Of a stretch of 64,000 nucleotides of DNA, positions 1 through 64,000 are shown one piece after another. The stretch is taken from contig JAGOAS010000010.1 of NCBI GenBank assembly GCA_017983795.1, positions 62,001-126,000 on the forward strand, in the 5' to 3' direction. The notes below the pieces were generated by a model, which worked only from the letters and a program-made list of their open reading frames with translations, was not told where the DNA came from and made no database searches. A program made the position numbers and the translations under genes. Origin of the DNA: Piscinibacter sp. (GTDB lineage: Bacteria > Pseudomonadota > Gammaproteobacteria > Burkholderiales > Burkholderiaceae_C). Numbering within the stretch: the stretch's first letter is position 1; every line of letters begins with the position of its first letter.

Positions 1-3000
1 GATCACCCGGCGCTGACGCGCTACCTGCTCGTCGTGCTGCTGCTGCTGGGCGTCGGGGCCTACTTCCAGCTCGGCCAGGACGAGGACCCGCCGTTCACCT
101 TCCGCGCCATGGCGATGCGCGTGTTCTGGCCCGGCGCCACCGCGCAGCAGGTGGCCGACCAGGTGACCGACAAGCTCGAGCGCACGCTGCAGGAGGTGCC
201 CTACGCGGACAAGATCCGCAGCTACTCCAAGCCCGGCGAGGCGCTGATCATCTTCCAGGTGAAGGACAACTCGCCGCCGCGCGAGATGGCGCAGATCTGG
301 TACACGGTGCGCAAGAAGATCGGCGACATGCGCGCCACGCTGCCCGCCGGCGTGGTCGGGCCCTTCTTCAACGACGAGTTCGGCGACGTCTACGGCTCGA
401 TCTACGCGCTCTCGGCCGACGGCTTCAGCGCGCAGCAGCTGAAAGACCAGGCCGACTTCGTGCGCCAGCGCCTTCTCAAGGTCAAGCACGTCAACAAGGT
501 GCAGATCTTCGGCGCGCAGGACGAGAAGATCTTCATCGAGATCCCGCAGAAGCGCCTTGCCCAGCTCGGGCTCGACTTCAACCAGGTGATCGCGCAGATC
601 GGCCAGCAGAACGCGGTCGAGTCGGCCGGCACCATCAACGCGCCGACCGATTACCTGCAGGTGCGCGTGGCCGGCCAGTTCAACACCGTCGAGGAGCTCG
701 AGCGCTTCCCGATCCGCGCCAACGGCGCGAGCTTCCGCCTCGGCGACATCGCGCAGATCCGCCGCGCCTATGTCGACCCGCCGCAGGTCAAGCTGCGCCA
801 CCAGGGCCAGGAGGTGATCGCGCTGGGCATCTCGATGGCCAAGGGCGGAGACATCATCGAGATGGGCCAGGCGCTGCGCAGCGCGGCCGATGCCATCCGC
901 GCCGAGCTGCCGGTGGGCATCGAGCTGCGCCAGTTCCAGGATCAGTCGACCGTGGTGTCGCGCTCGGTGGGCGAGTTCGTGCGCGTGCTGATCGAGGCGG
1001 TGGTGATCGTTCTGGCGGTGAGCTTCGTCAGCCTCGGGCTGCACTTCAAGCCGCGCTTCCGGCTTGACTGGCGCCCCGGCCTGGTGGTGGGCATCACGAT
1101 TCCGCTGGTGCTGGCCATCACCTTCGTGACCATGTACTACTGGGGCGTGGGCCTGCACAAGATCTCGCTCGGCTCGCTGATCATCGCGCTCGGCCTGCTG
1201 GTCGACGACGCGATCATCGCCGTCGAGATGATGGTGCGAAAGCTCGAGGAGGGCTACGACAAGCTGCGCGCCGCCACCTTCGCCTACGAGGCCACGGCGA
1301 TGCCCATGCTGACCGGCACGCTGATCACCGCGGTGGGCTTCCTGCCCATCGGCATGGCCAAGTCGACGGTGGGTGAATACACCTTCGCGATCTTCGCCGT
1401 CACCGCGGCGGCGCTGCTGATCTCCTGGTGCGTGTCGGTCTACTTCGTGCCCTACCTCGGCACGCTGCTCCTGCAGACCAAGCCGCATGGCGCGGAAGAC
1501 GAGCCGCACGAGCTGTTCGACACGCCGTTCTACATGCGCTTCCGCGCGCTGGTGAACTGGTGCGTGAAGCACCGCTGGATCACCATCGCGCTGACCGTCG
1601 CGACCCTCGTGCTCGGCGTGGTCGGCATGGGCCGCGTGCAGAACCAGTTCTTCCCGGATTCGAGCCGGCTCGAGATCCTCGTCGACCTCTGGTACCCGGA
1701 GGGCACCTCGTTCGCGGCCAACGAGGAGGTCACCAAGCGCGCGGAGGCGCGGCTTACGAAGCTCGAGGGCGTCGCCCACGTCACCACCTGGGTGGGCAGC
1801 GGCGCCGAGCGCTTCGCGCTGGTGATCGACCAGATCTTCCCGCAGAGCAACGTCAGCCAGATGATCGTGATGCCCAAGGATCTGGCAGCGCGCGAGCGGT
1901 TGCGCAGGGAACTGCCCGAACTGCTGGCCAGCGAGTTCCCCGAGGCGCGCGCGCGCGCCAAGCTGCTGCCCAACGGGCCGCCGGTGCCTTACCCGGTGCA
2001 GTTCCGCGTCGTCGGGCCGGATCCGGCGCGGGTGCGCGGCTATGCCGACGAGGTCAAGGCGATCATGCGCGCCAACCCGAACATGCGTGGCGTGAACGAC
2101 AACTGGAACGAGTCGGTCAAGGTGCTGCGTCTCGAGGTCGACCAGGACAAGGCGCGTGCGCTGGGCGTCTCCAGCTTGGGCGTAGCGCAGGCCGCGCGCG
2201 TCTTCAACAGCGGCAGCACGATCGGCCAGTACCGCGAAGGCGACAAGCTGATCGACATCGTGCTGCGCCAGCCGCTCGACGAGCGCGACACCCTCACCGC
2301 GCTGGCCAACGGCTACGTGCCGACGGCCAGCGGCCGCAGCATCCCGCTCGGCCAGATCGCCAAGGCGAACTTCAGCTGGGAGCCGGGCGTGCTTTGGCGC
2401 GAAGGGCGCGACTATGCCGCCACCGTGCAGGGCGACATCGTCGAGGGGCTGCAGGGCGCCACCGTCACCGGCCAGCTCGACCCGCTGTTCAAGCCCATCC
2501 GCGAGAAGATGCTGCCCGGCTACCGCATCGAGGTGGCTGGCGCCGTGGAGGAGAGCAGCAAGGGGCAGGGCTCGATCGCCGCCGGTGCACCGCTGATGCT
2601 CTTCATCATGTTCACGCTGCTGATGCTGCAGCTGCACAGCTTCAGCCGCGCGGTGCTGGTGTTCCTCACCGGGCCGATGGGCATCGCCGGCGTGGCGGCG
2701 GCGCTGCTGCTGCTGAACCGGCCCTTCGGCTTCGTCGCGCTGCTGGGCGTGATCGCGCTGATGGGCATGATCATGCGCAACTCGGTGATCCTGATCGACC
2801 AGATCGAGCACGACCGCGAGCGCGGCGTCGCGACCTGGGATGCGATCGTCGAGGCCGCGGTGCGGCGCTTCCGGCCCATCATCCTGACCGCCGCGGCGGC
2901 GGTGCTGGCGATGATCCCGCTGTCGAGGAGCGTGTTCTGGGGGCCGATGGCCGTGGCCATCATGGGCGGGCTGATCGTCGCCACCGCGCTGACGCTGCTG

Positions 3001-3075
3001 GCGCTGCCGGCGATGTACGCGGCCTGGTTCCGCGTCAAACCGGCCCGCGAGGAGCGGCTCGCCGCATCCCGCTAA
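1..3075 (+). CDS. RND-family efflux permease, 5' end outside window
   Basis: Inner-membrane proton-driven multidrug exporter of the AcrB/HAE1 type, working with a periplasmic adaptor and an outer-membrane channel. The reading frame is open from base 1, and the first visible residues (DHPALTRYLL) already run into TM1, so only about 10-20 residues are missing; the GTG at 34 is internal. Visible features are the N-terminal membrane helix, a large periplasmic part, the TM4 motif GLLVDDAIIAVE with its paired Asp residues, and a second TM block near the C-terminus (LMGMIMRNSVILIDQI). About 1024 residues are present, which fits the family. The adaptor gene is presumably upstream and cannot be seen. 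The substrate cannot be inferred. Confidence 0.93.
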   Translation, partial: DHPALTRYLLVVLLLLGVGAYFQLGQDEDPPFTFRAMAMRVFWPGATAQQVADQVTDKLERTLQEVPYADKIRSYSKPGEALIIFQVKDNSPPREMAQIWYTVRKKIGDMRATLPAGVVGPFFNDEFGDVYGSIYALSADGFSAQQLKDQADFVRQRLLKVKHVNKVQIFGAQDEKIFIEIPQKRLAQLGLDFNQVIAQIGQQNAVESAGTINAPTDYLQVRVAGQFNTVEELERFPIRANGASFRLGDIAQIRRAYVDPPQVKLRHQGQEVIALGISMAKGGDIIEMGQALRSAADAIRAELPVGIELRQFQDQSTVVSRSVGEFVRVLIEAVVIVLAVSFVSLGLHFKPRFRLDWRPGLVVGITIPLVLAITFVTMYYWGVGLHKISLGSLIIALGLLVDDAIIAVEMMVRKLEEGYDKLRAATFAYEATAMPMLTGTLITAVGFLPIGMAKSTVGEYTFAIFAVTAAALLISWCVSVYFVPYLGTLLLQTKPHGAEDEPHELFDTPFYMRFRALVNWCVKHRWITIALTVATLVLGVVGMGRVQNQFFPDSSRLEILVDLWYPEGTSFAANEEVTKRAEARLTKLEGVAHVTTWVGSGAERFALVIDQIFPQSNVSQMIVMPKDLAARERLRRELPELLASEFPEARARAKLLPNGPPVPYPVQFRVVGPDPARVRGYADEVKAIMRANPNMRGVNDNWNESVKVLRLEVDQDKARALGVSSLGVAQAARVFNSGSTIGQYREGDKLIDIVLRQPLDERDTLTALANGYVPTASGRSIPLGQIAKANFSWEPGVLWREGRDYAATVQGDIVEGLQGATVTGQLDPLFKPIREKMLPGYRIEVAGAVEESSKGQGSIAAGAPLMLFIMFTLLMLQLHSFSRAVLVFLTGPMGIAGVAAALLLLNRPFGFVALLGVIALMGMIMRNSVILIDQIEHDRERGVATWDAIVEAAVRRFRPIILTAAAAVLAMIPLSRSVFWGPMAVAIMGGLIVATALTLLALPAMYAAWFRVKPAREERLAASR

Positions 3076-3108
3076 AATCGGCGGTTTGCCGTCGAGGCCG
3101 TCCCCCAT

Positions 3109-3195
3109 GCGCGGGTGGCGAAATTGGTAGACGCACCAGGTTTAGGTCCTGACGCCAGCGATGGTGTGGGGGTTCGAGTCCCCCCCCGCGCACCA
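3109..3195 (+). tRNA. tRNA-Leu (anticodon UAG)
   Basis: 87-base class II tRNA with a 7-bp acceptor stem (GCGCGGG with CCCGCGC), discriminator A and encoded CCA. The anticodon arm is CCAGG-TTTAGGT-CCTGA, giving UAG. The D arm (GGCGAAATTGGTAGACGC) and T arm (GGTTCGAGTCC) are typical of bacterial tRNA-Leu. It lies between the RND gene and tig. A TAAAAT hexamer at 3073-3078, overlapping the RND stop codon, is a possible -10 for it. Confidence 0.97.
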
Positions 3196-3224
3196 GACAT
3201 TCAACCCTCCAGTCCGAGATCACC

Positions 3225-4532
3225 ATGTCCGTTCAAGTCGAAACCCTCGAGAAGCTCGAGCGCCGCATCACGCTGACGCTGCCCACCGACACCATCGCGT
3301 CGGAGGTCGAGTCGCGCCTGAAGCGCCTGGCCCGCACCGTGAAGGCCGACGGCTTCCGCCCGGGCAAGGTGCCGATGAGCGTGGTCGCCCAGCGCTACGG
3401 CTACTCGGTGCACTACGAGGTGATGAACGACAAGGTCGGCGAGCAGTTCAACGCGGCCGTCAACGAGGCCAAGCTGCGCGTCGCCGGCGCGCCGCGCATC
3501 ACCGAGAAGGACGGCGCACCCGAGGGCCAGGTGGCCTTCGACGCCACCTTCGAGGTCTACCCCGAGGTGAAGATCGGCGACCTGTCCGGCGCCGAGGTCG
3601 AGCGCGTCTCCACCGAGGTGACCGACGCCGCGATCGACAAGACGCTGGACATCCTGCGCAAGCAGCGCCGCACCTTCCAGCAGCGCGCCGCGGCCGACGG
3701 CGCCGCCGAGGGCGATCGCGTGACGATCGACTTCGAAGGCAAGATCGACGGCGTGCCCTTCGAGGGCGGCAAGGCCGAGGCCTTCCAGTTCATCATCGGC
3801 GAAGGCCAGATGCTGGAGCAGTTCGACCAGGCCGTGCGCGGCATGAAGGCCGGCGAGAGCAAGACCTTCCCGCTGCAGTTCCCGGCCGACTACCACGGCA
3901 AGGACGTGGCCGGCAAGGAAGCCGATTTCCTGGTGACGCTGAAGAAGGTCGAGGCCCAGCACCTGCCCGAGGTGAACGAGGCGCTGGCCAAGTCGCTCGG
4001 CATCAAGGACGGCACCGTCGAGGCGCTGCGCGCCGACATCAAGAAGAACCTCGAGCGCGAGGTGAAGTTCCGCGTGCTGGCGCGCAACAAGTCGAGCGTG
4101 ATGGAAGCCCTTATCAAGGCCGCCGAGCTCGACGTGCCCAAGGCGCTGGTGGCCGGCGAGGTCGAGCGCATGACCGAAGGCGCGCGCGCCGACCTGAAGA
4201 AGCGCGGCATCAAGGACGCCGAGAAGGCGCCGATCCCGGCCGAGATCTTCGAGCCGCAGGCCGAGCGCCGCGTGCGCCTGGGCCTGGTGGTGGGCGAACT
4301 GGTGCGCGCCAACAACCTGCAGGCCAAGCCCGAGCAACTGCAGGCGCACATCGACGAGATGGCGCAGAGCTACGAGCGCCCGGCCGAGGTGGTGCGCTGG
4401 TACCTGAGCGACCGCAGCCGCATGGCCGAGGTCGAGGCCGTGGTGATCGAGAACAACGTCGCCGAGTTCGTTCTCGGCAAGGCCAAGGTGACCGACAAGG
4501 TCGTTCCGTTCGACGAGCTGATGGTCGGCTGA
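3225..4532 (+). CDS. tig: Trigger factor, ribosome-bound chaperone/peptidyl-prolyl isomerase
   Basis: First chaperone to meet nascent chains at the ribosome exit tunnel. The 435 residues match the family length. The ribosome-docking loop is visible at residues 43-50 (GFRPGKVP), the FKBP-type PPIase domain at roughly 160-245 ([14 protein letters not shown] ... [13 protein letters not shown]), and the helical C-terminal cradle follows. It starts with ATG directly after tRNA-Leu and is followed 41 bases later by clpP. The order tig-clpP-clpX-lon is widely conserved in Proteobacteria and groups folding with degradation. Confidence 0.98.
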
Positions 4533-4573
4533 GTTCGCGCCATACTCCGGCAACTGGCAATCCAAGGATCAGC

Positions 4574-5182
4574 ATGAGCGCGCTCGACATCACCGGCCTG
4601 GGCATGGTGCCCATGGTCATCGAAACCTCCGGCCGGGGCGAACGCGCCTACGACATCTACAGCCGGCTGCTGCGCGAGCGCATCATCTTCCTGGTCGGCC
4701 CGGTGAACGACCAGTCGGCCAACCTGGTGGTGGCGCAACTGCTGTTCCTTGAGAGCGAGAACCCGGACAAGGACATCTACCTCTATATCAACTCGCCGGG
4801 AGGCTCGGTGAGCGCGGGCATGTCGATCTACGACACCATGCAGTTCATCAAGCCCGACGTGTCGACGATGTGCCTGGGCATGGCCGCCAGCATGGGCTCC
4901 TTCCTGCTGATGGCCGGCGCCAAGGGCAAGCGCGTGGCGCTGCCGAATTCGCGCGTGATGATCCACCAGCCCTCGGGCGGCGCGCAGGGCCAGGCCACCG
5001 ACATCGAGATCCACGCCCGCGAGATCCTGAAGACGCGCGAGAAGCTCAACCAGATCTACGCCGAGCGCAGCGGCCAGCCGCTGGCCAAGATCCAGGCCGA
5101 CATGGAGCGTGATTTCTACCTCGATGCCGAGGAAGCCAAGGCCTACGGCCTGATCGACCAGGTGATCAGCCAGCGCCCCTGA
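4574..5182 (+). CDS. clpP: ATP-dependent Clp protease proteolytic subunit
   Basis: Serine protease that forms the barrel-shaped chamber fed by ClpX (and ClpA). The 202 residues contain the full catalytic triad: Ser106 in GMAASMGS, His131 in VMIHQP and Asp180 in MERDFY, with the same spacing as the E. coli enzyme. The ATG at 4574 is preceded by AAGGATCA and gives the usual N-terminus; the same frame stays open further upstream but there it only shadows tig. It lies directly before clpX, its ATPase partner. Confidence 0.98.
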
Positions 5183-5213
5183 GCCGCAGCGCGCCGCAAA
5201 GGCGCGAATCCAG

Positions 5214-5253
5214 GGCCCGAATGCTGGGGAATGAGCCCGGTTTCGGGCCTTTT
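5214..5253 (+). terminator. Possible weak terminator or hairpin between clpP and clpX
   Basis: GGCCCGAA at 5214-5221 can pair with TTCGGGCC at 5242-5249, followed by four T. A shorter competing hairpin (GCCCG-GTTT-CGGGC, 5235-5248) uses the same 3' arm. The T-run is short, so partial termination or mRNA processing is as likely as a full stop. A TATCAT hexamer at 5284-5289 could be the -10 of a separate clpX promoter. Confidence 0.4.
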
Positions 5254-5322
5254 CCATGGGGCAGGGCGGGTCGGCTTTTCAACTATCATTGCCCGGACGC
5301 CACTCACCCAGGCATTCCATCC

Positions 5323-6591
5323 ATGGCCGACAAGAAAGGCTCCCCCACCGAGAAGGTGCTGTACTGCTCCTTCTGCGGCAAGAGCCAGCACGAAGTCAAG
5401 AAGCTGATCGCCGGCCCGTCGGTGTTCATCTGCGACGAGTGCATCGAGCTGTGCAACGACATCATCCGCGATGAAGTGCCGGCCGAAGGCGGCGAGGCGC
5501 GCGCGGCCAAGTCCGACCTGCCGATCCCGACCGAGATCAAGGCCATCCTCGACCAGTACGTGATCGGCCAGGATCCGGCCAAGCGCACGCTGGCGGTGGC
5601 GGTCTACAACCACTACAAGCGGCTCAAGCACATGAGCCGCACCAAGGACGAGGTCGAGCTCTCCAAGAGCAACATCCTGCTCATCGGGCCGACCGGCTCG
5701 GGCAAGACGCTGCTGGCGCAGACGCTGGCGCGGCTGCTCAACGTGCCCTTCGTGATCGCCGACGCGACCACGCTGACCGAAGCCGGCTACGTCGGCGAAG
5801 ACGTCGAGAACATCATCCAGAAGCTGCTGCAGAACTGCGGCTACGACGTCGAGAAGGCGCAGCGCGGCATCGTCTATATCGACGAGATCGACAAGATCTC
5901 GCGCAAGGCCGACAACCCCAGCATCACCCGCGACGTGTCGGGCGAGGGCGTGCAGCAGGCGCTGCTCAAGCTGGTGGAAGGCACGATGGCCAGCGTGCCG
6001 CCGCAGGGCGGGCGCAAGCACCCGAACCAGGATTTCCTGCAGATCGACACGACCAACATCCTGTTCATCTGCGGCGGCGCTTTCGATGGCCTCGAGAAGG
6101 TGATCCAGGGCCGCACCGAGCGCTCCGGCATCGGCTTCGGCGCCACGGTGCACGGTAAGTCCGAGCGGCGCGTCTCGGAAGTGTTCCGCGAGGTCGAGCC
6201 CGAAGACCTGATCAAGTTCGGCCTGATCCCCGAGCTCGTCGGCCGCCTGCCGGTGGTCGCCACGCTGGGCGAACTGACCGAGGACGCGCTGGTGCAGATC
6301 CTCACCGAGCCGAAGAACGCGCTGGTCAAGCAGTACCAGAAGCTGTTCGGCATGGATGGGGTCGAGCTCGAGATCCGGCCCTCCGCGCTGGCGGCCATCG
6401 CGCGCAAGGCGCTGGCGCGCAAGACCGGCGCCCGCGGCTTGAGATCGATCATGGAACACTCGCTGATCGACACCATGTTCGACCTGCCCAACCTCGACGG
6501 CGTGGCCAAGGTGGTGCTGGACGAACACACGATCGAAGAAGAGGCCAAGCCGCTGCTCGTCTACCGCGAGCAGGCCAAGGCGAGCGCCTGA
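5323..6591 (+). CDS. clpX: ClpX, unfoldase subunit of the ClpXP protease
   Basis: AAA+ unfoldase that recognises tagged proteins and threads them into ClpP. The 422 residues contain an N-terminal C4 zinc-binding domain (Cys15, Cys18, Cys37, Cys40), Walker A GPTGSGKT at 122-129, Walker B IVYIDEID at about 183-190, and the C-terminal small AAA domain. The ATG at 5323 gives the normal MADKKGS start; the frame is also open upstream but without homology. It follows clpP by 140 bases. Confidence 0.98.
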
Positions 6592-6682
6592 GGTCCGGTG
6601 GGCCGCGGCAGGCATTGCCCGCGGCCGCTCCTTGCAATTGAGCGCTCGGGCCGCAGATGGGCCTGAGAAAGAGAGGTTCCCG

Positions 6683-9103
<2,421 letters not shown>

Positions 9104-9123
9104 GGACGAAGCACCGGGCTCGT

Positions 9124-9153
9124 TTGCGGACGGTCCGGTTTCTCGTGTATACT
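9124..9153 (+). promoter_or_regulatory. Probable promoter of the tRNA-Gly/Cys/Leu group
   Basis: TTGCGG at 9124-9129 and TATACT at 9148-9153 are separated by 18 bases. The predicted transcript would begin a few bases before tRNA-Gly at 9165. The -10 matches the consensus in five of six positions; the -35 is weaker. Confidence 0.6.
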
Positions 9154-9164
9154 GCGAGGCTCAC

Positions 9165-9240
9165 GCGGGAGTAGCTCAGTTGGTAGAGCGCAACCTTGCC
9201 AAGGTTGAGGTCGCGAGTTCGAGACTCGTCTCCCGCTCCA
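9165..9240 (+). tRNA. tRNA-Gly (anticodon GCC)
   Basis: 76-base tRNA with acceptor stem GCGGGAG/CTCCCGC, anticodon loop read from CCTTGCCAAGG (GCC), standard T arm GAGTTCGAGACTC and encoded CCA. It is the first of three tRNA genes after lon. Confidence 0.98.
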
Positions 9241-9269
9241 GATTTTCGAGGTGGATCTCGAGCGAAGAA

Positions 9270-9293
9270 GGGAAGCCCAGGCTTCCCTTTTTT
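9270..9293 (+). terminator. Intrinsic terminator between tRNA-Gly and tRNA-Cys
   Basis: GGGAAGC (9270-9276), loop CCAG and GCTTCCC (9281-9287) are followed by six T. This strong Rho-independent terminator lies 30 bases after tRNA-Gly, so tRNA-Cys may depend on read-through or on its own promoter. Confidence 0.85.
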
Positions 9294-9310
9294 GTCAGAA
9301 TCAGCTCCAC

Positions 9311-9384
9311 GGCGCGGTAGCAAAGCGGTTATGCACCGGATTGCAAATCCGTGTAGGTCGGTTCGACTCCGGCCCGCGCCTCCA
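9311..9384 (+). tRNA. tRNA-Cys (anticodon GCA)
   Basis: 74-base tRNA with acceptor stem GGCGCGG/CCGCGCC, anticodon arm CGGATTGCAAATCCG (GCA), T arm GGTTCGACTCC and encoded CCA. Confidence 0.98.
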
Positions 9385-9395
9385 GTCTTCTCATC

Positions 9396-9423
9396 GGGCC
9401 TCGCCAAACGCGAGGCCCTTTTT
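9396..9423 (+). terminator. Intrinsic terminator after tRNA-Cys
   Basis: Nine-base arms GGGCCTCGC (9396-9404) and GCGAGGCCC (9410-9418) around a 5-base loop are followed by five T. It lies 11 bases after tRNA-Cys. Confidence 0.88.
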
Positions 9424-9473
9424 GTTTGGCCGCTGGCCGCCACCGATAATCGCGCGCGCGGTTCGCCTCGACC

Positions 9474-9565
9474 GTCCGGGTGGTGAAATCGGTAAACACA
9501 GCGGACTTAAAATCCGCCGCCTCTCGCAAGAGGGCTTGCGGGTTCGAAGCCCGCCCCGGACACCA
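9474..9565 (+). tRNA. tRNA-Leu (anticodon UAA)
   Basis: 92-base class II tRNA with a long variable arm (CGCCTCTCGCAAGAGGGC region), acceptor stem GTCCGGG/CCCGGAC, anticodon arm GCGGA-CTTAAAA-TCCGC giving UAA, and encoded CCA. It runs convergently toward murI, whose stop codon is 32 bases away. Confidence 0.97.
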
Positions 9566-9596
9566 CGGCTTGCGTGTCGCTGCCCTGTCGGCGGCG

Positions 9597-10415
9597 CTAG
9601 AAGGCCAGCGCAGTCGAAGCAACCGTGACACCGATGTCGAGCCAGCGCGCGGCGAAACGCTGCAGTTGCTGCGGGTCGCCGGTCGTCTCCAACTGGCACC
9701 AGGCTGCCTCGACCTCTATCGCGGGGGCGCGCCACAGACGGGCCGCCTGCGAGGCCACGGCGTCGGCCGTGTCGAGGAGCATGACCTCGTCTCCGAGCAC
9801 GCGCGCGATGTCGCGGCGCACGAAGGGATAGTGCGTGCAGCCCAGCGCCACCACGTCGACATCCGCCGCGCGCACCGCCCCGGCGTAGCGGGTGACCAGC
9901 GCCTGCAGTTCGGGCGAGTCGACGTCGTCGCGTTCGATGGCCGCGGCCAGCCCCGGGCAGGGCTGCAGGTGGACGAAACCCCCCGCGGCCTCGCGCTGCA
10001 CCAGCACGCGAAAGCGCTCGCTGCGCAAGGTGGCCTCGGTCGCCATCACGGCGATACGCTTGCGCCGGCTGAGCGCGATCGCCGGGCGCACGCCGGGTTC
10101 CACGCCCACGAACGGCGTGCCGGCGTGCTCGCGGCGCAGCGCGTCGATGGCGGCTGCCGTCGCCGTGTTGCAGGCCACCACGATCAGCCGCGCGCCCTGC
10201 GCCAGCAGATGCTCGACGACGCGGCGCGAGCGATCGCGGATCTCCTCGTCGCTCCGTTCGCCGTAGGGCGCGAAGGCCGAGTCGGCGACATAGTGCAGGC
10301 GAGCCTGCGGCTGCGCGCGGCGCAGCGCCTGCAACACGGACAGTCCACCGACGCCGGAGTCGAAGACGCCGATGCTGGCAACAGTCGGCGCGGTGCTCGC
10401 GGAGCGGGAGGGCAT
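9597..10415 (-). CDS. murI: Glutamate racemase
   Basis: Cofactor-independent racemase that makes D-glutamate for peptidoglycan in the cytoplasm. The 272 residues hold both catalytic cysteines: Cys82 in VVACNTATA and Cys193 in LGCTHYPF. The substrate-binding Asp19-Ser20 is in FDSGVGG. It is divergent from the etfB unit and convergent with the tRNA genes. The chosen ATG gives a 14-residue lead before the first strand; a slightly later start is possible. Confidence 0.96.
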   Translation of the reverse strand: MPSRSASTAPTVASIGVFDSGVGGLSVLQALRRAQPQARLHYVADSAFAPYGERSDEEIRDRSRRVVEHLLAQGARLIVVACNTATAAAIDALRREHAGTPFVGVEPGVRPAIALSRRKRIAVMATEATLRSERFRVLVQREAAGGFVHLQPCPGLAAAIERDDVDSPELQALVTRYAGAVRAADVDVVALGCTHYPFVRRDIARVLGDEVMLLDTADAVASQAARLWRAPAIEVEAAWCQLETTGDPQQLQRFAARWLDIGVTVASTALAF

Positions 10416-10450
10416 GGGGAGGCGCAGTCTAGGGCCTGTTCACGCAGCCA

Positions 10451-10480
10451 TTGCGTCGCGCGCCGAGCTGCGGCTAAAAT
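10451..10480 (+). promoter_or_regulatory. Candidate promoter of the etfB operon
   Basis: TTGCGT at 10451-10456 and TAAAAT at 10475-10480, spacer 18, pointing to etfB. The -10 is covered by the palindrome at 10476-10499, as expected for repressor-controlled transcription. A second possible -10, TAGAAT at 10547-10552, lies closer to the gene without a clear -35. Confidence 0.5.
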
Positions 10481-10499
10481 AGCACGATCGTTCGATTTT
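10476..10499. promoter_or_regulatory. 24-bp palindromic operator-like site upstream of etfB
   Basis: The outer arms AAAAT/ATTTT and the inner core ACGATCGT form a dyad in which 10 of 12 position pairs match. It overlaps the TAAAAT -10. Size and symmetry resemble TetR-family operators that control fatty-acid degradation genes in Betaproteobacteria. The identity of the regulator is an inference; no regulator gene is adjacent. Confidence 0.6.
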
Positions 10500-10555
10500 G
10501 ATCTCGCTGCGGCGCAGGTGGACAAGGGCCTGCCTCGGGGCGCTACTAGAATCCG

Positions 10556-10573
10556 ATTAACGTAAACGTCAAT
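10556..10573. promoter_or_regulatory. LiuR-like (MerR family) operator-like site upstream of etfB
   Basis: The dyad ATT-n-ACGT-nn-ACGT-n-AAT sits 18 bases before the etfB start codon. It resembles the ACGTnnACGT sites I recall for LiuR, the MerR-family regulator of branched-chain amino acid and fatty acid catabolism in Proteobacteria. The match is from memory of the motif and the regulator is not in the window. Electron-transfer flavoprotein genes are plausible members of such a regulon. Confidence 0.55.
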
Positions 10574-10591
10574 TCAGCAGGAGCCCGCCGG

Positions 10592-11341
10592 ATGAAGATC
10601 CTGGTCCCGGTCAAGCGAGTGGTGGACTACAACGTCAAGGTGCGCGTCAAGAGCGACGGCACGGGCGTGGACATCGCCAACGTCAAGATGAGCATGAACC
10701 CCTTCGACGAGATCGCCGTCGAGGAAGCAGTGAGGCTCAAGGAGAAGGGTGCGGCCACCGAGGTGATCGCCGTGTCCTGCGGCGTCACGCAGTGCCAGGA
10801 GACCCTGCGCACCGCGATGGCCATCGGCGCGGACCGCGCCATCCTGGTCGAGACCGACGCCGAACTGCAGCCCCTGGCCGTGGCCAAGCTGCTCAAGGCC
10901 CTGGTCGACAAGGAACAGCCCGGCCTGATCATCCTCGGCAAGCAGGCCATCGACGACGACTGCAACCAGACCGGCCAGATGCTGGCCGCGCTGGCGGATC
11001 TGCCGCAGGCCACCTTCGCCAGCAAGGTCGAGGTCGCCGACGGCAAGGCCAAGGTCACCCGCGAAGTCGACGGCGGCCTGGAGACGCTGTCGATCAGCCT
11101 CCCGGCGGTGATCACCACCGACCTGCGCCTGAACGAGCCGCGCTACGTGACGCTGCCCAACATCATGAAGGCCAAGAAGAAGCCGCTGGAGACCGTCAAG
11201 CCGGCTGACCTCGGCGTGGACGTCACGCCGCGCATCAAGACCCTCAAGGTCAGCGAGCCGCCCAAGCGCAGCGCCGGCATCAAGGTGCCGGATGTCGCCA
11301 CGCTCGTGGCCAAGCTGAAGAACGAAGCGAAGGTGATCTGA
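10592..11341 (+). CDS. etfB: Electron transfer flavoprotein, beta subunit
   Basis: Carries AMP and pairs with EtfA; the heterodimer collects electrons from acyl-CoA dehydrogenases and passes them to ETF:ubiquinone oxidoreductase. The 249 residues start [20 protein letters not shown] and contain the family signature region around [14 protein letters not shown] clear ribosome site AGGAG lies 8 bases before the ATG. EtfA starts 2 bases after the stop, so the subunits are co-translated. Two operator-like sites upstream suggest tight control. Confidence 0.97.
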
Positions 11342-11343
11342 CC

Positions 11344-12273
11344 ATGGCCGCACTCGTCATTGCCGAACACGACCACGGCACCCTCAAGGGTGCGACCCTC
11401 AACACCGTCACCGCCGCCATCCAGTGCGGCGGCGAGGTGCACGTGCTGATTGCCGGCCAGAACGCCGCCGGCGCCGCCCAGGCCGCCGCGCAACTGCAGG
11501 GCGTGGCCAAGGTCATCCATGCCGACGGCGCCAGCCTCGCCGAGCAGCTCGCCGAGAACGTCGCCGCGCAGGTGCTCGCCATCGCCAGGAACTACAGCCA
11601 CATCCTCTTTCCGGCCACCGCGCACGGCAAGAACGTGGCGCCGCGCGTGGCCGCCAAGCTCGACGTGGCGCAGCTCAGCGACATCACCAAGGTGGTCAGC
11701 CCCGACACCTTCGAGCGCCCGATCTACGCCGGCAACGCCATTGCCACCGTGCAGAGCGCCGATGCGATCAAGGTCGTCACGGTGCGCACCACCGGCTTCG
11801 ACGCTGCGGGCCAGGGCGGCAGTGCCGCCATCGAGACGGTCGCTGCCGCGGCCGACAGCGGCAAGAGCAGCTTCGTCGGCAGCGAGCTCGCCAAGAGCGA
11901 CCGCCCCGAGCTGACCGCCGCCAAGATCATCGTCTCCGGTGGTCGTGCCATGGGCAGCAGCGAGAAGTTCAACGAAGTGCTGACGCCGCTGGCCGACAAG
12001 CTCGGCGCCGCGCTCGGTGCCAGCCGCGCTGCGGTCGACGCGGGCTACGCGCCGAACGACTGGCAGGTCGGCCAGACCGGCAAGATCGTCGCGCCCAGCC
12101 TGTATATCGCCTGCGGCATCAGCGGGGCAATCCAGCACCTGGCGGGCATGAAGGACTCCAAGGTGATCGTGGCGATCAACAAGGATCCGGAAGCGCCGAT
12201 CTTCAGCGTGGCCGACTTCGGCCTGGAGGCGGATCTGTTCACTGCCGTGCCCGAACTGGTGGCCGCGCTCTGA
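11344..12273 (+). CDS. etfA: Electron transfer flavoprotein, alpha subunit
   Basis: FAD-binding partner of EtfB. The 309 residues include the N-terminal alpha/beta domain and the conserved C-terminal FAD domain ([13 protein letters not shown], then [11 protein letters not shown] and [20 protein letters not shown]). Length and order are standard. It is followed by a terminator-like hairpin and then an acyl-CoA dehydrogenase, a natural electron donor. Confidence 0.97.
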
Positions 12274-12292
12274 CCCGCTGACACCCCTCATC

Positions 12293-12330
12293 AGCCCGTT
12301 CGCCGATAGACCCTGGCCGACGGGCTTTTT
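12293..12330 (+). terminator. Probable intrinsic terminator after etfA
   Basis: AGCCCGT at 12293-12299 pairs with ACGGGCT at 12320-12326, followed by TTTTTCTT. The 20-base loop is long, so termination may be partial. It separates etfBA from the acyl-CoA dehydrogenase gene, which starts 30 bases later. Confidence 0.6.
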
Positions 12331-12359
12331 CTTGCCTGATTCACACCGAGGATGACACC

Positions 12360-14153
12360 GTGAGCTACGTCGCGCCGATCAAGGATATGCTGTTCTGCAT
12401 GAAGGAACTGGCCGCCATCGACGAGGTGGCGAAGCTGCCCGGCTTCGAGGAGGCCGGCCTCGACACCGCGCAGGCGGTGCTCGAGGAATGCGCCAAGCTC
12501 AACCAGGACGTGGTTGCGCCGCTGAACTGGGAGGGCGACAAGTACCCCTCGTCGTGGCACGACGGCAAGGTGACGACGACGCCGGGCTTCAAGGAGGCCT
12601 TCCGCCAGTTCGGCGAAGGCGGCTGGCAAGGCCTGCAGCACCCGACCGATTTCGGCGGCCAGGGCCTGCCCAAGACCATCGGCGCGGCCTGCATCGAGAT
12701 GCTCAACAGCGCCAACATGAGCTTCGCGCTGTGCCCGCTGCTGACCGACGGCGCAATCGAAGCGCTGCTCACCGCCGGCACGCCCGAGCAGCAGGCCACC
12801 TTCATCCCGAAGATGATCTCCGGCGAGTGGACCGGCACGATGAACCTGACCGAGCCGCAGGCCGGCAGCGATCTCGCGCTGGTGCGCACGCGCGCCGAGC
12901 CGCAGCCCGACGGCAGCTACAAGATCTTCGGCACCAAGATCTTCATCACCTACGGCGAGCACGACATGGCGGGCAACATCGTCCACCTCGTGCTGGCGCG
13001 CGTCGCCGGCGCGCCGGAGGGCGTGAAGGGCATCAGCCTGTTCGTCGTGCCGAAGTTCCTCGTCAACGCCGACGGCTCGCTGGGCGCGCGCAACGACGTG
13101 CACTGCGTCAGCATCGAGCACAAGCTGGGCATCAAGGCGAGCCCGACGGCGGTGCTGCAGTTCGGCGACAAGGGCGGGGCGATCGGCCAGCTCATCGGCC
13201 AGGAGAACCGCGGCCTCGAATACATGTTCATCATGATGAACGCGGCGCGCTACGCCGTCGGCGTACAGGGCATCGCGGTGGCCGAGCGCGCCTATCAGAA
13301 GGCCGTGGTCTACGCGAAGGATCGCGTGCAGTCGCGCCCGGTGGACGGCTCGATGCCGGGCAGCGCGCCCATCATCCACCACCCCGACGTGAAGCGCATG
13401 CTGATGACGATGCGTGCCTATACCGAAGGCTGCCGCGCGATGGCATTGACGGCGGCCGCGGCCTATGACGCCGCGCACCACCACGCCGACAAGGACGTGC
13501 GCGCGCAGAACCAGGCCTTCTACGAATTCCTGGTGCCGCTGGTGAAGGGCTACTCGACCGAGATGAGCCTGGAGGTGACGAGCCTGGGCGTGCAGGTGCA
13601 CGGCGGCATGGGCTTCATCGAGGAGACCGGCGCAGCGCAGTACTACCGCGACGCCAAGATCCTGACCATCTACGAAGGCACGACGGCGATCCAGGCCAAC
13701 GACCTGGTCGGCCGCAAGACGGCGCGCGACGGCGGCCAGACGGCCAAGGCGATCGCCCGCCAGATCGAGCAGACCGAAGCGGCGCTCGCCAAGAGCGGCA
13801 GTGCCGCCGCGCAGGCCATGCTCAAGCGCCTGCGCGCCGCGCGCGAGGCTTTCGTGCAGGTGGTCGATTTCGTCGCCGGCAATACCAAGGCGAGCCCGAA
13901 CGCGGTATTCGCCGGCTCGGTGCCCTACCTGATGCTGGCCGGCAACCTGATGGCCGGCTGGCAGATGGCGCGTGCGCTGCTCGCCGCCGAGAGCCAGCTC
14001 GCCCAGGGCGATGCCGACAAGCCCTTCCTCACGGCCAAGATCGCCACCGCGCGCTTCTACGCCGAGCACCTGTTGAGCAAGGCACCCGGCATGCGCGACA
14101 CCATCGTCGAAGGCGGCGAGAGCGCCACCGCCTTGCCCGTCGAAGCGTTCTGA
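12360..14153 (+). CDS. Acyl-CoA dehydrogenase, DmdC-like large type
   Basis: FAD enzyme that introduces the alpha-beta double bond into an acyl-CoA and donates electrons to ETF. The 597 residues are longer than the classical 380-residue form and match the large subfamily that includes 3-methylmercaptopropionyl-CoA dehydrogenase (DmdC). Visible are TMNLTEPQAGSDL at the FAD/substrate site, the helical C-terminal domain, and the likely catalytic Glu439 in TIYEGTTAIQ. It starts with GTG after GAGGATGA. The substrate (fatty acyl, dicarboxyl or methylthio-acyl) cannot be read from the sequence. It lies directly after etfBA, its expected electron acceptor. Confidence 0.9.
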   Translation: MSYVAPIKDMLFCMKELAAIDEVAKLPGFEEAGLDTAQAVLEECAKLNQDVVAPLNWEGDKYPSSWHDGKVTTTPGFKEAFRQFGEGGWQGLQHPTDFGGQGLPKTIGAACIEMLNSANMSFALCPLLTDGAIEALLTAGTPEQQATFIPKMISGEWTGTMNLTEPQAGSDLALVRTRAEPQPDGSYKIFGTKIFITYGEHDMAGNIVHLVLARVAGAPEGVKGISLFVVPKFLVNADGSLGARNDVHCVSIEHKLGIKASPTAVLQFGDKGGAIGQLIGQENRGLEYMFIMMNAARYAVGVQGIAVAERAYQKAVVYAKDRVQSRPVDGSMPGSAPIIHHPDVKRMLMTMRAYTEGCRAMALTAAAAYDAAHHHADKDVRAQNQAFYEFLVPLVKGYSTEMSLEVTSLGVQVHGGMGFIEETGAAQYYRDAKILTIYEGTTAIQANDLVGRKTARDGGQTAKAIARQIEQTEAALAKSGSAAAQAMLKRLRAAREAFVQVVDFVAGNTKASPNAVFAGSVPYLMLAGNLMAGWQMARALLAAESQLAQGDADKPFLTAKIATARFYAEHLLSKAPGMRDTIVEGGESATALPVEAF

Positions 14154-14181
14154 CCGCCTTCTGACCCCGGAGACCCGCAAC

Positions 14182-15144
14182 GTGTCGCTGCCTCCCCTCC
14201 TCGCCAAGCTGCCGCTGCCGGTGATCGGCTCGCCGCTGTTCATCATCAGCAACCCCAAGCTCGTGATCGAGCAGTGCAAGGCCGGCATCGTCGGCTCCAT
14301 GCCGGCGCTCAACGCGCGCCCGGCCGAGCAGTTCGACGAGTGGCTGGCCGAGATCACCGAGACGCTGGCGGCGCACGACCGCGCGAATCCGGACAAGCCG
14401 GCCGCGCCGTTCGCGATCAACCAGATCGTGCACAAGACCAACGACCGGCTCGAGCACGACATGGCGATCTGCGCCAAGTACAAGGTGCCTCTCGTCATCA
14501 CCTCGCTGGGCGCGCGCACCGACATCAACGAGGCGGTGCACGCCTGGGGCGGCATCGTGCTGCACGACATCATCAACAACGCCTTCGCGAAGAAGGCGAT
14601 CGAGAAGGGCGCCGACGGTCTCATCGCGGTGGCGGCCGGCGCCGGCGGCCATGCCGGCGTGAAGAGCCCGTTCGCGCTCATCCAGGAGATCCGCGCCTGG
14701 TTCGACGGGCCGCTGGCGCTGTCGGGCTCCATCGCCACCGGCGGCGCCGTGCTCGCGGCGCAGGCGATGGGCGCAGACCTTGCCTACATCGGCTCGGCCT
14801 TCATCGCCACCGAGGAGGCGCGCGCCAGCGAGGCCTACAAGCAGGCGATCGTCGAAGGCTCGTCGGACGACATCGTCTACTCGAACCTCTTCACCGGCGT
14901 GCACGGCAACTACCTGAAGGCGTCGATCCGCGCTGCAGGGCTCGACCCGGACAACCTGCCCGAGAGCGACCCGAGCAAGATGAGCTTCGGCGGCGGCGAG
15001 GGCTCCAAGTCCAAGGCCTGGAAGGACATCTGGGGCTGCGGCCAGGGCATCGGCGCGGTCGACAAGGTGGTGCCGGCGCGCGAGCTCGTCGCGCGCCTCG
15101 CCCGCGAGTACCAGGCGGCGCGCGCTCGCCTGTGCGCCGCCTGA
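14182..15144 (+). CDS. Nitronate monooxygenase / 2-nitropropane dioxygenase family flavoprotein
   Basis: TIM-barrel FMN protein of 320 residues with family features GSPLFIISNP, VAAGAGGHAG (FMN phosphate region) and LSGSIATGGAVLAAQAMGAD. Members act as nitronate monooxygenases, FabK-like enoyl reductases or quinone reductases, so the reaction is uncertain. It starts with GTG 28 bases after the acyl-CoA dehydrogenase and seems to belong to the same unit. That association with ETF and an acyl-CoA dehydrogenase argues for a role in acyl-CoA metabolism rather than nitroalkane detoxification, but this is inference. Confidence 0.85.
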   Translation: MSLPPLLAKLPLPVIGSPLFIISNPKLVIEQCKAGIVGSMPALNARPAEQFDEWLAEITETLAAHDRANPDKPAAPFAINQIVHKTNDRLEHDMAICAKYKVPLVITSLGARTDINEAVHAWGGIVLHDIINNAFAKKAIEKGADGLIAVAAGAGGHAGVKSPFALIQEIRAWFDGPLALSGSIATGGAVLAAQAMGADLAYIGSAFIATEEARASEAYKQAIVEGSSDDIVYSNLFTGVHGNYLKASIRAAGLDPDNLPESDPSKMSFGGGEGSKSKAWKDIWGCGQGIGAVDKVVPARELVARLAREYQAARARLCAA

Positions 15145-15243
15145 GCGGCTCTGTTTCGCCCAGTTTCTCTTCGGCACCTGAATCAGCGGCGCGTCAGCAT
15201 CGGTGCGGATGATGCGTGCCGGTGCTACAGTCGCGCCCGTGAC

Positions 15244-15249
15244 TTGACA
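15244..15249 (+). promoter_or_regulatory. Possible -35 box of the sucA promoter
   Basis: A perfect TTGACA lies 129 bases before sucA and just before the structured leader. No good -10 stands at the right distance (the best is TTGCTG at 15267), so this is weak evidence. An activator-dependent promoter would fit. Confidence 0.3.
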
Positions 15250-15266
15250 GGTCCTTCCCGTCCCCT

Positions 15267-15377
15267 TTGCTGGTAACAGCCGAGGCGGGTCGCTAGTCCG
15301 CCAGCCGGTTAAGCCGTGTCGCGGAAGGTTTTTCAACCCACTACAGTGCCGGAAACCGGCGCGAGAGGTGAGCGAAG
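15267..15377 (+). ncRNA. Structured 5' leader of sucA, candidate sucA RNA motif
   Basis: The leader can form several helices: GGCGG (15284-15288) with CCGCC (15298-15302), possibly closed by GCTGG/CCAGC; GGTT-TTTC-AACC (15327-15338); and GTGCCGG-AAA-CCGGCGC (15346-15362). The last helix ends directly before the ribosome site GAGAGGTGAG, so folding could control access to it. Known background: a conserved structure called the sucA RNA motif was described in Burkholderiales 5' leaders of sucA, overlaps the Shine-Dalgarno region and is suspected to be a riboswitch without a known ligand. Assignment here rests on position, lineage and hairpins, not on a covariance search. Confidence 0.55.
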
Positions 15378-18236
<2,859 letters not shown>

Positions 18237-18331
18237 GTCTGCTGCCAGGGGTGGCGCGCGCTGCGCGGCGCCACCCTGGCGTGCTTTCGCACGCGCGCGC
18301 GGCGTGAAACCGGATACCAGAAAGAACTGTC

Positions 18332-19591
18332 ATGGCAATCGTTGAAGTGAAGGTTCCGCAACTGTCGGAATCCGTGGCCGAAGCCACCCTGCTGCAATGG
18401 AAGAAGAAGCCCGGCGATGCCGTGGCCATCGACGAGATCCTCATCGAGATCGAGACCGACAAGGTGGTGCTCGAAGTGCCGGCGCCCTCGGCCGGCGTGC
18501 TGGCGCAGATCGTCAAGGGCGACGGCGAGAGCTGCGCCAGCGACGAGGTCATCGCGCGTATCGACACCGACGGCAAGGCCGCGGTGAGCCCGCTGGAAGT
18601 CAAGCAGGTGGCGCCCGCTGCCGCCGCCGCGCCCGCCGCCGCCGCGCCGGCATCCGCCGCCGGCATCGCGATGCCGGCAGCCGCCAAGATCATGGCCGAC
18701 AACAATCTCGCGGCGGGCTCGGTGCCCGGCACCGGCAAGGACGGCCGCGTCACCAAGGGCGACGTGCTGGGCGCGCTCGCGGCCGGCGCCAAGCCCGCTG
18801 CCGCGGCGCCTGCCGTCGCGGTGCCGGCCACGCCGGCGGTGGCCCGGCCGCTGCCCGCGGTGGCCGCGCCGACGGCGGCGAACCTGGGCGACCGCCCCGA
18901 GCAACGCGTGCCGATGTCGCGCCTGCGCGCGCGCGTCGCCGAACGTCTGCTGCAGTCGCAGGCCACCAACGCCATCCTCACCACCTTCAACGAGGTCAAC
19001 ATGGCCCCGGTGATGGAGATGCGCAAGCGCTTCCAGGAGAAGTTCGAGAAGGAGCACGGCGTCAAGATCGGCTTCATGAGCTTCTTCGTGAAGGCGGCCG
19101 TGGCGGCGCTGAAGAAGTACCCGGTGCTCAACGCCTCGGTGGACGGCAACGACATCGTCTACCACGGCTACTTCGACATCGGCATCGCGGTCGGTTCGCC
19201 GCGCGGCCTGGTGGTGCCCATCCTGCGCAATGCCGACCAGATGAGCTTCGCCGACATCGAGAAGAAGATCGCCGAGTTCGGCCAGAAGGCCAAGGACGGC
19301 AAGCTCTCGCTCGACGAGCTCTCCGGCGGCACCTTCTCGATCAGCAACGGCGGCGTGTTCGGCTCGATGCTCTCGACGCCCATCATCAACCCGCCGCAGA
19401 GCGCCATCCTCGGCGTGCACGCGACCAAGGACCGCGCCGTGGTCGAGAACGGCCAGGTCGTGGTGCGCCCGATCAACTACCTGGCGATGAGCTACGACCA
19501 CCGCATCATCGACGGCCGCGAGGCCGTGCTGGGACTGGTGGCGATGAAGGAAGCGCTGGAAGATCCGGCTCGCCTGCTGTTCGACATCTGA
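18332..19591 (+). CDS. sucB: Dihydrolipoamide succinyltransferase, E2 of 2-oxoglutarate dehydrogenase
   Basis: Core of the 2-oxoglutarate dehydrogenase complex. The 419 residues show one lipoyl domain with the lipoylated Lys44 in [11 protein letters not shown], an Ala/Pro-rich linker, a peripheral-subunit-binding domain at about 110-148 ([11 protein letters not shown] ... GRVTKGDVL), a second Ala/Pro linker, and the catalytic domain ending with His390 and Asp394 in [12 protein letters not shown] 95-base gap with no clear terminator separates it from sucA. Confidence 0.98.
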
Positions 19592-19601
19592 GGACGGCAC
19601 G

Positions 19602-21032
19602 ATGAGCACCAAACAATTCGACGTCGTCGTCATCGGCGGCGGCCCCGGCGGCTACATCGCGGCGATCCGCGCGGCGCAGCTCGGCATGAACGTCGCCTGC
19701 ATCGACGAGTGGAAGAACGACAAGGGCGGCCCGGCGCCGGGCGGCACCTGCACCAACGTCGGCTGCATCCCGAGCAAGGCTCTGCTGCAGTCGAGCGAGC
19801 ACTTCGAGCACGCCGGCCACCACTTCGCCGACCATGGCATCAGCCTCGCGGACCTGAAGATGGACGTGGCCAAGATGGTCGCGCGCAAGAGCCATGTCGT
19901 GAAGCAGAACAACGACGGCATCCTGTACCTCTTCAAGAAGAACAAGGTCAGCTTCTTCCACGGCCGCGGTTCCTTCGTGAAGGCGGCGGAAGGCGGCTAT
20001 CAGATCGCCGTGGCCGGCGCGGCGAACGAAACGCTGCAGGCCAGCCACGTGATCGTCGCCACCGGCTCCAACGCGCGCGCGCTGCCCGGCGCGCCCTTCG
20101 ACGAGGAGAAGATCCTCTCCAACGACGGCGCGCTGCGCATCCCGGCGGTGCCCAGGAAGCTGGGCGTGGTCGGCTCGGGCGTGATCGGCCTGGAGATGGG
20201 CTCGGTGTGGCGGCGTCTCGGCGCGGAAGTCACCATCCTCGAAGCGCTGCCGGGCTTCCTCGGTGCGGCGGACGAGCAGGTCGCCAAGGAGGCGCAGAAG
20301 GCCTTCGTCAAGCAGGGCCTGAAGTTCGAGTTCGGCGTGAAGATCAGCGAGGTCAAGGCCGACAAGAAAGGCGTGACGGTGGCCTACGCCAATGCCAAGG
20401 GCGAGGCCGTCTCGCTGGCGGTCGACAAGCTGATCGTCTCGATCGGCCGCGTGCCCAACACCATCGGCCTGAACCCCGAAGCCGTCGGCCTGAAGCTCGA
20501 CGAGCGCGGTGCCATCGTGGTCGACGGCGAGTGCAAGACCAATCTGCCCAACGTCTGGGCGGTGGGCGACGTTGTGCGCGGCCCCATGCTCGCGCACAAG
20601 GCGGAAGAAGAGGGTGTGGCGGTGGCCGAGCGCATCGCCGGCCAGCACGGCCACGTCAACTTCAACACCATTCCCTGGGTGATCTATACCAGCCCGGAGA
20701 TCGCCTGGGTCGGCCAGACCGAGCAGCAGCTGAAGGCCGCCGGCCGCGCCTACAAGGCCGGCAGCTTCCCCTTCATGGCCAACGGCCGCGCGCGCGCGCT
20801 GGGCGACACCACCGGCTTCGTCAAGTTTCTCGCCGATGCGGCGACCGACGAGATCCTCGGCGTGCACATCGTCGGGCCGTTCGCTTCGGAGCTGATCGCC
20901 GAGGCGGTCGTGGCGATGGAGTTCAAGGCCAGCGCCGAGGACATCGCGCGCATCTGCCACGCACACCCGAGCCTGTCGGAAGCGACGAAGGAAGCCGCCC
21001 TGGCGGTCGACAAGCGCACGCTGAACTTCTGA
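19602..21032 (+). CDS. lpdA: Dihydrolipoamide dehydrogenase, E3 component
   Basis: FAD/NAD disulfide oxidoreductase that re-oxidises the lipoyl group. The 476 residues show the FAD motif [11 protein letters not shown] near the N-terminus, the redox-active pair Cys50/Cys55 in [15 protein letters not shown], the NAD motif [13 protein letters not shown], and the His-Glu pair in [13 protein letters not shown] at the C-terminus. There is no extra N-terminal lipoyl domain. It starts 10 bases after sucB behind a GAGGA ribosome site and may serve other 2-oxoacid complexes too. Confidence 0.97.
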
Positions 21033-21039
21033 TCGCGGC

Positions 21040-22137
21040 ATGGGCGTCCGCGCGCTCTACGAAGCGACGCTCGCCGAGCGCGGCTACGCGGCCGACCCCG
21101 CGCAGCTGCGCGCGGTGGCCGCGCTGGAGCGCTGCGAGAACGAGTGGATCGCGTACAAGGCGCGCCGCAGCAATGCGGTGACGAAGATGCTGGTGCGCCC
21201 GCCGATCCCGCGCGGGGTCTACATGTTCGGCGGCGTGGGCCGGGGCAAGAGCTTCCTGATGGACTGCTTCTTCAACTCCGTGCCGCTGACGCGCAAGACT
21301 CGTCTGCACTTCCACGAGTTCATGCGTGAGGTGCACCGCGAGCTGCAGGAGCTCAAGGGCGTGGTCAACCCGCTGCAGGAGCTGGGCGCGCGCATCGCGC
21401 GGCGGCACCGGCTGATCTGCTTCGACGAGTTCCACGTCGCCGACGTGACCGACGCGATGATCCTGCACCGCCTGCTCGAATCGCTGTTCGAACACCGCGT
21501 CAGCATCGTCACCACCTCGAACTTCCACCCCGACGACCTGTACCCGAACGGCCTGCACCGCGACCGCATCCTGCCGGCGATCGCGCTGCTGAAGGACAGG
21601 CTCGAGGTCATCAACGTCGACCACGGCACCGACTACCGCCAGCGCACGCTCGAGCACGTCAAGCTCTACCACTGTCCGCTCGGGCCGGCGGCCGACGCGG
21701 CGATGAACGAGGCCTTCGAGCAGCTTGCCGAGGCGCGCGACGAGGATCCGGTGCTGCGCATCGAGCACCGCGAGCTGCGCGCGCGCCGGCGCGCCGGCGG
21801 CGTGGTGTGGTTCGACTTCAAGGTGTTGTGCGGCGGCCCGCGCTCGCAGAACGACTACCTCGAGATCGCCTCGCAGTTCCACACGGTGCTGCTCTCCGAC
21901 GTGCCGCACATGCCGCTGCGCATGGCCTCCGAGGCGCGCCGCTTCACCTGGCTGGTCGACGTGCTCTACGACCGGCGCTGCAAGCTGATCCTGTCGGCCG
22001 AGGTGCCGGCGGAGCAGCTCTACACCGAGGGGCCGCTGGCGCACGAGTTCCCGCGCACGGTGTCGCGGCTGGCGGAGATGCAGTCGGCCGAGTTCCTGGC
22101 GCTCGAGCGCCGCACGGTGGACACTTCGCTGACATGA
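21040..22137 (+). CDS. zapE: Cell division protein ZapE (AFG1-like ATPase)
   Basis: P-loop ATPase of the AFG1/ZapE family, linked in E. coli to Z-ring constriction and in mitochondria to clearance of membrane proteins. The 365 residues contain MFGGVGRGKSFLMD (Walker A at about 64-71) and RLICFDEFHVAD (Walker B). It starts 7 bases after lpdA, an arrangement I recall as common in Burkholderiales. Its stop codon lies inside CTGACATGA (22129-22137), which is repeated exactly 77 bases later at the start of the next gene. Confidence 0.92.
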   Translation: MGVRALYEATLAERGYAADPAQLRAVAALERCENEWIAYKARRSNAVTKMLVRPPIPRGVYMFGGVGRGKSFLMDCFFNSVPLTRKTRLHFHEFMREVHRELQELKGVVNPLQELGARIARRHRLICFDEFHVADVTDAMILHRLLESLFEHRVSIVTTSNFHPDDLYPNGLHRDRILPAIALLKDRLEVINVDHGTDYRQRTLEHVKLYHCPLGPAADAAMNEAFEQLAEARDEDPVLRIEHRELRARRRAGGVVWFDFKVLCGGPRSQNDYLEIASQFHTVLLSDVPHMPLRMASEARRFTWLVDVLYDRRCKLILSAEVPAEQLYTEGPLAHEFPRTVSRLAEMQSAEFLALERRTVDTSLT

Positions 22138-22140
22138 CCG

Positions 22141-22213
22141 CCCCAAGCTCGCTTCGCTCGCTGCCCCCAGGGGGCGCTCAGTGGCTTCGGAACGGCCGTG
22201 CGCCACTGACATG
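22141..22213 (+). repeat. Dispersed intergenic repeat, copy 1, ending at a start codon
   Basis: This 73-base segment is nearly identical to the reverse complement of 52185-52260. It starts CCCCAAGCTCGCTTCG and ends GCGCCACTGACATG, with ATG the start codon of the next gene. It can fold into two hairpins: GCCCCC/GGGGGC, and CAGTGGC (22179-22185) with GCCACTG (22202-22208). It is flanked by exact 9-base direct repeats CTGACATGA at 22129-22137 and 22206-22214. The second flank shares its first 8 bases with the element end seen in copy 2, so it may be part of the element rather than a target duplication. Confidence 0.85.
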
Positions 22214-22780
22214 AAGCGCCTGCGCGTTGCCCTGCCGAGCCTGCTGTGCGTGCTGCTCGCCGCGCTCGAGCCGGCGCGTGCCGACGACAGCGCCGAGCGC
22301 TCGCGCATCGCGCGCGAGCGCGCCGAGGCGCAGGCGCGTTTCGAGGCGCGGCGGCGCGAGTGCGAGACGCGCTTCGCGGTCACCGCCTGCGTCGACGAGG
22401 CGCGTGCCGAGCACCGCCAGGCGCTGCAGCGCCTGCGCCGCGAGGAGGGCGTGCTCGACGAGGCGCAGCGCCGCCAGCGCGCCGCGGCGCGCATGGCGGC
22501 CATCGAGGCGAAGCAGCGCGCCGAGCGCGAACGGGCGAATGCGCCGCGCGCGGAGCGTCCGGGGGTGTCGCCGCAGCTGCGGCCACCGCGCCAGCCGGCT
22601 GCGGCGCCGAAAGCGGCATCGGCGCCGGCCAGCGCGCCGGATCGTTCGGCCGAAGAGGCGCGCAGCCGCGCCCGCTTCGAGGCGCGCCGGCGCGACGCGC
22701 GCGAGCACCGCGAGCAGGCCGAACAGCGCGAGCAGAACGGAAAGAAGGCCGCGCCGCTGCCGGATCCGGCAGCGCGCTGA
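22211..22780 (+). CDS. Exported charged coiled-coil protein of unknown function
   Basis: Unrecognised protein of 189 residues. It has a signal peptide (MKRLRVALPSLLCVLLAALE, likely cut after PARA), then long Arg/Glu/Ala-rich helices. Two cysteines, Cys51 and Cys60, lie in ECETRFAVTACVDEAR and could form a disulfide in the periplasm. The block ARFEARRR appears twice, near residues 42-49 and 155-162, suggesting internal duplication. A Pro/Ala linker lies between. The ATG belongs to the repeat element; a GTG in frame at 22181 would lie inside the repeat and is less likely. It is convergent with the PP2C gene, 7 bases away. TolA-like or adaptor roles are only guesses. Confidence 0.75.
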   Translation: MKRLRVALPSLLCVLLAALEPARADDSAERSRIARERAEAQARFEARRRECETRFAVTACVDEARAEHRQALQRLRREEGVLDEAQRRQRAAARMAAIEAKQRAERERANAPRAERPGVSPQLRPPRQPAAAPKAASAPASAPDRSAEEARSRARFEARRRDAREHREQAEQREQNGKKAAPLPDPAAR

Positions 22781-22787
22781 AGCGAGA

Positions 22788-23555
22788 TCAGGACAGCGGA
22801 TCGACCCGGATCAGCGCCAGCGAGAGGTTGTCGCCGCCGCCGCGCGCACGCTGGCGCGCCTTGCTGACCAGCATCTCGCCGGCTTCGCGCGGCGGCAGGG
22901 CATGCACGATGGCGCCCAGCTCGCGCGGCGTGAAGTAGTGCCACAGGCCGTCGCTGCAGGCGAGCACGCTGTCGCCGACCTCGAGCCGGGCTATGTGGCC
23001 GATGGTGATCGGCGGATCCTGGTGCGTGCCCAGGCAGCCGGTCAGCAGGTTGGACTGCGGGTGGTTGTTTGCCTCGTCCTCGGTGATCGAGCCCTCGGCG
23101 ACGAGGCGCTGCACGTAGGAGTGGTCGACCGTGCGCGCCACCATCTCGGGGCCGCGGAAGTGGTAGACGCGCGAATCGCCGGCGTGCACGTAGTGGCACT
23201 CGCGCGTCGGGCTGATGATGAAGGCCGCCACCGTGCTGTGCGGTTCCTCTTCGGAGGTGATCGCCGTCAGCTTGATCATCAGGTGCGCTTCCAGCACCAG
23301 CTGCTTGAGCGCCTCGGCGGTGTCGTCCTTGGTCGGGGCGAAGCGCTCGAAGATCTGCTGCGCGGTGAGGATCACCTGGTCGGCCGCCTTGCGGCCGCCG
23401 CTCTTGCCGCCCATGCCGTCGGCCAGCACCGCCATCACGCTGCCGGGCACGCGCTGGTGCGGGATGATCTGCACCTGGTCCTGCTGGTAGGCCCGGTCGC
23501 CGCGGTGGATGCCGGTGGCGGCGGACAGGCGGTAGCCGGCGGTCGTGGTGCTCAT
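22788..23555 (-). CDS. PP2C-family serine/threonine protein phosphatase
   Basis: Metal-dependent phosphatase of 255 residues, the size of a bare catalytic domain. Motifs are present in order: DRAYQQDQ near the N-terminus, LADGMGGKSGG (Asp46), YVHAGDSRVYHF, ACSDGLWHYF and GGGDNLSLALI. These supply the acidic residues for two metal ions. No kinase gene is adjacent, so the partner is unknown. A TATAGT box on the minus strand ends only 9 bases before the ATG, and no Shine-Dalgarno is visible, so the mRNA may be leaderless. Confidence 0.93.
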   Translation of the reverse strand: MSTTTAGYRLSAATGIHRGDRAYQQDQVQIIPHQRVPGSVMAVLADGMGGKSGGRKAADQVILTAQQIFERFAPTKDDTAEALKQLVLEAHLMIKLTAITSEEEPHSTVAAFIISPTRECHYVHAGDSRVYHFRGPEMVARTVDHSYVQRLVAEGSITEDEANNHPQSNLLTGCLGTHQDPPITIGHIARLEVGDSVLACSDGLWHYFTPRELGAIVHALPPREAGEMLVSKARQRARGGGDNLSLALIRVDPLS

Positions 23556-23563
23556 GGGCGAAA

Positions 23564-23571
23564 ACTATAAT
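23564..23571. promoter_or_regulatory. Shared divergent -10 region between the PP2C gene and ydcH
   Basis: On the plus strand TATAAT at 23566-23571 is a perfect -10 for the ydcH-helicase unit. On the minus strand the overlapping TATAGT (23569-23564) is a good -10 for the phosphatase. No strong -35 is seen for either. Both polymerases could not occupy the site at once. Confidence 0.45.
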
Positions 23572-23632
23572 CGCTCCCGCTTCCCGCATCGGGGCGATTT
23601 CTGCGACGTAGGGCCTGTTCTCACGCGCGGCT

Positions 23633-23836
23633 ATGGACGACAACCTGCATTCCCTGCCGCGCCGGCTGATCGAGTTGCGCATCGAACACGCCGACCTCGA
23701 CGACCTCATCGACCGCACCACCGTCGAGCATCCCGGCGACGAGCTGACGATGCGGCGGCTCAAGAAGCGGCGGCTGGCGCTGCGCGACATGATCGCCCGC
23801 CTCGAAGCCGAACTCGATCCTCCCGAGCCGGCATGA
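23633..23836 (+). CDS. YdcH/DUF465 family small protein
   Basis: A 67-residue, highly charged, helical protein matching the YdcH (DUF465) family by length and by the pattern LIELRIEHADLDDLID ... MRRLKKRRLALRDMIARLE. The function is not established in the family. Its stop overlaps the start of the helicase gene by 4 bases (ATGA), so the two are translationally coupled. Confidence 0.85.
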   Translation: MDDNLHSLPRRLIELRIEHADLDDLIDRTTVEHPGDELTMRRLKKRRLALRDMIARLEAELDPPEPA

Positions 23837-25833
23837 CGCCGGACGAGACTACGCATCCGGGCAGCCTGGCCGCTGCCTCGCGCGAGGCGCTCTCGGCCGC
23901 GGGCGCGCTGGCGCAGGCCGATGCGCGCCACGTCGAGCGGGCGGTGCAGTTGCGCATGGCCGAGGCGGTGGCGCAGGCCATCGAAAACCGCACGGCGCTG
24001 GTGGCCGAAGCCGGCACGGGCGTGGGCAAGACCTTCGCCTACCTCGTGCCGACGCTGCTGTCGGGCGCGCGCGCGCTGGTCAGCACCGCCACCAAGAGCC
24101 TGCAGGACCAGCTCTTCCTGCGCGACATCCCGCGCCTGCGCGACGCCCTGCAGCTGCCCGTCAGCGTGGCGCTGCTCAAGGGTCGCGGCAGCTATCTCTG
24201 CCTGCACCGCATGAAGCAGGCGCGCCAGTCGGCCACGCTGCCGGATCGCTGGGCGGTGCGCACGCTGGCCAAGGTGGAGCAGTGGTCGCAGGGCACGAAG
24301 AGTGGCGATCTCGCCGAGATGGACGGCCTGGACGAGCGCAGCAGCGTCATCCCGCTGGTCACCTCGACGCGCGAGAACTGCCTCGGCAGCGAGTGCGCCG
24401 ACTTCAAGCAGTGCCACGTGGTGCGCGCGCGCCGCGAGGCGATGGCGGCCGACGTGGTGGTGGTGAACCACCATCTGTTCTTCGCCGACATGGCCCTGCG
24501 CGACACCGGCGTGGCCGAGCTGCTGCCCAGCGTCGAGGTGGCGGTGTTCGACGAGGCGCACCAGCTGCCCGAGGCGGGCGTGCAGTTCCTCGGCACCACG
24601 CTCGGCAGCGCGCAGGCGCTGGACTTCTCGCGTGACCTGCTCGGCCTCGGCCTGCAGCTCGCGCGCGGGCTGGCGAAGTGGCAGGAGCTCGCCGCCGCGG
24701 TGGAGAAGGCGGCGCGCGAACTGCGCCTGGCCGCCGCCGGGCCGCTGCGCGATCTGCGCGGCATGCTCAAGTTGCGCTGGGATGAGCGCGCGGCGCGCGA
24801 GGATTTCCTCGCTGCGCTGGCTGACCTGGGCCGCGCCGCCGATGCGGCCGGCGAGGCGCTCGACACGGTTTCGGAACTGTCACCCGAGTTTCTCAAGCTC
24901 GCCGAGCGCGCCGGCACGCTGGCCACCCTGGCCGGGCGTTTCGCGGCCGAGGCGGCCACCGGCCAGGTGCGCTGGATCGACGTCTCGCCGCACCAGGTGC
25001 GGCTGGTGGAGTCGCCGCTGGACATCCGCGACGCGCTCGCCGAGCAGATGGGCGCGGGCCACAAGGCCTGGATCTTCACCTCGGCCACGCTGGGCGAGGA
25101 CGACAAGCTCGCCTGGTTCACCGAGCAGGCCGGGCTCGAAGGCGCGCGCACCCTGCGCGTCGGCAGCCCGTTCGACTACGCGGCGCATGCGCGGCTCTAT
25201 GTTCCGGCCGGCATGCCCAAGCCCAACGAGGCGGGGCACCCGGCCGCGGTGGCCACGCTGGCGGCGCGCTTCGCGCGCGTGCTGGGCGGGCGCAGCTTCG
25301 TGCTGACCACCACGCTGCGCGCGCTGCAGGCGATTGCCGAGAAGCTGCGCGCCGAGTTCGAGGCCGAGGGCGTCGGAATCCGCGTGCTGCAGCAGGGCGA
25401 GGCGCCCAAGCGCGCGCTGATGCAGCAGTTCCTCGCCGAGCCGCGCTCCGTGCTGGTCGGCTCGCAGAGCTTCTGGGAGGGCATCGACGTGCCCGGCGAC
25501 GCGCTGCAATGCGTGCTGATCGACAAGCTGCCGTTCCCGCCGCCCAACGATCCGCTGGTGGAAGCGCGCGTCAAGCGGCTGGAGGCGCAGGGCCGCAATG
25601 CCTTCGCCGACTACTTCATCGCCGAGGCGGCGGTGTCGCTCAAGCAGGGCGCGGGGCGCCTGATCCGCAGCGAAACCGATCGTGGCCTGCTGGTGGTGTG
25701 CGACCCGCGCATGGCCGGCATGAACTACGGCCGCCGCCTGCGCGAGGCGCTGCCGCCGATGACGCGTGTGGCCAACGAGGCCGAGGCCACGGCCTGGCTG
25801 GAAACGCTGGCGGCTGAGCGCGCCGAGGCTTGA
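23833..25833 (+). CDS. DinG/YoaA-type Fe-S ATP-dependent DNA helicase
   Basis: XPD-like superfamily 2 helicase of 666 residues, acting in DNA repair and R-loop or replication-block removal in relatives. Walker A is at 58-67 (AEAGTGVGKT). Four cysteines (123, 183, 188, 194) have the spacing of an Fe-S cluster. Walker B is DEAH at 240-243, and the C-terminal motif VI is QGAGRLIRSETDRG. It is closer to YoaA than to DinG in size, but the sequence alone does not decide. It starts inside the ydcH stop. Confidence 0.93.
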   Translation: MTPDETTHPGSLAAASREALSAAGALAQADARHVERAVQLRMAEAVAQAIENRTALVAEAGTGVGKTFAYLVPTLLSGARALVSTATKSLQDQLFLRDIPRLRDALQLPVSVALLKGRGSYLCLHRMKQARQSATLPDRWAVRTLAKVEQWSQGTKSGDLAEMDGLDERSSVIPLVTSTRENCLGSECADFKQCHVVRARREAMAADVVVVNHHLFFADMALRDTGVAELLPSVEVAVFDEAHQLPEAGVQFLGTTLGSAQALDFSRDLLGLGLQLARGLAKWQELAAAVEKAARELRLAAAGPLRDLRGMLKLRWDERAAREDFLAALADLGRAADAAGEALDTVSELSPEFLKLAERAGTLATLAGRFAAEAATGQVRWIDVSPHQVRLVESPLDIRDALAEQMGAGHKAWIFTSATLGEDDKLAWFTEQAGLEGARTLRVGSPFDYAAHARLYVPAGMPKPNEAGHPAAVATLAARFARVLGGRSFVLTTTLRALQAIAEKLRAEFEAEGVGIRVLQQGEAPKRALMQQFLAEPRSVLVGSQSFWEGIDVPGDALQCVLIDKLPFPPPNDPLVEARVKRLEAQGRNAFADYFIAEAAVSLKQGAGRLIRSETDRGLLVVCDPRMAGMNYGRRLREALPPMTRVANEAEATAWLETLAAERAEA

Positions 25834-25843
25834 GGTTGGGAGC

Positions 25844-25914
25844 CCGTTCAGGCTGAGCCCGTCGAAGCCCTACCGAGTCACTTGCGGGCCCTTCGACGGG
25901 CTCAGGGCGAACGG
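25844..25914. repeat. Inverted pair of REP-like elements between convergent genes
   Basis: Two 27-base units, 25844-25870 and 25888-25914, face each other around 17 bases. Both contain CTGAGCCCGTCGAAG on one strand and differ mainly in the GC-rich flanks. Short repeats of the form CCGTTCGCCCTGAGC...GTCGAAGG are, as I recall, abundant in Burkholderiales and other proteobacteria. The pair can fold into one long hairpin and could end transcription of both the helicase gene and bamD. Confidence 0.8.
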
Positions 25915-25924
25915 AGGTGCAAGT

Positions 25925-26728
25925 TCACCAGACCTTCCACCAGGGCTTGTCGGCCGGGCGGCCGACGTCGGCGGCGTAGGGGCTGTTGGGGAAGTTCTTC
26001 TCGAGCACGCGCTGGGCGTCGTCGCGCAGCTCGACGAGGCCGAGGCGCTCGTAGCTGCGCGTCAGGATCACCAGCGCCTCCTCGGCGGACGGCGAGTACT
26101 GGAACTCCTGCACCGCCTGCTGGGCGCGGTTCGCAGCGGCCACGTAGGCACCGCGACGGAAGTAGTAGCGCGCCACGTGCACTTCGTACGCCGCCAGCGA
26201 GTTGACGATGTAGTTCATGCGCACCTGCGCGTCCTCGGCGTAGATGGAGCGCGGGAACTGCTCGACGAGCTGCTTGAACGACTGGTAGGAATCGCGCGCG
26301 GCCTGCTGGTCACGCTCGGAGAGATCCTGCGCGGCGAACTTGCCGAGGATGCCGAGGTTGTCGTTGAAGTTCACCAGGCCCTGCAGGTAGAGCGCGTAGT
26401 CGAGGCCCGGGCTGGAGGGATTCAGCTTGATGAAGCGCTCCAGCACCGACAGCGACTCGGCCTTCTCGCCGCTGCGCCACAGCACGTAGGCGCGCTCGAT
26501 CTGCGCCTGCTGCGCCAGCGGCGTGCCGGCGGCGCGGCCTTCGAGGCGCTCGTAGAGCTTGGCGGCCTTGTCGTAGGCGCCGGCGGAGGCCTCGTCCTTG
26601 GCCTCTGAATACAATTTCTCCGGCGACCAGTTGGCGCTCTCGTCGCGCGGGCCGGCGCCGCAGGCGGCCAACACCACGGTGGCGGTCACGAGGGCCGCGC
26701 GCAGGCCCCGCAGGCTGGTCGAACGCAT
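25925..26728 (-). CDS. bamD: BamD (ComL), outer-membrane protein assembly lipoprotein
   Basis: Essential lipoprotein of the BAM complex that helps insert beta-barrel proteins. The signal peptide ends in the lipobox LAAC (Cys23 with this start). About five TPR-like helix pairs follow (KLYSEAKDEASAGAYDKAAKLYE, then FPRSIYAEDAQVRM). The chosen start MRSTSLRG gives a normal lipoprotein signal; in-frame ATGs at 26737 and 26776 lie upstream, and the latter overlaps the rluD start codon on the other strand. Length from 26728 is 267 residues, typical. Confidence 0.93.
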   Translation of the reverse strand: MRSTSLRGLRAALVTATVVLAACGAGPRDESANWSPEKLYSEAKDEASAGAYDKAAKLYERLEGRAAGTPLAQQAQIERAYVLWRSGEKAESLSVLERFIKLNPSSPGLDYALYLQGLVNFNDNLGILGKFAAQDLSERDQQAARDSYQSFKQLVEQFPRSIYAEDAQVRMNYIVNSLAAYEVHVARYYFRRGAYVAAANRAQQAVQEFQYSPSAEEALVILTRSYERLGLVELRDDAQRVLEKNFPNSPYAADVGRPADKPWWKVW

Positions 26729-26774
26729 CACATCCATGGGCTGAGGCTCGTCCACGCTCGCACGCGAACAGGTC

Positions 26775-27746
26775 ATGACAGAAGAGCGGGATTATAGGGA
26801 GACACCCTCGGAGGACGAGGCGGAGCGCGAGGCCGAAGGCGAACGCCGCGAAGCCGTCGCCGCGGCTGAGTGGCACGGCCAGCGCCTCGACAAGCTGCTG
26901 GTGGCGATCGCCCCGGAGTTCTCGCGCAGCCACCTGCAGAGCCTGCTCGAGCGCGGGCTGGTGAACGTGGACGGCACGCCGGCGCGCGCCGCCTCGCAGA
27001 AGGTGCGCGCGGGCCAGCGCATCGCCGTGCAGCTGGTCGGCACCGAGGAGAGCCGGGCGTTCCGCCCCGAGGCGATGGCGCTGGCGATCGTCCACGAGGA
27101 CGAGCACCTGCTGGTGCTCGACAAGCCCGCCGGCCTGGTGGTGCACCCGGCGGCGGGCAACTGGTCGGGCACGCTGCTCAACGGCCTGCTCGCCCACCAT
27201 GCCGGCGCGAGCGCGCTGCCGCGCGCCGGCATCGTGCACCGTCTCGACAAGGACACCTCCGGCCTGATGGTGGTGGCCAAGACGCTGGTGGCGATGACGG
27301 CGCTCACGCGTGCCATCGCGGCGCGCGAGGTGCATCGCCAGTACCTGGCGATCTGCCACGGCGAGGTGGAGGAGGCGGCGTTCAGTATCGATGCGCCGAT
27401 CGCGCGCGATCCGCAATCGCGCGTGCGCATGGCGGTGCTGGGCTCCGGCAAGCCGGCGCGCACCGACGTCGAACGGCTCGCGGTGCACGAGGGCTTCAGC
27501 GCGCTGCGCTGCACGCTGCACAGCGGCCGCACCCACCAGATCCGCGTGCACCTGGCCTGGTACGGGCATCCGCTGGTGGCCGATGCGCTGTACGGCGGCG
27601 CGCCGGCGCTGGGCATGGCGCGCCAGGCGCTGCATGCGTTCCGGCTCGGTTTCGTGCATCCGGTGGAGGGCCAGCCTTTGCAGTTCGAGGCTGCCGCGCC
27701 GGCGGATTTCGCCTCGGCCTGGCAGCGCCTCGCCGGCCCGGTGTGA
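26775..27746 (+). CDS. rluD: 23S rRNA pseudouridine synthase RluD
   Basis: Makes the pseudouridines in helix 69 of 23S rRNA. The 323 residues contain an S4 RNA-binding domain at about 35-90 (RLDKLLVAIAPEFSRSHLQSLL), the catalytic Asp158 in HRLDKDTSGL, and the C-terminal SGRTHQIRVHLAW motif. It is divergent from bamD, as in many proteobacteria. The first 30 residues are acidic and not conserved; a later start is possible. Confidence 0.94.
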   Translation: MTEERDYRETPSEDEAEREAEGERREAVAAAEWHGQRLDKLLVAIAPEFSRSHLQSLLERGLVNVDGTPARAASQKVRAGQRIAVQLVGTEESRAFRPEAMALAIVHEDEHLLVLDKPAGLVVHPAAGNWSGTLLNGLLAHHAGASALPRAGIVHRLDKDTSGLMVVAKTLVAMTALTRAIAAREVHRQYLAICHGEVEEAAFSIDAPIARDPQSRVRMAVLGSGKPARTDVERLAVHEGFSALRCTLHSGRTHQIRVHLAWYGHPLVADALYGGAPALGMARQALHAFRLGFVHPVEGQPLQFEAAAPADFASAWQRLAGPV

Positions 27747-27786
27747 GGCCCGTCCCGGCCGCCGACCCGGGCGTCTTCCGCTTGGG

Positions 27787-27957
27787 TACAATGCACGCCA
27801 TTCCTCCAGCCCGGCCGATCGAGCCGCCGCACTTCGCGGCCCCTCACAGGCCCGGCTGCCAGGCCGTCTGAGGCGACCTGAGGCGCTTCAGCCCCCCGCC
27901 GGCGCGATATGCGCGGCCCACTTGCCAGAAGCCATGTGTCACCGCCGGTGCGGTGAC
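27787..27957 (+). promoter_or_regulatory. Candidate promoter and leader hairpin before scpB
   Basis: In the 228-base gap after rluD, TACAAT at 27787-27792 is a good -10 without a clear -35. Further down, GTCACCG (27938-27944) and CGGTGAC (27951-27957) form a 7-bp hairpin with a 6-base loop, ending 17 bases before the scpB ATG. Nothing else is recognisable in the gap. Confidence 0.4.
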
Positions 27958-27974
27958 GCTCGACGACAGGATCC

Positions 27975-28705
<731 letters not shown>

Positions 28706-28709
<4 letters not shown>

Positions 28710-30649
28710 ACCTCCCGCCCGAGTCCCAGCCCGAAGCCCCCGCAGAGGGGCTTGCCGCGACGCCCGAGGCCGAGACCGCCAAGCCGGCCCGCCGGCGTCG
28801 CACGGCCGCCGCGCCGGCTGCCGCCGAAGCCCCGGCCGGCGCCGACGCGCCCACGGCAGCCGAGCCCGTCGAGGCGGTGGCACCCAAGCCGCGCCGTCGC
28901 CGCAAGGAAGTCACGGAAGCAGTGGAAGCGGTGGAAGCCGCGCCGCAGGAGCCCGTTGCGTCCGTTGCCGCCGCCGAGCCGGTGGTCGAGCCTGTTGCCG
29001 CCGCGCCGAACGAGCGCGCCGATGACGAAGGCGAGGGCGATGAAGCCGGCGAAGCCGGTGAGGGTGGCGAAGGCAGCGGCCGCAAGCGCAACCGGCGCAA
29101 CCGGCGCGATCGCCGCCGCGGCGAAGGCGGCGAGGCGATCACGCCCGAAGCCGCTGCGGCGGCGGCGAACGAGCGCACCGGCGCGATGTTCGCCGAGGTG
29201 CTCTCGGGCGCCTTCGATGCCGAGGCCGAGGCGGTGCCCGAGGGCGAGCCCGCCGAAGCTGCAGAAATTGCCGAAGCCAGCGAGCCGGTGGCCGAGGGCG
29301 AAGCTCAGGCCGAAGGCGAACCGCACAAGCGCGTGCTGGCCCCCGAGCCCGATGCGCCCAAGCTGCAGAAGGTGCTGGCGCAGTCCGGCATCGGCTCGCG
29401 CCGCGACATGGAGCAGATGATCGAGGACGGCCGCATCACGGTGAACGGCGAGCCGGCCCACGTCGGCCAGCGCATCTCCTTCGGCGACCGCATCGCGCTC
29501 GACGGCAAGCCCGTCAAGGTGCGCATCCAGCCGCCGCCGGCGCGTGTGATCGCGTATCACAAGCCGGTCGGCGAGGTCGTCACGCTCGACGATCCGCAGC
29601 AGCGCCCGACGGTGTTCCGCCGCCTGCCGCGCCTGCAGCAGGGCAAGTGGCAGTCGGTCGGCCGCCTGGACATCAACACCGAAGGCCTGCTGCTCTTCAC
29701 CACCTCCGGCGAACTGGCCAACCAGTTGATGCACCCGCGCTTCGGCGTGGAGCGCGAGTACGCGGTGCGCGTGCTCGGCACGCTGGAGCCTGAGGCGAAG
29801 GCCAAGCTGCTCGAAGGCGTGGAGATCGAGGGCCAGTCGGCCGCCTTCCGCTCCATCGAGGACGGCGGCGGCGAGGGCGTCAACCACTGGTATCGCGTCG
29901 TCATCACCGAGGGCCGCAACCGCGAGGTGCGCAAGCTGTTCGACGCCGTTGGCCTGACGGTCAGCCGGCTGATCCGCATCCGCTACGGCTGCGTGGTGCT
30001 GCCGCGTGGCCTCAAGCGCGGCGTGTGGGTCGATCTCGGGCCGGACGACGTGCGCGCGATCCGGCGCCTGGCCAGCGGCGGCAACCGCGAGCCGCAGCAA
30101 CAGGGCCGCGGCGAGGAGCGCCGCGACGGCCGCAACAACAAGCAACGCAACGAGCAGCGCAACGAGCGCGGCGGCCGGCCGAACGATCGCGGCCAGCGCG
30201 GGTCACAACAGCCTCAGCAGCAGCAACAACGCGGCCGCGCCGAGGGCGAGGAGCGCGAGCGCAGCGGTCACGACGATGACGACGACTTCGACATCGACCC
30301 GATGAAGATTCCCAACCCGCTCGAGCAGACCTTCGACAAGCGCTTCGTGCAGAACCCGCGCAGCCGCGTGGGCGGGCGTGGCTTCGCTTTCGGCGGCGGC
30401 GGCTTCGGCCCCGGCGGCAGCAGCCAACAGCCCGGCGGTGGCGGCGGGGGTGGGGGCGGCGGCGGCAACAAGAAGGGCGGCCCCAAGCAACCCGACCCGA
30501 TGCAGACCTCGCTGGGCTACATCGGCGCCGATGCCTTCCATCGCAAGAACCGCGGTGGCCGGGGCGGCGGCGGTGGCGGGCGTGGGGGCGGCGGTGGCGG
30601 TGGCGGCAACTACGGCGGCGGTGGTGGTGGTCGCCGCGGCGGCCGCTGA
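28706..30649 (+). CDS. rluB: RluB-type 23S rRNA pseudouridine synthase with long disordered arms
   Basis: RsuA/RluB family enzyme. The conserved core covers only about residues 216-455: an S4 domain ([20 protein letters not shown]), then the catalytic domain with Asp322 in [15 protein letters not shown] and the [15 protein letters not shown] motif. Residues 1-215 are Ala/Glu/Pro-rich with basic patches such as [13 protein letters not shown]. Residues 456-647 are rich in Gln, Arg, Asn and finally Gly, with runs of up to 11 glycines. Family members are usually around 250-350 residues, so the arms more than double the protein. They look intrinsically disordered and RNA-binding. Confidence 0.93.
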
Positions 30650-30685
30650 GGTACTGGCGTCACAGGCGCACCGCAGGCCGCGGGC

Positions 30686-30691
30686 TACAAT
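30686..30691 (+). promoter_or_regulatory. Candidate -10 box of ndk
   Basis: TACAAT lies 40 bases before the ndk ribosome site (CAGGAGAAG). The -35 region is GC-rich without a clear TTGACA. It probably drives ndk-rlmN-pilW-rodZ-ispG. Confidence 0.4.
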
Positions 30692-30730
30692 TCAAGGCTT
30701 TGCCAAGTTATTGATTCAGGAGAAGAATTC

Positions 30731-31156
30731 ATGGCCATCGAACGCACCCTCTCGATCATCAAGCCCGACGCCGTGGCGAAGAACGTCATCGGCCAGATCT
30801 ACGCCCGCTTCGAAGGCGCCGGCCTGAAGATCGTCGCGGCCAAGATGGCGCACCTCTCGCGCGGCGAAGCCGAGCAGTTCTACGCCGTGCACAAGGCACG
30901 CCCCTTCTTCAAGGACCTGGTCGACTTCATGGTCTCGGGCCCGGTGATGATCCAGGTGCTGCAGGGCGAGAACGCCATCGCCAAGAACCGCGAGCTGATG
31001 GGCGCCACCGACCCGAAGAAGGCCGAGAAGGGCACCATCCGCGCCGACTTCGCCGACAGCATCGACGCCAACGCGGTGCACGGCTCGGACGCGCCGGAAA
31101 CCGCGGCCGTGGAAGTGGCGTTCTTCTTCCCCGGCATGAACGTCTACGCGCGTTAA
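30731..31156 (+). CDS. ndk: Nucleoside diphosphate kinase
   Basis: Transfers the gamma phosphate between nucleoside triphosphates through a phospho-histidine. The 141 residues match the family, with the active His117 in [12 protein letters not shown] and the Kpn loop region [12 protein letters not shown] strong ribosome site AGGAG precedes the ATG. It is first in a run of genes conserved in Betaproteobacteria. Confidence 0.98.
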
Positions 31157-31163
31157 GCCCGCC

Positions 31164-32324
31164 ATGGCCGTCAACCTGCTCGATTTCGATCTCGAGGGGC
31201 TGGCGGCCTATTGCGAGAGCCTGGGCGAGAAGCGCTTCCGCGCCGTCCAGCTCTACCGCTGGATCCACCAGAAAGGCGAATCCGACTTCGAGAAGATGTC
31301 GGATCTCGCCCGCTCGCTGCGCGGCAAGCTGGCCGGTGCCGCCGAGGTGCGCGGCCTGCCGCTGATCAGCGAGCACCGCTCGGCCGACGGCACGATCAAG
31401 TGGCTGTTCGACGTCGGCGGCGGCAATGCCGTCGAGAGCGTCTACATCCCCGAGGAAGACCGCGGCACGCTGTGCGTCTCCTCGCAGGCCGGTTGCGCGG
31501 TCGGCTGCCGCTTCTGCAACACCGGCCACCAGGGCTTCAGCCGCAACCTCACGAGCGGCGAGATCGTCGCGCAGCTGTGGTTTGCCGAACATCGCTTGCG
31601 CGCCGAAGACGGCGAGCGAGCGGATTCGACAAACGACACGCGTGTCGTGGACAACGTCGTGATGATGGGCATGGGTGAGCCGCTGCAGAACTATGCGGCG
31701 CTGGTGCCCGCACTCAAGACCATGCTCGACGACCACGCCTACGGCCTGTCGCGCCGCCGCGTGACGGTGTCGACCTCGGGCATGGTGGCGATGATCGATC
31801 GCTTGCGCGAAGACTGCCCGGTGGCGCTGGCGGTGTCGCTGCACGCGCCCAACGACGAGCTGCGCAACGAGCTGGTGCCGCTGAACCGCAAGGACGGCAT
31901 CGCCGCGCTGCTCGATGCCTGCGTGCGCTACCTCGACAAGGCGCCGCGCGACTTCGTCACCTTCGAGTACTGCATGCTCGAAGGCGTGAACGACACGCCG
32001 GAGCTGGCGCGCGAGCTGGTGAAGCTCGTGAAGGGCCGCGTGCCCTGCAAGCTCAACCTGATCCCGTTCAACCCCTTCCCGGCCTCGGGGCTGAAGCGCT
32101 CGTCGCGCGAGCGCGTGATGGCCTTCGCCAAGGTGCTGCAGGACGCCGGCATCGTCACCACCATCCGCAAGACGCGCGGCGACGACATCGACGCGGCCTG
32201 CGGGCAACTGGCCGGCGAGGTGCAGGACCGCACCCGCGCCCACGAGCGCATGGTGCGCGCGCCGGTGCGGGTGGTGCGGCGCATCGACAAGCACGGCACG
32301 CCGCTGCAGGAGACCAAGGCATGA
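31164..32324 (+). CDS. rlmN: Dual-specificity 23S rRNA/tRNA m2A methyltransferase RlmN
   Basis: Radical SAM enzyme that methylates C2 of A2503 in 23S rRNA and A37 in some tRNAs. The 386 residues contain the CxxxCxxC cluster (Cys111, Cys115, Cys118 in [12 protein letters not shown]). Cys346 in DIDAACGQL corresponds to the methyl-carrying cysteine. It starts 7 bases after ndk and overlaps pilW by 4 bases (ATGA). Confidence 0.97.
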
Positions 32325-33139
32325 TGGGTGTCGCCCGCGTGTGTACCGCCTTCGTTCTGGCATGGCTGGCCTGGCTGGCCGGCTGCTCGACGACGAGCAC
32401 GACGACCTCCGGCCCGGTCAGCGAACTGCGGCCGCCGCCCTCGGCGCAGGCCGAGGATCCCGATCCGGACCGGCGCGCGCGCACGCGGCTCGAGCTGGCT
32501 GCGGCCTACTTCGCCAACAACCAGCCGGAAGTGGCGCTGCCCGAGGCGAACCGCGCGATCGCGGCCAATCCCAACCTTGCGCCGGGCTACAACCTGCGTG
32601 GCCTGATCAACGCCGCGCTGGGCAAGGACGACGCGGCCGAGAGCGACTTCCGCCGCGCGCTCGCCATCAACCCGCGCGACGCCGACGCGCTGCAGAACTA
32701 CGGCTGGTACCTGTGCCAGCACAGCCGCCACGAAGAGGCCAACGCGCAGTTCGCGCAGGCGCTGGCGTTGCCGCAGCGGCGCGAGAGCGCGCGCACCTGG
32801 CTGGCCCAGGGCGTGTGCCATGCGCGCGCCGGCCGCCTGGAGGACGCCGAGAAGGCCTTGCAGCGCTCCTACCAGATGGATGCCGGCAACCCGTCGACCT
32901 CGGTGAACCTCGCCGAAGTGCTGCTGCGCCGCGGCGAGGCCGAGCGCGCGCGCTTTCACATCCGGCGCGTCAACGCCAACGTCAACTTCGTGAGCGCGCA
33001 GACGCTCTGGCTGGCCGTGCGCATCGAGCGCCGGATGGGCAACTCGGCCGGCGTGCAGGAACTCGGCCAGCAGTTGCTGAACCGCTTCCCCGAGACGCGC
33101 GAGGCGGTCGCCTTCCAGCGGGGGCAGTTCGATGAGTGA
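32321..33139 (+). CDS. pilW: Type IV pilus biogenesis/stability lipoprotein PilW (PilF)
   Basis: TPR lipoprotein that helps the PilQ secretin assemble in the outer membrane. The lipobox LAGC places the lipid on Cys22. About six TPR motifs follow ([41 protein letters not shown]). The 272 residues are typical. Position between rlmN and rodZ is the conserved one. It overlaps rodZ by 8 bases. Confidence 0.92.
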
Positions 33140-33977
33140 CACGCCCGCCGACACGCCGCTGCCGGCCGCAGCCACGGCCGGGGCCATGCTGCGCCAGGCG
33201 CGCCAGGCGCAGGGCATGCACATCGCGATGCTGGCCGCGGCCACCAAGGTGCCGCAGCGCAAGCTCGAAGCGCTCGAGGCCGACCGCCTCGACGAACTGC
33301 CCGACGCCACCTTCACCCGCGCGCTGGCGCAGACCGTGTGCCGCACGCTGAAGATCGATCCGGCGCCGGTGCTGGCGCTGCTGCCGCAGCCGGCCGGCCA
33401 CCGCCTGGAGCAGGTGGCCGAAGGCATCAACGCGCCGTTCCGCGAGCGGCCGGGCATGGCGCCGAGCGCGGACTGGTCGGCGCTCGGCTCGCCGACGGTG
33501 TGGGCGCCGCTGCTGATCCTGCTGCTGGCCGCGGGCGTGTACTTCATGCCCAAGGGCATGCTGTCGCTGCCGGGCGCCAAGCCTGCTGCCGTGCCGGCGT
33601 CGTCGGCGACCGGCACCGCGACCACCGCGCTGCCCACGGCGGCGCCGGCCGTGGAGCCGGCGGCTTCAGTGGTGATCGAGACGGTGCACTCCGCCCCCGC
33701 GCTGCCCGACGCCGGCGCCAGCGCGCCGCCACCGGAAGCGGCCGGGGTGCTGCAAGTGCGCGTGAGCGCGGAATCCTGGGTCGAGGTGCTCGACGCGCGT
33801 GGCACGACGCTGCTGTCGCGCCTGCTGCAGCCGGGCGAAGCGGTCGGCATCGACGGCGCTGCGCCGTTCAAGCTCACGATCGGCAATGCCGCGGCGACGC
33901 AGGTGAACTTCCGCGGCCAGCCGGTGGCGCTGACCGGCGTCTCGCGCGACAACGTCGCGCGCATGGAACTGAAGTAA
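33132..33977 (+). CDS. rodZ: RodZ-like cytoskeleton protein
   Basis: Membrane protein that links MreB to the cell-wall machinery. The 281 residues show a cytoplasmic HTH_25 domain ([22 protein letters not shown], about 19-80), one membrane helix at about 121-139 ([17 protein letters not shown]), an Ala/Pro/Thr periplasmic linker and a C-terminal DUF4115 domain ([20 protein letters not shown]). Its order pilW-rodZ-ispG-hisS is common in beta- and gammaproteobacteria. Confidence 0.92.
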
Positions 33978-33987
33978 CGAGACTGGC

Positions 33988-35277
33988 ATGACGCTCGCAA
34001 CCGCAGCCCGCGAATCGCTCGAGGATTTCATCGAACCGGCCCGTCCGGCGGCGCGCCGTTCGCACCAGGCCGTGGTGTGCTGGGGCGCGCGCGAGGTGAC
34101 GATCGGCGGCGGCGCGCCGGTGCGCGTGCAGTCGATGACCAACACCGACACGGTCAACGTGATCGAGACCGCCATCCAGGTCAAGGAGCTGGCGATCGCC
34201 GGTTCGGAGCTGGTGCGCATCACGGTGAACACGCCCGAGGCGGCGCAGGCCGTGCCGCACATCCGCGAGCAGCTCGACCGCATGGGCATCGATGTGCCGC
34301 TGGTCGGCGACTTCCACTACAACGGCCACCGCCTGCTCACCGAGTTTCCGGCCTGTGCCGAGGCGCTCTCGAAGTACCGCATCAACCCTGGCAACGTCGG
34401 CAAGGGCGACAAGAAGGACCGCCAGTTCGCCCAGATGGTCGAGGTGGCGGCCAAGTACGCCAAGCCGGTACGCATCGGCGTCAACTGGGGCAGCCTCGAC
34501 CAGGAACTGCTCGCCCAGATGATGGACGAGAACGCGAAGCTGGCCGAGCCGCACGAGCCGCAGCAGATCATGTACCGCGCTATCATCACCTCGGCGGTGG
34601 AGTCGGCGCGGCGGGCGGAGGAGATCGGCCTCGCGCCCGGGCAGATCATCCTGTCGTGCAAGATGTCCGGCGTGCAGGATCTGGTGAGCGTCTATCGCGC
34701 GCTGGCACGGCGCTGCGACTACCCGCTGCACCTGGGCCTCACCGAGGCCGGCATGGGCACCAAGGGCACGGTGGCTTCCACCGCCGCGCTGGCGCTGCTG
34801 CTGCAGGGCGGCATCGGCGACACCATCCGCGTCAGCCTCACGCCGCAGCCCGGCGAGGCGCGCACGCAGGAGGTGGTGGTGGCCCTCGAGATCCTGCAGT
34901 CGCTGGGCCTGCGCGCCTTCAACCCCAGCGTCACGGCCTGCCCGGGCTGCGGCCGCACCACCAGCACCACCTTCCAGGAACTGGCCAAGCAGATCGACGA
35001 CTTCCTGCGTGCGCAGATGCCGGTGTGGAAATCGAAGTACCCCGGCGTCGAGAACATGAAGGTCGCGGTGATGGGCTGCATCGTCAACGGCCCGGGCGAG
35101 AGCAAGCATGCCGACATCGGCATCAGCCTGCCGGGCACCGGCGAGGCGCCGGCCGCGCCGGTATTCATCGACGGCGAGAAGGCGCTGACGCTGCGCGGCG
35201 AGGGCATCGCGCAGGAGTTCCACCGCATCGTCGAGGACTACATCGAGAAGCGCTTCGGCCGGGCCCCGGCCGCCTGA
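33988..35277 (+). CDS. ispG: (E)-4-hydroxy-3-methylbut-2-enyl-diphosphate synthase
   Basis: Iron-sulfur enzyme of the MEP isoprenoid pathway that converts MEcPP to HMBPP. The 429 residues contain the [4Fe-4S] ligands Cys318 and Cys321 ([10 protein letters not shown]) and Cys364 ([10 protein letters not shown]), with a TIM-barrel N-terminal half. As in other Proteobacteria a short insert lies between the two domains. It starts 10 bases after rodZ. The pathway also appears at dxr in this window. Confidence 0.97.
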
Positions 35278-35294
35278 GGCGACACCCCCAACCG

Positions 35295-35315
35295 CGCGCC
35301 GCCCGCTGCGGCGCG
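35295..35315 (+). other. GC-only hairpin in the ispG-hisS gap
   Basis: CGCGCCGC (35295-35302) and GCGGCGCG (35308-35315) form an 8-bp stem with a 5-base loop, 23 bases before the hisS ATG. There is no T-run, so an mRNA stability or translational role is more likely than termination. Confidence 0.45.
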
Positions 35316-35338
35316 GCGCCCGCTGCACACGAACTTCC

Positions 35339-36622
35339 ATGGCTGAACCACTGCGCGCCGTCAAGGGCATGAACGACATCCTCCCGCCGGACTCCGCCCG
35401 GTGGGAGTGGCTCGAGGACAAGATCCGCGCGCTGATGCAGCGCTACGGCTACCTCAACGTGCGCACGCCCATCGTCGAGCCGACGGCGCTGTTCGTGCGC
35501 GGCCTCGGCGAGGTGACCGACATCGTCGAGAAGGAGATGTACTCCTTCGTCGACTCGATGAACGGAGACCGCCTCTCGCTGCGCCCGGAGAACACCGCCG
35601 GTGTGGTGCGCGCGATGGCCGAGCACTCCTTCCTGCGCGACGGCGGGCGGCGGCTCTTCTACATCGGGCCGCAGTTCCGCCACGAGCGGCCGCAGAAGGG
35701 CCGCCAGCGCCAGTTCCACCAGTTCGGCGCCGAGGCGCTGGGTTATGCCGGGCCGGACGTCGACGCCGAGCTGATCCTGATGGTGCGCGCGCTGTGGCGC
35801 GAACTCGGCATCGTCGAGGAACGCGACGTGCGCCTGGAGCTCAACAGCCTGGGCCAGCCGGCTGAGCGGCTCGCGCACCGCGCCGCGCTGATCGCGCATT
35901 TCGAAGCGCATGCCGGCGAGCTCGACGAAGACGCCAAGCGCCGCCTGCACACCAACCCGCTGCGCATCCTCGACAGCAAGAACCCGGCGATGCAGGCGCT
36001 CATCGAGGCGGCGCCGAAGCTGCCCGATTTCCTCGGTGCCGAATCGCTGGCGCACTTCGACGCGGTGCGCGCCGTGCTCGATGCCGCCGGCCTGGCCTAC
36101 CGCATCAACCCGCGCCTGGTGCGCGGCATGGACTACTACAACCTCACCGTGTTCGAGTGGATCACCGACAAGCTCGGCGCCCAGGGCACGGTGTGCGGCG
36201 GCGGGCGCTACGACGGCCTGATCGAGCAGCTCGGCGGCAAGCCGGCGCCGGCGGTCGGCTTCGGCATGGGCCTGGAGCGCGTGCTGCTGCTGCTGGAGGA
36301 ACTCGGCATCGCGCCGCCGCCGAACCCGCCGCGCCTGTACGCCATCGTGCCGTCGCCGGCCGCGCTGGTGCCGGCGATGACGGTGGTCGAGGCGCTGCGC
36401 GCCGCCGGCATCGCGGTGCTGATGAACGCCGGCTTCGCCGGCATGAAGGCGCAGTTCAAGCGCGCCGACGCGAGCGGCGCACGCTACGCGCTGATCTTCG
36501 GCGACGACGAGATCGCGCGCGGCGAGGTCGCGCTGAAAGACCTGCGCGACGCCGGCGCGTCGCAGCGCAGCCTGCCGCTGGCCGGTGCCGCCACCTGGGC
36601 CGCCGATCTCGTCAACGCATAA
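35339..36622 (+). CDS. hisS: Histidyl-tRNA synthetase
   Basis: Class II synthetase, 427 residues. Motif 1 (the [20 protein letters not shown] region), motif 2 ([19 protein letters not shown]) and the histidine-specific segment [18 protein letters not shown] are visible, with the anticodon-binding domain at the C-terminus. A paralogue without tRNA charging, hisZ, lies 7 kb downstream. Confidence 0.97.
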
Positions 36623-36646
36623 TCCCGCCTTTCGCTACGCACCGCC

Positions 36647-37342
36647 ATGGCCACGCATCTCGATCTCGAAGAACAGGAACAGCTCGACCAGCTCAAGGCG
36701 TTCTGGAAGCAGTACGGCAACCTCATCACCTGGGCGCTGACGATCGTGCTGGCCGGCTTTGCCGCCTGGAACGGCTGGAACTGGTGGCAGCGCGAGCAGG
36801 CCGTGAAGGCGGCAGCGATGTTCGACGAGCTGCAGAAGGCCGCCGACGCGGGCGATGCGGCCAAGACCGCCGGCATCTTCAACGACCTGAAGGAGCGCTT
36901 CGGCGGCACGTCGTTCGCCCAGCAGGGCGGCCTGCTCACGGCGCGCGTGCAGTTCGACAAGGGCGCGCCCGACGCCGCCGCGGCCGCGCTCACCTGGGTG
37001 GCCGACAACGCCGCGGAGACCGAATACCGCAGCGTCGCCCGGCTGCGCCTGGCCGGCGTGCTGGCCGACCAGAAGAAATACGACGAAGCGCTCAAGCAAC
37101 TCGACGCCGCCAGCGCCAAGGAATTCGAGGCGCTGGTGGCCGATCGCCGCGGCGACATCCTCGCCGCCCAGGGCAAGACCGAGGACGCGAAGGCGGCCTA
37201 CAAGAAGGCCTGGGACACGATGGACCCGGCCGTGCAGTACCGCCGGCTGATCGACGCCAAGCTGACCGCGCTGGGCGCCGCGCCGCCGGCCGAGACGGCC
37301 AAGACTGGCACTGCGGCCGCCGCCGACGGGGCCGCCAAGTGA
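36647..37342 (+). CDS. yfgM: YfgM-like TPR membrane protein
   Basis: Inner-membrane protein of 231 residues with one helix at about 25-42 ([19 protein letters not shown]) and a periplasmic TPR domain. E. coli YfgM is an ancillary partner of the SecYEG translocon and of PpiD. It sits between hisS and bamB exactly as in E. coli, and its stop overlaps the bamB GTG start (GTGA). Confidence 0.9.
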
Positions 37343-38457
37343 GGGCGGCCTGCCGTCTCCTGGCCGGCGCGCTGGCGCTGGCGCTGGTCGCCTGCTCGAG
37401 CGGGCCGGATCGGCCCAAGCCCAAGCCCTTCGAGGCCATCGCCGCGCCGATCGCCGGCAAGCAGGTCTGGTCGCAGCGCATCGGCAGCATCGATTTCCCG
37501 CTCGCCGTCGCGGTGCGCGAGGGCGTATTCACCGTGGCCGGCAGCGACGGCACGGTGGCGGCCTTCCAGGCCGATACCGGCCGCGAGGTCTGGCGCGCCA
37601 GCGTGGATGGCCGCATCGTCGCCGGCGTCGGCAGCGACGGCCGCTTCGCCGCGGTGGTGACGCGCGAGGGCGAACTGGTCGTGCTCGACGGCGGCAAGCT
37701 GCTGTGGCGCAAGCCGGTCGGCACCAAGGTGGTGACCGCGCCGCTGGTGGCCGGCGAACGGATCTTCGTGCTCGGCGTCGACCGCCGCGTGATCGCCTGG
37801 GACGCGCTCGACGGCCGCAAGCTCTGGCAACAGCAGCGCCCCGGCGAGCCGCTCACGCTGGCGCAAGGCGGCGTGCTGGCCGCGTTCAAGAATACGCTGC
37901 TGGTCGGGCAGGGGCCGCGCCTGGCCGGGCTCGACCCGCTCAACGGCTCGGTGCGCTGGGAGGTGCCGGTGGCCTCGCCGCGCGGCACCAACGAGGTCGA
38001 GCGCCTCGCCGACCTGGTGGCGCCGCTGCTGCGCCAGGGCGACAGCGTCTGCGTGCGCGCCTTCCAGTCGGCGGTCGGCTGCGTCAACGCCGAGCGCGGC
38101 AACCTGCAGTGGAGCAAGAACGTCGGCGGCACCGAAGGCATCGCCGGCAACGAGCAGGTGGTGGTCGGCGCCGATGCCTCCGATCGCATCACCGCCTGGC
38201 GCACCGCCAGCGGCGACGTGGCCTGGAGCAGCGAATCGCTGCTCTACCGCAACCTCGGCGCGCCGCAGGTGGCCGGCCCCACCGCCGTATTCGTCGACGG
38301 CGAAGGCACGGTGCACTGGCTCTCGCTCGACAAGGGCGAGCCGCTGCTGCGCCTGACGACCGACGGCAGCGCGCCGGCGGCCGCGCCGATGGTGTCGGGA
38401 ACGACGCTGCTGGTCGCCACGCGCAACGGCGGGCTCTACGCCTTCCGCCCCGAGTGA
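37339..38457 (+). CDS. bamB: BamB, outer-membrane assembly beta-propeller lipoprotein
   Basis: Lipoprotein of the BAM complex with an eight-bladed PQQ-like propeller. The GTG start at 37339 gives a short signal peptide ending in the lipobox LVAC (Cys19). Propeller repeats are visible ([48 protein letters not shown]). Length is 372 residues. The reading frame is open far upstream, but there it only shadows hisS and yfgM. The stop overlaps the der start by 4 bases (GTGA). Confidence 0.94.
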
Positions 38458-39785
38458 AACCTGTCATCGCCCTGGTCGGCCGGCCCAACGTGGGCAAGTC
38501 GACGCTGTTCAACCGGCTCACCAAGAGCCGCGACGCGATCGTGGCCGACTTCGCCGGCCTGACGCGCGACCGCCACTACGGCGACGGCCGCCTGGGCGAG
38601 CACGAGTTCATCGTCATCGACACCGGCGGCTTCGAGCCGACAGCGGAGTCGGGCATCGTCAAGGAGATGGCCAAGCAGACGCGCCAGGCGGTGGCCGAGG
38701 CGGATGCGGTGATCTTCGTCGTCGACGTGCGCGGCGGGCTCTCGGCGCAGGATCACGACATCGCGCGCTACCTGCGCACCACCGGCAAGAAGGTGCTGCT
38801 CGCGGCCAACAAGGCCGAGGGCATGAGCGATTCACCGGCGGTGGCCGAGTTCTACGAGCTGGGCCTGGGCGAGCCGCACCCGGTGTCGGCCGCGCACGGG
38901 CAGGGCGTGCGCAGCCTGACCGAGGCGGCGCTGGAAGGCTACGACTTCGGCGAAGAGGAGGGCGGCGAGCCCGACCCCGACGCGCCGATCCGCCTGGCCG
39001 TGGCCGGCCGGCCCAACGTCGGCAAGTCGACGCTGATCAACACCTGGCTGGGCGAGGAGCGCCTGGTCGCCTTCGACCTGCCGGGCACGACGCGCGACGC
39101 GATCCACGTGCCCTTCGAGCGCCACGGCCAGAAGTTCGAGCTGATCGACACCGCCGGGCTGCGCCGCAAGGGCAAGGTCTTCGAGGCGATCGAGAAGTTT
39201 TCGGTGGTCAAGACGCTGCAGGCCATCGCCGACGCCAACGTCGTGCTGCTGCTGCTCGACGCCACCCAGGGCGTGACCGACCAGGACGCCCACATCGCCG
39301 GCTACATCCTCGACAGCGGCCGCGCCGTGGTGCTGGCGGTCAACAAGTGGGATGCGGTCGACGACTACCAGAAGGAACAGCTGCAGCGCTCCATCGAGCA
39401 ACGCCTGGCCTTCTTGAAATTCGCGCCGCTGCTCCACATCTCGGCCAAGAAGCGGCAGGGCCTGGGCCCGGTGTGGAAGGCGATCGCGGAGGCGCATGCC
39501 TCGGCGACGCGCAAGATGCCCACGCCGGTGCTGACGCGCCTGCTGCACGAGGCGGTGGAGCACCAGGCGCCGAAACGCGCCGGCATGTTCCGCCCCAAGC
39601 TGCGTTATGCCCACCAGGGCGGCATGAACCCGCCCATCATCGTCATCCACGGCAATTCGCTCGAGCACGTCACCGATTCGTACAAGCGCTTCCTCGAAGG
39701 GCGCTTCCGCGCGCACTTCAAGCTGGTCGGCACGCCGCTCAAGATCGAGATGCGTTCCTCGCGGAACCCCTTCGACGAGAAGTGA
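38454..39785 (+). CDS. der: Ribosome-associated GTPase Der (EngA)
   Basis: Double-G-domain GTPase for 50S subunit assembly. The 443 residues hold two P-loops, GRPNVGKST at about 9-17 and again at about 185-193, and a C-terminal KH-like domain. The GTG at 38454 lies inside the bamB stop and gives the expected [12 protein letters not shown] start. The bamB-der order is conserved. Confidence 0.97.
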
Positions 39786-39893
39786 TCCGACCCGCTGCTC
39801 TCACGAGGGCAAGGTCAATGCGGAGATTCCAGCAGGGCGCGAAAGCGCTGTGTTAACGTCTCCGTCCTTAGAACTTTCATCACGGAGCATATC

Positions 39894-40136
39894 GTGAGCA
39901 ACAAAGGGCAACTCCTACAAGACCCGTTCCTGAACCTGCTGCGCAAGGAGCATGTTCCGGTTTCCATCTACCTGGTCAACGGCATCAAGCTGCAGGGCCA
40001 CATCGAGTCCTTCGACCAGTACGTGGTCCTGCTGCGCAACACCGTCACGCAGATGGTCTACAAGCACGCGATCTCCACCGTGGTGCCCGGCCGGGCAGTG
40101 AACTTCCACGCCAACGAATCGCCCGAGCAGGCTTGA
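39894..40136 (+). CDS. hfq: RNA chaperone Hfq
   Basis: Sm-like hexameric protein that pairs small RNAs with mRNAs. The 80 residues cover the Sm1 and Sm2 motifs ([19 protein letters not shown] and [12 protein letters not shown]) with almost no C-terminal tail. The GTG start is preceded by CGGAG. The 108-base gap after der could hold a promoter but I see no strong one. The stop overlaps the hflX TTG start (TTGA). Confidence 0.98.
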
Positions 40137-41368
40137 GTTCTTCCCCCGCCACCGCGGCTGCCGCCGGGCCGGCGCGCGCCATCCTCGTCGGCGTCGATCT
40201 CGGCGGGCGCGCTCCGTTCGACGAGTCGCTCGACGAACTGGCGCTGCTGGCCGAATCCGCCGGCGACGCGCCGGTGGCGCGTGTCATTGCGCGCCGCAAG
40301 GCACCCGACCCGGCGCTGTTCGTCGGCTCGGGCAAGGCAGACGAGATCAAGGCGCTGGTCGAGGGTCATCGTGCCGAAGCCGTGCTGTTCGACCAGGCGC
40401 TCTCGCCGGCGCAGCAGCGCAACCTCGAACGCCATCTCGGCGTGGCGGTGGCCGACCGCACCATGTTGATCCTCGAGATCTTCGCGGCGCGCGCCAAGAG
40501 CCACGAGGGCAAGCTGCAGGTCGAGCTGGCGCGGCTGCAATACCTTGCCACGCGCCTGGTGCGGCGCTGGAGCCACCTGGAGCGCCAGCAGGGCGGCATC
40601 GGCACGCGCGGCGGCCCGGGCGAGGCGCAGATCGAACTCGACCGGCGCATGATCGAAGACCGCATCAAGTCGGTGAAGGCGCGCCTGGAGCGCGTCAAGA
40701 AGCAGCGCCGCACGCAGCGCCGCGCGCGCGAGCGCAACGAGACCTTCCGCGTCTCGCTGGTGGGCTACACCAACGCCGGCAAGTCGACGCTCTTCAATGC
40801 GCTGGTGAAGGCGCGCAGCTACGCGGCCGATCAACTCTTCGCGACGCTCGACACCACGACGCGCCAGCTCTACCTCGAGGAGGCGGGCCGGGCGGTGTCG
40901 CTGTCCGATACCGTGGGCTTCATCCGCGACCTGCCGCACAAGCTGGTCGAGGCCTTCGAGGCGACGCTGCAGGAGGCCGCCGATGCCGACCTGCTGCTGC
41001 ACGTGGTCGATTGCGCCAGCCCGGTGCTCGACGAGCAGATGGCCGAGGTCGAGCGTGTGCTCGACGAGATCGACGCCGGCCGCATCCCGCAGGTGCTGGT
41101 CTTCAACAAGCTCGACAAGCTCGAGCCCAGCCAGCGCCCGCGCGCACTGCGCGACCTGATCGAGCGCAGCGGCGGGCTGCGTGTGCCGCGCGTCTTCGTC
41201 AGCGCGATCGACGGCACCGGCCTGCCCGAACTGCGGCAGGTGCTCACCGAGGCGGTGGCCGGCACGCTGCACCCGGACGAAGAACCTGGCGAAGCGTTCG
41301 ACGCGCGCTTCGACGAGCGCGATGAGCCTGCGCTGCCCTCCACCGGAACCCACGATTCACAGGCATGA
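40133..41368 (+). CDS. hflX: Ribosome-splitting GTPase HflX
   Basis: GTPase that rescues stalled or heat-damaged ribosomes. The 411 residues contain the N-terminal HflX domain ([20 protein letters not shown]), the Gly-rich linker ([18 protein letters not shown]) and a G domain with [14 protein letters not shown] from about residue 211. The only sensible start is TTG at 40133, inside the hfq stop codon, so translation depends on coupling to hfq. The first 15 residues are low complexity. Confidence 0.95.
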
Positions 41369-42609
41369 GCATGAATCCCCTTCACGCCCTCCGACTCGCC
41401 GCCGGCCGGCTGCTCAGCAACGGCCGCAACGACGGCCCGCCGGATCTCGACGAGCTCTGGCGCGACTTCAACCGCAAGCTCGGCGGCCTGTTCGGCGGCA
41501 AGGGCGGCGGCCAGCGCCCCAACGGCCCGCCGGACGACGGCGGCGGCAACTTCCAGCCCGACATGAAGAGCGCCGGCATCGGCGTCGGCCTGATCGCCGG
41601 CGTGGTGGCGCTGATCTGGCTGGGCAGCGGCTTCTTCATCGTGCAGGAAGGCCAGCAGGCGGTCGTCACCTCGTTCGGCAAGTTCAGCCACACGGCCGAC
41701 GCCGGCTTCCAGTGGCGCATGCCCTACCCCTTCCAGGCCCACGAGACGGTCAGCGTCACGCAGCTGCGCTCGCGCGAGGTCGGCCGCAACTCGGTGGTGC
41801 AGGCCACCGGGCTGCGCGACTCGTCGATGCTGACGCAGGACGAGAACATCGTCGACATCCGCTTCACCGTGCAGTACCGGCTGAAGGACGCGCGCGCCTT
41901 CCTGTTCGAGAACCGCGACCCGGAAGAGGCGGTGACGCTGGCGGCGGAGTCGGCGGTGCGCGAGATCGTCGGCCGCACCGCCATCGACGCCGTGCTCTAC
42001 GAGCAGCGCGACGCGATCGCCGCCGAGCTCGTCAAGTCGATCCAGAACCAGCTCGACCGGCTCAACGCCGGCATCGTGGTGGCCAACGTCAACATGCAGA
42101 GCGTGCAGCCGCCCGAGCAGGTGCAGGCGGCGTTCGAGGACACGCTCAAGGCCGGCCAGGACGGTGACCGCCTGAAGAAGGAAGGCCTCGCCTACGCCAG
42201 CGACGTGATCCCCAAGGCGCAGGGCACGGCCGCGCGCCTGCGCGAGGAGGCCGAGGGCTACAAGGCCGCGGTGGTGGCGCAGGCCGAGGGTGATGCGCAG
42301 CGCTTCAGCCGCGTGCTGACCGAATACCAGAAGGCGCCGTCGGTGACGCGCGACCGCCTCTACATCGAGACCATGCAGCAGGTCTACTCGAACGTCAGCA
42401 AGGTGATGATCGACAGCCGCAGCAACTCCAACCTGCTGTACCTGCCGCTGGACAAGCTGATGCAGCAGGCCGGCGGCACGGCGGCTGCCGCGACCACGAC
42501 GGGCGCCGCGCCGGCCGCGGGCGACGGCAGCGGCAGCGCCGCCTCGGGCACGACGCTGGATCCGCGCTCGCGCGACGGCCAGCGCGGCCGTGACCGCGAA
42601 GGCCGCTGA
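41365..42609 (+). CDS. hflK: FtsH protease modulator HflK
   Basis: SPFH-domain membrane protein that forms a cage with HflC around the FtsH protease. The 414 residues show a Gly-rich cytoplasmic lead (LFGGKGGGQRPNGPPDDGGG), one membrane helix at about 71-92, the SPFH domain (GQQAVVTSFGKFSHTADAGF) and a long C-terminal helix. The start overlaps the hflX stop (ATGA). hflC follows after 22 bases. Confidence 0.95.
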   Translation: MSMNPLHALRLAAGRLLSNGRNDGPPDLDELWRDFNRKLGGLFGGKGGGQRPNGPPDDGGGNFQPDMKSAGIGVGLIAGVVALIWLGSGFFIVQEGQQAVVTSFGKFSHTADAGFQWRMPYPFQAHETVSVTQLRSREVGRNSVVQATGLRDSSMLTQDENIVDIRFTVQYRLKDARAFLFENRDPEEAVTLAAESAVREIVGRTAIDAVLYEQRDAIAAELVKSIQNQLDRLNAGIVVANVNMQSVQPPEQVQAAFEDTLKAGQDGDRLKKEGLAYASDVIPKAQGTAARLREEAEGYKAAVVAQAEGDAQRFSRVLTEYQKAPSVTRDRLYIETMQQVYSNVSKVMIDSRSNSNLLYLPLDKLMQQAGGTAAAATTTGAAPAAGDGSGSAASGTTLDPRSRDGQRGRDREGR

Positions 42610-42631
42610 TCGACACGGGGAGCATCAGAAC

Positions 42632-43531
42632 ATGAACCGCATCGGATTCCTCGTCGGCCTCGTGCTGCTCGCGCTGATGGGCGCGGCCTCGACCCTGTTC
42701 ATCGTCGACCAGCGCCAGGTGGCCGTCATCTACGCGCTCGGCGAGATCAAGGAAGTGATCACCGAGCCGGGGCTGAAGGTCAAGCTGCCGCCGCCGTTCC
42801 AGAACGTCGTCTTCCTCGACCGCCGCATCCAGACGCTGGACAGCCCGGACGTGCGCCCGATCTTCACCGCCGAGAAGAAGAGCCTGGTGATCGACTGGCT
42901 GGTGAAGTGGCGCGTCGCCGAGCCGCGCCAGTTCATCCGCAACAACGGCACCGACATGCGCAACCTCGAGACGCGCCTGGCGCCGGTGGTGCATGCGGCG
43001 TTCAACGAGGAGGTGACCAAGCGCACCGTCGGCGGCGTGCTCTCCACCGAGCGCGACAAGGTCATGCAGGACGTGCGCGCGCGCCTGGTCGACGACGCCA
43101 AGGCCTTCGGCATCGAGATCCTCGACGTGCGCATCAAGCGCGTCGACTTCGTCGCCAACATCACCGAGTCGATCTACAGCCGCATGCGCTCGGAGCGCCA
43201 GCAGGTCGCCAACCAGCTGCGCTCGACCGGCGGCGCCGAGGGCGAGAAGGTGCGTGCCGATGCCGACCGCCAACGCCAGGTGATCGTCGCCGAGGCCTAC
43301 CGCGACGCGCAGAAGGTCAAGGGCGAGGGCGATGCGCGCGCTTCGGCGATCTTCGCCGAGGCCTTCGGGCGCGACCCGCAGTTCGCCGAGTTCTACCGCA
43401 GCCTCGAGGCCTATCGCGCCAGCTTCCGCAACAAGGGCGACGTGATGGTGATCGACCCGAGCAGCGAGTTCTTCCGGGCGATGCGCGGCTCGGGCCCGGC
43501 GCCGGCCGCAGCCGCGCCGGCCAAGAAGTAG
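42632..43531 (+). CDS. hflC: FtsH protease modulator HflC
   Basis: Partner of HflK. The 299 residues have an N-terminal membrane helix ([21 protein letters not shown]), the SPFH domain (ERQ-like [25 protein letters not shown]) and a helical C-terminal part ending in an Ala/Pro tail. The ATG at 42632 follows CGGGGAGCATCAGAAC; an in-frame ATG 14 codons upstream lies inside hflK and is less likely. Confidence 0.95.
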
Positions 43532-43537
43532 CCGGCG

Positions 43538-43738
43538 GTGGGCGCGAGCGCCTGGGACCTGCTGCTCGCCGCCTGCGCGCTGATGCTGGTGCTGGAGGGG
43601 CTGCTGCCCTTCTTCAGCCCGGGCGCGTGGCGCAGGCTGTTCGAGCAGGCGACCAAGCTGTCGGACGGGCAGATCCGCTTTCTCGGCCTGTCGAGCATGC
43701 TGCTCGGCATCGTGCTGCTGCTGTTGTTCCGCGACTGA
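43538..43738 (+). CDS. YjeT/DUF2065 family small membrane protein
   Basis: A 66-residue protein with two membrane helices ([20 protein letters not shown] and [16 protein letters not shown]). The segment between, [21 protein letters not shown], is typical of DUF2065. The function is unknown. It starts with GTG 6 bases after hflC, the position it also has in E. coli (yjeT after hflC). Confidence 0.88.
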
Positions 43739-43744
43739 ACGGCT

Positions 43745-43784
43745 CTGCCTGTCAGGCAGGCGCCAGGGGTGCGGCCGGTACAAT
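43745..43784 (+). promoter_or_regulatory. Candidate promoter with 15-bp palindrome before hisZ
   Basis: CTGCCTG-T-CAGGCAG (43745-43759) is a perfect dyad, and TACAAT at 43779-43784 is a good -10 that lies 29 bases before the hisZ ATG. The palindrome covers the place of the -35. It could be an operator or the remains of a terminator for the hfq-hflC operon. Confidence 0.4.
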
Positions 43785-43812
43785 GCGGTTTTTAATCCCG
43801 CGCCGTTTTGCC

Positions 43813-46354
<2,542 letters not shown>

Positions 46355-46387
46355 GACGAGCGCACAAGCCACCTGGAGAGCCACCGC

Positions 46388-46909
46388 ATGCTGACCGACG
46401 ACGGCAAACACCTCTACGTCTCCTGGGACGAGTACCACATGCTGATCGAGCGCCTTGCGCTCAAGGTGCACGCCTCGGGCTGGGAGTTCGACCAGATCCT
46501 GTGCCTCGCGCGCGGCGGCATGCGGCCGGGCGACGTGCTCTCGCGCGTGTTCGACAAGCCGCTGGCGATCATGTCGACGAGCTCCTACCGCGCCGAGGCC
46601 GGCACCATCCAGGGCCGCCTCGACATGGCCAAGTACATCACGCTGCCCAAGGGCGAGCTCGCCGGCCGCGTGCTGCTGGTCGACGACCTCGCCGACTCGG
46701 GTGTCACGCTCAAGGCCGTGGTCGAGCGGCTGCGCGGCATGCCCTCGATCTCCGAGCTGCGCTCGTCGGTGATCTGGGTGAAGGGCGTGTCGAGCTACAC
46801 GCCCGACTATTTCGTCGAGATGCTGCCGACCAGCCCCTGGATCCACCAGCCGTTCGAGGAATACGACGAGCTGCGCCCCGAGGGCCTGGCGAAGAAGTTC
46901 GCCATCTGA
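46388..46909 (+). CDS. Phosphoribosyltransferase, xanthine/hypoxanthine type
   Basis: Type I phosphoribosyltransferase of 173 residues. The PRPP-binding loop is clear at 96-108 (VLLVDDLADSGVTLK) and the flexible-loop/hood region follows the pattern of xanthine-guanine enzymes (ILCLARGGMRPGDVLSR). The base used is not certain. Its place after purA suggests purine salvage, which is inference. It has a ribosome site GGAGAGCC before the ATG. Confidence 0.88.
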   Translation: MLTDDGKHLYVSWDEYHMLIERLALKVHASGWEFDQILCLARGGMRPGDVLSRVFDKPLAIMSTSSYRAEAGTIQGRLDMAKYITLPKGELAGRVLLVDDLADSGVTLKAVVERLRGMPSISELRSSVIWVKGVSSYTPDYFVEMLPTSPWIHQPFEEYDELRPEGLAKKFAI

Positions 46910-46915
46910 GCGCAC

Positions 46916-46948
46916 AAAGAAAAAGGCCAGTGCGTGTGCACTGGCCTT
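46916..46948 (-). terminator. Terminator of tRNA-Leu(CAG), possibly bidirectional
   Basis: AAGGCCAGTGC (46923-46933) and GCACTGGCCTT (46938-46948) form an 11-bp stem with loop GTGT. Read on the minus strand it is followed by TTTTTCTTT, an excellent intrinsic terminator 12 bases after the tRNA. On the plus strand it may also slow transcription leaving the phosphoribosyltransferase gene. Confidence 0.85.
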
Positions 46949-46959
46949 CGTCATCAATC

Positions 46960-47044
<85 letters not shown>

Positions 47045-47061
47045 ATTTCAGGAAGTCTTGG

Positions 47062-47067
47062 ATCATA
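47062..47067 (-). promoter_or_regulatory. Candidate -10 box of tRNA-Leu(CAG)
   Basis: TATGAT on the minus strand lies 17 bases before the 5' end of the tRNA. The region up to rnr is AT-rich by local standards. No clear -35 is seen. Confidence 0.4.
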
Positions 47068-47117
47068 TCATCAAAACAAACCAACACTCAACTACCTCCG
47101 CCGTCGGTGCCGAACTG

Positions 47118-49325
47118 ATGAGCGAAGTCGAGGGCACGGTGCAGGGCCACCGCGACGGCCACGGCTTTCTCGTGCGCGACGATCGCCAGCCCGACGTCTA
47201 CCTTTCCCAGCAGGAGATGCGCGCGGTGCTGCACCGCGACCGCGTGCGCGCGCGCATCGTGCGCTACGACAAGCGCGGCCGCCCCGAGGGGCGCATCCTC
47301 GAGATCCTCGAGCGCCGCAAGGCGCCCATCATCGGCCGGCTGCTGCACGAGAGCGGCGTCTGGCTGGTGGCGCCGGAAGACAAGCGCTACGGCCAGGACA
47401 TCATGATCCCGAAGAACGCGATCGCCAACGCGACCGCGGGCCAGGTGGTGGCGATCGAGCTGACCGAGCCGCCCTCGATGTACTCGCAGCCGGTCGGCCG
47501 CGTGACCGAGGTGCTCGGCGAGATCGACGACCCCGGCATGGAGATCGAGATCGCGGTGCGCAAGTACGAGGTGCCGCACCGCTTCTCGAGCGAGACGCTG
47601 GCGCAGGCCGCGGCGCTGCCGGAGAAGATCCGCCCCGCCGACCGCCGCCACCGCATCGACCTGACCGACGTGCCGCTGGTCACCATCGACGGCGAGGACG
47701 CGCGCGACTTCGACGACGCGGTGTACTGCGAGCCGGCGAAGATCGGCCGCGTCAAGTCGCCCAACGGCTGGCGCCTGGTGGTCGCGATCGCCGACGTCAG
47801 CCACTACGTCAAGCCGGGCGAGCCGCTCGACGAGGACGCCTACGAGCGTGCCACCTCGGTGTACTTCCCGCGCCGCGTCATCCCGATGCTGCCGGAGAAG
47901 CTCTCCAACGGGCTGTGCTCGCTGAACCCGGACGTCGAGCGCCTGGCGATGGTGTGCGACATGCTGATCGGCGCCGACGGCGAGGTGCACGCCTACCAGT
48001 TCTTCCCGGCGCTGATCTGCTCGCACGCGCGCTTCACCTACACCGAGGTGGCGGCCATCCTGGCCAACACGCGCGGGCCGGAAGCGGCGCGCCGCAGCGA
48101 ACTCGTGCCGCACCTGCTGCACCTGCACGAGGTCTACCGCGCGCTGCTCAAGCAGCGCGTGCAGCGCGGCGCGATGGACTTCGAGACCACCGAAACGCAG
48201 ATCGTCTGCGACGAGAACGGCCGCATCGAGAAGATCGTGCCGCGCACGCGCAACGACGCGCACCGGCTGATCGAGGAGGCGATGCTCGCCGCCAACGTCT
48301 GCTCGGCCGACTTCATCGCACGCGCCAAGCACCCCTCGCTGTACCGCGTGCACGAGGGGCCGACGCCGGAGAAGCGCACGCTGCTGCAGAACTACCTGAA
48401 GGCGCTCGGCCTCGGGCTGTCGGTCAGCGAGGAGCCGCACCCCAAGGAGTACCAGGCCATCGCCGCGGCCACGAAAGACCGGCCCGACGCGCAGCAGATC
48501 CACACCATGCTGCTGCGCTCCATGCAGCAGGCGATCTACACCGGCACCAACGCCGGCCACTTCGGCCTGGCCTACGAGGCCTACACGCACTTCACCAGCC
48601 CGATCCGGCGCTACCCCGACCTGCTGGTGCACCGCGTGATCAAGGCGCTGCTCACCGGCAAGCGCTACCACCTGCTCAGCGGCAAGTTCGAGGAAGCGCC
48701 CAAGGTGCGCCAGGCCGGCAAGGCCCGGCATGCGCCGAACCAGGAGATGGAGCACTGGGAAGGCGCCGGCGCGCACTGCAGCGCCAACGAGCGGCGCGCC
48801 GACGAGGCCTCGCGCGACGTCGAGGCCTGGCTCAAGTGCCGCTACATGCGCGAGCACCTCGGCGAGGAGTTCTCCGGCACGGTCAGCGCGGTGACGGGCT
48901 TCGGCCTGTTCGTGACGCTGGATTCGCTCTACGTCGAGGGCCTGGTGCACATCACCGAACTGGGCGGCGAGTACTACCGCTTCGACGAGGTGCGCCAGGA
49001 ACTGCGCGGCGAGCGCAGCGGCATCCGCTACGCGATCGGCGCGCGGGTGCGCGTGCAGGTCAGCCGCGTCGACCTCGACGGCCGGCGCATCGACTTCCGC
49101 ATGGTGCGCGAAGGCGAGGACGACGCGGCGCGCCTGCGTGCCAAGCGCGAGCGCAGCCATGCCGCGGCGGGGGCCGAGGAGGAGCTCGAGCGCGTCAAGT
49201 CGGCCGATCGGGCCGTGAAGGCGGGCGCCAAGACCAAGCCGCGCAGCGGCAAGACCGCCCATCCGGTGAAGGCCGCGAAGTCCACGGCACGCAAGGCCAC
49301 GGTGCGCGGCAGCAAGCGGCGCTGA
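47118..49325 (+). CDS. rnr: Ribonuclease R lacking the usual N-terminal helix-turn-helix domain
   Basis: Processive 3'-5' exoribonuclease of the RNB family for structured RNA and rRNA quality control. Two cold-shock domains start at once (EGTVQGHRDGHGFLVRDD), then the RNB domain with the catalytic acidic cluster DGEDARDFDDAVYC and HFTSPIRRYPDLLVHR, an S1 domain (FSGTVSAVTGFGLFVTLDS) and a Lys/Arg-rich tail. From this ATG it has 735 residues; typical RNase R has about 800 with an N-terminal winged-helix domain of some 75 residues, absent here. TTG at 47058 would add 20 residues without homology. The frame further upstream runs antisense through tRNA-Leu. Confidence 0.95.
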   Translation: MSEVEGTVQGHRDGHGFLVRDDRQPDVYLSQQEMRAVLHRDRVRARIVRYDKRGRPEGRILEILERRKAPIIGRLLHESGVWLVAPEDKRYGQDIMIPKNAIANATAGQVVAIELTEPPSMYSQPVGRVTEVLGEIDDPGMEIEIAVRKYEVPHRFSSETLAQAAALPEKIRPADRRHRIDLTDVPLVTIDGEDARDFDDAVYCEPAKIGRVKSPNGWRLVVAIADVSHYVKPGEPLDEDAYERATSVYFPRRVIPMLPEKLSNGLCSLNPDVERLAMVCDMLIGADGEVHAYQFFPALICSHARFTYTEVAAILANTRGPEAARRSELVPHLLHLHEVYRALLKQRVQRGAMDFETTETQIVCDENGRIEKIVPRTRNDAHRLIEEAMLAANVCSADFIARAKHPSLYRVHEGPTPEKRTLLQNYLKALGLGLSVSEEPHPKEYQAIAAATKDRPDAQQIHTMLLRSMQQAIYTGTNAGHFGLAYEAYTHFTSPIRRYPDLLVHRVIKALLTGKRYHLLSGKFEEAPKVRQAGKARHAPNQEMEHWEGAGAHCSANERRADEASRDVEAWLKCRYMREHLGEEFSGTVSAVTGFGLFVTLDSLYVEGLVHITELGGEYYRFDEVRQELRGERSGIRYAIGARVRVQVSRVDLDGRRIDFRMVREGEDDAARLRAKRERSHAAAGAEEELERVKSADRAVKAGAKTKPRSGKTAHPVKAAKSTARKATVRGSKRR

Positions 49326-49341
49326 GGCAAAGGCTGCGCCG

Positions 49342-50829
49342 TCAGCGCAGCGCCATCTGCTCGATCAGCTCGGCAGCGCGCAGCACGGGACGCGCGGCTG
49401 CTTCGGCGGCTGCGCCGTGCCACCAGGTTGCATGGCGTGCCGCGTGCCAGGTGCGTTCGAGCGCATCGGCTTCGTCGCGCTGCGCCCAGTGCCCGCCCAG
49501 CCAGCCGGCCAGCACGTCGCCGGTGCCGGCCGTAGCGAGCGAGGCATCGCCGCTGGCGTTGATGCAGGGCACGCGGCCGGGCGCGGCGACGATGGAGCCC
49601 GAGCCCTTGAGCACGGCCACGCAGGCGAACTCGTCGGCGAGCCGGCGCGCGGCGGCCAGGCGGTCGGCCTGGATCGCCGGGTTCGAGCAGGCGAGCAGCC
49701 TTGCGGCTTCGAGCGGATGCGGCGTGATCACCGTGGCCTGCGCGCGCGCGGCGCGGGCGCGCAACTGGCGGCGCAGCGATTCGTCCGCGGCGATGGCGTT
49801 GAGCGCATCGGCGTCGAGCACCAGGCGTGCCACGTTCGAGAGCAGCGCGGGCAGGGCGGTGCGCACCGAATCGCCGCCGCCGCAGCCGCACACCACGGTG
49901 CTGTGCGCCAGCGTGGCCGGGTCGACGTGGCGCGACCAGCCGGGCCGCAGCATCAGCTCGGGCCGGGCCGGGTCGAGCGCGGGCGCCTGCGCATCGAGCA
50001 TCTCGACGAACACACGCCCCGCGCCCGCCGCCAGCGCGGCGCGGCCGGCCAGCAGCGCGGCACCGCCCATGCCCGGCGCACCGCCGACCACGGCGACGTC
50101 GCCGAAGCTGCCCTTGTGCTGTGCATGCCGGCGCGCCGGTGCGGCAGCGATCGCCGCGCCGCCCAGCCAGGCTTCGGGTTGCTCGCGCGTCGTGTCGATG
50201 CCGAGATCGTCGAACCACACCGTGCCGGCGTGATCGCGCCCGGCTGCGGTGAAGAGCCCCGGCTTGAGCGTCAGCAGGCTGAGCGTCTGCGTGGCGCGCG
50301 CCGCCTCGCCCAGGGGCTGGCCGGTGTCGGCGGCCAGGCCGGAGGGCAGGTCGATGGCCAGCACCGGACAGGGCAGGGCATTCAGCGCGGCGATGGCTTC
50401 ACGCAGCTTGCCCTCGGCCGCGCGGCTCGCGCCTATGCCCAGCAATGCGTCGATGGCGAGATCCTGCGCTCCGAGTGCCGACGTCGCGGCGGCATGAACC
50501 GGCACGCCGGCATCGTGGGCGCGCGCGAGCGCGTCGCGCGCGTCGTCGGCCTGCGGCTCGCCGAGCAGGATCACTTCCACCGCCTTGCCGGCGTGCTGCA
50601 GGTGGATCGCCGCATCGATGCCATCGCCGCCGTTGTTGCCTGTGCCCGCGACGATGCGGATCAGGCGCGCATGCGGCGCCAGCGCCAGGGCAAGGCGCGC
50701 CACGGCGGCGCCGGCGCGCTGCATCAAGGCATGCGCCGGCAGCGGCGCCAGGGCCGCGGCCTCGATGCGCCGCGTGTGGGCGACGTCGAACAGCGGCAGG
50801 TCGGGGCAGTGGCGATCCAGGCGGCGCAT
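49342..50829 (-). CDS. nnr: Bifunctional NAD(P)HX epimerase/dehydratase
   Basis: Repairs hydrated NADH and NADPH. The 495 residues fuse the YjeF N-terminal epimerase (AGTGNNGGDG at 61-70, IDLPSGLAADTG) to the ADP/ATP-dependent dehydratase domain (ITPHPLEAARLL, LKGSGSIVAAPG, ATAGTGDVLAGWLGG). Start ATG at 50829 follows dadA by 14 bases. It is convergent with rnr, 16 bases away. The same frame is open further upstream but that part is only a shadow of dadA. Confidence 0.94.
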   Translation of the reverse strand: MRRLDRHCPDLPLFDVAHTRRIEAAALAPLPAHALMQRAGAAVARLALALAPHARLIRIVAGTGNNGGDGIDAAIHLQHAGKAVEVILLGEPQADDARDALARAHDAGVPVHAAATSALGAQDLAIDALLGIGASRAAEGKLREAIAALNALPCPVLAIDLPSGLAADTGQPLGEAARATQTLSLLTLKPGLFTAAGRDHAGTVWFDDLGIDTTREQPEAWLGGAAIAAAPARRHAQHKGSFGDVAVVGGAPGMGGAALLAGRAALAAGAGRVFVEMLDAQAPALDPARPELMLRPGWSRHVDPATLAHSTVVCGCGGGDSVRTALPALLSNVARLVLDADALNAIAADESLRRQLRARAARAQATVITPHPLEAARLLACSNPAIQADRLAAARRLADEFACVAVLKGSGSIVAAPGRVPCINASGDASLATAGTGDVLAGWLGGHWAQRDEADALERTWHAARHATWWHGAAAEAAARPVLRAAELIEQMALR

Positions 50830-50843
50830 CAGCTGCGAGCGTA

Positions 50844-52187
50844 TCAGCGCAGCCGCTCGACCCCCAAACCTTCGAGGGGGATGGGCGCTTCGCGTCCCTC
50901 CATCACTTGCGCGAGCGCAAAGGCCGAGCCGCAGGCCAGCGCCCAGCCGCTCGAGCCATGGCCGAGGTTGAGCCAGACGCCTTCGGCGCCGCTTGCGCCG
51001 ATGACCGGCGGGCCGTCGGGCAGCATGGGCCGCGCACCCTTCCAGCGCTGCACCTGGCTCATGCGGCCCGCGCCGGGGAACCAGTCGTCGAGCACCTTGT
51101 AGAGCGTCTCGAGGGCGCGCGGGTCGTGCTTCTCGAGCGTGCCGCCGAGCTCGGCGCTGCCGGCCACGCGCACGCGCTGGCCGATGCGGCTGATCGCCAC
51201 CTTGTAGCGCTCGTCCATCAGCGCGGCACGCGGCGCGCGTTCGGCGGCGCTGTCCTCGGGGCGCAGCGGCGCAGTGATCGAATAGCCGTGCACGGCGCGC
51301 AGCGGCAGGCGCAGGCCGAGCGGGCGCAGCAGCTCGGCCGAGCCCATCGCCGCGCAGACCACCACCGCGTCGAAGCTCTCGCTCACCGCCTCGAGCGGCG
51401 CGGGTTCGGTGGCCGGCCCGCCGTTCTTCGAGGACGCCGGCTCGATGACGAGCTGCGTCGATTCGGCTGGCGGCATGTAGCGGTGCACCACCTGCGGTTG
51501 CGTGCCGGGCACGAGGCGCTGCACCTCGGTGTGGAAGCACCAGCGTGCGCCCAGCTTCTGCGCCTCGTGGCGCAGCAGGTGCGCGAACTGGCGGCAGTTG
51601 CCGACCTCGTCGTCGGGCAGGTGCACGCCGGCGTGCAGCGGCGTGTCGGGGTTGAGCGCCGGCTCGAGCTCGCGGCAGCGCGCCGCGTCGACGAGGTGGA
51701 AGCGGTTGCCCAGCTCGGTGAGCAGCTTGAGCCCCGGCCGCGCGGCGGCGAGGTCGGATTCGCTGCGCAGCAGCACCAGGTAGCCGCTCTCGCGTTCGTA
51801 CTCGAGCTGCAGCGCCTTGGTCAGCTCGTGCAGCCGGTGGCGGCTGAACACGGCCAGGCGCTGCATGCGCGTGCGGTTGGCCTGCCAGGCCTCGGTGCGG
51901 CAGGCGCGCCACCAGCGCCACATCCAGCCGAGCAGGGCCGGGTCGAGGCTGGCGCGCACGCGCACCGGCGCGTGCCGGCTGAGCATCATGCGCAGCACCT
52001 TCCAGGGCATGCCGGGCGCGGCCCAGGGCGTGACGTAGCCGGGCGCCACGACGCCGGCGTTGGCGAAGCTGGTCTCGGCGGCGACGCTGCCGCGGCGCTC
52101 GAAGACGGTGACCTCGTGGCCGGCGGCCGCGAGTTCGTAGGCAGTGGTGACGCCGACGATGCCGGCGCCGATGACGGCGATGCGCAT
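50844..52187 (-). CDS. dadA: D-amino acid dehydrogenase (DadA-like)
   Basis: FAD enzyme of the DAO family that oxidises D-amino acids and feeds electrons to quinones. The FAD motif GAGIVGVTTAYELA is at 7-20, followed by AETSFANAGVVAPGYVTPWAAPG, and the C-terminal signature LNLGHGSSGWALACGSA. The 447 residues include a Pro/Glu/Ser-rich stretch at about 228-270, roughly 30 residues longer than in E. coli DadA, while the C-terminus is shorter. The ATG is supplied by the repeat element upstream. The upstream amidase in the same direction could provide substrate, which is inference. Confidence 0.92.
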   Translation of the reverse strand: MRIAVIGAGIVGVTTAYELAAAGHEVTVFERRGSVAAETSFANAGVVAPGYVTPWAAPGMPWKVLRMMLSRHAPVRVRASLDPALLGWMWRWWRACRTEAWQANRTRMQRLAVFSRHRLHELTKALQLEYERESGYLVLLRSESDLAAARPGLKLLTELGNRFHLVDAARCRELEPALNPDTPLHAGVHLPDDEVGNCRQFAHLLRHEAQKLGARWCFHTEVQRLVPGTQPQVVHRYMPPAESTQLVIEPASSKNGGPATEPAPLEAVSESFDAVVVCAAMGSAELLRPLGLRLPLRAVHGYSITAPLRPEDSAAERAPRAALMDERYKVAISRIGQRVRVAGSAELGGTLEKHDPRALETLYKVLDDWFPGAGRMSQVQRWKGARPMLPDGPPVIGASGAEGVWLNLGHGSSGWALACGSAFALAQVMEGREAPIPLEGLGVERLR

Positions 52188-52260
52188 GTCAGTGGCGCCC
52201 GGCCGTTCCGAAGCCACTGAGCGCCCCCTCGGGGGGCAGCAAACGAAGTGAGCTTGGGGG
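52185..52260 (-). repeat. Dispersed intergenic repeat, copy 2, ending at the dadA start codon
   Basis: Read on the minus strand it begins CCCCCAAGCTCACTTCG and ends GCGCCACTGACATG, matching 22141-22213 with a few substitutions and a 2-3 base indel in the loop of the first hairpin. It lies between the amidase stop (52268-52270) and the dadA ATG (52187-52185), facing the same way as both genes, as copy 1 does. CATG flanks it on both sides (52267-52264 and 52188-52185 in minus-strand reading). Confidence 0.85.
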
Positions 52261-52267
52261 TTTCATG

Positions 52268-53587
52268 CTAGGCGCTTCCACCGCGCGACGGTGCGAGCGC
52301 CGCCTCGATGGCCAGCGAGGCATCGAGCACCGCGTCGTCGCGCAGCGCGCCGCTCCACACCATCAGGCCGACCGGCATCTCGCCCGCGCCGTGGCAGGGC
52401 AGCGAGAGCGCGCAGCCGTCGAGGAAGTTGATCGCACTGGGGTTGCGCAGCAGCGCGCCGTTGGCGGCGAAGAAGGCCTCGTCGCTGGCGACGAGCGGGG
52501 CGATGGCCGGGGCGATGAGGGGCACGGTGGGGCTCAGCATGGCGTCGAAGCCGGGAGGCTCGCCCATGGCGGCTTCGGTGCGCGCGATCCAGTCGCGCCG
52601 CGCCCAGGTGAGCTCGATATAGTCGGCCGCGCTCATCTTCTCGCCGCGGCGGATGCGCAGCGCGACGCGCGGGTCGTACTGGTCGGCCTTGGTCGCCAGC
52701 AGCCTGCGGTGCCAGGCCCAGCTCTCGGCGGCGGAGAAGCCGCCGGCGGCATTCAGCGCGGCGAGTTCGCCGAGCTGCGGCAGTGCGAGCTCCTCGACGC
52801 GCGCGCCGGCATTGCGCAGCGTGGCGAGCGCGCGCTGGAACGCCGCGGCGACGGCCGGCTCCAGCCCGTCGAGCATCAGCGTGGTCGGCACGCCGAGGCG
52901 CAGCGCGGCGAGCGGCTTGTGCGCCAGCTTGACGCTGCGCGCCGCCAGCACTTCGTGCACGGTGAGCGCGTCGCGCACGTTCGTCGTGATCGCGCAGACG
53001 GTGTCCAGCGTGGTCGACAGCGGGATCGCGCCATCGGTGGGCACCAGCCGCGCGGTGTTCTTGAAGCCGACCAGCCCCTGCAGCGCGGCCGGGATGCGGA
53101 TCGAGCCGCCGGTGTCCGAGCCGAGCGCCGCCCAGGCGGCACCGGCGGCCACCGAGACCGCGCCGCCGGAGGTCGAGCCGCCGGGGATGCGCGGCGTGGC
53201 GTCGAGCGCCGCCGTCGCGACATTGGCCGGCGTGCCGTGGTGCGGGTTGATGCCCACGCCGGAGAATGCGAACTCGCTCATGTTGGTGCGCCCCACGAAG
53301 GCCGCGCCGGCCGCGCGCAGCCGTGCGACAGCCGGAGCATCGGCGCGCGCCGGCGGCGCGTCGGCCAGCACGCGGCTGGCCGCGGCCGTGGTCTGGCCGG
53401 CCACGTCGAACAGGTCCTTGATGCTCACCGGCCGCCCGGCCAGCGGCGCATCGGGGCGCGCGGCCCGCGCCTGCGCGCCGGCCTCGTCGAACGTGGTCAG
53501 GGTGAAGGCGTGGCGGCAGGCGTCGGACGTCGCGGCGACGACGGCGGCTTCGAGCTGCTCGCGGGCAGCGCTGAGGTCAATGGGCAT
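52268..53587 (-). CDS. Amidase signature family hydrolase
   Basis: Ser-Ser-Lys amidase of 439 residues. Lys57 is in RPVSIKDLFDVAG, the cis-serine is Ser138 or Ser140 in GGSTSGG, and the nucleophile is Ser162 in GSDTGGSIRIPA. It is not clearly GatA, since no gatB or gatC is near and the C-terminal part is shorter. The substrate is unknown. The ATG at 53587 (MPIDLSAAREQ) is preferred; the frame stays open upstream to 53734, into the rpsB leader. It precedes dadA, with the repeat between. Confidence 0.9.
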   Translation of the reverse strand: MPIDLSAAREQLEAAVVAATSDACRHAFTLTTFDEAGAQARAARPDAPLAGRPVSIKDLFDVAGQTTAAASRVLADAPPARADAPAVARLRAAGAAFVGRTNMSEFAFSGVGINPHHGTPANVATAALDATPRIPGGSTSGGAVSVAAGAAWAALGSDTGGSIRIPAALQGLVGFKNTARLVPTDGAIPLSTTLDTVCAITTNVRDALTVHEVLAARSVKLAHKPLAALRLGVPTTLMLDGLEPAVAAAFQRALATLRNAGARVEELALPQLGELAALNAAGGFSAAESWAWHRRLLATKADQYDPRVALRIRRGEKMSAADYIELTWARRDWIARTEAAMGEPPGFDAMLSPTVPLIAPAIAPLVASDEAFFAANGALLRNPSAINFLDGCALSLPCHGAGEMPVGLMVWSGALRDDAVLDASLAIEAALAPSRGGSA

Positions 53588-53598
53588 AAGTGGCGTGG

Positions 53599-53634
53599 TA
53601 CACTCCGCGAGTTTTGTCCGGGGCGATCCCGGAC
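53599..53634 (+). promoter_or_regulatory. Candidate rpsB promoter and leader hairpin
   Basis: TACACT at 53599-53604 is a possible -10, and downstream GTCCGGG (53616-53622) with CCCGGAC (53628-53634) makes a 7-bp hairpin. The rest of the roughly 140-base leader to the rpsB ATG has no recognised motif. Autoregulation of rpsB-tsf by S2 through the leader is known in E. coli; whether it applies here is open. Confidence 0.4.
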
Positions 53635-53748
53635 GAAGCAAATCGCGAAGCCGGCCGCTGAAGGTGTCGCGACGCTGCCTGACAGATTGGTGTCGAGGTG
53701 TGTCGAAGCGATTCGGGCCGGATTCTAGAACCAACCTTTGGAGTCCCC

Positions 53749-54492
53749 ATGACGATCAGCATGCGTGAAATGCTGGAAGCCGGTGTGCACTTTGGCCACC
53801 AGACGCGCTTCTGGAATCCCAAGATGGCCCCGTACATCTACGGCCATCGCAACAAGATCCACATCATCAACCTCGAGAAGACGCAGCCGCTCTTCAACGA
53901 CGCGATGAAGTTCGTGCGCCAGCTCGCCGCCAAGCGCGGCACCATCCTGATGGTCGGCACGAAGCGCCAGGCGCGCGAGGTGATCGCCCAGGACGCGCAG
54001 CGCGCCGGCATGCCCTACGTCGACCAGCGCTGGCTCGGCGGCATGCTGACCAACTTCAAGACCGTCAAGGGTTCGCTGAAGAAGCTCAAGGACATGCAGG
54101 CCAAGGTCGAGTCGGGCGCCGACATCGGCACCAAGAAGGAGCAACTGCTGTTCCAGCGCGAGATCGCCAAGCTCGAGAAGGACATCGGCGGCATCCAGGA
54201 CATGAACGCGCTGCCGGACGCGATCTTCGTGATCGACGTCGGCTACCACAAGATCGCCATCCAGGAAGCCAAGAAGCTGGGCATTCCGGTGGTGGGCGTG
54301 GTCGATACGAACCACAACCCGGACGGCATCGACTACGTCATCCCCGGCAACGACGACTCGGCCAAGGCCGTGGCGCTGTACGCCCGCGCGGTGGCCGACG
54401 CCGTGCTCGAGGGCAAGGCCAACGCGACCTCCGAAGTGGTGCAGGCCGCCTCGGGTGGCGACGAGTTCGTGGAAGTCGAGACGACGGCCTGA
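53749..54492 (+). CDS. rpsB: 30S ribosomal protein S2
   Basis: The 247 residues match S2 throughout ([22 protein letters not shown], then [15 protein letters not shown] and [25 protein letters not shown]). The ATG at 53749 follows TTTGGAGTCCCC. It starts the cluster rpsB-tsf-pyrH-frr, which is nearly universal in Proteobacteria. Confidence 0.99.
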
Positions 54493-54527
54493 GCTGCCGC
54501 GCCCCGACTCGCCCGCGCGAGTCCTAC

Positions 54528-54556
54528 AAAGGGGGCTGTCGCACAGCCCCCTTTTT
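54528..54556 (+). terminator. Strong terminator/attenuator between rpsB and tsf
   Basis: GGGGGCTGT (54531-54539), loop CGC and ACAGCCCCC (54543-54551) are flanked by AAA and TTTTT. It has the form of a complete intrinsic terminator but lies inside the rpsB-tsf unit, so it probably sets the S2 to EF-Ts ratio by partial termination. Confidence 0.85.
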
Positions 54557-54583
54557 CAATCCCAGTATTTCCGGAGAACTGAT

Positions 54584-55480
54584 ATGCCCGCAATCACCGC
54601 CAGCATGGTTGCCGAACTGCGCGCCAAGACCGACGCGCCGATGATGGAATGCAAGAAGGCCCTCACCGAGGCCGACGGCGACGCGGTCCGCGCCGAGGAG
54701 ATCCTGCGCGTCAAGCTCGGCAACAAGGCCGGCAAGGCGGCTGCCCGTATCACCGCCGAGGGCGTGGTCGCCGCGGCCGTCGAGGGCACGACCGGCGCGC
54801 TCATCGAGATCAACTGCGAGACCGACTTCGTCTCGAAGAACGACTCCTTCCTGGCCTTCGCCAAGGCCGCCGCCGAGCTGGTGGCCACGAGCAACCCGGC
54901 CGACATCGCCGCGCTGTCGGCGCTGCCCTACGCGCAAGACGGCTTCGGCCCGACGCTGGAAGACGTGCGCAAGGGCCTGATCGGCAAGATCGGCGAGAAC
55001 ATGTCGATCCGCCGCTTCAAGCGCTACGTCGGCGGCGCCAGCCTGGCGCACTACCTGCACGGCACGCGCATCGGCGTGGTCGTCGAGTACACGGGCGACG
55101 CCACCGCCGCCAAGGACGTGGCGATGCACGTCGCCGCGATGAAGCCGGCCGCGCTGTCGTCGGCCGAGGTGCCGGCCGAGCTGGTCGAGAAGGAGCGCAA
55201 GATCGCCGCCGAGAAGGCCGCCGAGAGCGGCAAGCCGGCCGACATCGTCGCCAAGATGGTGGAAGGCTCGGTGCAGAAGTTCCTCAAGGAAGTCAGCCTG
55301 CTCGACCAGGTGTTCGTCAAGGCGGCCGACGGCAAGCAGACCGTCGGCGCGATGCTCAAGGCCGCCAAGACCGAGGTGAAGGGCTTCACCCTGTACGTGG
55401 TGGGCGAAGGCATCGAGAAGAAGGTCGACGACTTCGCGGCCGAAGTGGCGGCCCAGGTCGCTGCGGCCAAGGGCGCCTGA
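54584..55480 (+). CDS. tsf: Elongation factor Ts
   Basis: Guanine nucleotide exchange factor for EF-Tu. The 298 residues show the N-terminal domain ([17 protein letters not shown]) and the EF-Tu contact motif [14 protein letters not shown]. The ATG at 54584 lies 28 bases after the internal terminator and is preceded by CCGGAGAACTGAT. Confidence 0.99.
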
Positions 55481-55496
55481 GGTAGGGGTCGGAAAA

Positions 55497-55515
55497 CGGG
55501 GAGCGAGGCTCCCCG
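55497..55515 (+). other. GC-rich hairpin between tsf and pyrH
   Basis: CGGGGAGC (55497-55504), loop GAG, GCTCCCCG (55508-55515). No T-run follows, so it may be an mRNA processing or stability element rather than a terminator. Confidence 0.5.
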
Positions 55516-55567
55516 GCCGATTAGACTTGCGCACCACGAGAACCGCCCCGCGCCTGGAGCCGCCTGC

Positions 55568-56278
55568 ATGCCCGCCTACAAACGTATCCTGCTGAAACTC
55601 TCCGGCGAGGCCCTGATGGGCGACGATGCCTACGGCATCAACCGCTCCACCATCGTGCGCATGGTGCGCGAGGTGCAGGAGGTGACGCAGCTGGGCTGCG
55701 AGGTGGCGGTGGTGATCGGCGGCGGCAACATCTTCCGCGGCGTGGCCGGCGGCTCGGTGGGCATGGACCGCGCCACCGCCGACTACATGGGCATGCTCGC
55801 CACCGTGATGAACTCGCTGGCGCTGGCCGACACCATGCGCCAGGAAGGCATGACGGCGCGCGTGATGAGCGCCATCGGCATCGAGCAGGTGGTCGAGCCC
55901 TACGTGCGGCCGAAGGCGCTGCAGTACCTCGAGGAAGGCAAGATCGTCGTATTCGCCGCCGGCACCGGCAACCCCTTCTTCACCACCGACACGGCGGCCG
56001 CGCTGCGCGGCGCCGAGATCGGCGCGCAGGTGGTGCTCAAGGCCACCAAGGTCGACGGCGTCTACAGCGCCGACCCGAAGAAGGACCCGGCCGCCACGCG
56101 CTACACGCAGATCAGCTTCGACGAGGCGATCTCGAAGAACCTGCAGGTGATGGACGCCACCGCCTTCGCGCTGTGCCGCGACCAGAAACTGCCCATCAAG
56201 GTGTTTTCCATCTTCAAGCCCGGCGCGTTGAAGCGCGTGGTGCAGGGCGAGGACGAAGGCACGCTGGTGCACGTCTGA
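55568..56278 (+). CDS. pyrH: UMP kinase
   Basis: Hexameric bacterial UMP kinase of the amino-acid kinase fold, 236 residues. Motifs include [40 protein letters not shown] and [16 protein letters not shown]. It is placed between tsf and frr as usual. Allosteric control by GTP and UTP is known for the family. Confidence 0.98.
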
Positions 56279-56287
56279 GGGGTAAGC

Positions 56288-56848
56288 ATGAGCATTGCCG
56301 ACATCAAGAAGACCGCCGAGACCAAGATGGCCAAGACCATCGAGGCCTTCAAGGTCGAACTGCAGAAGATCCGCACCGGCCGCGCCCACCCGGGCATCCT
56401 CGACCAGGTGCATGTCGACTACTACGGCTCGATGGTGCCGATCAGCCAGGTCGCCAACGTCTCGCTGCTCGATGCCCGCACGATCTCCGTGCAGCCCTGG
56501 GAGAAGGGCATGGGCGCGAAGATCGAGAAGGCGATCCGCGAGTCGGATCTGGGCCTGAACCCGTCCGCGCAGGGCGACCTGCTGCGCGTGCCGATGCCGC
56601 CGCTCACCGAGGAGCGCCGCAAGGATCTGACCAAGGTCGTGCGCCATGCCGGCGAAGAGGCCCGCATCGCCACGCGCAACCTGCGCCGCGACGCCAACGA
56701 GCACCTGAAGAAGCTGCTCAAGGACAAGGAGATCTCCGAGGACGACGAGCGCCGCGCGCAGGAGCAGATCCAGCGCCTGACCGACGGCTCGATCGCCGAG
56801 ATCGACCGGCTGGTCAGCTCCAAGGAAGCGGAGATCCTGGCCGTCTGA
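56288..56848 (+). CDS. frr: Ribosome recycling factor
   Basis: Splits post-termination ribosomes with EF-G. The 186 residues show the typical two-domain pattern ([24 protein letters not shown], then [27 protein letters not shown]). The stop TGA overlaps the uppS ATG by one base. Confidence 0.99.
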
Positions 56849-57582
56849 TGGCTTCCGACGCCGGCATCCCGCGCCACGTCGCCATCGTGATGGACGGCAA
56901 CGGCCGCTGGGCCAAGCGCCGCTACCTGCCGCGCGTGTTCGGGCACAAGGCCGGCGTCGACACGCTGGTCAAGACGGTGCTGGCCTGCGCCGACCGCGGC
57001 ATCGAGCACCTGACGGTGTTCGCCTTCTCCTCCGAGAACTGGAAGCGCCCGGCCGAGGAAGTGTCCTTCCTGATGGGCCTGGTGCTGGTGGCGGTGGAGA
57101 AGTACCTCGCCAAGCTGGCTTCGCGCGGCGTGCGCATCCGCATGATCGGCGACCGCAATCAGCTCAACGAACGCCTGCGCCAGGCCTGCGATCACGCCGA
57201 ATCGAGCACCGCGCACAACACGCGCATCACGCTGTGGGTGGCCTTCGCCTACGGCGGCCGCTGGGACATCGTGCAGGCCTGCCAGGCCGCGATGCGCGCC
57301 GGCGTGAACCCCGACGGCCTCGACGAGGCCACGCTGGCGCGCTACATGTGCTTCGGCGACGCGCCCGACCCCGATCTGCTCATCCGCACCGGCGGCGAAG
57401 TGCGCATCAGCAACTTCCTGCTCTGGCAGGCGGCGTATTCGGAACTCGTCTTCAGCGACTGCCTCTGGCCCGACTTCGACGAAGCCGAACTCGACAAGGC
57501 GATCGCCGCCTACGCCGGCCGCGACCGCCGCTTCGGCCTCGTCAAGACGTCGCCCGCGGCGGCGCAGGCCTCGGCCGACTGA
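56848..57582 (+). CDS. uppS: Undecaprenyl diphosphate synthase
   Basis: cis-Prenyltransferase that makes the lipid carrier for peptidoglycan and O-antigen. The 244 residues contain HVAIVMDGNGRWAKRR with catalytic Asp16, FAFSSENWKRP, and RTGGEVRISNFLLWQAAYSEL. It uses isoprenoid units from the pathway represented here by dxr and ispG. Confidence 0.97.
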   Translation: MASDAGIPRHVAIVMDGNGRWAKRRYLPRVFGHKAGVDTLVKTVLACADRGIEHLTVFAFSSENWKRPAEEVSFLMGLVLVAVEKYLAKLASRGVRIRMIGDRNQLNERLRQACDHAESSTAHNTRITLWVAFAYGGRWDIVQACQAAMRAGVNPDGLDEATLARYMCFGDAPDPDLLIRTGGEVRISNFLLWQAAYSELVFSDCLWPDFDEAELDKAIAAYAGRDRRFGLVKTSPAAAQASAD

Positions 57583-57584
57583 CC

Positions 57585-58421
57585 ATGCTCAAGCAGCGTG
57601 TCATCACCGCCATCGTGTTGCTGGCGCTGCTGTTGCCCGCACTCTTCGCGGCGTCGCCCTGGCCGTTCGCCGTGCTGACGCTGCTCCTGATCGGCGCGGC
57701 GGGCTGGGAGTGGGGCCGTCTCAACAACGCCGGCGCCGGCCTGGCCGTCGCGATGGGCGTGCTGCTCGCGCTGGCCGGCGCCGCCGCGCTGGCGCTGGGC
57801 TGGACGCTCGTGCCGCCGGCCTGGCTGTGGTGGCCGGTGGCGCTCGCCTGGGTGATTGGCGGTGCGCTGGCACTGCGCGGCGGCCCGGCGGCCTGGCCCG
57901 GGCTGCCGCTCGCGCTGCGCCGCGTGCTCGGCCTGGTGATGTTGTGGGTGGCCTGGCTCGCCATCGCGCATGCGCGCAGCATCGGCATCAACTTCATCCT
58001 CTCGGTGTTCTGCCTCGTCTGGGTGGCCGACATCGCGGCCTACTTCGGCGGGCGCGCGTTGGGCAGGCGCAAGCTGGCGCCGAGCATCAGCCCGGGCAAG
58101 AGCTGGGAGGGGGCGTTCAGCGGCATGGCCGGCGTGATCGTGCTGGCCTTCGTCTGGCGCTGGGTCGATGCCAGCCAGCCGGTCGATGCACCCAGCCTCT
58201 ACAGCCGCATGGCCGCCTCCTGGGGCGTGGCCGGCATGCTGGCGGGCAGCCTGCTGCTCGGCGCGATGAGCGTGGTCGGCGACCTGTTCGAATCGCTGGT
58301 CAAGCGCGCCGCCGGCGCCAAGGACAGCAGCAACCTCCTGCCCGGCCACGGCGGCGTGCTCGACCGCGTCGATGCGCTACTGCCGGTCTTCCCGATCGCC
58401 ATCGCCCTGGCCACGAACTGA
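57585..58421 (+). CDS. cdsA: Phosphatidate cytidylyltransferase
   Basis: Integral membrane enzyme that makes CDP-diacylglycerol for phospholipids. The 278 residues contain about seven membrane helices and the C-terminal signature LVKRAAGAKDSSNLLPGHGGVLDRVD region with its conserved Lys-Asp and His-Gly-Gly. It starts 2 bases after uppS. Confidence 0.95.
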   Translation: MLKQRVITAIVLLALLLPALFAASPWPFAVLTLLLIGAAGWEWGRLNNAGAGLAVAMGVLLALAGAAALALGWTLVPPAWLWWPVALAWVIGGALALRGGPAAWPGLPLALRRVLGLVMLWVAWLAIAHARSIGINFILSVFCLVWVADIAAYFGGRALGRRKLAPSISPGKSWEGAFSGMAGVIVLAFVWRWVDASQPVDAPSLYSRMAASWGVAGMLAGSLLLGAMSVVGDLFESLVKRAAGAKDSSNLLPGHGGVLDRVDALLPVFPIAIALATN

Positions 58422-58428
58422 TCGCGCC

Positions 58429-59631
58429 ATGAGCCCGACCCACAACACCCGGCAGCGCGTCTGCGTGCTCGGCTCGACCGGCTCGATCGGCGTCAGCACG
58501 CTGGACGTGATCGCGCGCCATCCCGATCGGTTCGAGGTCTTCGCGCTGACCGGCGCGAGCCGCGTCGACGAACTCGCGCAGCAGTGCCTGCAATGGAAGC
58601 CGCGCTTCGCCGCCACGCCGGATGCGGCGCGTGCCGCGGCGCTGCGCGAGCGGCTCAAGCGCGAGGGCCTGCGCACCGAGGTGCTGGCCGGCGAGCAAGC
58701 GCTCGACGAACTCGCGGCACATCCGGATGTCGACGCGGTGATGGCGGCCATCGTCGGGGCGGCCGGGCTGTCGTCCTGCCTCGCCGCGGCGCGCGCTGGA
58801 AAACGCCTGCTGCTGGCCAACAAGGAAGCGCTGGTGGTCGGCGGCGCCTTCTTCATGAACGCGGTCAAGGCTGGCGGCGCCACGCTGCTGCCCATCGACA
58901 GCGAGCATTCGGCGATCTTCCAGTGCCTGCCCGAAGACCGCGGCAGCTGGGCCTCGCGCATCGACCACATCGTGCTCACCGCCTCGGGCGGGCCGTTCCG
59001 CACGCGCGATCCGGCCACGCTGCGCGAGGTGACGCCCGACCAGGCCTGCGCGCACCCGAACTGGGTGATGGGGCGCAAGATCTCGGTCGACTCGGCGACC
59101 ATGATGAACAAGGCGCTCGAGGTCATCGAGGCGCGCTGGCTGTTCGATCTCGCGCCCGAACAGATCCGCGTCGTGCTGCATCCGCAGAGCATCATCCACT
59201 CGATGGTGGTGTGCCGCGACAACTCGGTGCTGGCGCAGCTCGGCACGCCCGACATGCGCGTGCCGATCGCCTACGGCCTTTCGTTCCCGCAGCGCATCGA
59301 GTCGGGCGCCTCGCAGCTCGACTTCACCGCGCTCGCCGCGCTGAGCTTCGAGCCGGCCGACTTTCTGCGCTACCCCGGCCTGGCGCTGGCCTGGGAGGCG
59401 CTGCGCGCCGCGCCGGGCAGCACGGCGGTGCTCAATGCGGCCAACGAGGAGGCGGTGGCGGCATTCCTGGGCGGAACCATCCGCTTCGACCAGATTCACA
59501 GCGTCAACGCCGGCACGGTGGAGCACGTCGTTGCGCCGCAGGGCGCGGCGGCCTCGCTGGACGGTCTGCTCGGGCTCGACGCCCAGGCGCGCCGCCACGC
59601 ACGACAACTCATCCAGGGCTTCACGCGATGA
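58429..59631 (+). CDS. dxr: 1-Deoxy-D-xylulose 5-phosphate reductoisomerase
   Basis: NADPH enzyme, the committed step of the MEP pathway. The 400 residues hold the nucleotide site GSTGSIG at 15-21, NKEALVVGG, the metal and substrate site DSEHSAIFQ, and GRKISVDSATMMNKALE. The stop overlaps the rseP start (ATGA). Confidence 0.97.
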   Translation: MSPTHNTRQRVCVLGSTGSIGVSTLDVIARHPDRFEVFALTGASRVDELAQQCLQWKPRFAATPDAARAAALRERLKREGLRTEVLAGEQALDELAAHPDVDAVMAAIVGAAGLSSCLAAARAGKRLLLANKEALVVGGAFFMNAVKAGGATLLPIDSEHSAIFQCLPEDRGSWASRIDHIVLTASGGPFRTRDPATLREVTPDQACAHPNWVMGRKISVDSATMMNKALEVIEARWLFDLAPEQIRVVLHPQSIIHSMVVCRDNSVLAQLGTPDMRVPIAYGLSFPQRIESGASQLDFTALAALSFEPADFLRYPGLALAWEALRAAPGSTAVLNAANEEAVAAFLGGTIRFDQIHSVNAGTVEHVVAPQGAAASLDGLLGLDAQARRHARQLIQGFTR

Positions 59632-60995
59632 TCACGGTGCTTGCCTTCATCTTCACGCTCGGCGTGCTGATCGTCGTGCACGAGTACGGCCACTACCGCG
59701 TGGCCGTGGCCTGCGGCGTGAAGGTGCTGCGCTTCTCGGTCGGCTTCGGCCGCGTGCTGTGGCGCCGCCAGGCCACGCCGCAGAGCACCGAGTTCGTGGT
59801 CTCCGCGCTGCCGCTGGGCGGCTACGTGCGCATGCTCGACGAGCGCGAGGGCCCGGTCGCGCCCGAGGAGGCGCACCTCGCCTTCAACCGCAAGACGCTG
59901 GCGCAGCGCACCGCGATCGTCGCCGCCGGACCGCTGGCCAACCTGATCCTCGCCGTGCTGCTGTACGCCGGCGCCAACTGGATCGGCATGGACGAACCCA
60001 AGGCGCTGATGGCCGCGCCGGTGACCGGCAGCGTGGCCGAGCGCGCCGGCCTGAGAGCCGGCGACTGGGCGCGCGCCTGGTCGGACGACGGCATGGAGTG
60101 GCAGGACCTGCGCTCGATGAACGATCTGCACTGGCAGGTCACGCAATCGGTGCTGCACGGCACGCCGCTGCACCTGATGGTCAGCGATGCCCAGGGTCAC
60201 GGCCAGCGCCGCCTCGTGCTCGATCTGCAGGCGCTGGGCGCGCGCGAGGTCGACGCCGCGATGAAGAAGCGCATCGGCATCGGCGCGCCGTTCAGCGAGC
60301 CCGTGCTCGGTGAGACCAAGCCGGGCGGGCCGGCGGCGCGCGCCGGGCTGCACGCCGGCGACCGCGTGCTGAGCATCGACGGCGAGGCGATCGCCGAATC
60401 GGGCCGCATCCGCGAGCTGATCCGCGCCAGCGGCGCCGACGGCGTGGCGCGTGCCATGGCCTGGCGCGTCGAGCGCGCCGGCCAGGTGCTGGAGATCGCG
60501 GTCACGCCGAATATCGTCAGCGAAGGCACGCGCAGCGTCGGCCGCATCGAGGTCTACCCCGGCCAGCCGCCGGTGATGGTCAAGGTGCGCTACGGCGTGA
60601 TCGAGGGGCTGACGCGCGCCGTCTCGCGCACCTGGGACATGTCGGCGCTGACGCTGCGCATGCTCGGCAAGATGCTGGTCGGCGAGGCCTCGCTGAAGAA
60701 CCTCAGCGGGCCGCTGACCATCGCCGACTACGCCGGCCAGTCGGTGCAGCTCGGCCTGGCCTACTACCTCGGCTTCCTGGCGGTGGTCAGCGTGTCACTC
60801 GGCGTGTTGAACCTGCTGCCGCTGCCGATGCTCGATGGCGGGCACCTGATGTATTATCTTTTCGAGGGTGTGACGGGGCGGCCGGTCTCCGAGTTGTGGC
60901 TGGAGCGGCTGCAGCGTGGCGGGGTGGCCATCATGCTCATGATGATGTCCCTGGCTCTCTACAACGACGTGGCCCGCCTCCTGGGCCTGCACTGA
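59628..60995 (+). CDS. rseP: Site-2 intramembrane protease RseP
   Basis: Zinc metalloprotease that releases sigma-E by cutting RseA in the membrane. The 455 residues contain HEYGH (His18, Glu19, His22) in the first helix, two PDZ domains (VTGSVAERAGLRAGD, TKPGGPAARAGLHAGD) and the third zinc ligand Asp403 in PMLDGGH. The position before bamA fits its role in envelope stress control. Confidence 0.96.
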   Translation: MITVLAFIFTLGVLIVVHEYGHYRVAVACGVKVLRFSVGFGRVLWRRQATPQSTEFVVSALPLGGYVRMLDEREGPVAPEEAHLAFNRKTLAQRTAIVAAGPLANLILAVLLYAGANWIGMDEPKALMAAPVTGSVAERAGLRAGDWARAWSDDGMEWQDLRSMNDLHWQVTQSVLHGTPLHLMVSDAQGHGQRRLVLDLQALGAREVDAAMKKRIGIGAPFSEPVLGETKPGGPAARAGLHAGDRVLSIDGEAIAESGRIRELIRASGADGVARAMAWRVERAGQVLEIAVTPNIVSEGTRSVGRIEVYPGQPPVMVKVRYGVIEGLTRAVSRTWDMSALTLRMLGKMLVGEASLKNLSGPLTIADYAGQSVQLGLAYYLGFLAVVSVSLGVLNLLPLPMLDGGHLMYYLFEGVTGRPVSELWLERLQRGGVAIMLMMMSLALYNDVARLLGLH

Positions 60996-61005
60996 CCCCC
61001 GACGC

Positions 61006-63309
61006 ATGCCTGCTTCCCGACGCGCGCCCGTTCTTCGTCCGACCGTTCTCAGCCTCGCACTCGCCGCCGCGCTCCAGGCCGGCAGCGCCTGGGCGGTCGA
61101 ACCCTTCGTGCTGAAGGACATCCGCGTCGAGGGCCTGCAGCGCAGCGACGCCGGCACGGTATTCGCCTCGCTGCCCTTCCGCATCGGCGACACCTACAAC
61201 GACGAGAAGGGCGCCGCCGCGCTGCGCGCGCTGTTCGCCACCGGCCTGTTCAAGGACGTGCGCATCGACATCGACGACGGCGTCGTCGTCGTGATCGTCG
61301 AGGAGCGCCCGGTCATCGCCGCGATCGACTTCGTCGGACTGAAGGAGTTCGAGAAGGACACCCTGGTCAAGTCGTTGAAGGACTTCGGCATCGGCGAGGG
61401 CCTGCCTTTCGACAAGGCGCTGGCCGACCGCGCCGAGCAGGAGCTCAAGCGCCAGTACCTGACGCGCAGCCTGTACGGCGCCGAGGTGGTGACCACGGTG
61501 ACGCCGCAGGAGCGCAACCGCGTCAACGTCACCTTCACCATCACCGAAGGCACGGCGGCGAAGATCAAGGAACTGCGCATCGTCGGCAACAAGGCCTTCT
61601 CCGAGGGCACGCTCAAGGGCCTGTTCGACCTGAACGACGGCGGCTGGCTCAACTGGTATACCAAGGCCGACCGCTACTCGCGCTCCAAGCTCAACGCCGA
61701 CCTGGAGACGCTGCGCTCCTACTACCTGAACCGCGGCTACCTCGAGTTCAACGTCGACTCGACGCAGGTGGCGATCTCGCCCGACAAGCAGGACATCACC
61801 ATCACCATCAACCTCACCGAGGGCCAGCCCTACACGGTGACCTCGGTGAAGCTGGAAGGTGACTTCCTCGGCAAGGAAGAGGACTTCAAGACCCTGGTGA
61901 AGATCAAGCCCGGCGAGCCGTATCGCGCCGAGGCCGTGACCGAGACCACCAAGGAATTCGGCGACCGCTTCGGCCTGTTCGGCTATGCCTTCGCGCGCAT
62001 CGACGCGCGCCCCGAGATCGACCGCGCCAACGGCCGCGTGGCGCTGACGCTGGTGGCCGATCCGTCGCGGCGCGTCTACGTGCGCCGCATCAACGTGGCC
62101 GGCAACACGCGCACACGCGACGAGGTGATCCGCCGCGAGTTCCGCCAGTTCGAGTCGTCCTGGTACGACGGCCAGCGCATCAAACTCTCGCGCGATCGCG
62201 TCGACCGCCTCGGCTATTTCAGCGACGTCAGCGTCGACACCACCGAGGTGCCGGGCACGCAGGATCAGGTCGACCTGACCTTCACGGTCAAGGAGAAGCC
62301 GACCGGCAACCTGCTCGTCGGCGCGGGCTATTCGTCGGCCGACCGGCTCTCGCTGACGGCGTCGATCAAGCAGGAGAACGTATTCGGCTCGGGCAACTAC
62401 CTCGGCATCGAGGTCAACACCAGCCGCAGCAGCCGCACGCTGGTGATCAGCACGGTCGACCCGTACTTCACGATCGACGGCATCTCGCGCGCCTTCGACG
62501 TCTACTACCGCACCAACAAGCCGATCAACAGCCGCGGCGAGCAGTACCAGCTCGTCACGCCGGGCGTGGCGGTGCGCTTTGGCGTGCCGTTCAGCGAGTA
62601 CGACACGGTGTTCTTCGGGCTGGGCGCGGAGCGCACCGAGATCAAGGGCACCAACGCGATGCCCAACAACCTCTACCTGTACCGGCTGCAGTTCGGCGAG
62701 AGCAGCAACTCCTTCCCGCTGACGATCGGCTGGACGCGCGACGAGCGCGACAGCGCGCTGGTGCCCAACGCCGGCAGCTACAAGCGCGTCAACGTCGACT
62801 GGACGGCCTTCGGCAACACGCGCTACCTGCGCACCAACCTGCAGTACCAGCACTACTGGCCGATCACGCGCCAGTACACCTTCGCGGTGAACGCCGAGAT
62901 GGGCTACGGCAAGGGCCTGGCCGGCCGGCCCTATCCGGTGTTCAAGAACTTCTACGGCGGCGGTCTGGGCACGGTGCGCGTGTTCGACCAGGGCTCGCTC
63001 GGGCCGGCCGACGTCACCGGCGCTTACGTGGGCGGCAACCGCCGGGTCAACGTCAACAGCGAGCTCTACGTTCCCGTTCCAGGCGCCGGCAACGACCGCA
63101 CGCTGCGCGTGTTCGGCTTCCTCGACATGGGCAACGTGTGGGGCGAATCCGAGAAGATGACGACCGACAGCCTGCGCGCATCGGCGGGCCTGGGCCTGAG
63201 CTGGATCTCCCCGGTGGGCCCGCTCAAGCTCAGCTGGGGCACGCCGGTGCGCAAGAAGCCCAACGATAGAATCGAGAGACTGCAATTCCAGATCGGGACC
63301 GCGTTCTAA
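61006..63309 (+). CDS. bamA: BamA, outer-membrane beta-barrel assembly protein
   Basis: Central barrel of the BAM complex, 767 residues. The signal peptide ends about SAWA, five POTRA domains follow (to about residue 345) and then a 16-strand barrel closing with RLQFQIGTAF, ending in the C-terminal Phe. The loop-6 motif, usually VRGF or VRGY, reads VRVF here (657-660), keeping the Arg but replacing Gly by Val. The stop overlaps the skp ATG by one base (TAATG). Confidence 0.96.
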   Translation: MPASRRAPVLRPTVLSLALAAALQAGSAWAVEPFVLKDIRVEGLQRSDAGTVFASLPFRIGDTYNDEKGAAALRALFATGLFKDVRIDIDDGVVVVIVEERPVIAAIDFVGLKEFEKDTLVKSLKDFGIGEGLPFDKALADRAEQELKRQYLTRSLYGAEVVTTVTPQERNRVNVTFTITEGTAAKIKELRIVGNKAFSEGTLKGLFDLNDGGWLNWYTKADRYSRSKLNADLETLRSYYLNRGYLEFNVDSTQVAISPDKQDITITINLTEGQPYTVTSVKLEGDFLGKEEDFKTLVKIKPGEPYRAEAVTETTKEFGDRFGLFGYAFARIDARPEIDRANGRVALTLVADPSRRVYVRRINVAGNTRTRDEVIRREFRQFESSWYDGQRIKLSRDRVDRLGYFSDVSVDTTEVPGTQDQVDLTFTVKEKPTGNLLVGAGYSSADRLSLTASIKQENVFGSGNYLGIEVNTSRSSRTLVISTVDPYFTIDGISRAFDVYYRTNKPINSRGEQYQLVTPGVAVRFGVPFSEYDTVFFGLGAERTEIKGTNAMPNNLYLYRLQFGESSNSFPLTIGWTRDERDSALVPNAGSYKRVNVDWTAFGNTRYLRTNLQYQHYWPITRQYTFAVNAEMGYGKGLAGRPYPVFKNFYGGGLGTVRVFDQGSLGPADVTGAYVGGNRRVNVNSELYVPVPGAGNDRTLRVFGFLDMGNVWGESEKMTTDSLRASAGLGLSWISPVGPLKLSWGTPVRKKPNDRIERLQFQIGTAF

Positions 63310-63830
63310 TGAATACCTCCTTCCTGAAGTCGTCGGCCGCTGCGGCGCTGCTCGCGCTGGCCGCCCTGGGTGCGCAGGCCCAAGAACTGAAGATCGGCTA
63401 CGTCAACGCCGATCGTGTGCTGCGCGATGCCACGCCGGCCAAGGCCGCGCAGGCCAAGCTGGAGGCCGAGTTCGGCAAGCGCGAGAAGGAACTCGCCGAC
63501 ATGGCCAACAAGCTCAAGGCCGCCGGCGAGAAGCTCGACAAGGACGCGCCCACGCTGGCCGAATCGGAGCGCAACCGCCGCCAGCGCGAGCTGGTCGAGC
63601 AGAACCGCGACTTCGACCGCAAGCGCCGCGAGTTCCAGGAAGATCTGACGCAGCGCAAGAACGAGGAGCTGGCCTCCGTCGTCGAACGCGCCAACAAGGT
63701 GATGAAGCAGATCTTCGACAGCGAGAAGTACGACCTGATCATCCAGGAGGCGGTGTTCGCCGGCCCGAAGATCGACATCACCGACAAGGTGATCAAGGCG
63801 CTCAACGCCCAGAGCGGCAACAGCAAGTAA
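63309..63830 (+). CDS. skp: Periplasmic chaperone Skp (OmpH)
   Basis: Trimeric jellyfish-shaped chaperone that carries unfolded outer-membrane proteins to BAM. The 173 residues have a signal peptide (to about GAQA), a small core strand (LKIGYVNADRVL) and two long charged helices forming the tentacles. It follows bamA by overlap and precedes lpxD as in E. coli. Confidence 0.96.
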   Translation: MNTSFLKSSAAAALLALAALGAQAQELKIGYVNADRVLRDATPAKAAQAKLEAEFGKREKELADMANKLKAAGEKLDKDAPTLAESERNRRQRELVEQNRDFDRKRREFQEDLTQRKNEELASVVERANKVMKQIFDSEKYDLIIQEAVFAGPKIDITDKVIKALNAQSGNSK

Positions 63831-63846
63831 GGGCAGGGCAGCGCCG

Positions 63847-64000
63847 ATGGAAGTTGCCCTGCGCGAGATCGCCGGGCAACTCGGCGGCGAGCTGATCGGC
63901 GACGGCGAACTGCGCATCGCGCGCATCGCCACCCTCGAGGGCGCCACGCCCGACGCGATCGCCTTCCTCGCCAACCCCAAATACCGCGCCCAGCTCGCGA
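63847..64000 (+). CDS. lpxD: UDP-3-O-acylglucosamine N-acyltransferase, 5' part only
   Basis: Start of the third enzyme of lipid A synthesis, cut off by the window end after 51 codons. The visible part (MEVALREIAGQLGGELIGDG ... ARIATLEGATPDAIAFLANPKYR) matches the uridine-binding N-terminal domain. The left-handed helix acyltransferase part lies outside. Position after skp supports the call. Confidence 0.93.
   Translation, partial: MEVALREIAGQLGGELIGDGELRIARIATLEGATPDAIAFLANPKYRAQLA

Follow-up and report, generated by a model that had tools for sequence, protein, structure and literature searches.

Features of the locus

The window, by which we mean the whole 64,000-nucleotide stretch of Piscinibacter sp. 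DNA that was analyzed, carries on its forward strand an open reading frame (ORF) for zapE, an AFG1-like ATPase (21040..22137; PF03969, E 8.4e-124), which ends in the stop codon TGA at 22135-22137. The gene that follows on the same strand (22211..22780) encodes a protein of 189 aa in which no Pfam family was found at E<=0.001, and its start codon ATG (22211-22213) abuts a repeat. The core of this repeat (22140..22209, forward strand) was recognized with 85 bits and E 1.3e-14 by R1, a covariance model of a 72-nt core from which the flanking ATGs were left out. Within the core lie the G/C hairpin 1, GCCCCCAGGGGGC (22163..22175, forward strand), which lacks 2 nt compared with the commonest form of the repeat, and hairpin 2 (22178..22209, forward strand), which consists of TCAGTGGC, the conserved loop TTCGGAACGGCCGTGC and GCCACTGA and whose stem covaries among copies. 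A search of positions 21900-22400, which include this copy, returned no Rfam match at E<=1, and reading the sequence for an intrinsic terminator revealed no T run after either of its hairpins. What an earlier note on this DNA had overlooked is that the element is an open mini-ORF from its left ATG to the right start: 26 codons and a stop, MTAPSSLRSLPPGGAQWLRNGRAPLT, occupy 22134..22214 on the forward strand, and the TGA overlaps the downstream ATG as ATGA.

A second copy is found on the reverse strand of the window, with its core at 52189..52260 (100.2 bits, E 7.5e-18), between an upstream gene for an amidase (PF01425; 52268..53734, reverse strand) that ends in TAG and a downstream gene for an FAD-dependent oxidoreductase (DAO, PF01266; 50844..52187, reverse strand). 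The mini-ORF of this copy, MKPPSSLRLLPPEGALSGFGTAGRH (52189..52266, reverse strand), terminates in a stop codon that is followed by a C and then by the next ATG (52187-52185).

The zapE junction in relatives

The earlier note had described exact 9-base repeats on both sides of the element, the first holding the zapE stop and the second the ATG of the next gene, and had proposed that the element entered a coupled junction and left both genes intact. Both copies of CTGACATGA are indeed present, at 22129-22137 and 22206-22214, and hold the two codons as described. Removal of 77 bases yields CTGACATGAAG, an 11-mer found exactly in nine of the 80 best zapE relatives, these being the best 80 of at least 591 confirmed in a zapE scan of genome contigs. 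In 44 of the 80, an ATGA stop/start overlap opens an ORF of at least 50 aa, and in none of the 80 was the hairpin motif of the element detected within 150 nt of the zapE stop; the empty junctions that had been predicted for relatives were thus found. The left CTGACATGA (22129..22137, forward strand) is the native zapE end, and its ATG (22134-22136) is the counterpart of the next gene's start codon in overlap-bearing relatives.

The note had also cautioned that the second flank might belong to the element, and the caution was justified: the CACTGA at the right end is the 3' hairpin arm and is common to other copies. A 9-bp target duplication was rejected, since the CTGA of the right flank is part of this arm. 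Among 74 copies with co-oriented neighbors, the bases beside the left and right ATGs agreed little more than in mismatched controls, except at offset -4 (39 versus 23). Because CACTGA is owned by the element and flank agreement stays near that of the controls, the 9-base identity is mostly coincidence, and judging by the sequence only the ATG, or ATGA, could be a target duplication. At a further site of the own genome (G000:C40, where G000 denotes the own genome), the left flank differs from the empty sites of relatives, which suggests that the element can supply a left ATGA itself.

A dispersed repeat family

The window element is no chance repeat; it is a member of a large dispersed family. 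In the own genome, blastn returned 21 matches at E<=1, of which nine cover almost the whole repeat, and the covariance model returned 34 at E<=0.1 and 15 at E<=1e-5; four cores at four loci of this genome are identical. Across eight genomes of the genus, including that of Piscinibacter defluvii SH-1 (G004), R1 identified at least 110 copies at E<=1e-5, and the flanks of all 110 were read. Matches were also present in 78 of 150 genomes drawn from the family (E<=1e-6) and in three of 185 drawn from the class (E<=1e-7), the three being the own genome, a second from its family and an incomplete one that belongs to a different family. With at most 150 (own genome and genus), 33 (family) or 26 (class) candidates scored per genome, copy numbers are lower bounds. 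The 202 copies examined comprise the 110 of the genus and 92 of the family, the latter being 97 matches minus five duplicates of the same positions in two loci (L290, L297); two further weak matches in the family did not enter the counts. Cores mostly measure 69-75 nt, the repeat amounting to about 72 nt plus its ends, and contain 68-86% G+C. The genome of the other family, which is 78% complete, holds a single match (G241:C4:48147-48218) that could reflect contamination or transfer.

Placement at gene junctions

The preference for stop/start junctions, for which the earlier note had proposed a test, proved to be real when the genomic copies were checked. An ATG lies within about 12 nt on the left of 94, on the right of 88 and on both sides of 81 of the 110 genus copies, against a background of 10.6% in random 13-nt windows (the right-hand search was four positions wider than the left). 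Neighboring genes, called with a simple codon-usage script, are co-oriented around 101 copies, convergent around three, divergent around three and incomplete around three; three copies lie inside a called ORF, two of which are counted among the 101. The distance from the upstream stop to the left ATG is at most 11 nt in 69 of the 74 copies scored, and under a stricter count that takes the gene starts of the script, 71 of the 101 co-oriented copies have -3 to 20 nt beyond the core. Among 243 control junctions drawn from the same loci and the window, 104 are co-oriented with a gap of at most 10 nt, yet these gaps account for only 259 of 12,641 intergenic bases, so random noncoding insertion or purging alone would not be expected to bring most copies to such gaps. 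The coding fraction of the flanks is 0.93.

Shine-Dalgarno-like 4-mers were found at the left ATG in 19 and at the right ATG in 17 of 74 copies, which is not clearly different (10.3% at random), and a stronger Shine-Dalgarno sequence at the left ATG is therefore not supported. Two copies, at what seem to be orthologous sites, are exceptions to the start-codon rule: L212 (G006:C37:33365-33435) and L237 (G004:C2:166844-166915) have no start codon just to their right and are followed by a T/A-rich, promoter-like stretch.

A phase-matched open reading frame

In its commonest form, to which the second window copy belongs, the frame opened by the left ATG runs for about 25 codons and arrives at the next gene as TGA-N-ATG, whereas the first window copy, with its first hairpin 2 nt shorter, ends by an ATGA overlap instead. 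In 141 of 159 usable copies, the first in-frame stop falls between -8 and +4 nt of the right start; 43 of the 202 were left out for want of a usable left or right start. When phases were permuted among the copies, a procedure that overstates independence because the copies are related, the count was 85.3±4.7, and none of 10,000 permutations reached the observed one. The genus (71 of 85 versus 49.4±3.2) and the other genera (70 of 74 versus 36.6±3.5; again 0 of 10,000 as high in either set) agree on phase matching despite this relatedness. The match is also kept where the core is not a multiple of three, with 63 of 70 such copies phase-matched versus 31.0±3.9 after permutation. The commonest stop-start offsets are TGA-N-ATG (84 copies) and ATGA (28).

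The 18 failures among the 159 comprise eight copies with an early stop, seven that read in frame into the gene, two whose stop lies 10 nt before the start and one with a late stop. An in-frame continuation into the gene could be harmless as well. In seven of the 85 genus copies the left ATG is in frame with the gene, and the element would lengthen the downstream protein at its N terminus.

Eight of the 110 genus copies lie in antisense context, between genes on the other strand, and six of these were examined, the two inside a called ORF being left out. Five of the six give a 25-codon ORF from an RTGA at the upstream stop to an ATGA at the downstream start, and the sixth has an open frame of 209 codons that joins the gene in phase. 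The antisense peptides are unrelated to the sense peptides, which argues that openness and phase are kept rather than the peptide. A conserved peptide was rejected as a candidate, since translation of the window copy, and likewise of the antisense copies, gives different sequences.

A covarying hairpin

In an alignment of 91 distinct copies drawn from the family, pairing over the whole structure holds in 97.9% of cells, and 143 cells are changed on both sides compared with 27.3 after shuffling; fitting this alignment to the model favors pairing, and ungapped stems read directly show the same. All eight pairs of helix 2 are changed on both sides in some copies, that is, they covary. When the partners were slid along, pairing fell to 31-57%. 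Folded alone, the first window copy showed no stability above shuffles (z -0.25), and excess folding stability was therefore dropped as a line of evidence for it; helix 2 is absent from its minimum-energy fold and present in the centroid.

Empty and filled orthologous sites

Eight pairs of flanks from the own genome were joined without the repeat and searched across the genus. For seven of the eight sites, 25 loci in other species (L271 included) align through the junction, out of about 33 through-junction alignments; the single alignment of the eighth site, which had no locus, was left out. None of the 25 loci carries the hairpin motif within 100 nt of the junction, and their stop-to-start spacing ranges from -4 to +19 nt. 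Insertion into a coupled junction with both genes intact, as the earlier note had it, is thus supported by empty sites at zapE and at seven of these eight others. The interpretation given in the note is thus partly supported: entry into a coupled junction stands, and the 9-base repeat is no 9-bp target duplication. The target is not invariably ATGA; empty sites also read GTGA, TGATG or TGAnATG or have longer gaps.

Some of these sites are filled in relatives too. The C15 site is also occupied in G003 by the same subtype, other species of the genus being empty. The start codon at C3 is filled by different subtypes in two species (G000:C3:55683-55754 and G004:C1:23445-23517), with other species of the genus again empty. 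At C40, the start codon filled in the own genome (G000:C40:106590-106661) is empty in six other genomes of the genus, and Acidovorax radicis N35 (L387) has a related repeat between the orthologues of the C40 genes, with 78% identity over 286 nt in one flank and 71% over 355 nt in the other. The C3 and C40 cases suggest that a single start codon received insertions independently, the alternative being an old insertion with loss.

Comparison with other repeats and with coupled genes

Polaromonas JS666 contains a sibling repeat (43 blastn matches, the query itself included) that has the 5' module of the R1 type and a 3' module mostly built on GGCAAAGCC. In the 24 copies measured, all 90-92 nt long, an ATG lies near the left end in five, near the right end in four and near both in one. 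As this sibling lies off starts, placement at start codons is a trait of the R1 type and not of the G+C-rich repeats of these bacteria at large. This second type, with a 3' module like GGCAAAGCC, was also observed in the own genome (L016, L017, L018 and L020; L405-L434 in JS666), and it is possibly the published Beta-proteobacterial repeat element (BRE).

BREs have been reported from Bordetella and Comamonadaceae (Hot et al. 2011, PMC3110155), where full-length Bordetella copies are 75-91 bp long with a mean of 69% G+C, are usually intergenic, and can be tandem and variable in copy number; some overlap the ends of ORFs by a few bases and some lie wholly inside a coding sequence. The available portion of that paper proposes no function for BREs and does not mention a mini-ORF, coupling or a covarying hairpin. 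Compared by description only, the R1 type resembles BREs as a G+C-rich intergenic repeat of Betaproteobacteria in the 75-91 bp range and is probably kin to them. In the JS666 genome, R1 gave one weak match (E 9.2e-5) versus the 29 BREs counted there in the accessible text (PMC3110155), and the abundance of BREs was thus not seen for R1.

A closer parallel in strategy is offered by MIRUs, the mycobacterial interspersed repetitive units, reportedly going back to Supply et al. 1997. To our knowledge, neither a covarying hairpin with a conserved loop nor an antisense subfamily has been described for MIRUs, and the R1 family has both, its 3' hairpin combining a conserved loop with a covarying stem and its antisense subfamily showing equal linkage. 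According to the part of a 2025 review that was available (PMC12548453), MIRUs seem mobile, insert at start codons, contain an ORF coupled at -4 spacing and probably have minimal impact on expression upon insertion. They are units of 40-100 bp at 41 locations in strain H37Rv, 12 of them variable in copy number, as given in the excerpted text of PMC2734929. The R1 family is likewise made up of dispersed short intergenic repeats (at least 110 copies in eight genomes, 3/110 inside a called ORF) with an ORF that, judged by sequence, ends at the next start (141/159; an exact ATGA overlap in the window copy), and with insertion at start codons and short empty junctions (80 zapE relatives; 25 loci at 7/8 sites). 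Unlike MIRUs, it belongs to a different phylum and has TGA-N-ATG as its commonest spacing, with ATGA second. By description it would therefore follow the same strategy, a likeness of strategy and not of sequence, and we do not class it as a MIRU.

REP/BIME elements are described in the accessible part of PMC2817692 as short, palindromic, dispersed and non-autonomous, with RAYT transposases. The R1 family shares these first four traits and differs in its placement at start codons with a phase-matched ORF and in that PF01797 was missing from seven of the eight genus genomes. Integron attC sites were dropped as a candidate because the copies are mostly single and scattered. In its junction types (-4, -1 and short gaps) and presumed mechanism, the family resembles termination-reinitiation at overlapping genes as presented in the available texts of PMC10666635 and PMC6728339; unlike in native overlapping genes, a mobile spacer would itself supply the coupling. 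A literature search, with most subscription journals outside it, returned no account of such coupling repeats in Betaproteobacteria.

A proposed translated bridge and its alternatives

Altogether, we consider it highly probable that the R1 family is a non-autonomous dispersed repeat of about 77-80 bp that acts, in a MIRU-like manner, as a translated bridge preserving coupling. It would sit at the starts of tightly packed co-oriented genes, its left end providing or keeping an ATG or GTG at the upstream stop. We infer that a ribosome crosses the element by translating its mini-ORF of about 25 codons, melts the 3' hairpin on the way, terminates a few nt from the next start (most commonly at TGA-N-ATG, then at ATGA) and reinitiates there, and that the element is moved by a recombinase supplied in trans. 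In native gene pairs, a spacer of about 20 nt nearly abolishes coupling according to the accessible part of PMC10666635, so an insert of 77 nt would be expected to have an effect if it stayed untranslated; reporter studies cited there found coupling over longer spacers. Read-through of the mini-ORF would keep the coupling that an untranslated 77-nt spacer is expected to destroy.

The placement might instead be that of an ordinary G+C-rich, REP- or MITE-like repeat landing anywhere, its junction bias produced by gene density and purging and its mini-ORF accidental. The flanks are densely coding (0.93), 104 of the 243 control junctions are themselves co-oriented with no more than 10 nt between the genes, frames in G+C-rich DNA often stay open, the copies share ancestry and some lie elsewhere. 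However, under purging alone most copies would be expected in the remaining gaps, where about 98% of control intergenic bases lie, the phase match survives changes in core length (63/70 versus 31.0±3.9), and the JS666 sibling with the common 5' module lies off starts (ATG on both sides in 1/24), all of which make this explanation quite unlikely in our view. An unlikely explanation, too, is that of a regulatory leader, an attenuator or riboregulator in which a signal, perceived through the mini-ORF peptide or through the hairpin, would control expression of the downstream gene. The strongly covarying hairpin with its conserved loop and adjoining start codon, the position of the mini-ORF ahead of a gene and the variable presence between species would all suit such a leader; it is countered by the lack of a conserved peptide, the window and antisense copies differing, and by the lack of an Rfam match for the window copy.

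Mobility raises the further question of the enzyme. No transposase was found, PF01797 being missing in seven of the eight genus genomes, the own genome included. A short palindromic dispersed hairpin repeat could belong to the REP type and owe its mobility to a RAYT (Y1 tyrosine) transposase and its placement to the target choice of that enzyme, and single-stranded transposition could explain the conserved hairpin; with PF01797 in only one of eight genus genomes and absent from the own genome, which holds 15 copies at E<=1e-5, RAYT mobilization is unsupported and we regard it as very unlikely. It is possible, although we put it forward with some doubt, that a recombinase aims the element at start codons, recognizing RTG or RTGA at coupled genes and inserting a self-coupling cassette. 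Such an enzyme might, just as tentatively, act on single-stranded or ribosome-exposed junctions, with the conserved loop and freely varying stem as its recognition structure. Aiming at start codons would fit the filling of one start in two genera and of another by different subtypes in two species, as well as tandem units placed at the start codon of a copy already present and the equal linkage of the antisense subfamily.

Implications

MIRUs are the sole published case we found of start-codon-inserting, self-coupling repeats, as far as the available part of PMC12548453 goes. A separate-looking family in another phylum, with 202 copies, a covarying hairpin and two orientations, would make translated bridging recurrent. 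Translated bridging would be a way for mobile DNA to enter operons, where insertion need not break the operon. It also suggests a role for a repeat type that is probably related to BRE, for which the accessible text (PMC3110155) proposed none, and could account for odd small ORFs or N-terminal extensions in annotations. The family, additionally, would supply many natural test constructs for termination-reinitiation.

Tandem arrangements were observed in several genomes: G116 has two arrays of three units each with a 79-nt period (L315, L316), G096 has a pair at 82-nt spacing (L317), and pairs also occur in G002 and G155. One unit of the second G116 array is without its terminal TGA. Each next unit opens with ATG or GTG directly after the previous one, so chained restarts remain possible in tandems, and the arrays L315, L316 and L317 may be useful as copy-number markers and as natural tests of chained reinitiation.

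What the first reader, a model, noticed from the sequence alone, without database searches (positions are those of the whole stretch)
22129..22214. Repeat element that splits an ATGA stop/start overlap
Exact 9-base direct repeats CTGACATGA flank the element. The first contains the zapE stop, the second the start of the next gene. Removing one repeat plus the element (77 bases) gives CTGACATGAAG, in which zapE TGA and the downstream ATG overlap as ATGA, a classic coupled junction. This suggests that the element entered a coupled junction and left both genes intact. A caution is that CTGACATG is also the end of the other copy, so the second flank may belong to the element.
Basis: partly seen in the sequence, partly recalled or inferred. 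Interest (0 to 1): 0.7.

Follow-up and report, generated by a model that had tools for sequence, protein, structure and literature searches.

The report
Repeat carrying a translation-relay mini-gene
A short dispersed hairpin repeat of betaproteobacteria sits between neighbouring genes and carries a tiny reading frame of about 26 codons that starts where the first gene stops and stops where the next gene starts, so it probably hands the ribosome across the insertion.

Summary
Here ATG 22134 overlaps the zapE stop, and 26 codons later TGA overlaps the next gene's ATG (22211). Of 164 oriented copies from 38 genomes, 132 form such a relay; in the two shifted frames only 14 and 35 of 152 do. Indels in the 5' and 3' halves compensate: 127 of 142 relays against mean 72, maximum 88 in 2,000 re-pairings. 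All three frames of the same DNA are used, so the open frame is kept, not a peptide. Copies lie in sense orientation between co-directional genes, can chain in tandem, and have a variable but paired terminal hairpin. The closest known thing is the mycobacterial MIRU; this looks like a separate, hairpin-rich counterpart, mainly in Betaproteobacteria. Translation and re-initiation are inferred. The means of transposition is unknown; four of six carriers tested, this genome included, gave no Y1 transposase match.

The parts
21040..22137 (+). zapE (AFG1-like ATPase), upstream gene; stop TGA 22135-22137
   Evidence: Pfam PF03969, E 8.4e-124; ORF list
22134..22214 (+). relay mini-ORF, 26 codons plus stop: MTAPSSLRSLPPGGAQWLRNGRAPLT*; ATG overlaps the zapE stop, TGA overlaps the next start
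   Evidence: frame tests
22134..22213 (+). repeat element from the ATG at its left end to the ATG at its right end (R1 match 22134-22214, 96.2 bits); exact boundaries not settled
22163..22175 (+). hairpin 2, GCCCCC-A-GGGGGC (consensus CCCCCC-GA-GGGGG)
22178..22209 (+). hairpin 3, arms TCAGTGGC (22178-22185) and GCCACTGA (22202-22209); arms differ between copies and stay paired; holds the consensus TGA that is the mini-ORF stop in the commonest copies
22211..22780 (+). downstream gene, 189 aa, signal-peptide-like N-terminus (by eye), no Pfam family; an in-frame GTG at 22181 inside the element is an alternative start
   Evidence: homologues after zapE in 7 of 7 congeners
52184..52266 (-). second copy in the window (112.1 bits) with intact 25-codon mini-ORF 52266-52189, TGA one base before the next ATG
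52268..53734 (-). amidase gene upstream of the second copy; stop TAG one base before the mini-ORF start; its own start codon not settled
   Evidence: Pfam PF01425, E 4.2e-70
50844..52187 (-). FAD-dependent oxidoreductase gene downstream of the second copy
   Evidence: Pfam PF01266, E 8.5e-65

Best explanation
A small mobile repeat (about 77-80 bp, two clear hairpins and perhaps a third) has settled at the start codon of genes that follow closely on a co-directional gene. It is tolerated there because its sense strand is a complete mini-ORF: the start codon at its left end lies on or next to the upstream stop, about 26 codons run without a stop through the hairpins, and its stop lies on or next to the downstream start (mostly TGA-N-ATG or ATGA). 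A ribosome leaving the upstream gene re-initiates on the mini-ORF, opens the hairpins, terminates at the downstream ATG and re-initiates again, so one coupled junction is replaced by two in series. Shown here: anatomy, empty sites, orientation, frame coordination. Inferred: that the mini-ORF is translated, that re-initiation happens, and that the frame was kept by selection on downstream expression or on harmless insertion.
For: Empty sites. Orientation 143 sense, 1 antisense of 164. Relay in 132 of 164; the other 32: 9 no downstream start found, 3 no start codon, 13 stop early (three of them are tandem units followed by the next unit's start), 7 fuse in frame; in the two shifted frames 14 and 35 of 152. 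Frame coordination: 127 of 142 against re-paired halves mean 71.6, highest 88 of 2,000; split at the loop instead, 126 of 141 against 66.9, highest 85. One copy per 90% cluster: 32.4 of 37.9 against 16.9, highest 27. 5' half length mod 3 = 0, 1, 2 in 89, 38, 15 copies. Mini-ORF start within -8..+20 nt of the upstream stop in 109 of 119 relay copies with a co-directional upstream stop. Second set, 79 named copies bearing a 28-base inner core and not in the first set: relay 36 of 55 judged, shifted frames 7 and 7; intact mini-ORF in 35 of 64 with a co-directional downstream gene, 1 of 10 without. Tandem units chain their mini-ORFs. 115 of 132 relay copies have at most a 3-nt Shine-Dalgarno match before the downstream start. 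Of 13 copies behind a divergent gene, 8 have TANNNT ending 5-11 nt before the mini-ORF start, 0 in four other segments.
Against: No translation data. GC-rich DNA is often open by itself: with length and ends fixed, shuffled interiors relay in 68.6% of 7,600 trials, so the case rests on frame coordination. Copies are related; at 85% identity 7 clusters remain and the test has no power. R1 was built with ATG at both ends, which mildly favours such hits. In the second set 21 of 79 had no downstream start found, 9 were off frame, 6 stopped early, 3 had no start codon, 4 fused; all 91 hits there: relay 43. In the first set intact mini-ORFs are in 142 of 156 against 3 of 5, not significant. In the second set 15 of 43 relay copies do have a Shine-Dalgarno match of 4 nt or more. 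13 of 132 relay copies, the window one among them by its GTG 22181, offer an in-frame alternative start inside the element. Plasmid copy L045 fuses with the next gene and L046 runs on out of frame. The window copy does not fold better than shuffles (z -0.25).
Confidence: 0.8

Rival explanations
1. The repeat is a structured RNA or DNA element (mRNA stability, processing or a transcription signal between cotranscribed genes); the open frame is only a by-product of GC-rich palindromes.
For: Hairpin 3 of at least 6 bp in 133 of 162 copies against 13% of shuffles, with 79 different 5' arms; sense orientation; shuffled interiors are open in most trials.
Against: Frame coordination between halves; relay mostly confined to one of three frames; no Rfam family reached its gathering score in the 12 own-genome loci; no run of T follows the hairpins in the copies printed, so not a typical intrinsic terminator.
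Confidence: 0.12
2. A REP-type element moved by a RAYT/Y1 transposase with a target like ATGA; the junction preference is target choice plus purifying selection, with no relay function.
For: Palindromic, dispersed, tandem-forming; insertion near ATG with a short repeat at the window site.
Against: No PF01797 match in four of six carriers, including this genome and G006 with 20 copies; no GTAG or CGTC tag in the consensus; does not explain frame compensation.
Confidence: 0.05
3. The mini-ORF encodes a functional small protein.
For: Frame of about 25-27 codons kept in most copies; several class B copies share a peptide ..RAERRAAPKPAR.PSG.RP...
Against: The same DNA is read in all three phases and in class B on the other strand, so no one peptide is kept.
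Confidence: 0.03

Closest known systems
MIRU, mycobacterial interspersed repetitive units (Supply et al. 1997: not seen, recalled and as summarised in PMC12548453, of which abstract, outline and two passages were seen)
   Same: [quoted passage not shown] Recalled, not from a call: small ORF overlapping both neighbours, about 77 bp, tandem arrays.
   Different: Here another phylum; a strongly paired, variable terminal hairpin; right junction mostly TGA-N-ATG (76 of 132) with -4 overlap in 31; all three phases used; an opposite-strand class. No sequence comparison with MIRU was made.
REP/BIME elements with RAYT (PMC2817692 and PMC3733652; listings and passages seen)
   Same: Short palindromic dispersed repeats; PMC3733652 says GTAG REPs often supply a stop codon to flanking ORFs and can lie inside ORFs.
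   Different: No GTAG/CGTC tag in the consensus, more than one hairpin, start-codon placement, a complete mini-ORF, no Y1 match in four of six carriers.
RU-1/RU-2/RU-3 of enterobacteria (PMC2759123; listing and passages seen)
   Same: Small MITE-like repeats of 103-168 bp that carry open frames.
   Different: The passages seen describe them fused inside or at the ends of genes, not as a separate ORF bridging stop and start; other hosts.

Membership tests
MIRU | small ORF whose ends overlap or abut the flanking stop and start | tested here: met
   132 of 164 copies; left junction close in 109 of 119
MIRU | insertion at closely coupled stop/start sites, shown by empty sites | tested here: met
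   zapE site and four of seven further sites; gaps of several nt at the other three
MIRU | sequence homology to mycobacterial MIRU | not tested
   no MIRU sequence was fetched or compared
MIRU | mycobacterial host | tested here: not met
Not filed as a MIRU
REP/RAYT | Y1 transposase in carrier genomes | tested here: not met
   2 of 6 genomes
REP/RAYT | GTAG or CGTC tag beside a single short palindrome | tested here: not met
   consensus of nine copies read by eye
Rfam RNA family | covariance-model match above the gathering score | tested here: not met
   12 own-genome loci, none above gathering
Translational coupling by re-initiation | downstream translation depends on translation of the mini-ORF | not testable with these tools
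   needs reporters or ribosome profiling

The most novel reading that the evidence does not exclude
Betaproteobacteria independently evolved a MIRU-like selfish element whose open frame, not its peptide, is the selected trait: lineages of the element have shifted frame several times and each time restored a start-to-stop relay. The terminal hairpin closes just before the downstream start, so the downstream gene becomes strictly dependent on mini-ORF translation; at promoters without a co-directional upstream gene the mini-ORF takes over a leaderless start.
Probability: 0.45. Interest if true: 0.82.

Novelty: new variant of a known kind. Interest (0 to 1): 0.72.

Why it matters
From sequence alone it gives a natural experiment on translational coupling in environmental bacteria: insertions of about 77 bp into overlapping or near-overlapping junctions with empty sites in relatives, up to 20 close copies per genome, natural frame variants, tandem chains and promoter-proximal, possibly leaderless cases. 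It also suggests a general way in which a mobile element can spread through tightly packed operons without breaking them.

Tried and rejected
Intrinsic terminator: no T run follows the hairpins in the copies printed. Known Rfam RNA: none above gathering in 12 own-genome loci. REP/RAYT: Y1 transposase in 2 of 6 carriers. Functional peptide: the same DNA is read in three phases. Chance 9-mer repeat: dropped because of the empty sites, though the right 9-mer is composite. Description in print: paper searches in the held library, and literal sequence words (0 papers); only the coupling review and the REP/RU papers looked relevant from listings; most subscription papers are not held, so it may be in print elsewhere. 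Plasmid records: 9 found, six fetched. Exact target duplication: unsettled. Of 20 weaker own-genome hits (L059-L078) nine form relays, eight of them on the strand opposite to the model; two further spanning frames (L065, L070) were not counted; the five weakest of the 35 hits were not examined. Ten copies antisense to both flanking genes were read on the other strand: two form relays there (L259, L296), and in several a frame stays open across the element. The downstream-protein query was mis-framed (it began two bases early); I do not use it and repeated it correctly. In one search, 22 of 164 copies were dropped (four without a recognisable hairpin 2, the rest without a start codon or a downstream start within 20 nt).

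Full report
What is there. zapE (21040-22137, AFG1-like ATPase) is followed by a repeat and then by a 189-aa gene of no Pfam family (22211-22780). The two CTGACATGA copies are exact and unique in the window. BLAST in the own genome gives 12 matches; a covariance model R1 built from nine of them gives 35 matches at E<=0.1 in the own genome, 70 at E<=1e-12 in 8 of 8 congeneric genomes and matches in 38 of 120 family genomes (stricter filters).

Empty sites. The zapE end was read in 29 relatives (loci). No model match better than E 0.35 occurs in those 29 loci. Six of the seven congeners (L014-L020) read ATGA, and that ATG opens a frame of 170-210 codons or runs off the locus; all seven have a homologue of the downstream protein. 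Over all 29, 14 have ATGA. For eight other copies of this genome, joined flanks found empty sites for seven: TGATG (L052, 6 of 6 read), TGA 1-2 nt before ATG (L051, 5 of 5), TGACATG (L058, 2 of 3), ATGA (L056, 1 of 1), and gaps of several nucleotides at L049, L050 and L055. Matches without a locus were not read. One congener, G003, carries an orthologous copy at the L058 site (L097).

The mini-ORF. Consensus copies read ATG-AAA-CCC-CCA to CAC-TGA followed by one base and the next gene's ATG: 25 codons. The window copy is 2 bases shorter at hairpin 2 and ends, 26 codons on, at the TGA of the next gene's own ATGA. I oriented 164 copies: 70 congeneric and 94 from other genera, the latter being those with automatic loci plus 60 regions taken in the listing order, whose list was cut. 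Neighbours were called with a codon model trained on eight window genes. Both co-directional 143, only downstream 13, only upstream 4, neither 1, undetermined 3; the downstream start is exactly at the model's ATG in 117. Relay 132; fused in frame 7; stops early 13; no start codon 3; no downstream start found 9. Right junction of the 132: TGA-N-ATG 76, ATGA 31, TGATG 6, other distances 19. Left junction of 119 relay copies with a co-directional upstream stop: ATGA 26, one base apart 28, TGATG 12, within -8..+20 in 109.

Is the frame kept? The right end CTGACATGA offers a stop in two frames and the start in the third, so I did not use a naive one-in-three. The same copies judged in the shifted frames relay in 14 and 35 of 152. 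When 5' halves are re-paired with 3' halves of other copies, relays fall from 127 of 142 to a mean of 71.6, highest 88 in 2,000; with the split at the loop of hairpin 3, from 126 of 141 to 66.9, highest 85. With one copy per 90% cluster the figures are 32.4 of 37.9 against 16.9, highest 27; at 85% only seven clusters remain and the test says nothing. With ends and length fixed, shuffled interiors still relay in 68.6% of 7,600 trials: openness alone is weak evidence, frame coordination is the strong one. The 5' half falls in all three phases (89, 38, 15), so no single peptide is kept.

A second set. One search found 91 model hits in the 80 named loci: relay 43, no downstream start 25, off frame 9, early stop 6, no start codon 4, fused 4. 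Nine of the 91 lack the exact core and three are copies of the first set; without them 79 remain: relay 36, no downstream start 21, off frame 9, early stop 6, fused 4, no start codon 3; shifted frames 7 and 7 of 55. An intact mini-ORF is present in 35 of 64 of these with a co-directional downstream gene and 1 of 10 without (Fisher p 0.014); in the first set 142 of 156 and 3 of 5 (p 0.08). So the relay is the rule in the window's family and commoner than in shifted frames elsewhere, but not universal. Ten copies antisense to both flanking genes were read on the other strand: two are relays there, and in several a frame stays open across the element, possibly in-frame insertions inside genes. 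On a Variovorax plasmid the copy lies between a listed ABC substrate-binding gene and a permease gene; no gene is listed on the mini-ORF (1501-1587 of L044), whose stop is one base before the annotated start. Of six plasmid copies read, L043, L044, L047 and L048 relay, L045 fuses in frame and L046 runs on out of frame.

Structure. RNAalifold gives two hairpins. Hairpin 3 of at least 6 bp is found in 133 of 162 copies (13% of shuffled) and of at least 8 bp in 114 (0.7%), with 79 different 5' arms; re-pairing inner 6-bp arms between copies leaves a mean of 12 of 133 complementary, the 133 being chosen for a stem. The window copy as a whole does not fold better than shuffles (z -0.25); another copy has z -1.53. 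In 115 of 132 relay copies the downstream start has at most a 3-nt Shine-Dalgarno match inside the element, while 44 of 132 mini-ORFs have 4 nt or more before their own start; in the second set 15 of 43 do have 4 nt or more before the downstream start. No baseline for other genes was computed. An in-frame alternative ATG or GTG within 47 nt upstream of the downstream start exists in 13 of 132 relay copies, among them the window's GTG 22181.

Tandem and promoter cases. In L145 and L171 three units follow at 79-nt spacing and each mini-ORF stops one to four bases before the next unit's start. All 13 copies behind a divergent gene relay, and eight have TANNNT ending 5-11 nt before the mini-ORF start, none in four other segments; among 141 copies with both genes co-directional it is five. 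These may be leaderless mini-ORFs.

Opposite-strand class. Weaker own-genome hits include copies whose mini-ORF runs on the other strand of the same hairpins (..RAERRAAPKPAR..) and ends at ATGA; nine of 20 weaker hits form relays, eight on that strand.

Comparison. The review PMC12548453 (abstract, outline and two passages seen) describes MIRUs as apparently mobile units that insert at start codons so that their ORF is coupled to the gene with -4 spacing. The present repeat works like that but lives in another phylum, is hairpin-rich and was not compared with MIRU in sequence; I file it as a new variant of that kind, not as a MIRU. How it moves is open: no Y1 transposase match in four of six carriers.

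Noticed in passing
L063, L066, L067, L068, L071, L076 (own genome): Class B repeats: mini-ORF on the opposite strand of the same hairpin architecture, with similar peptides (..RAERRAAPKPAR..GLS*) ending at the downstream ATGA; three start 22-26 nt before the model's edge.
   Followed up: partly
L105, L151, L179, L180, L186, L188, L190, L206: Promoter-proximal copies behind a divergent gene with a -10-like TANNNT ending 5-11 nt before the mini-ORF start (8 of 13 such copies), suggesting leaderless mini-ORFs.
   Followed up: partly
L145, L171, L157, L214: Tandem arrays of the repeat at about 78-83-nt spacing, recalling MIRU-VNTR arrays; mini-ORFs chain in L145 and L171.
   Followed up: partly
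L278, L311, L312, L322, L329, L124: Copies antisense to the flanking coding strand where a frame seems to stay open across the element: possible in-frame insertions inside genes; not tested further.
   Followed up: partly
L038, just after zapE (genome G034): A different repeated segment (GCGGGACAGACCGGAGCGCAGCGACGCTCTGTCCTCAACTGATC, twice) lies at the same zapE junction in another genus.
   Followed up: no
L280, L292, L334, L301: Variant elements in which another, longer palindrome stands where hairpin 3 is expected.
   Followed up: no
window 7227-7308 (-): Weak model match (16 bits, E 0.016), probably chance.
   Followed up: no
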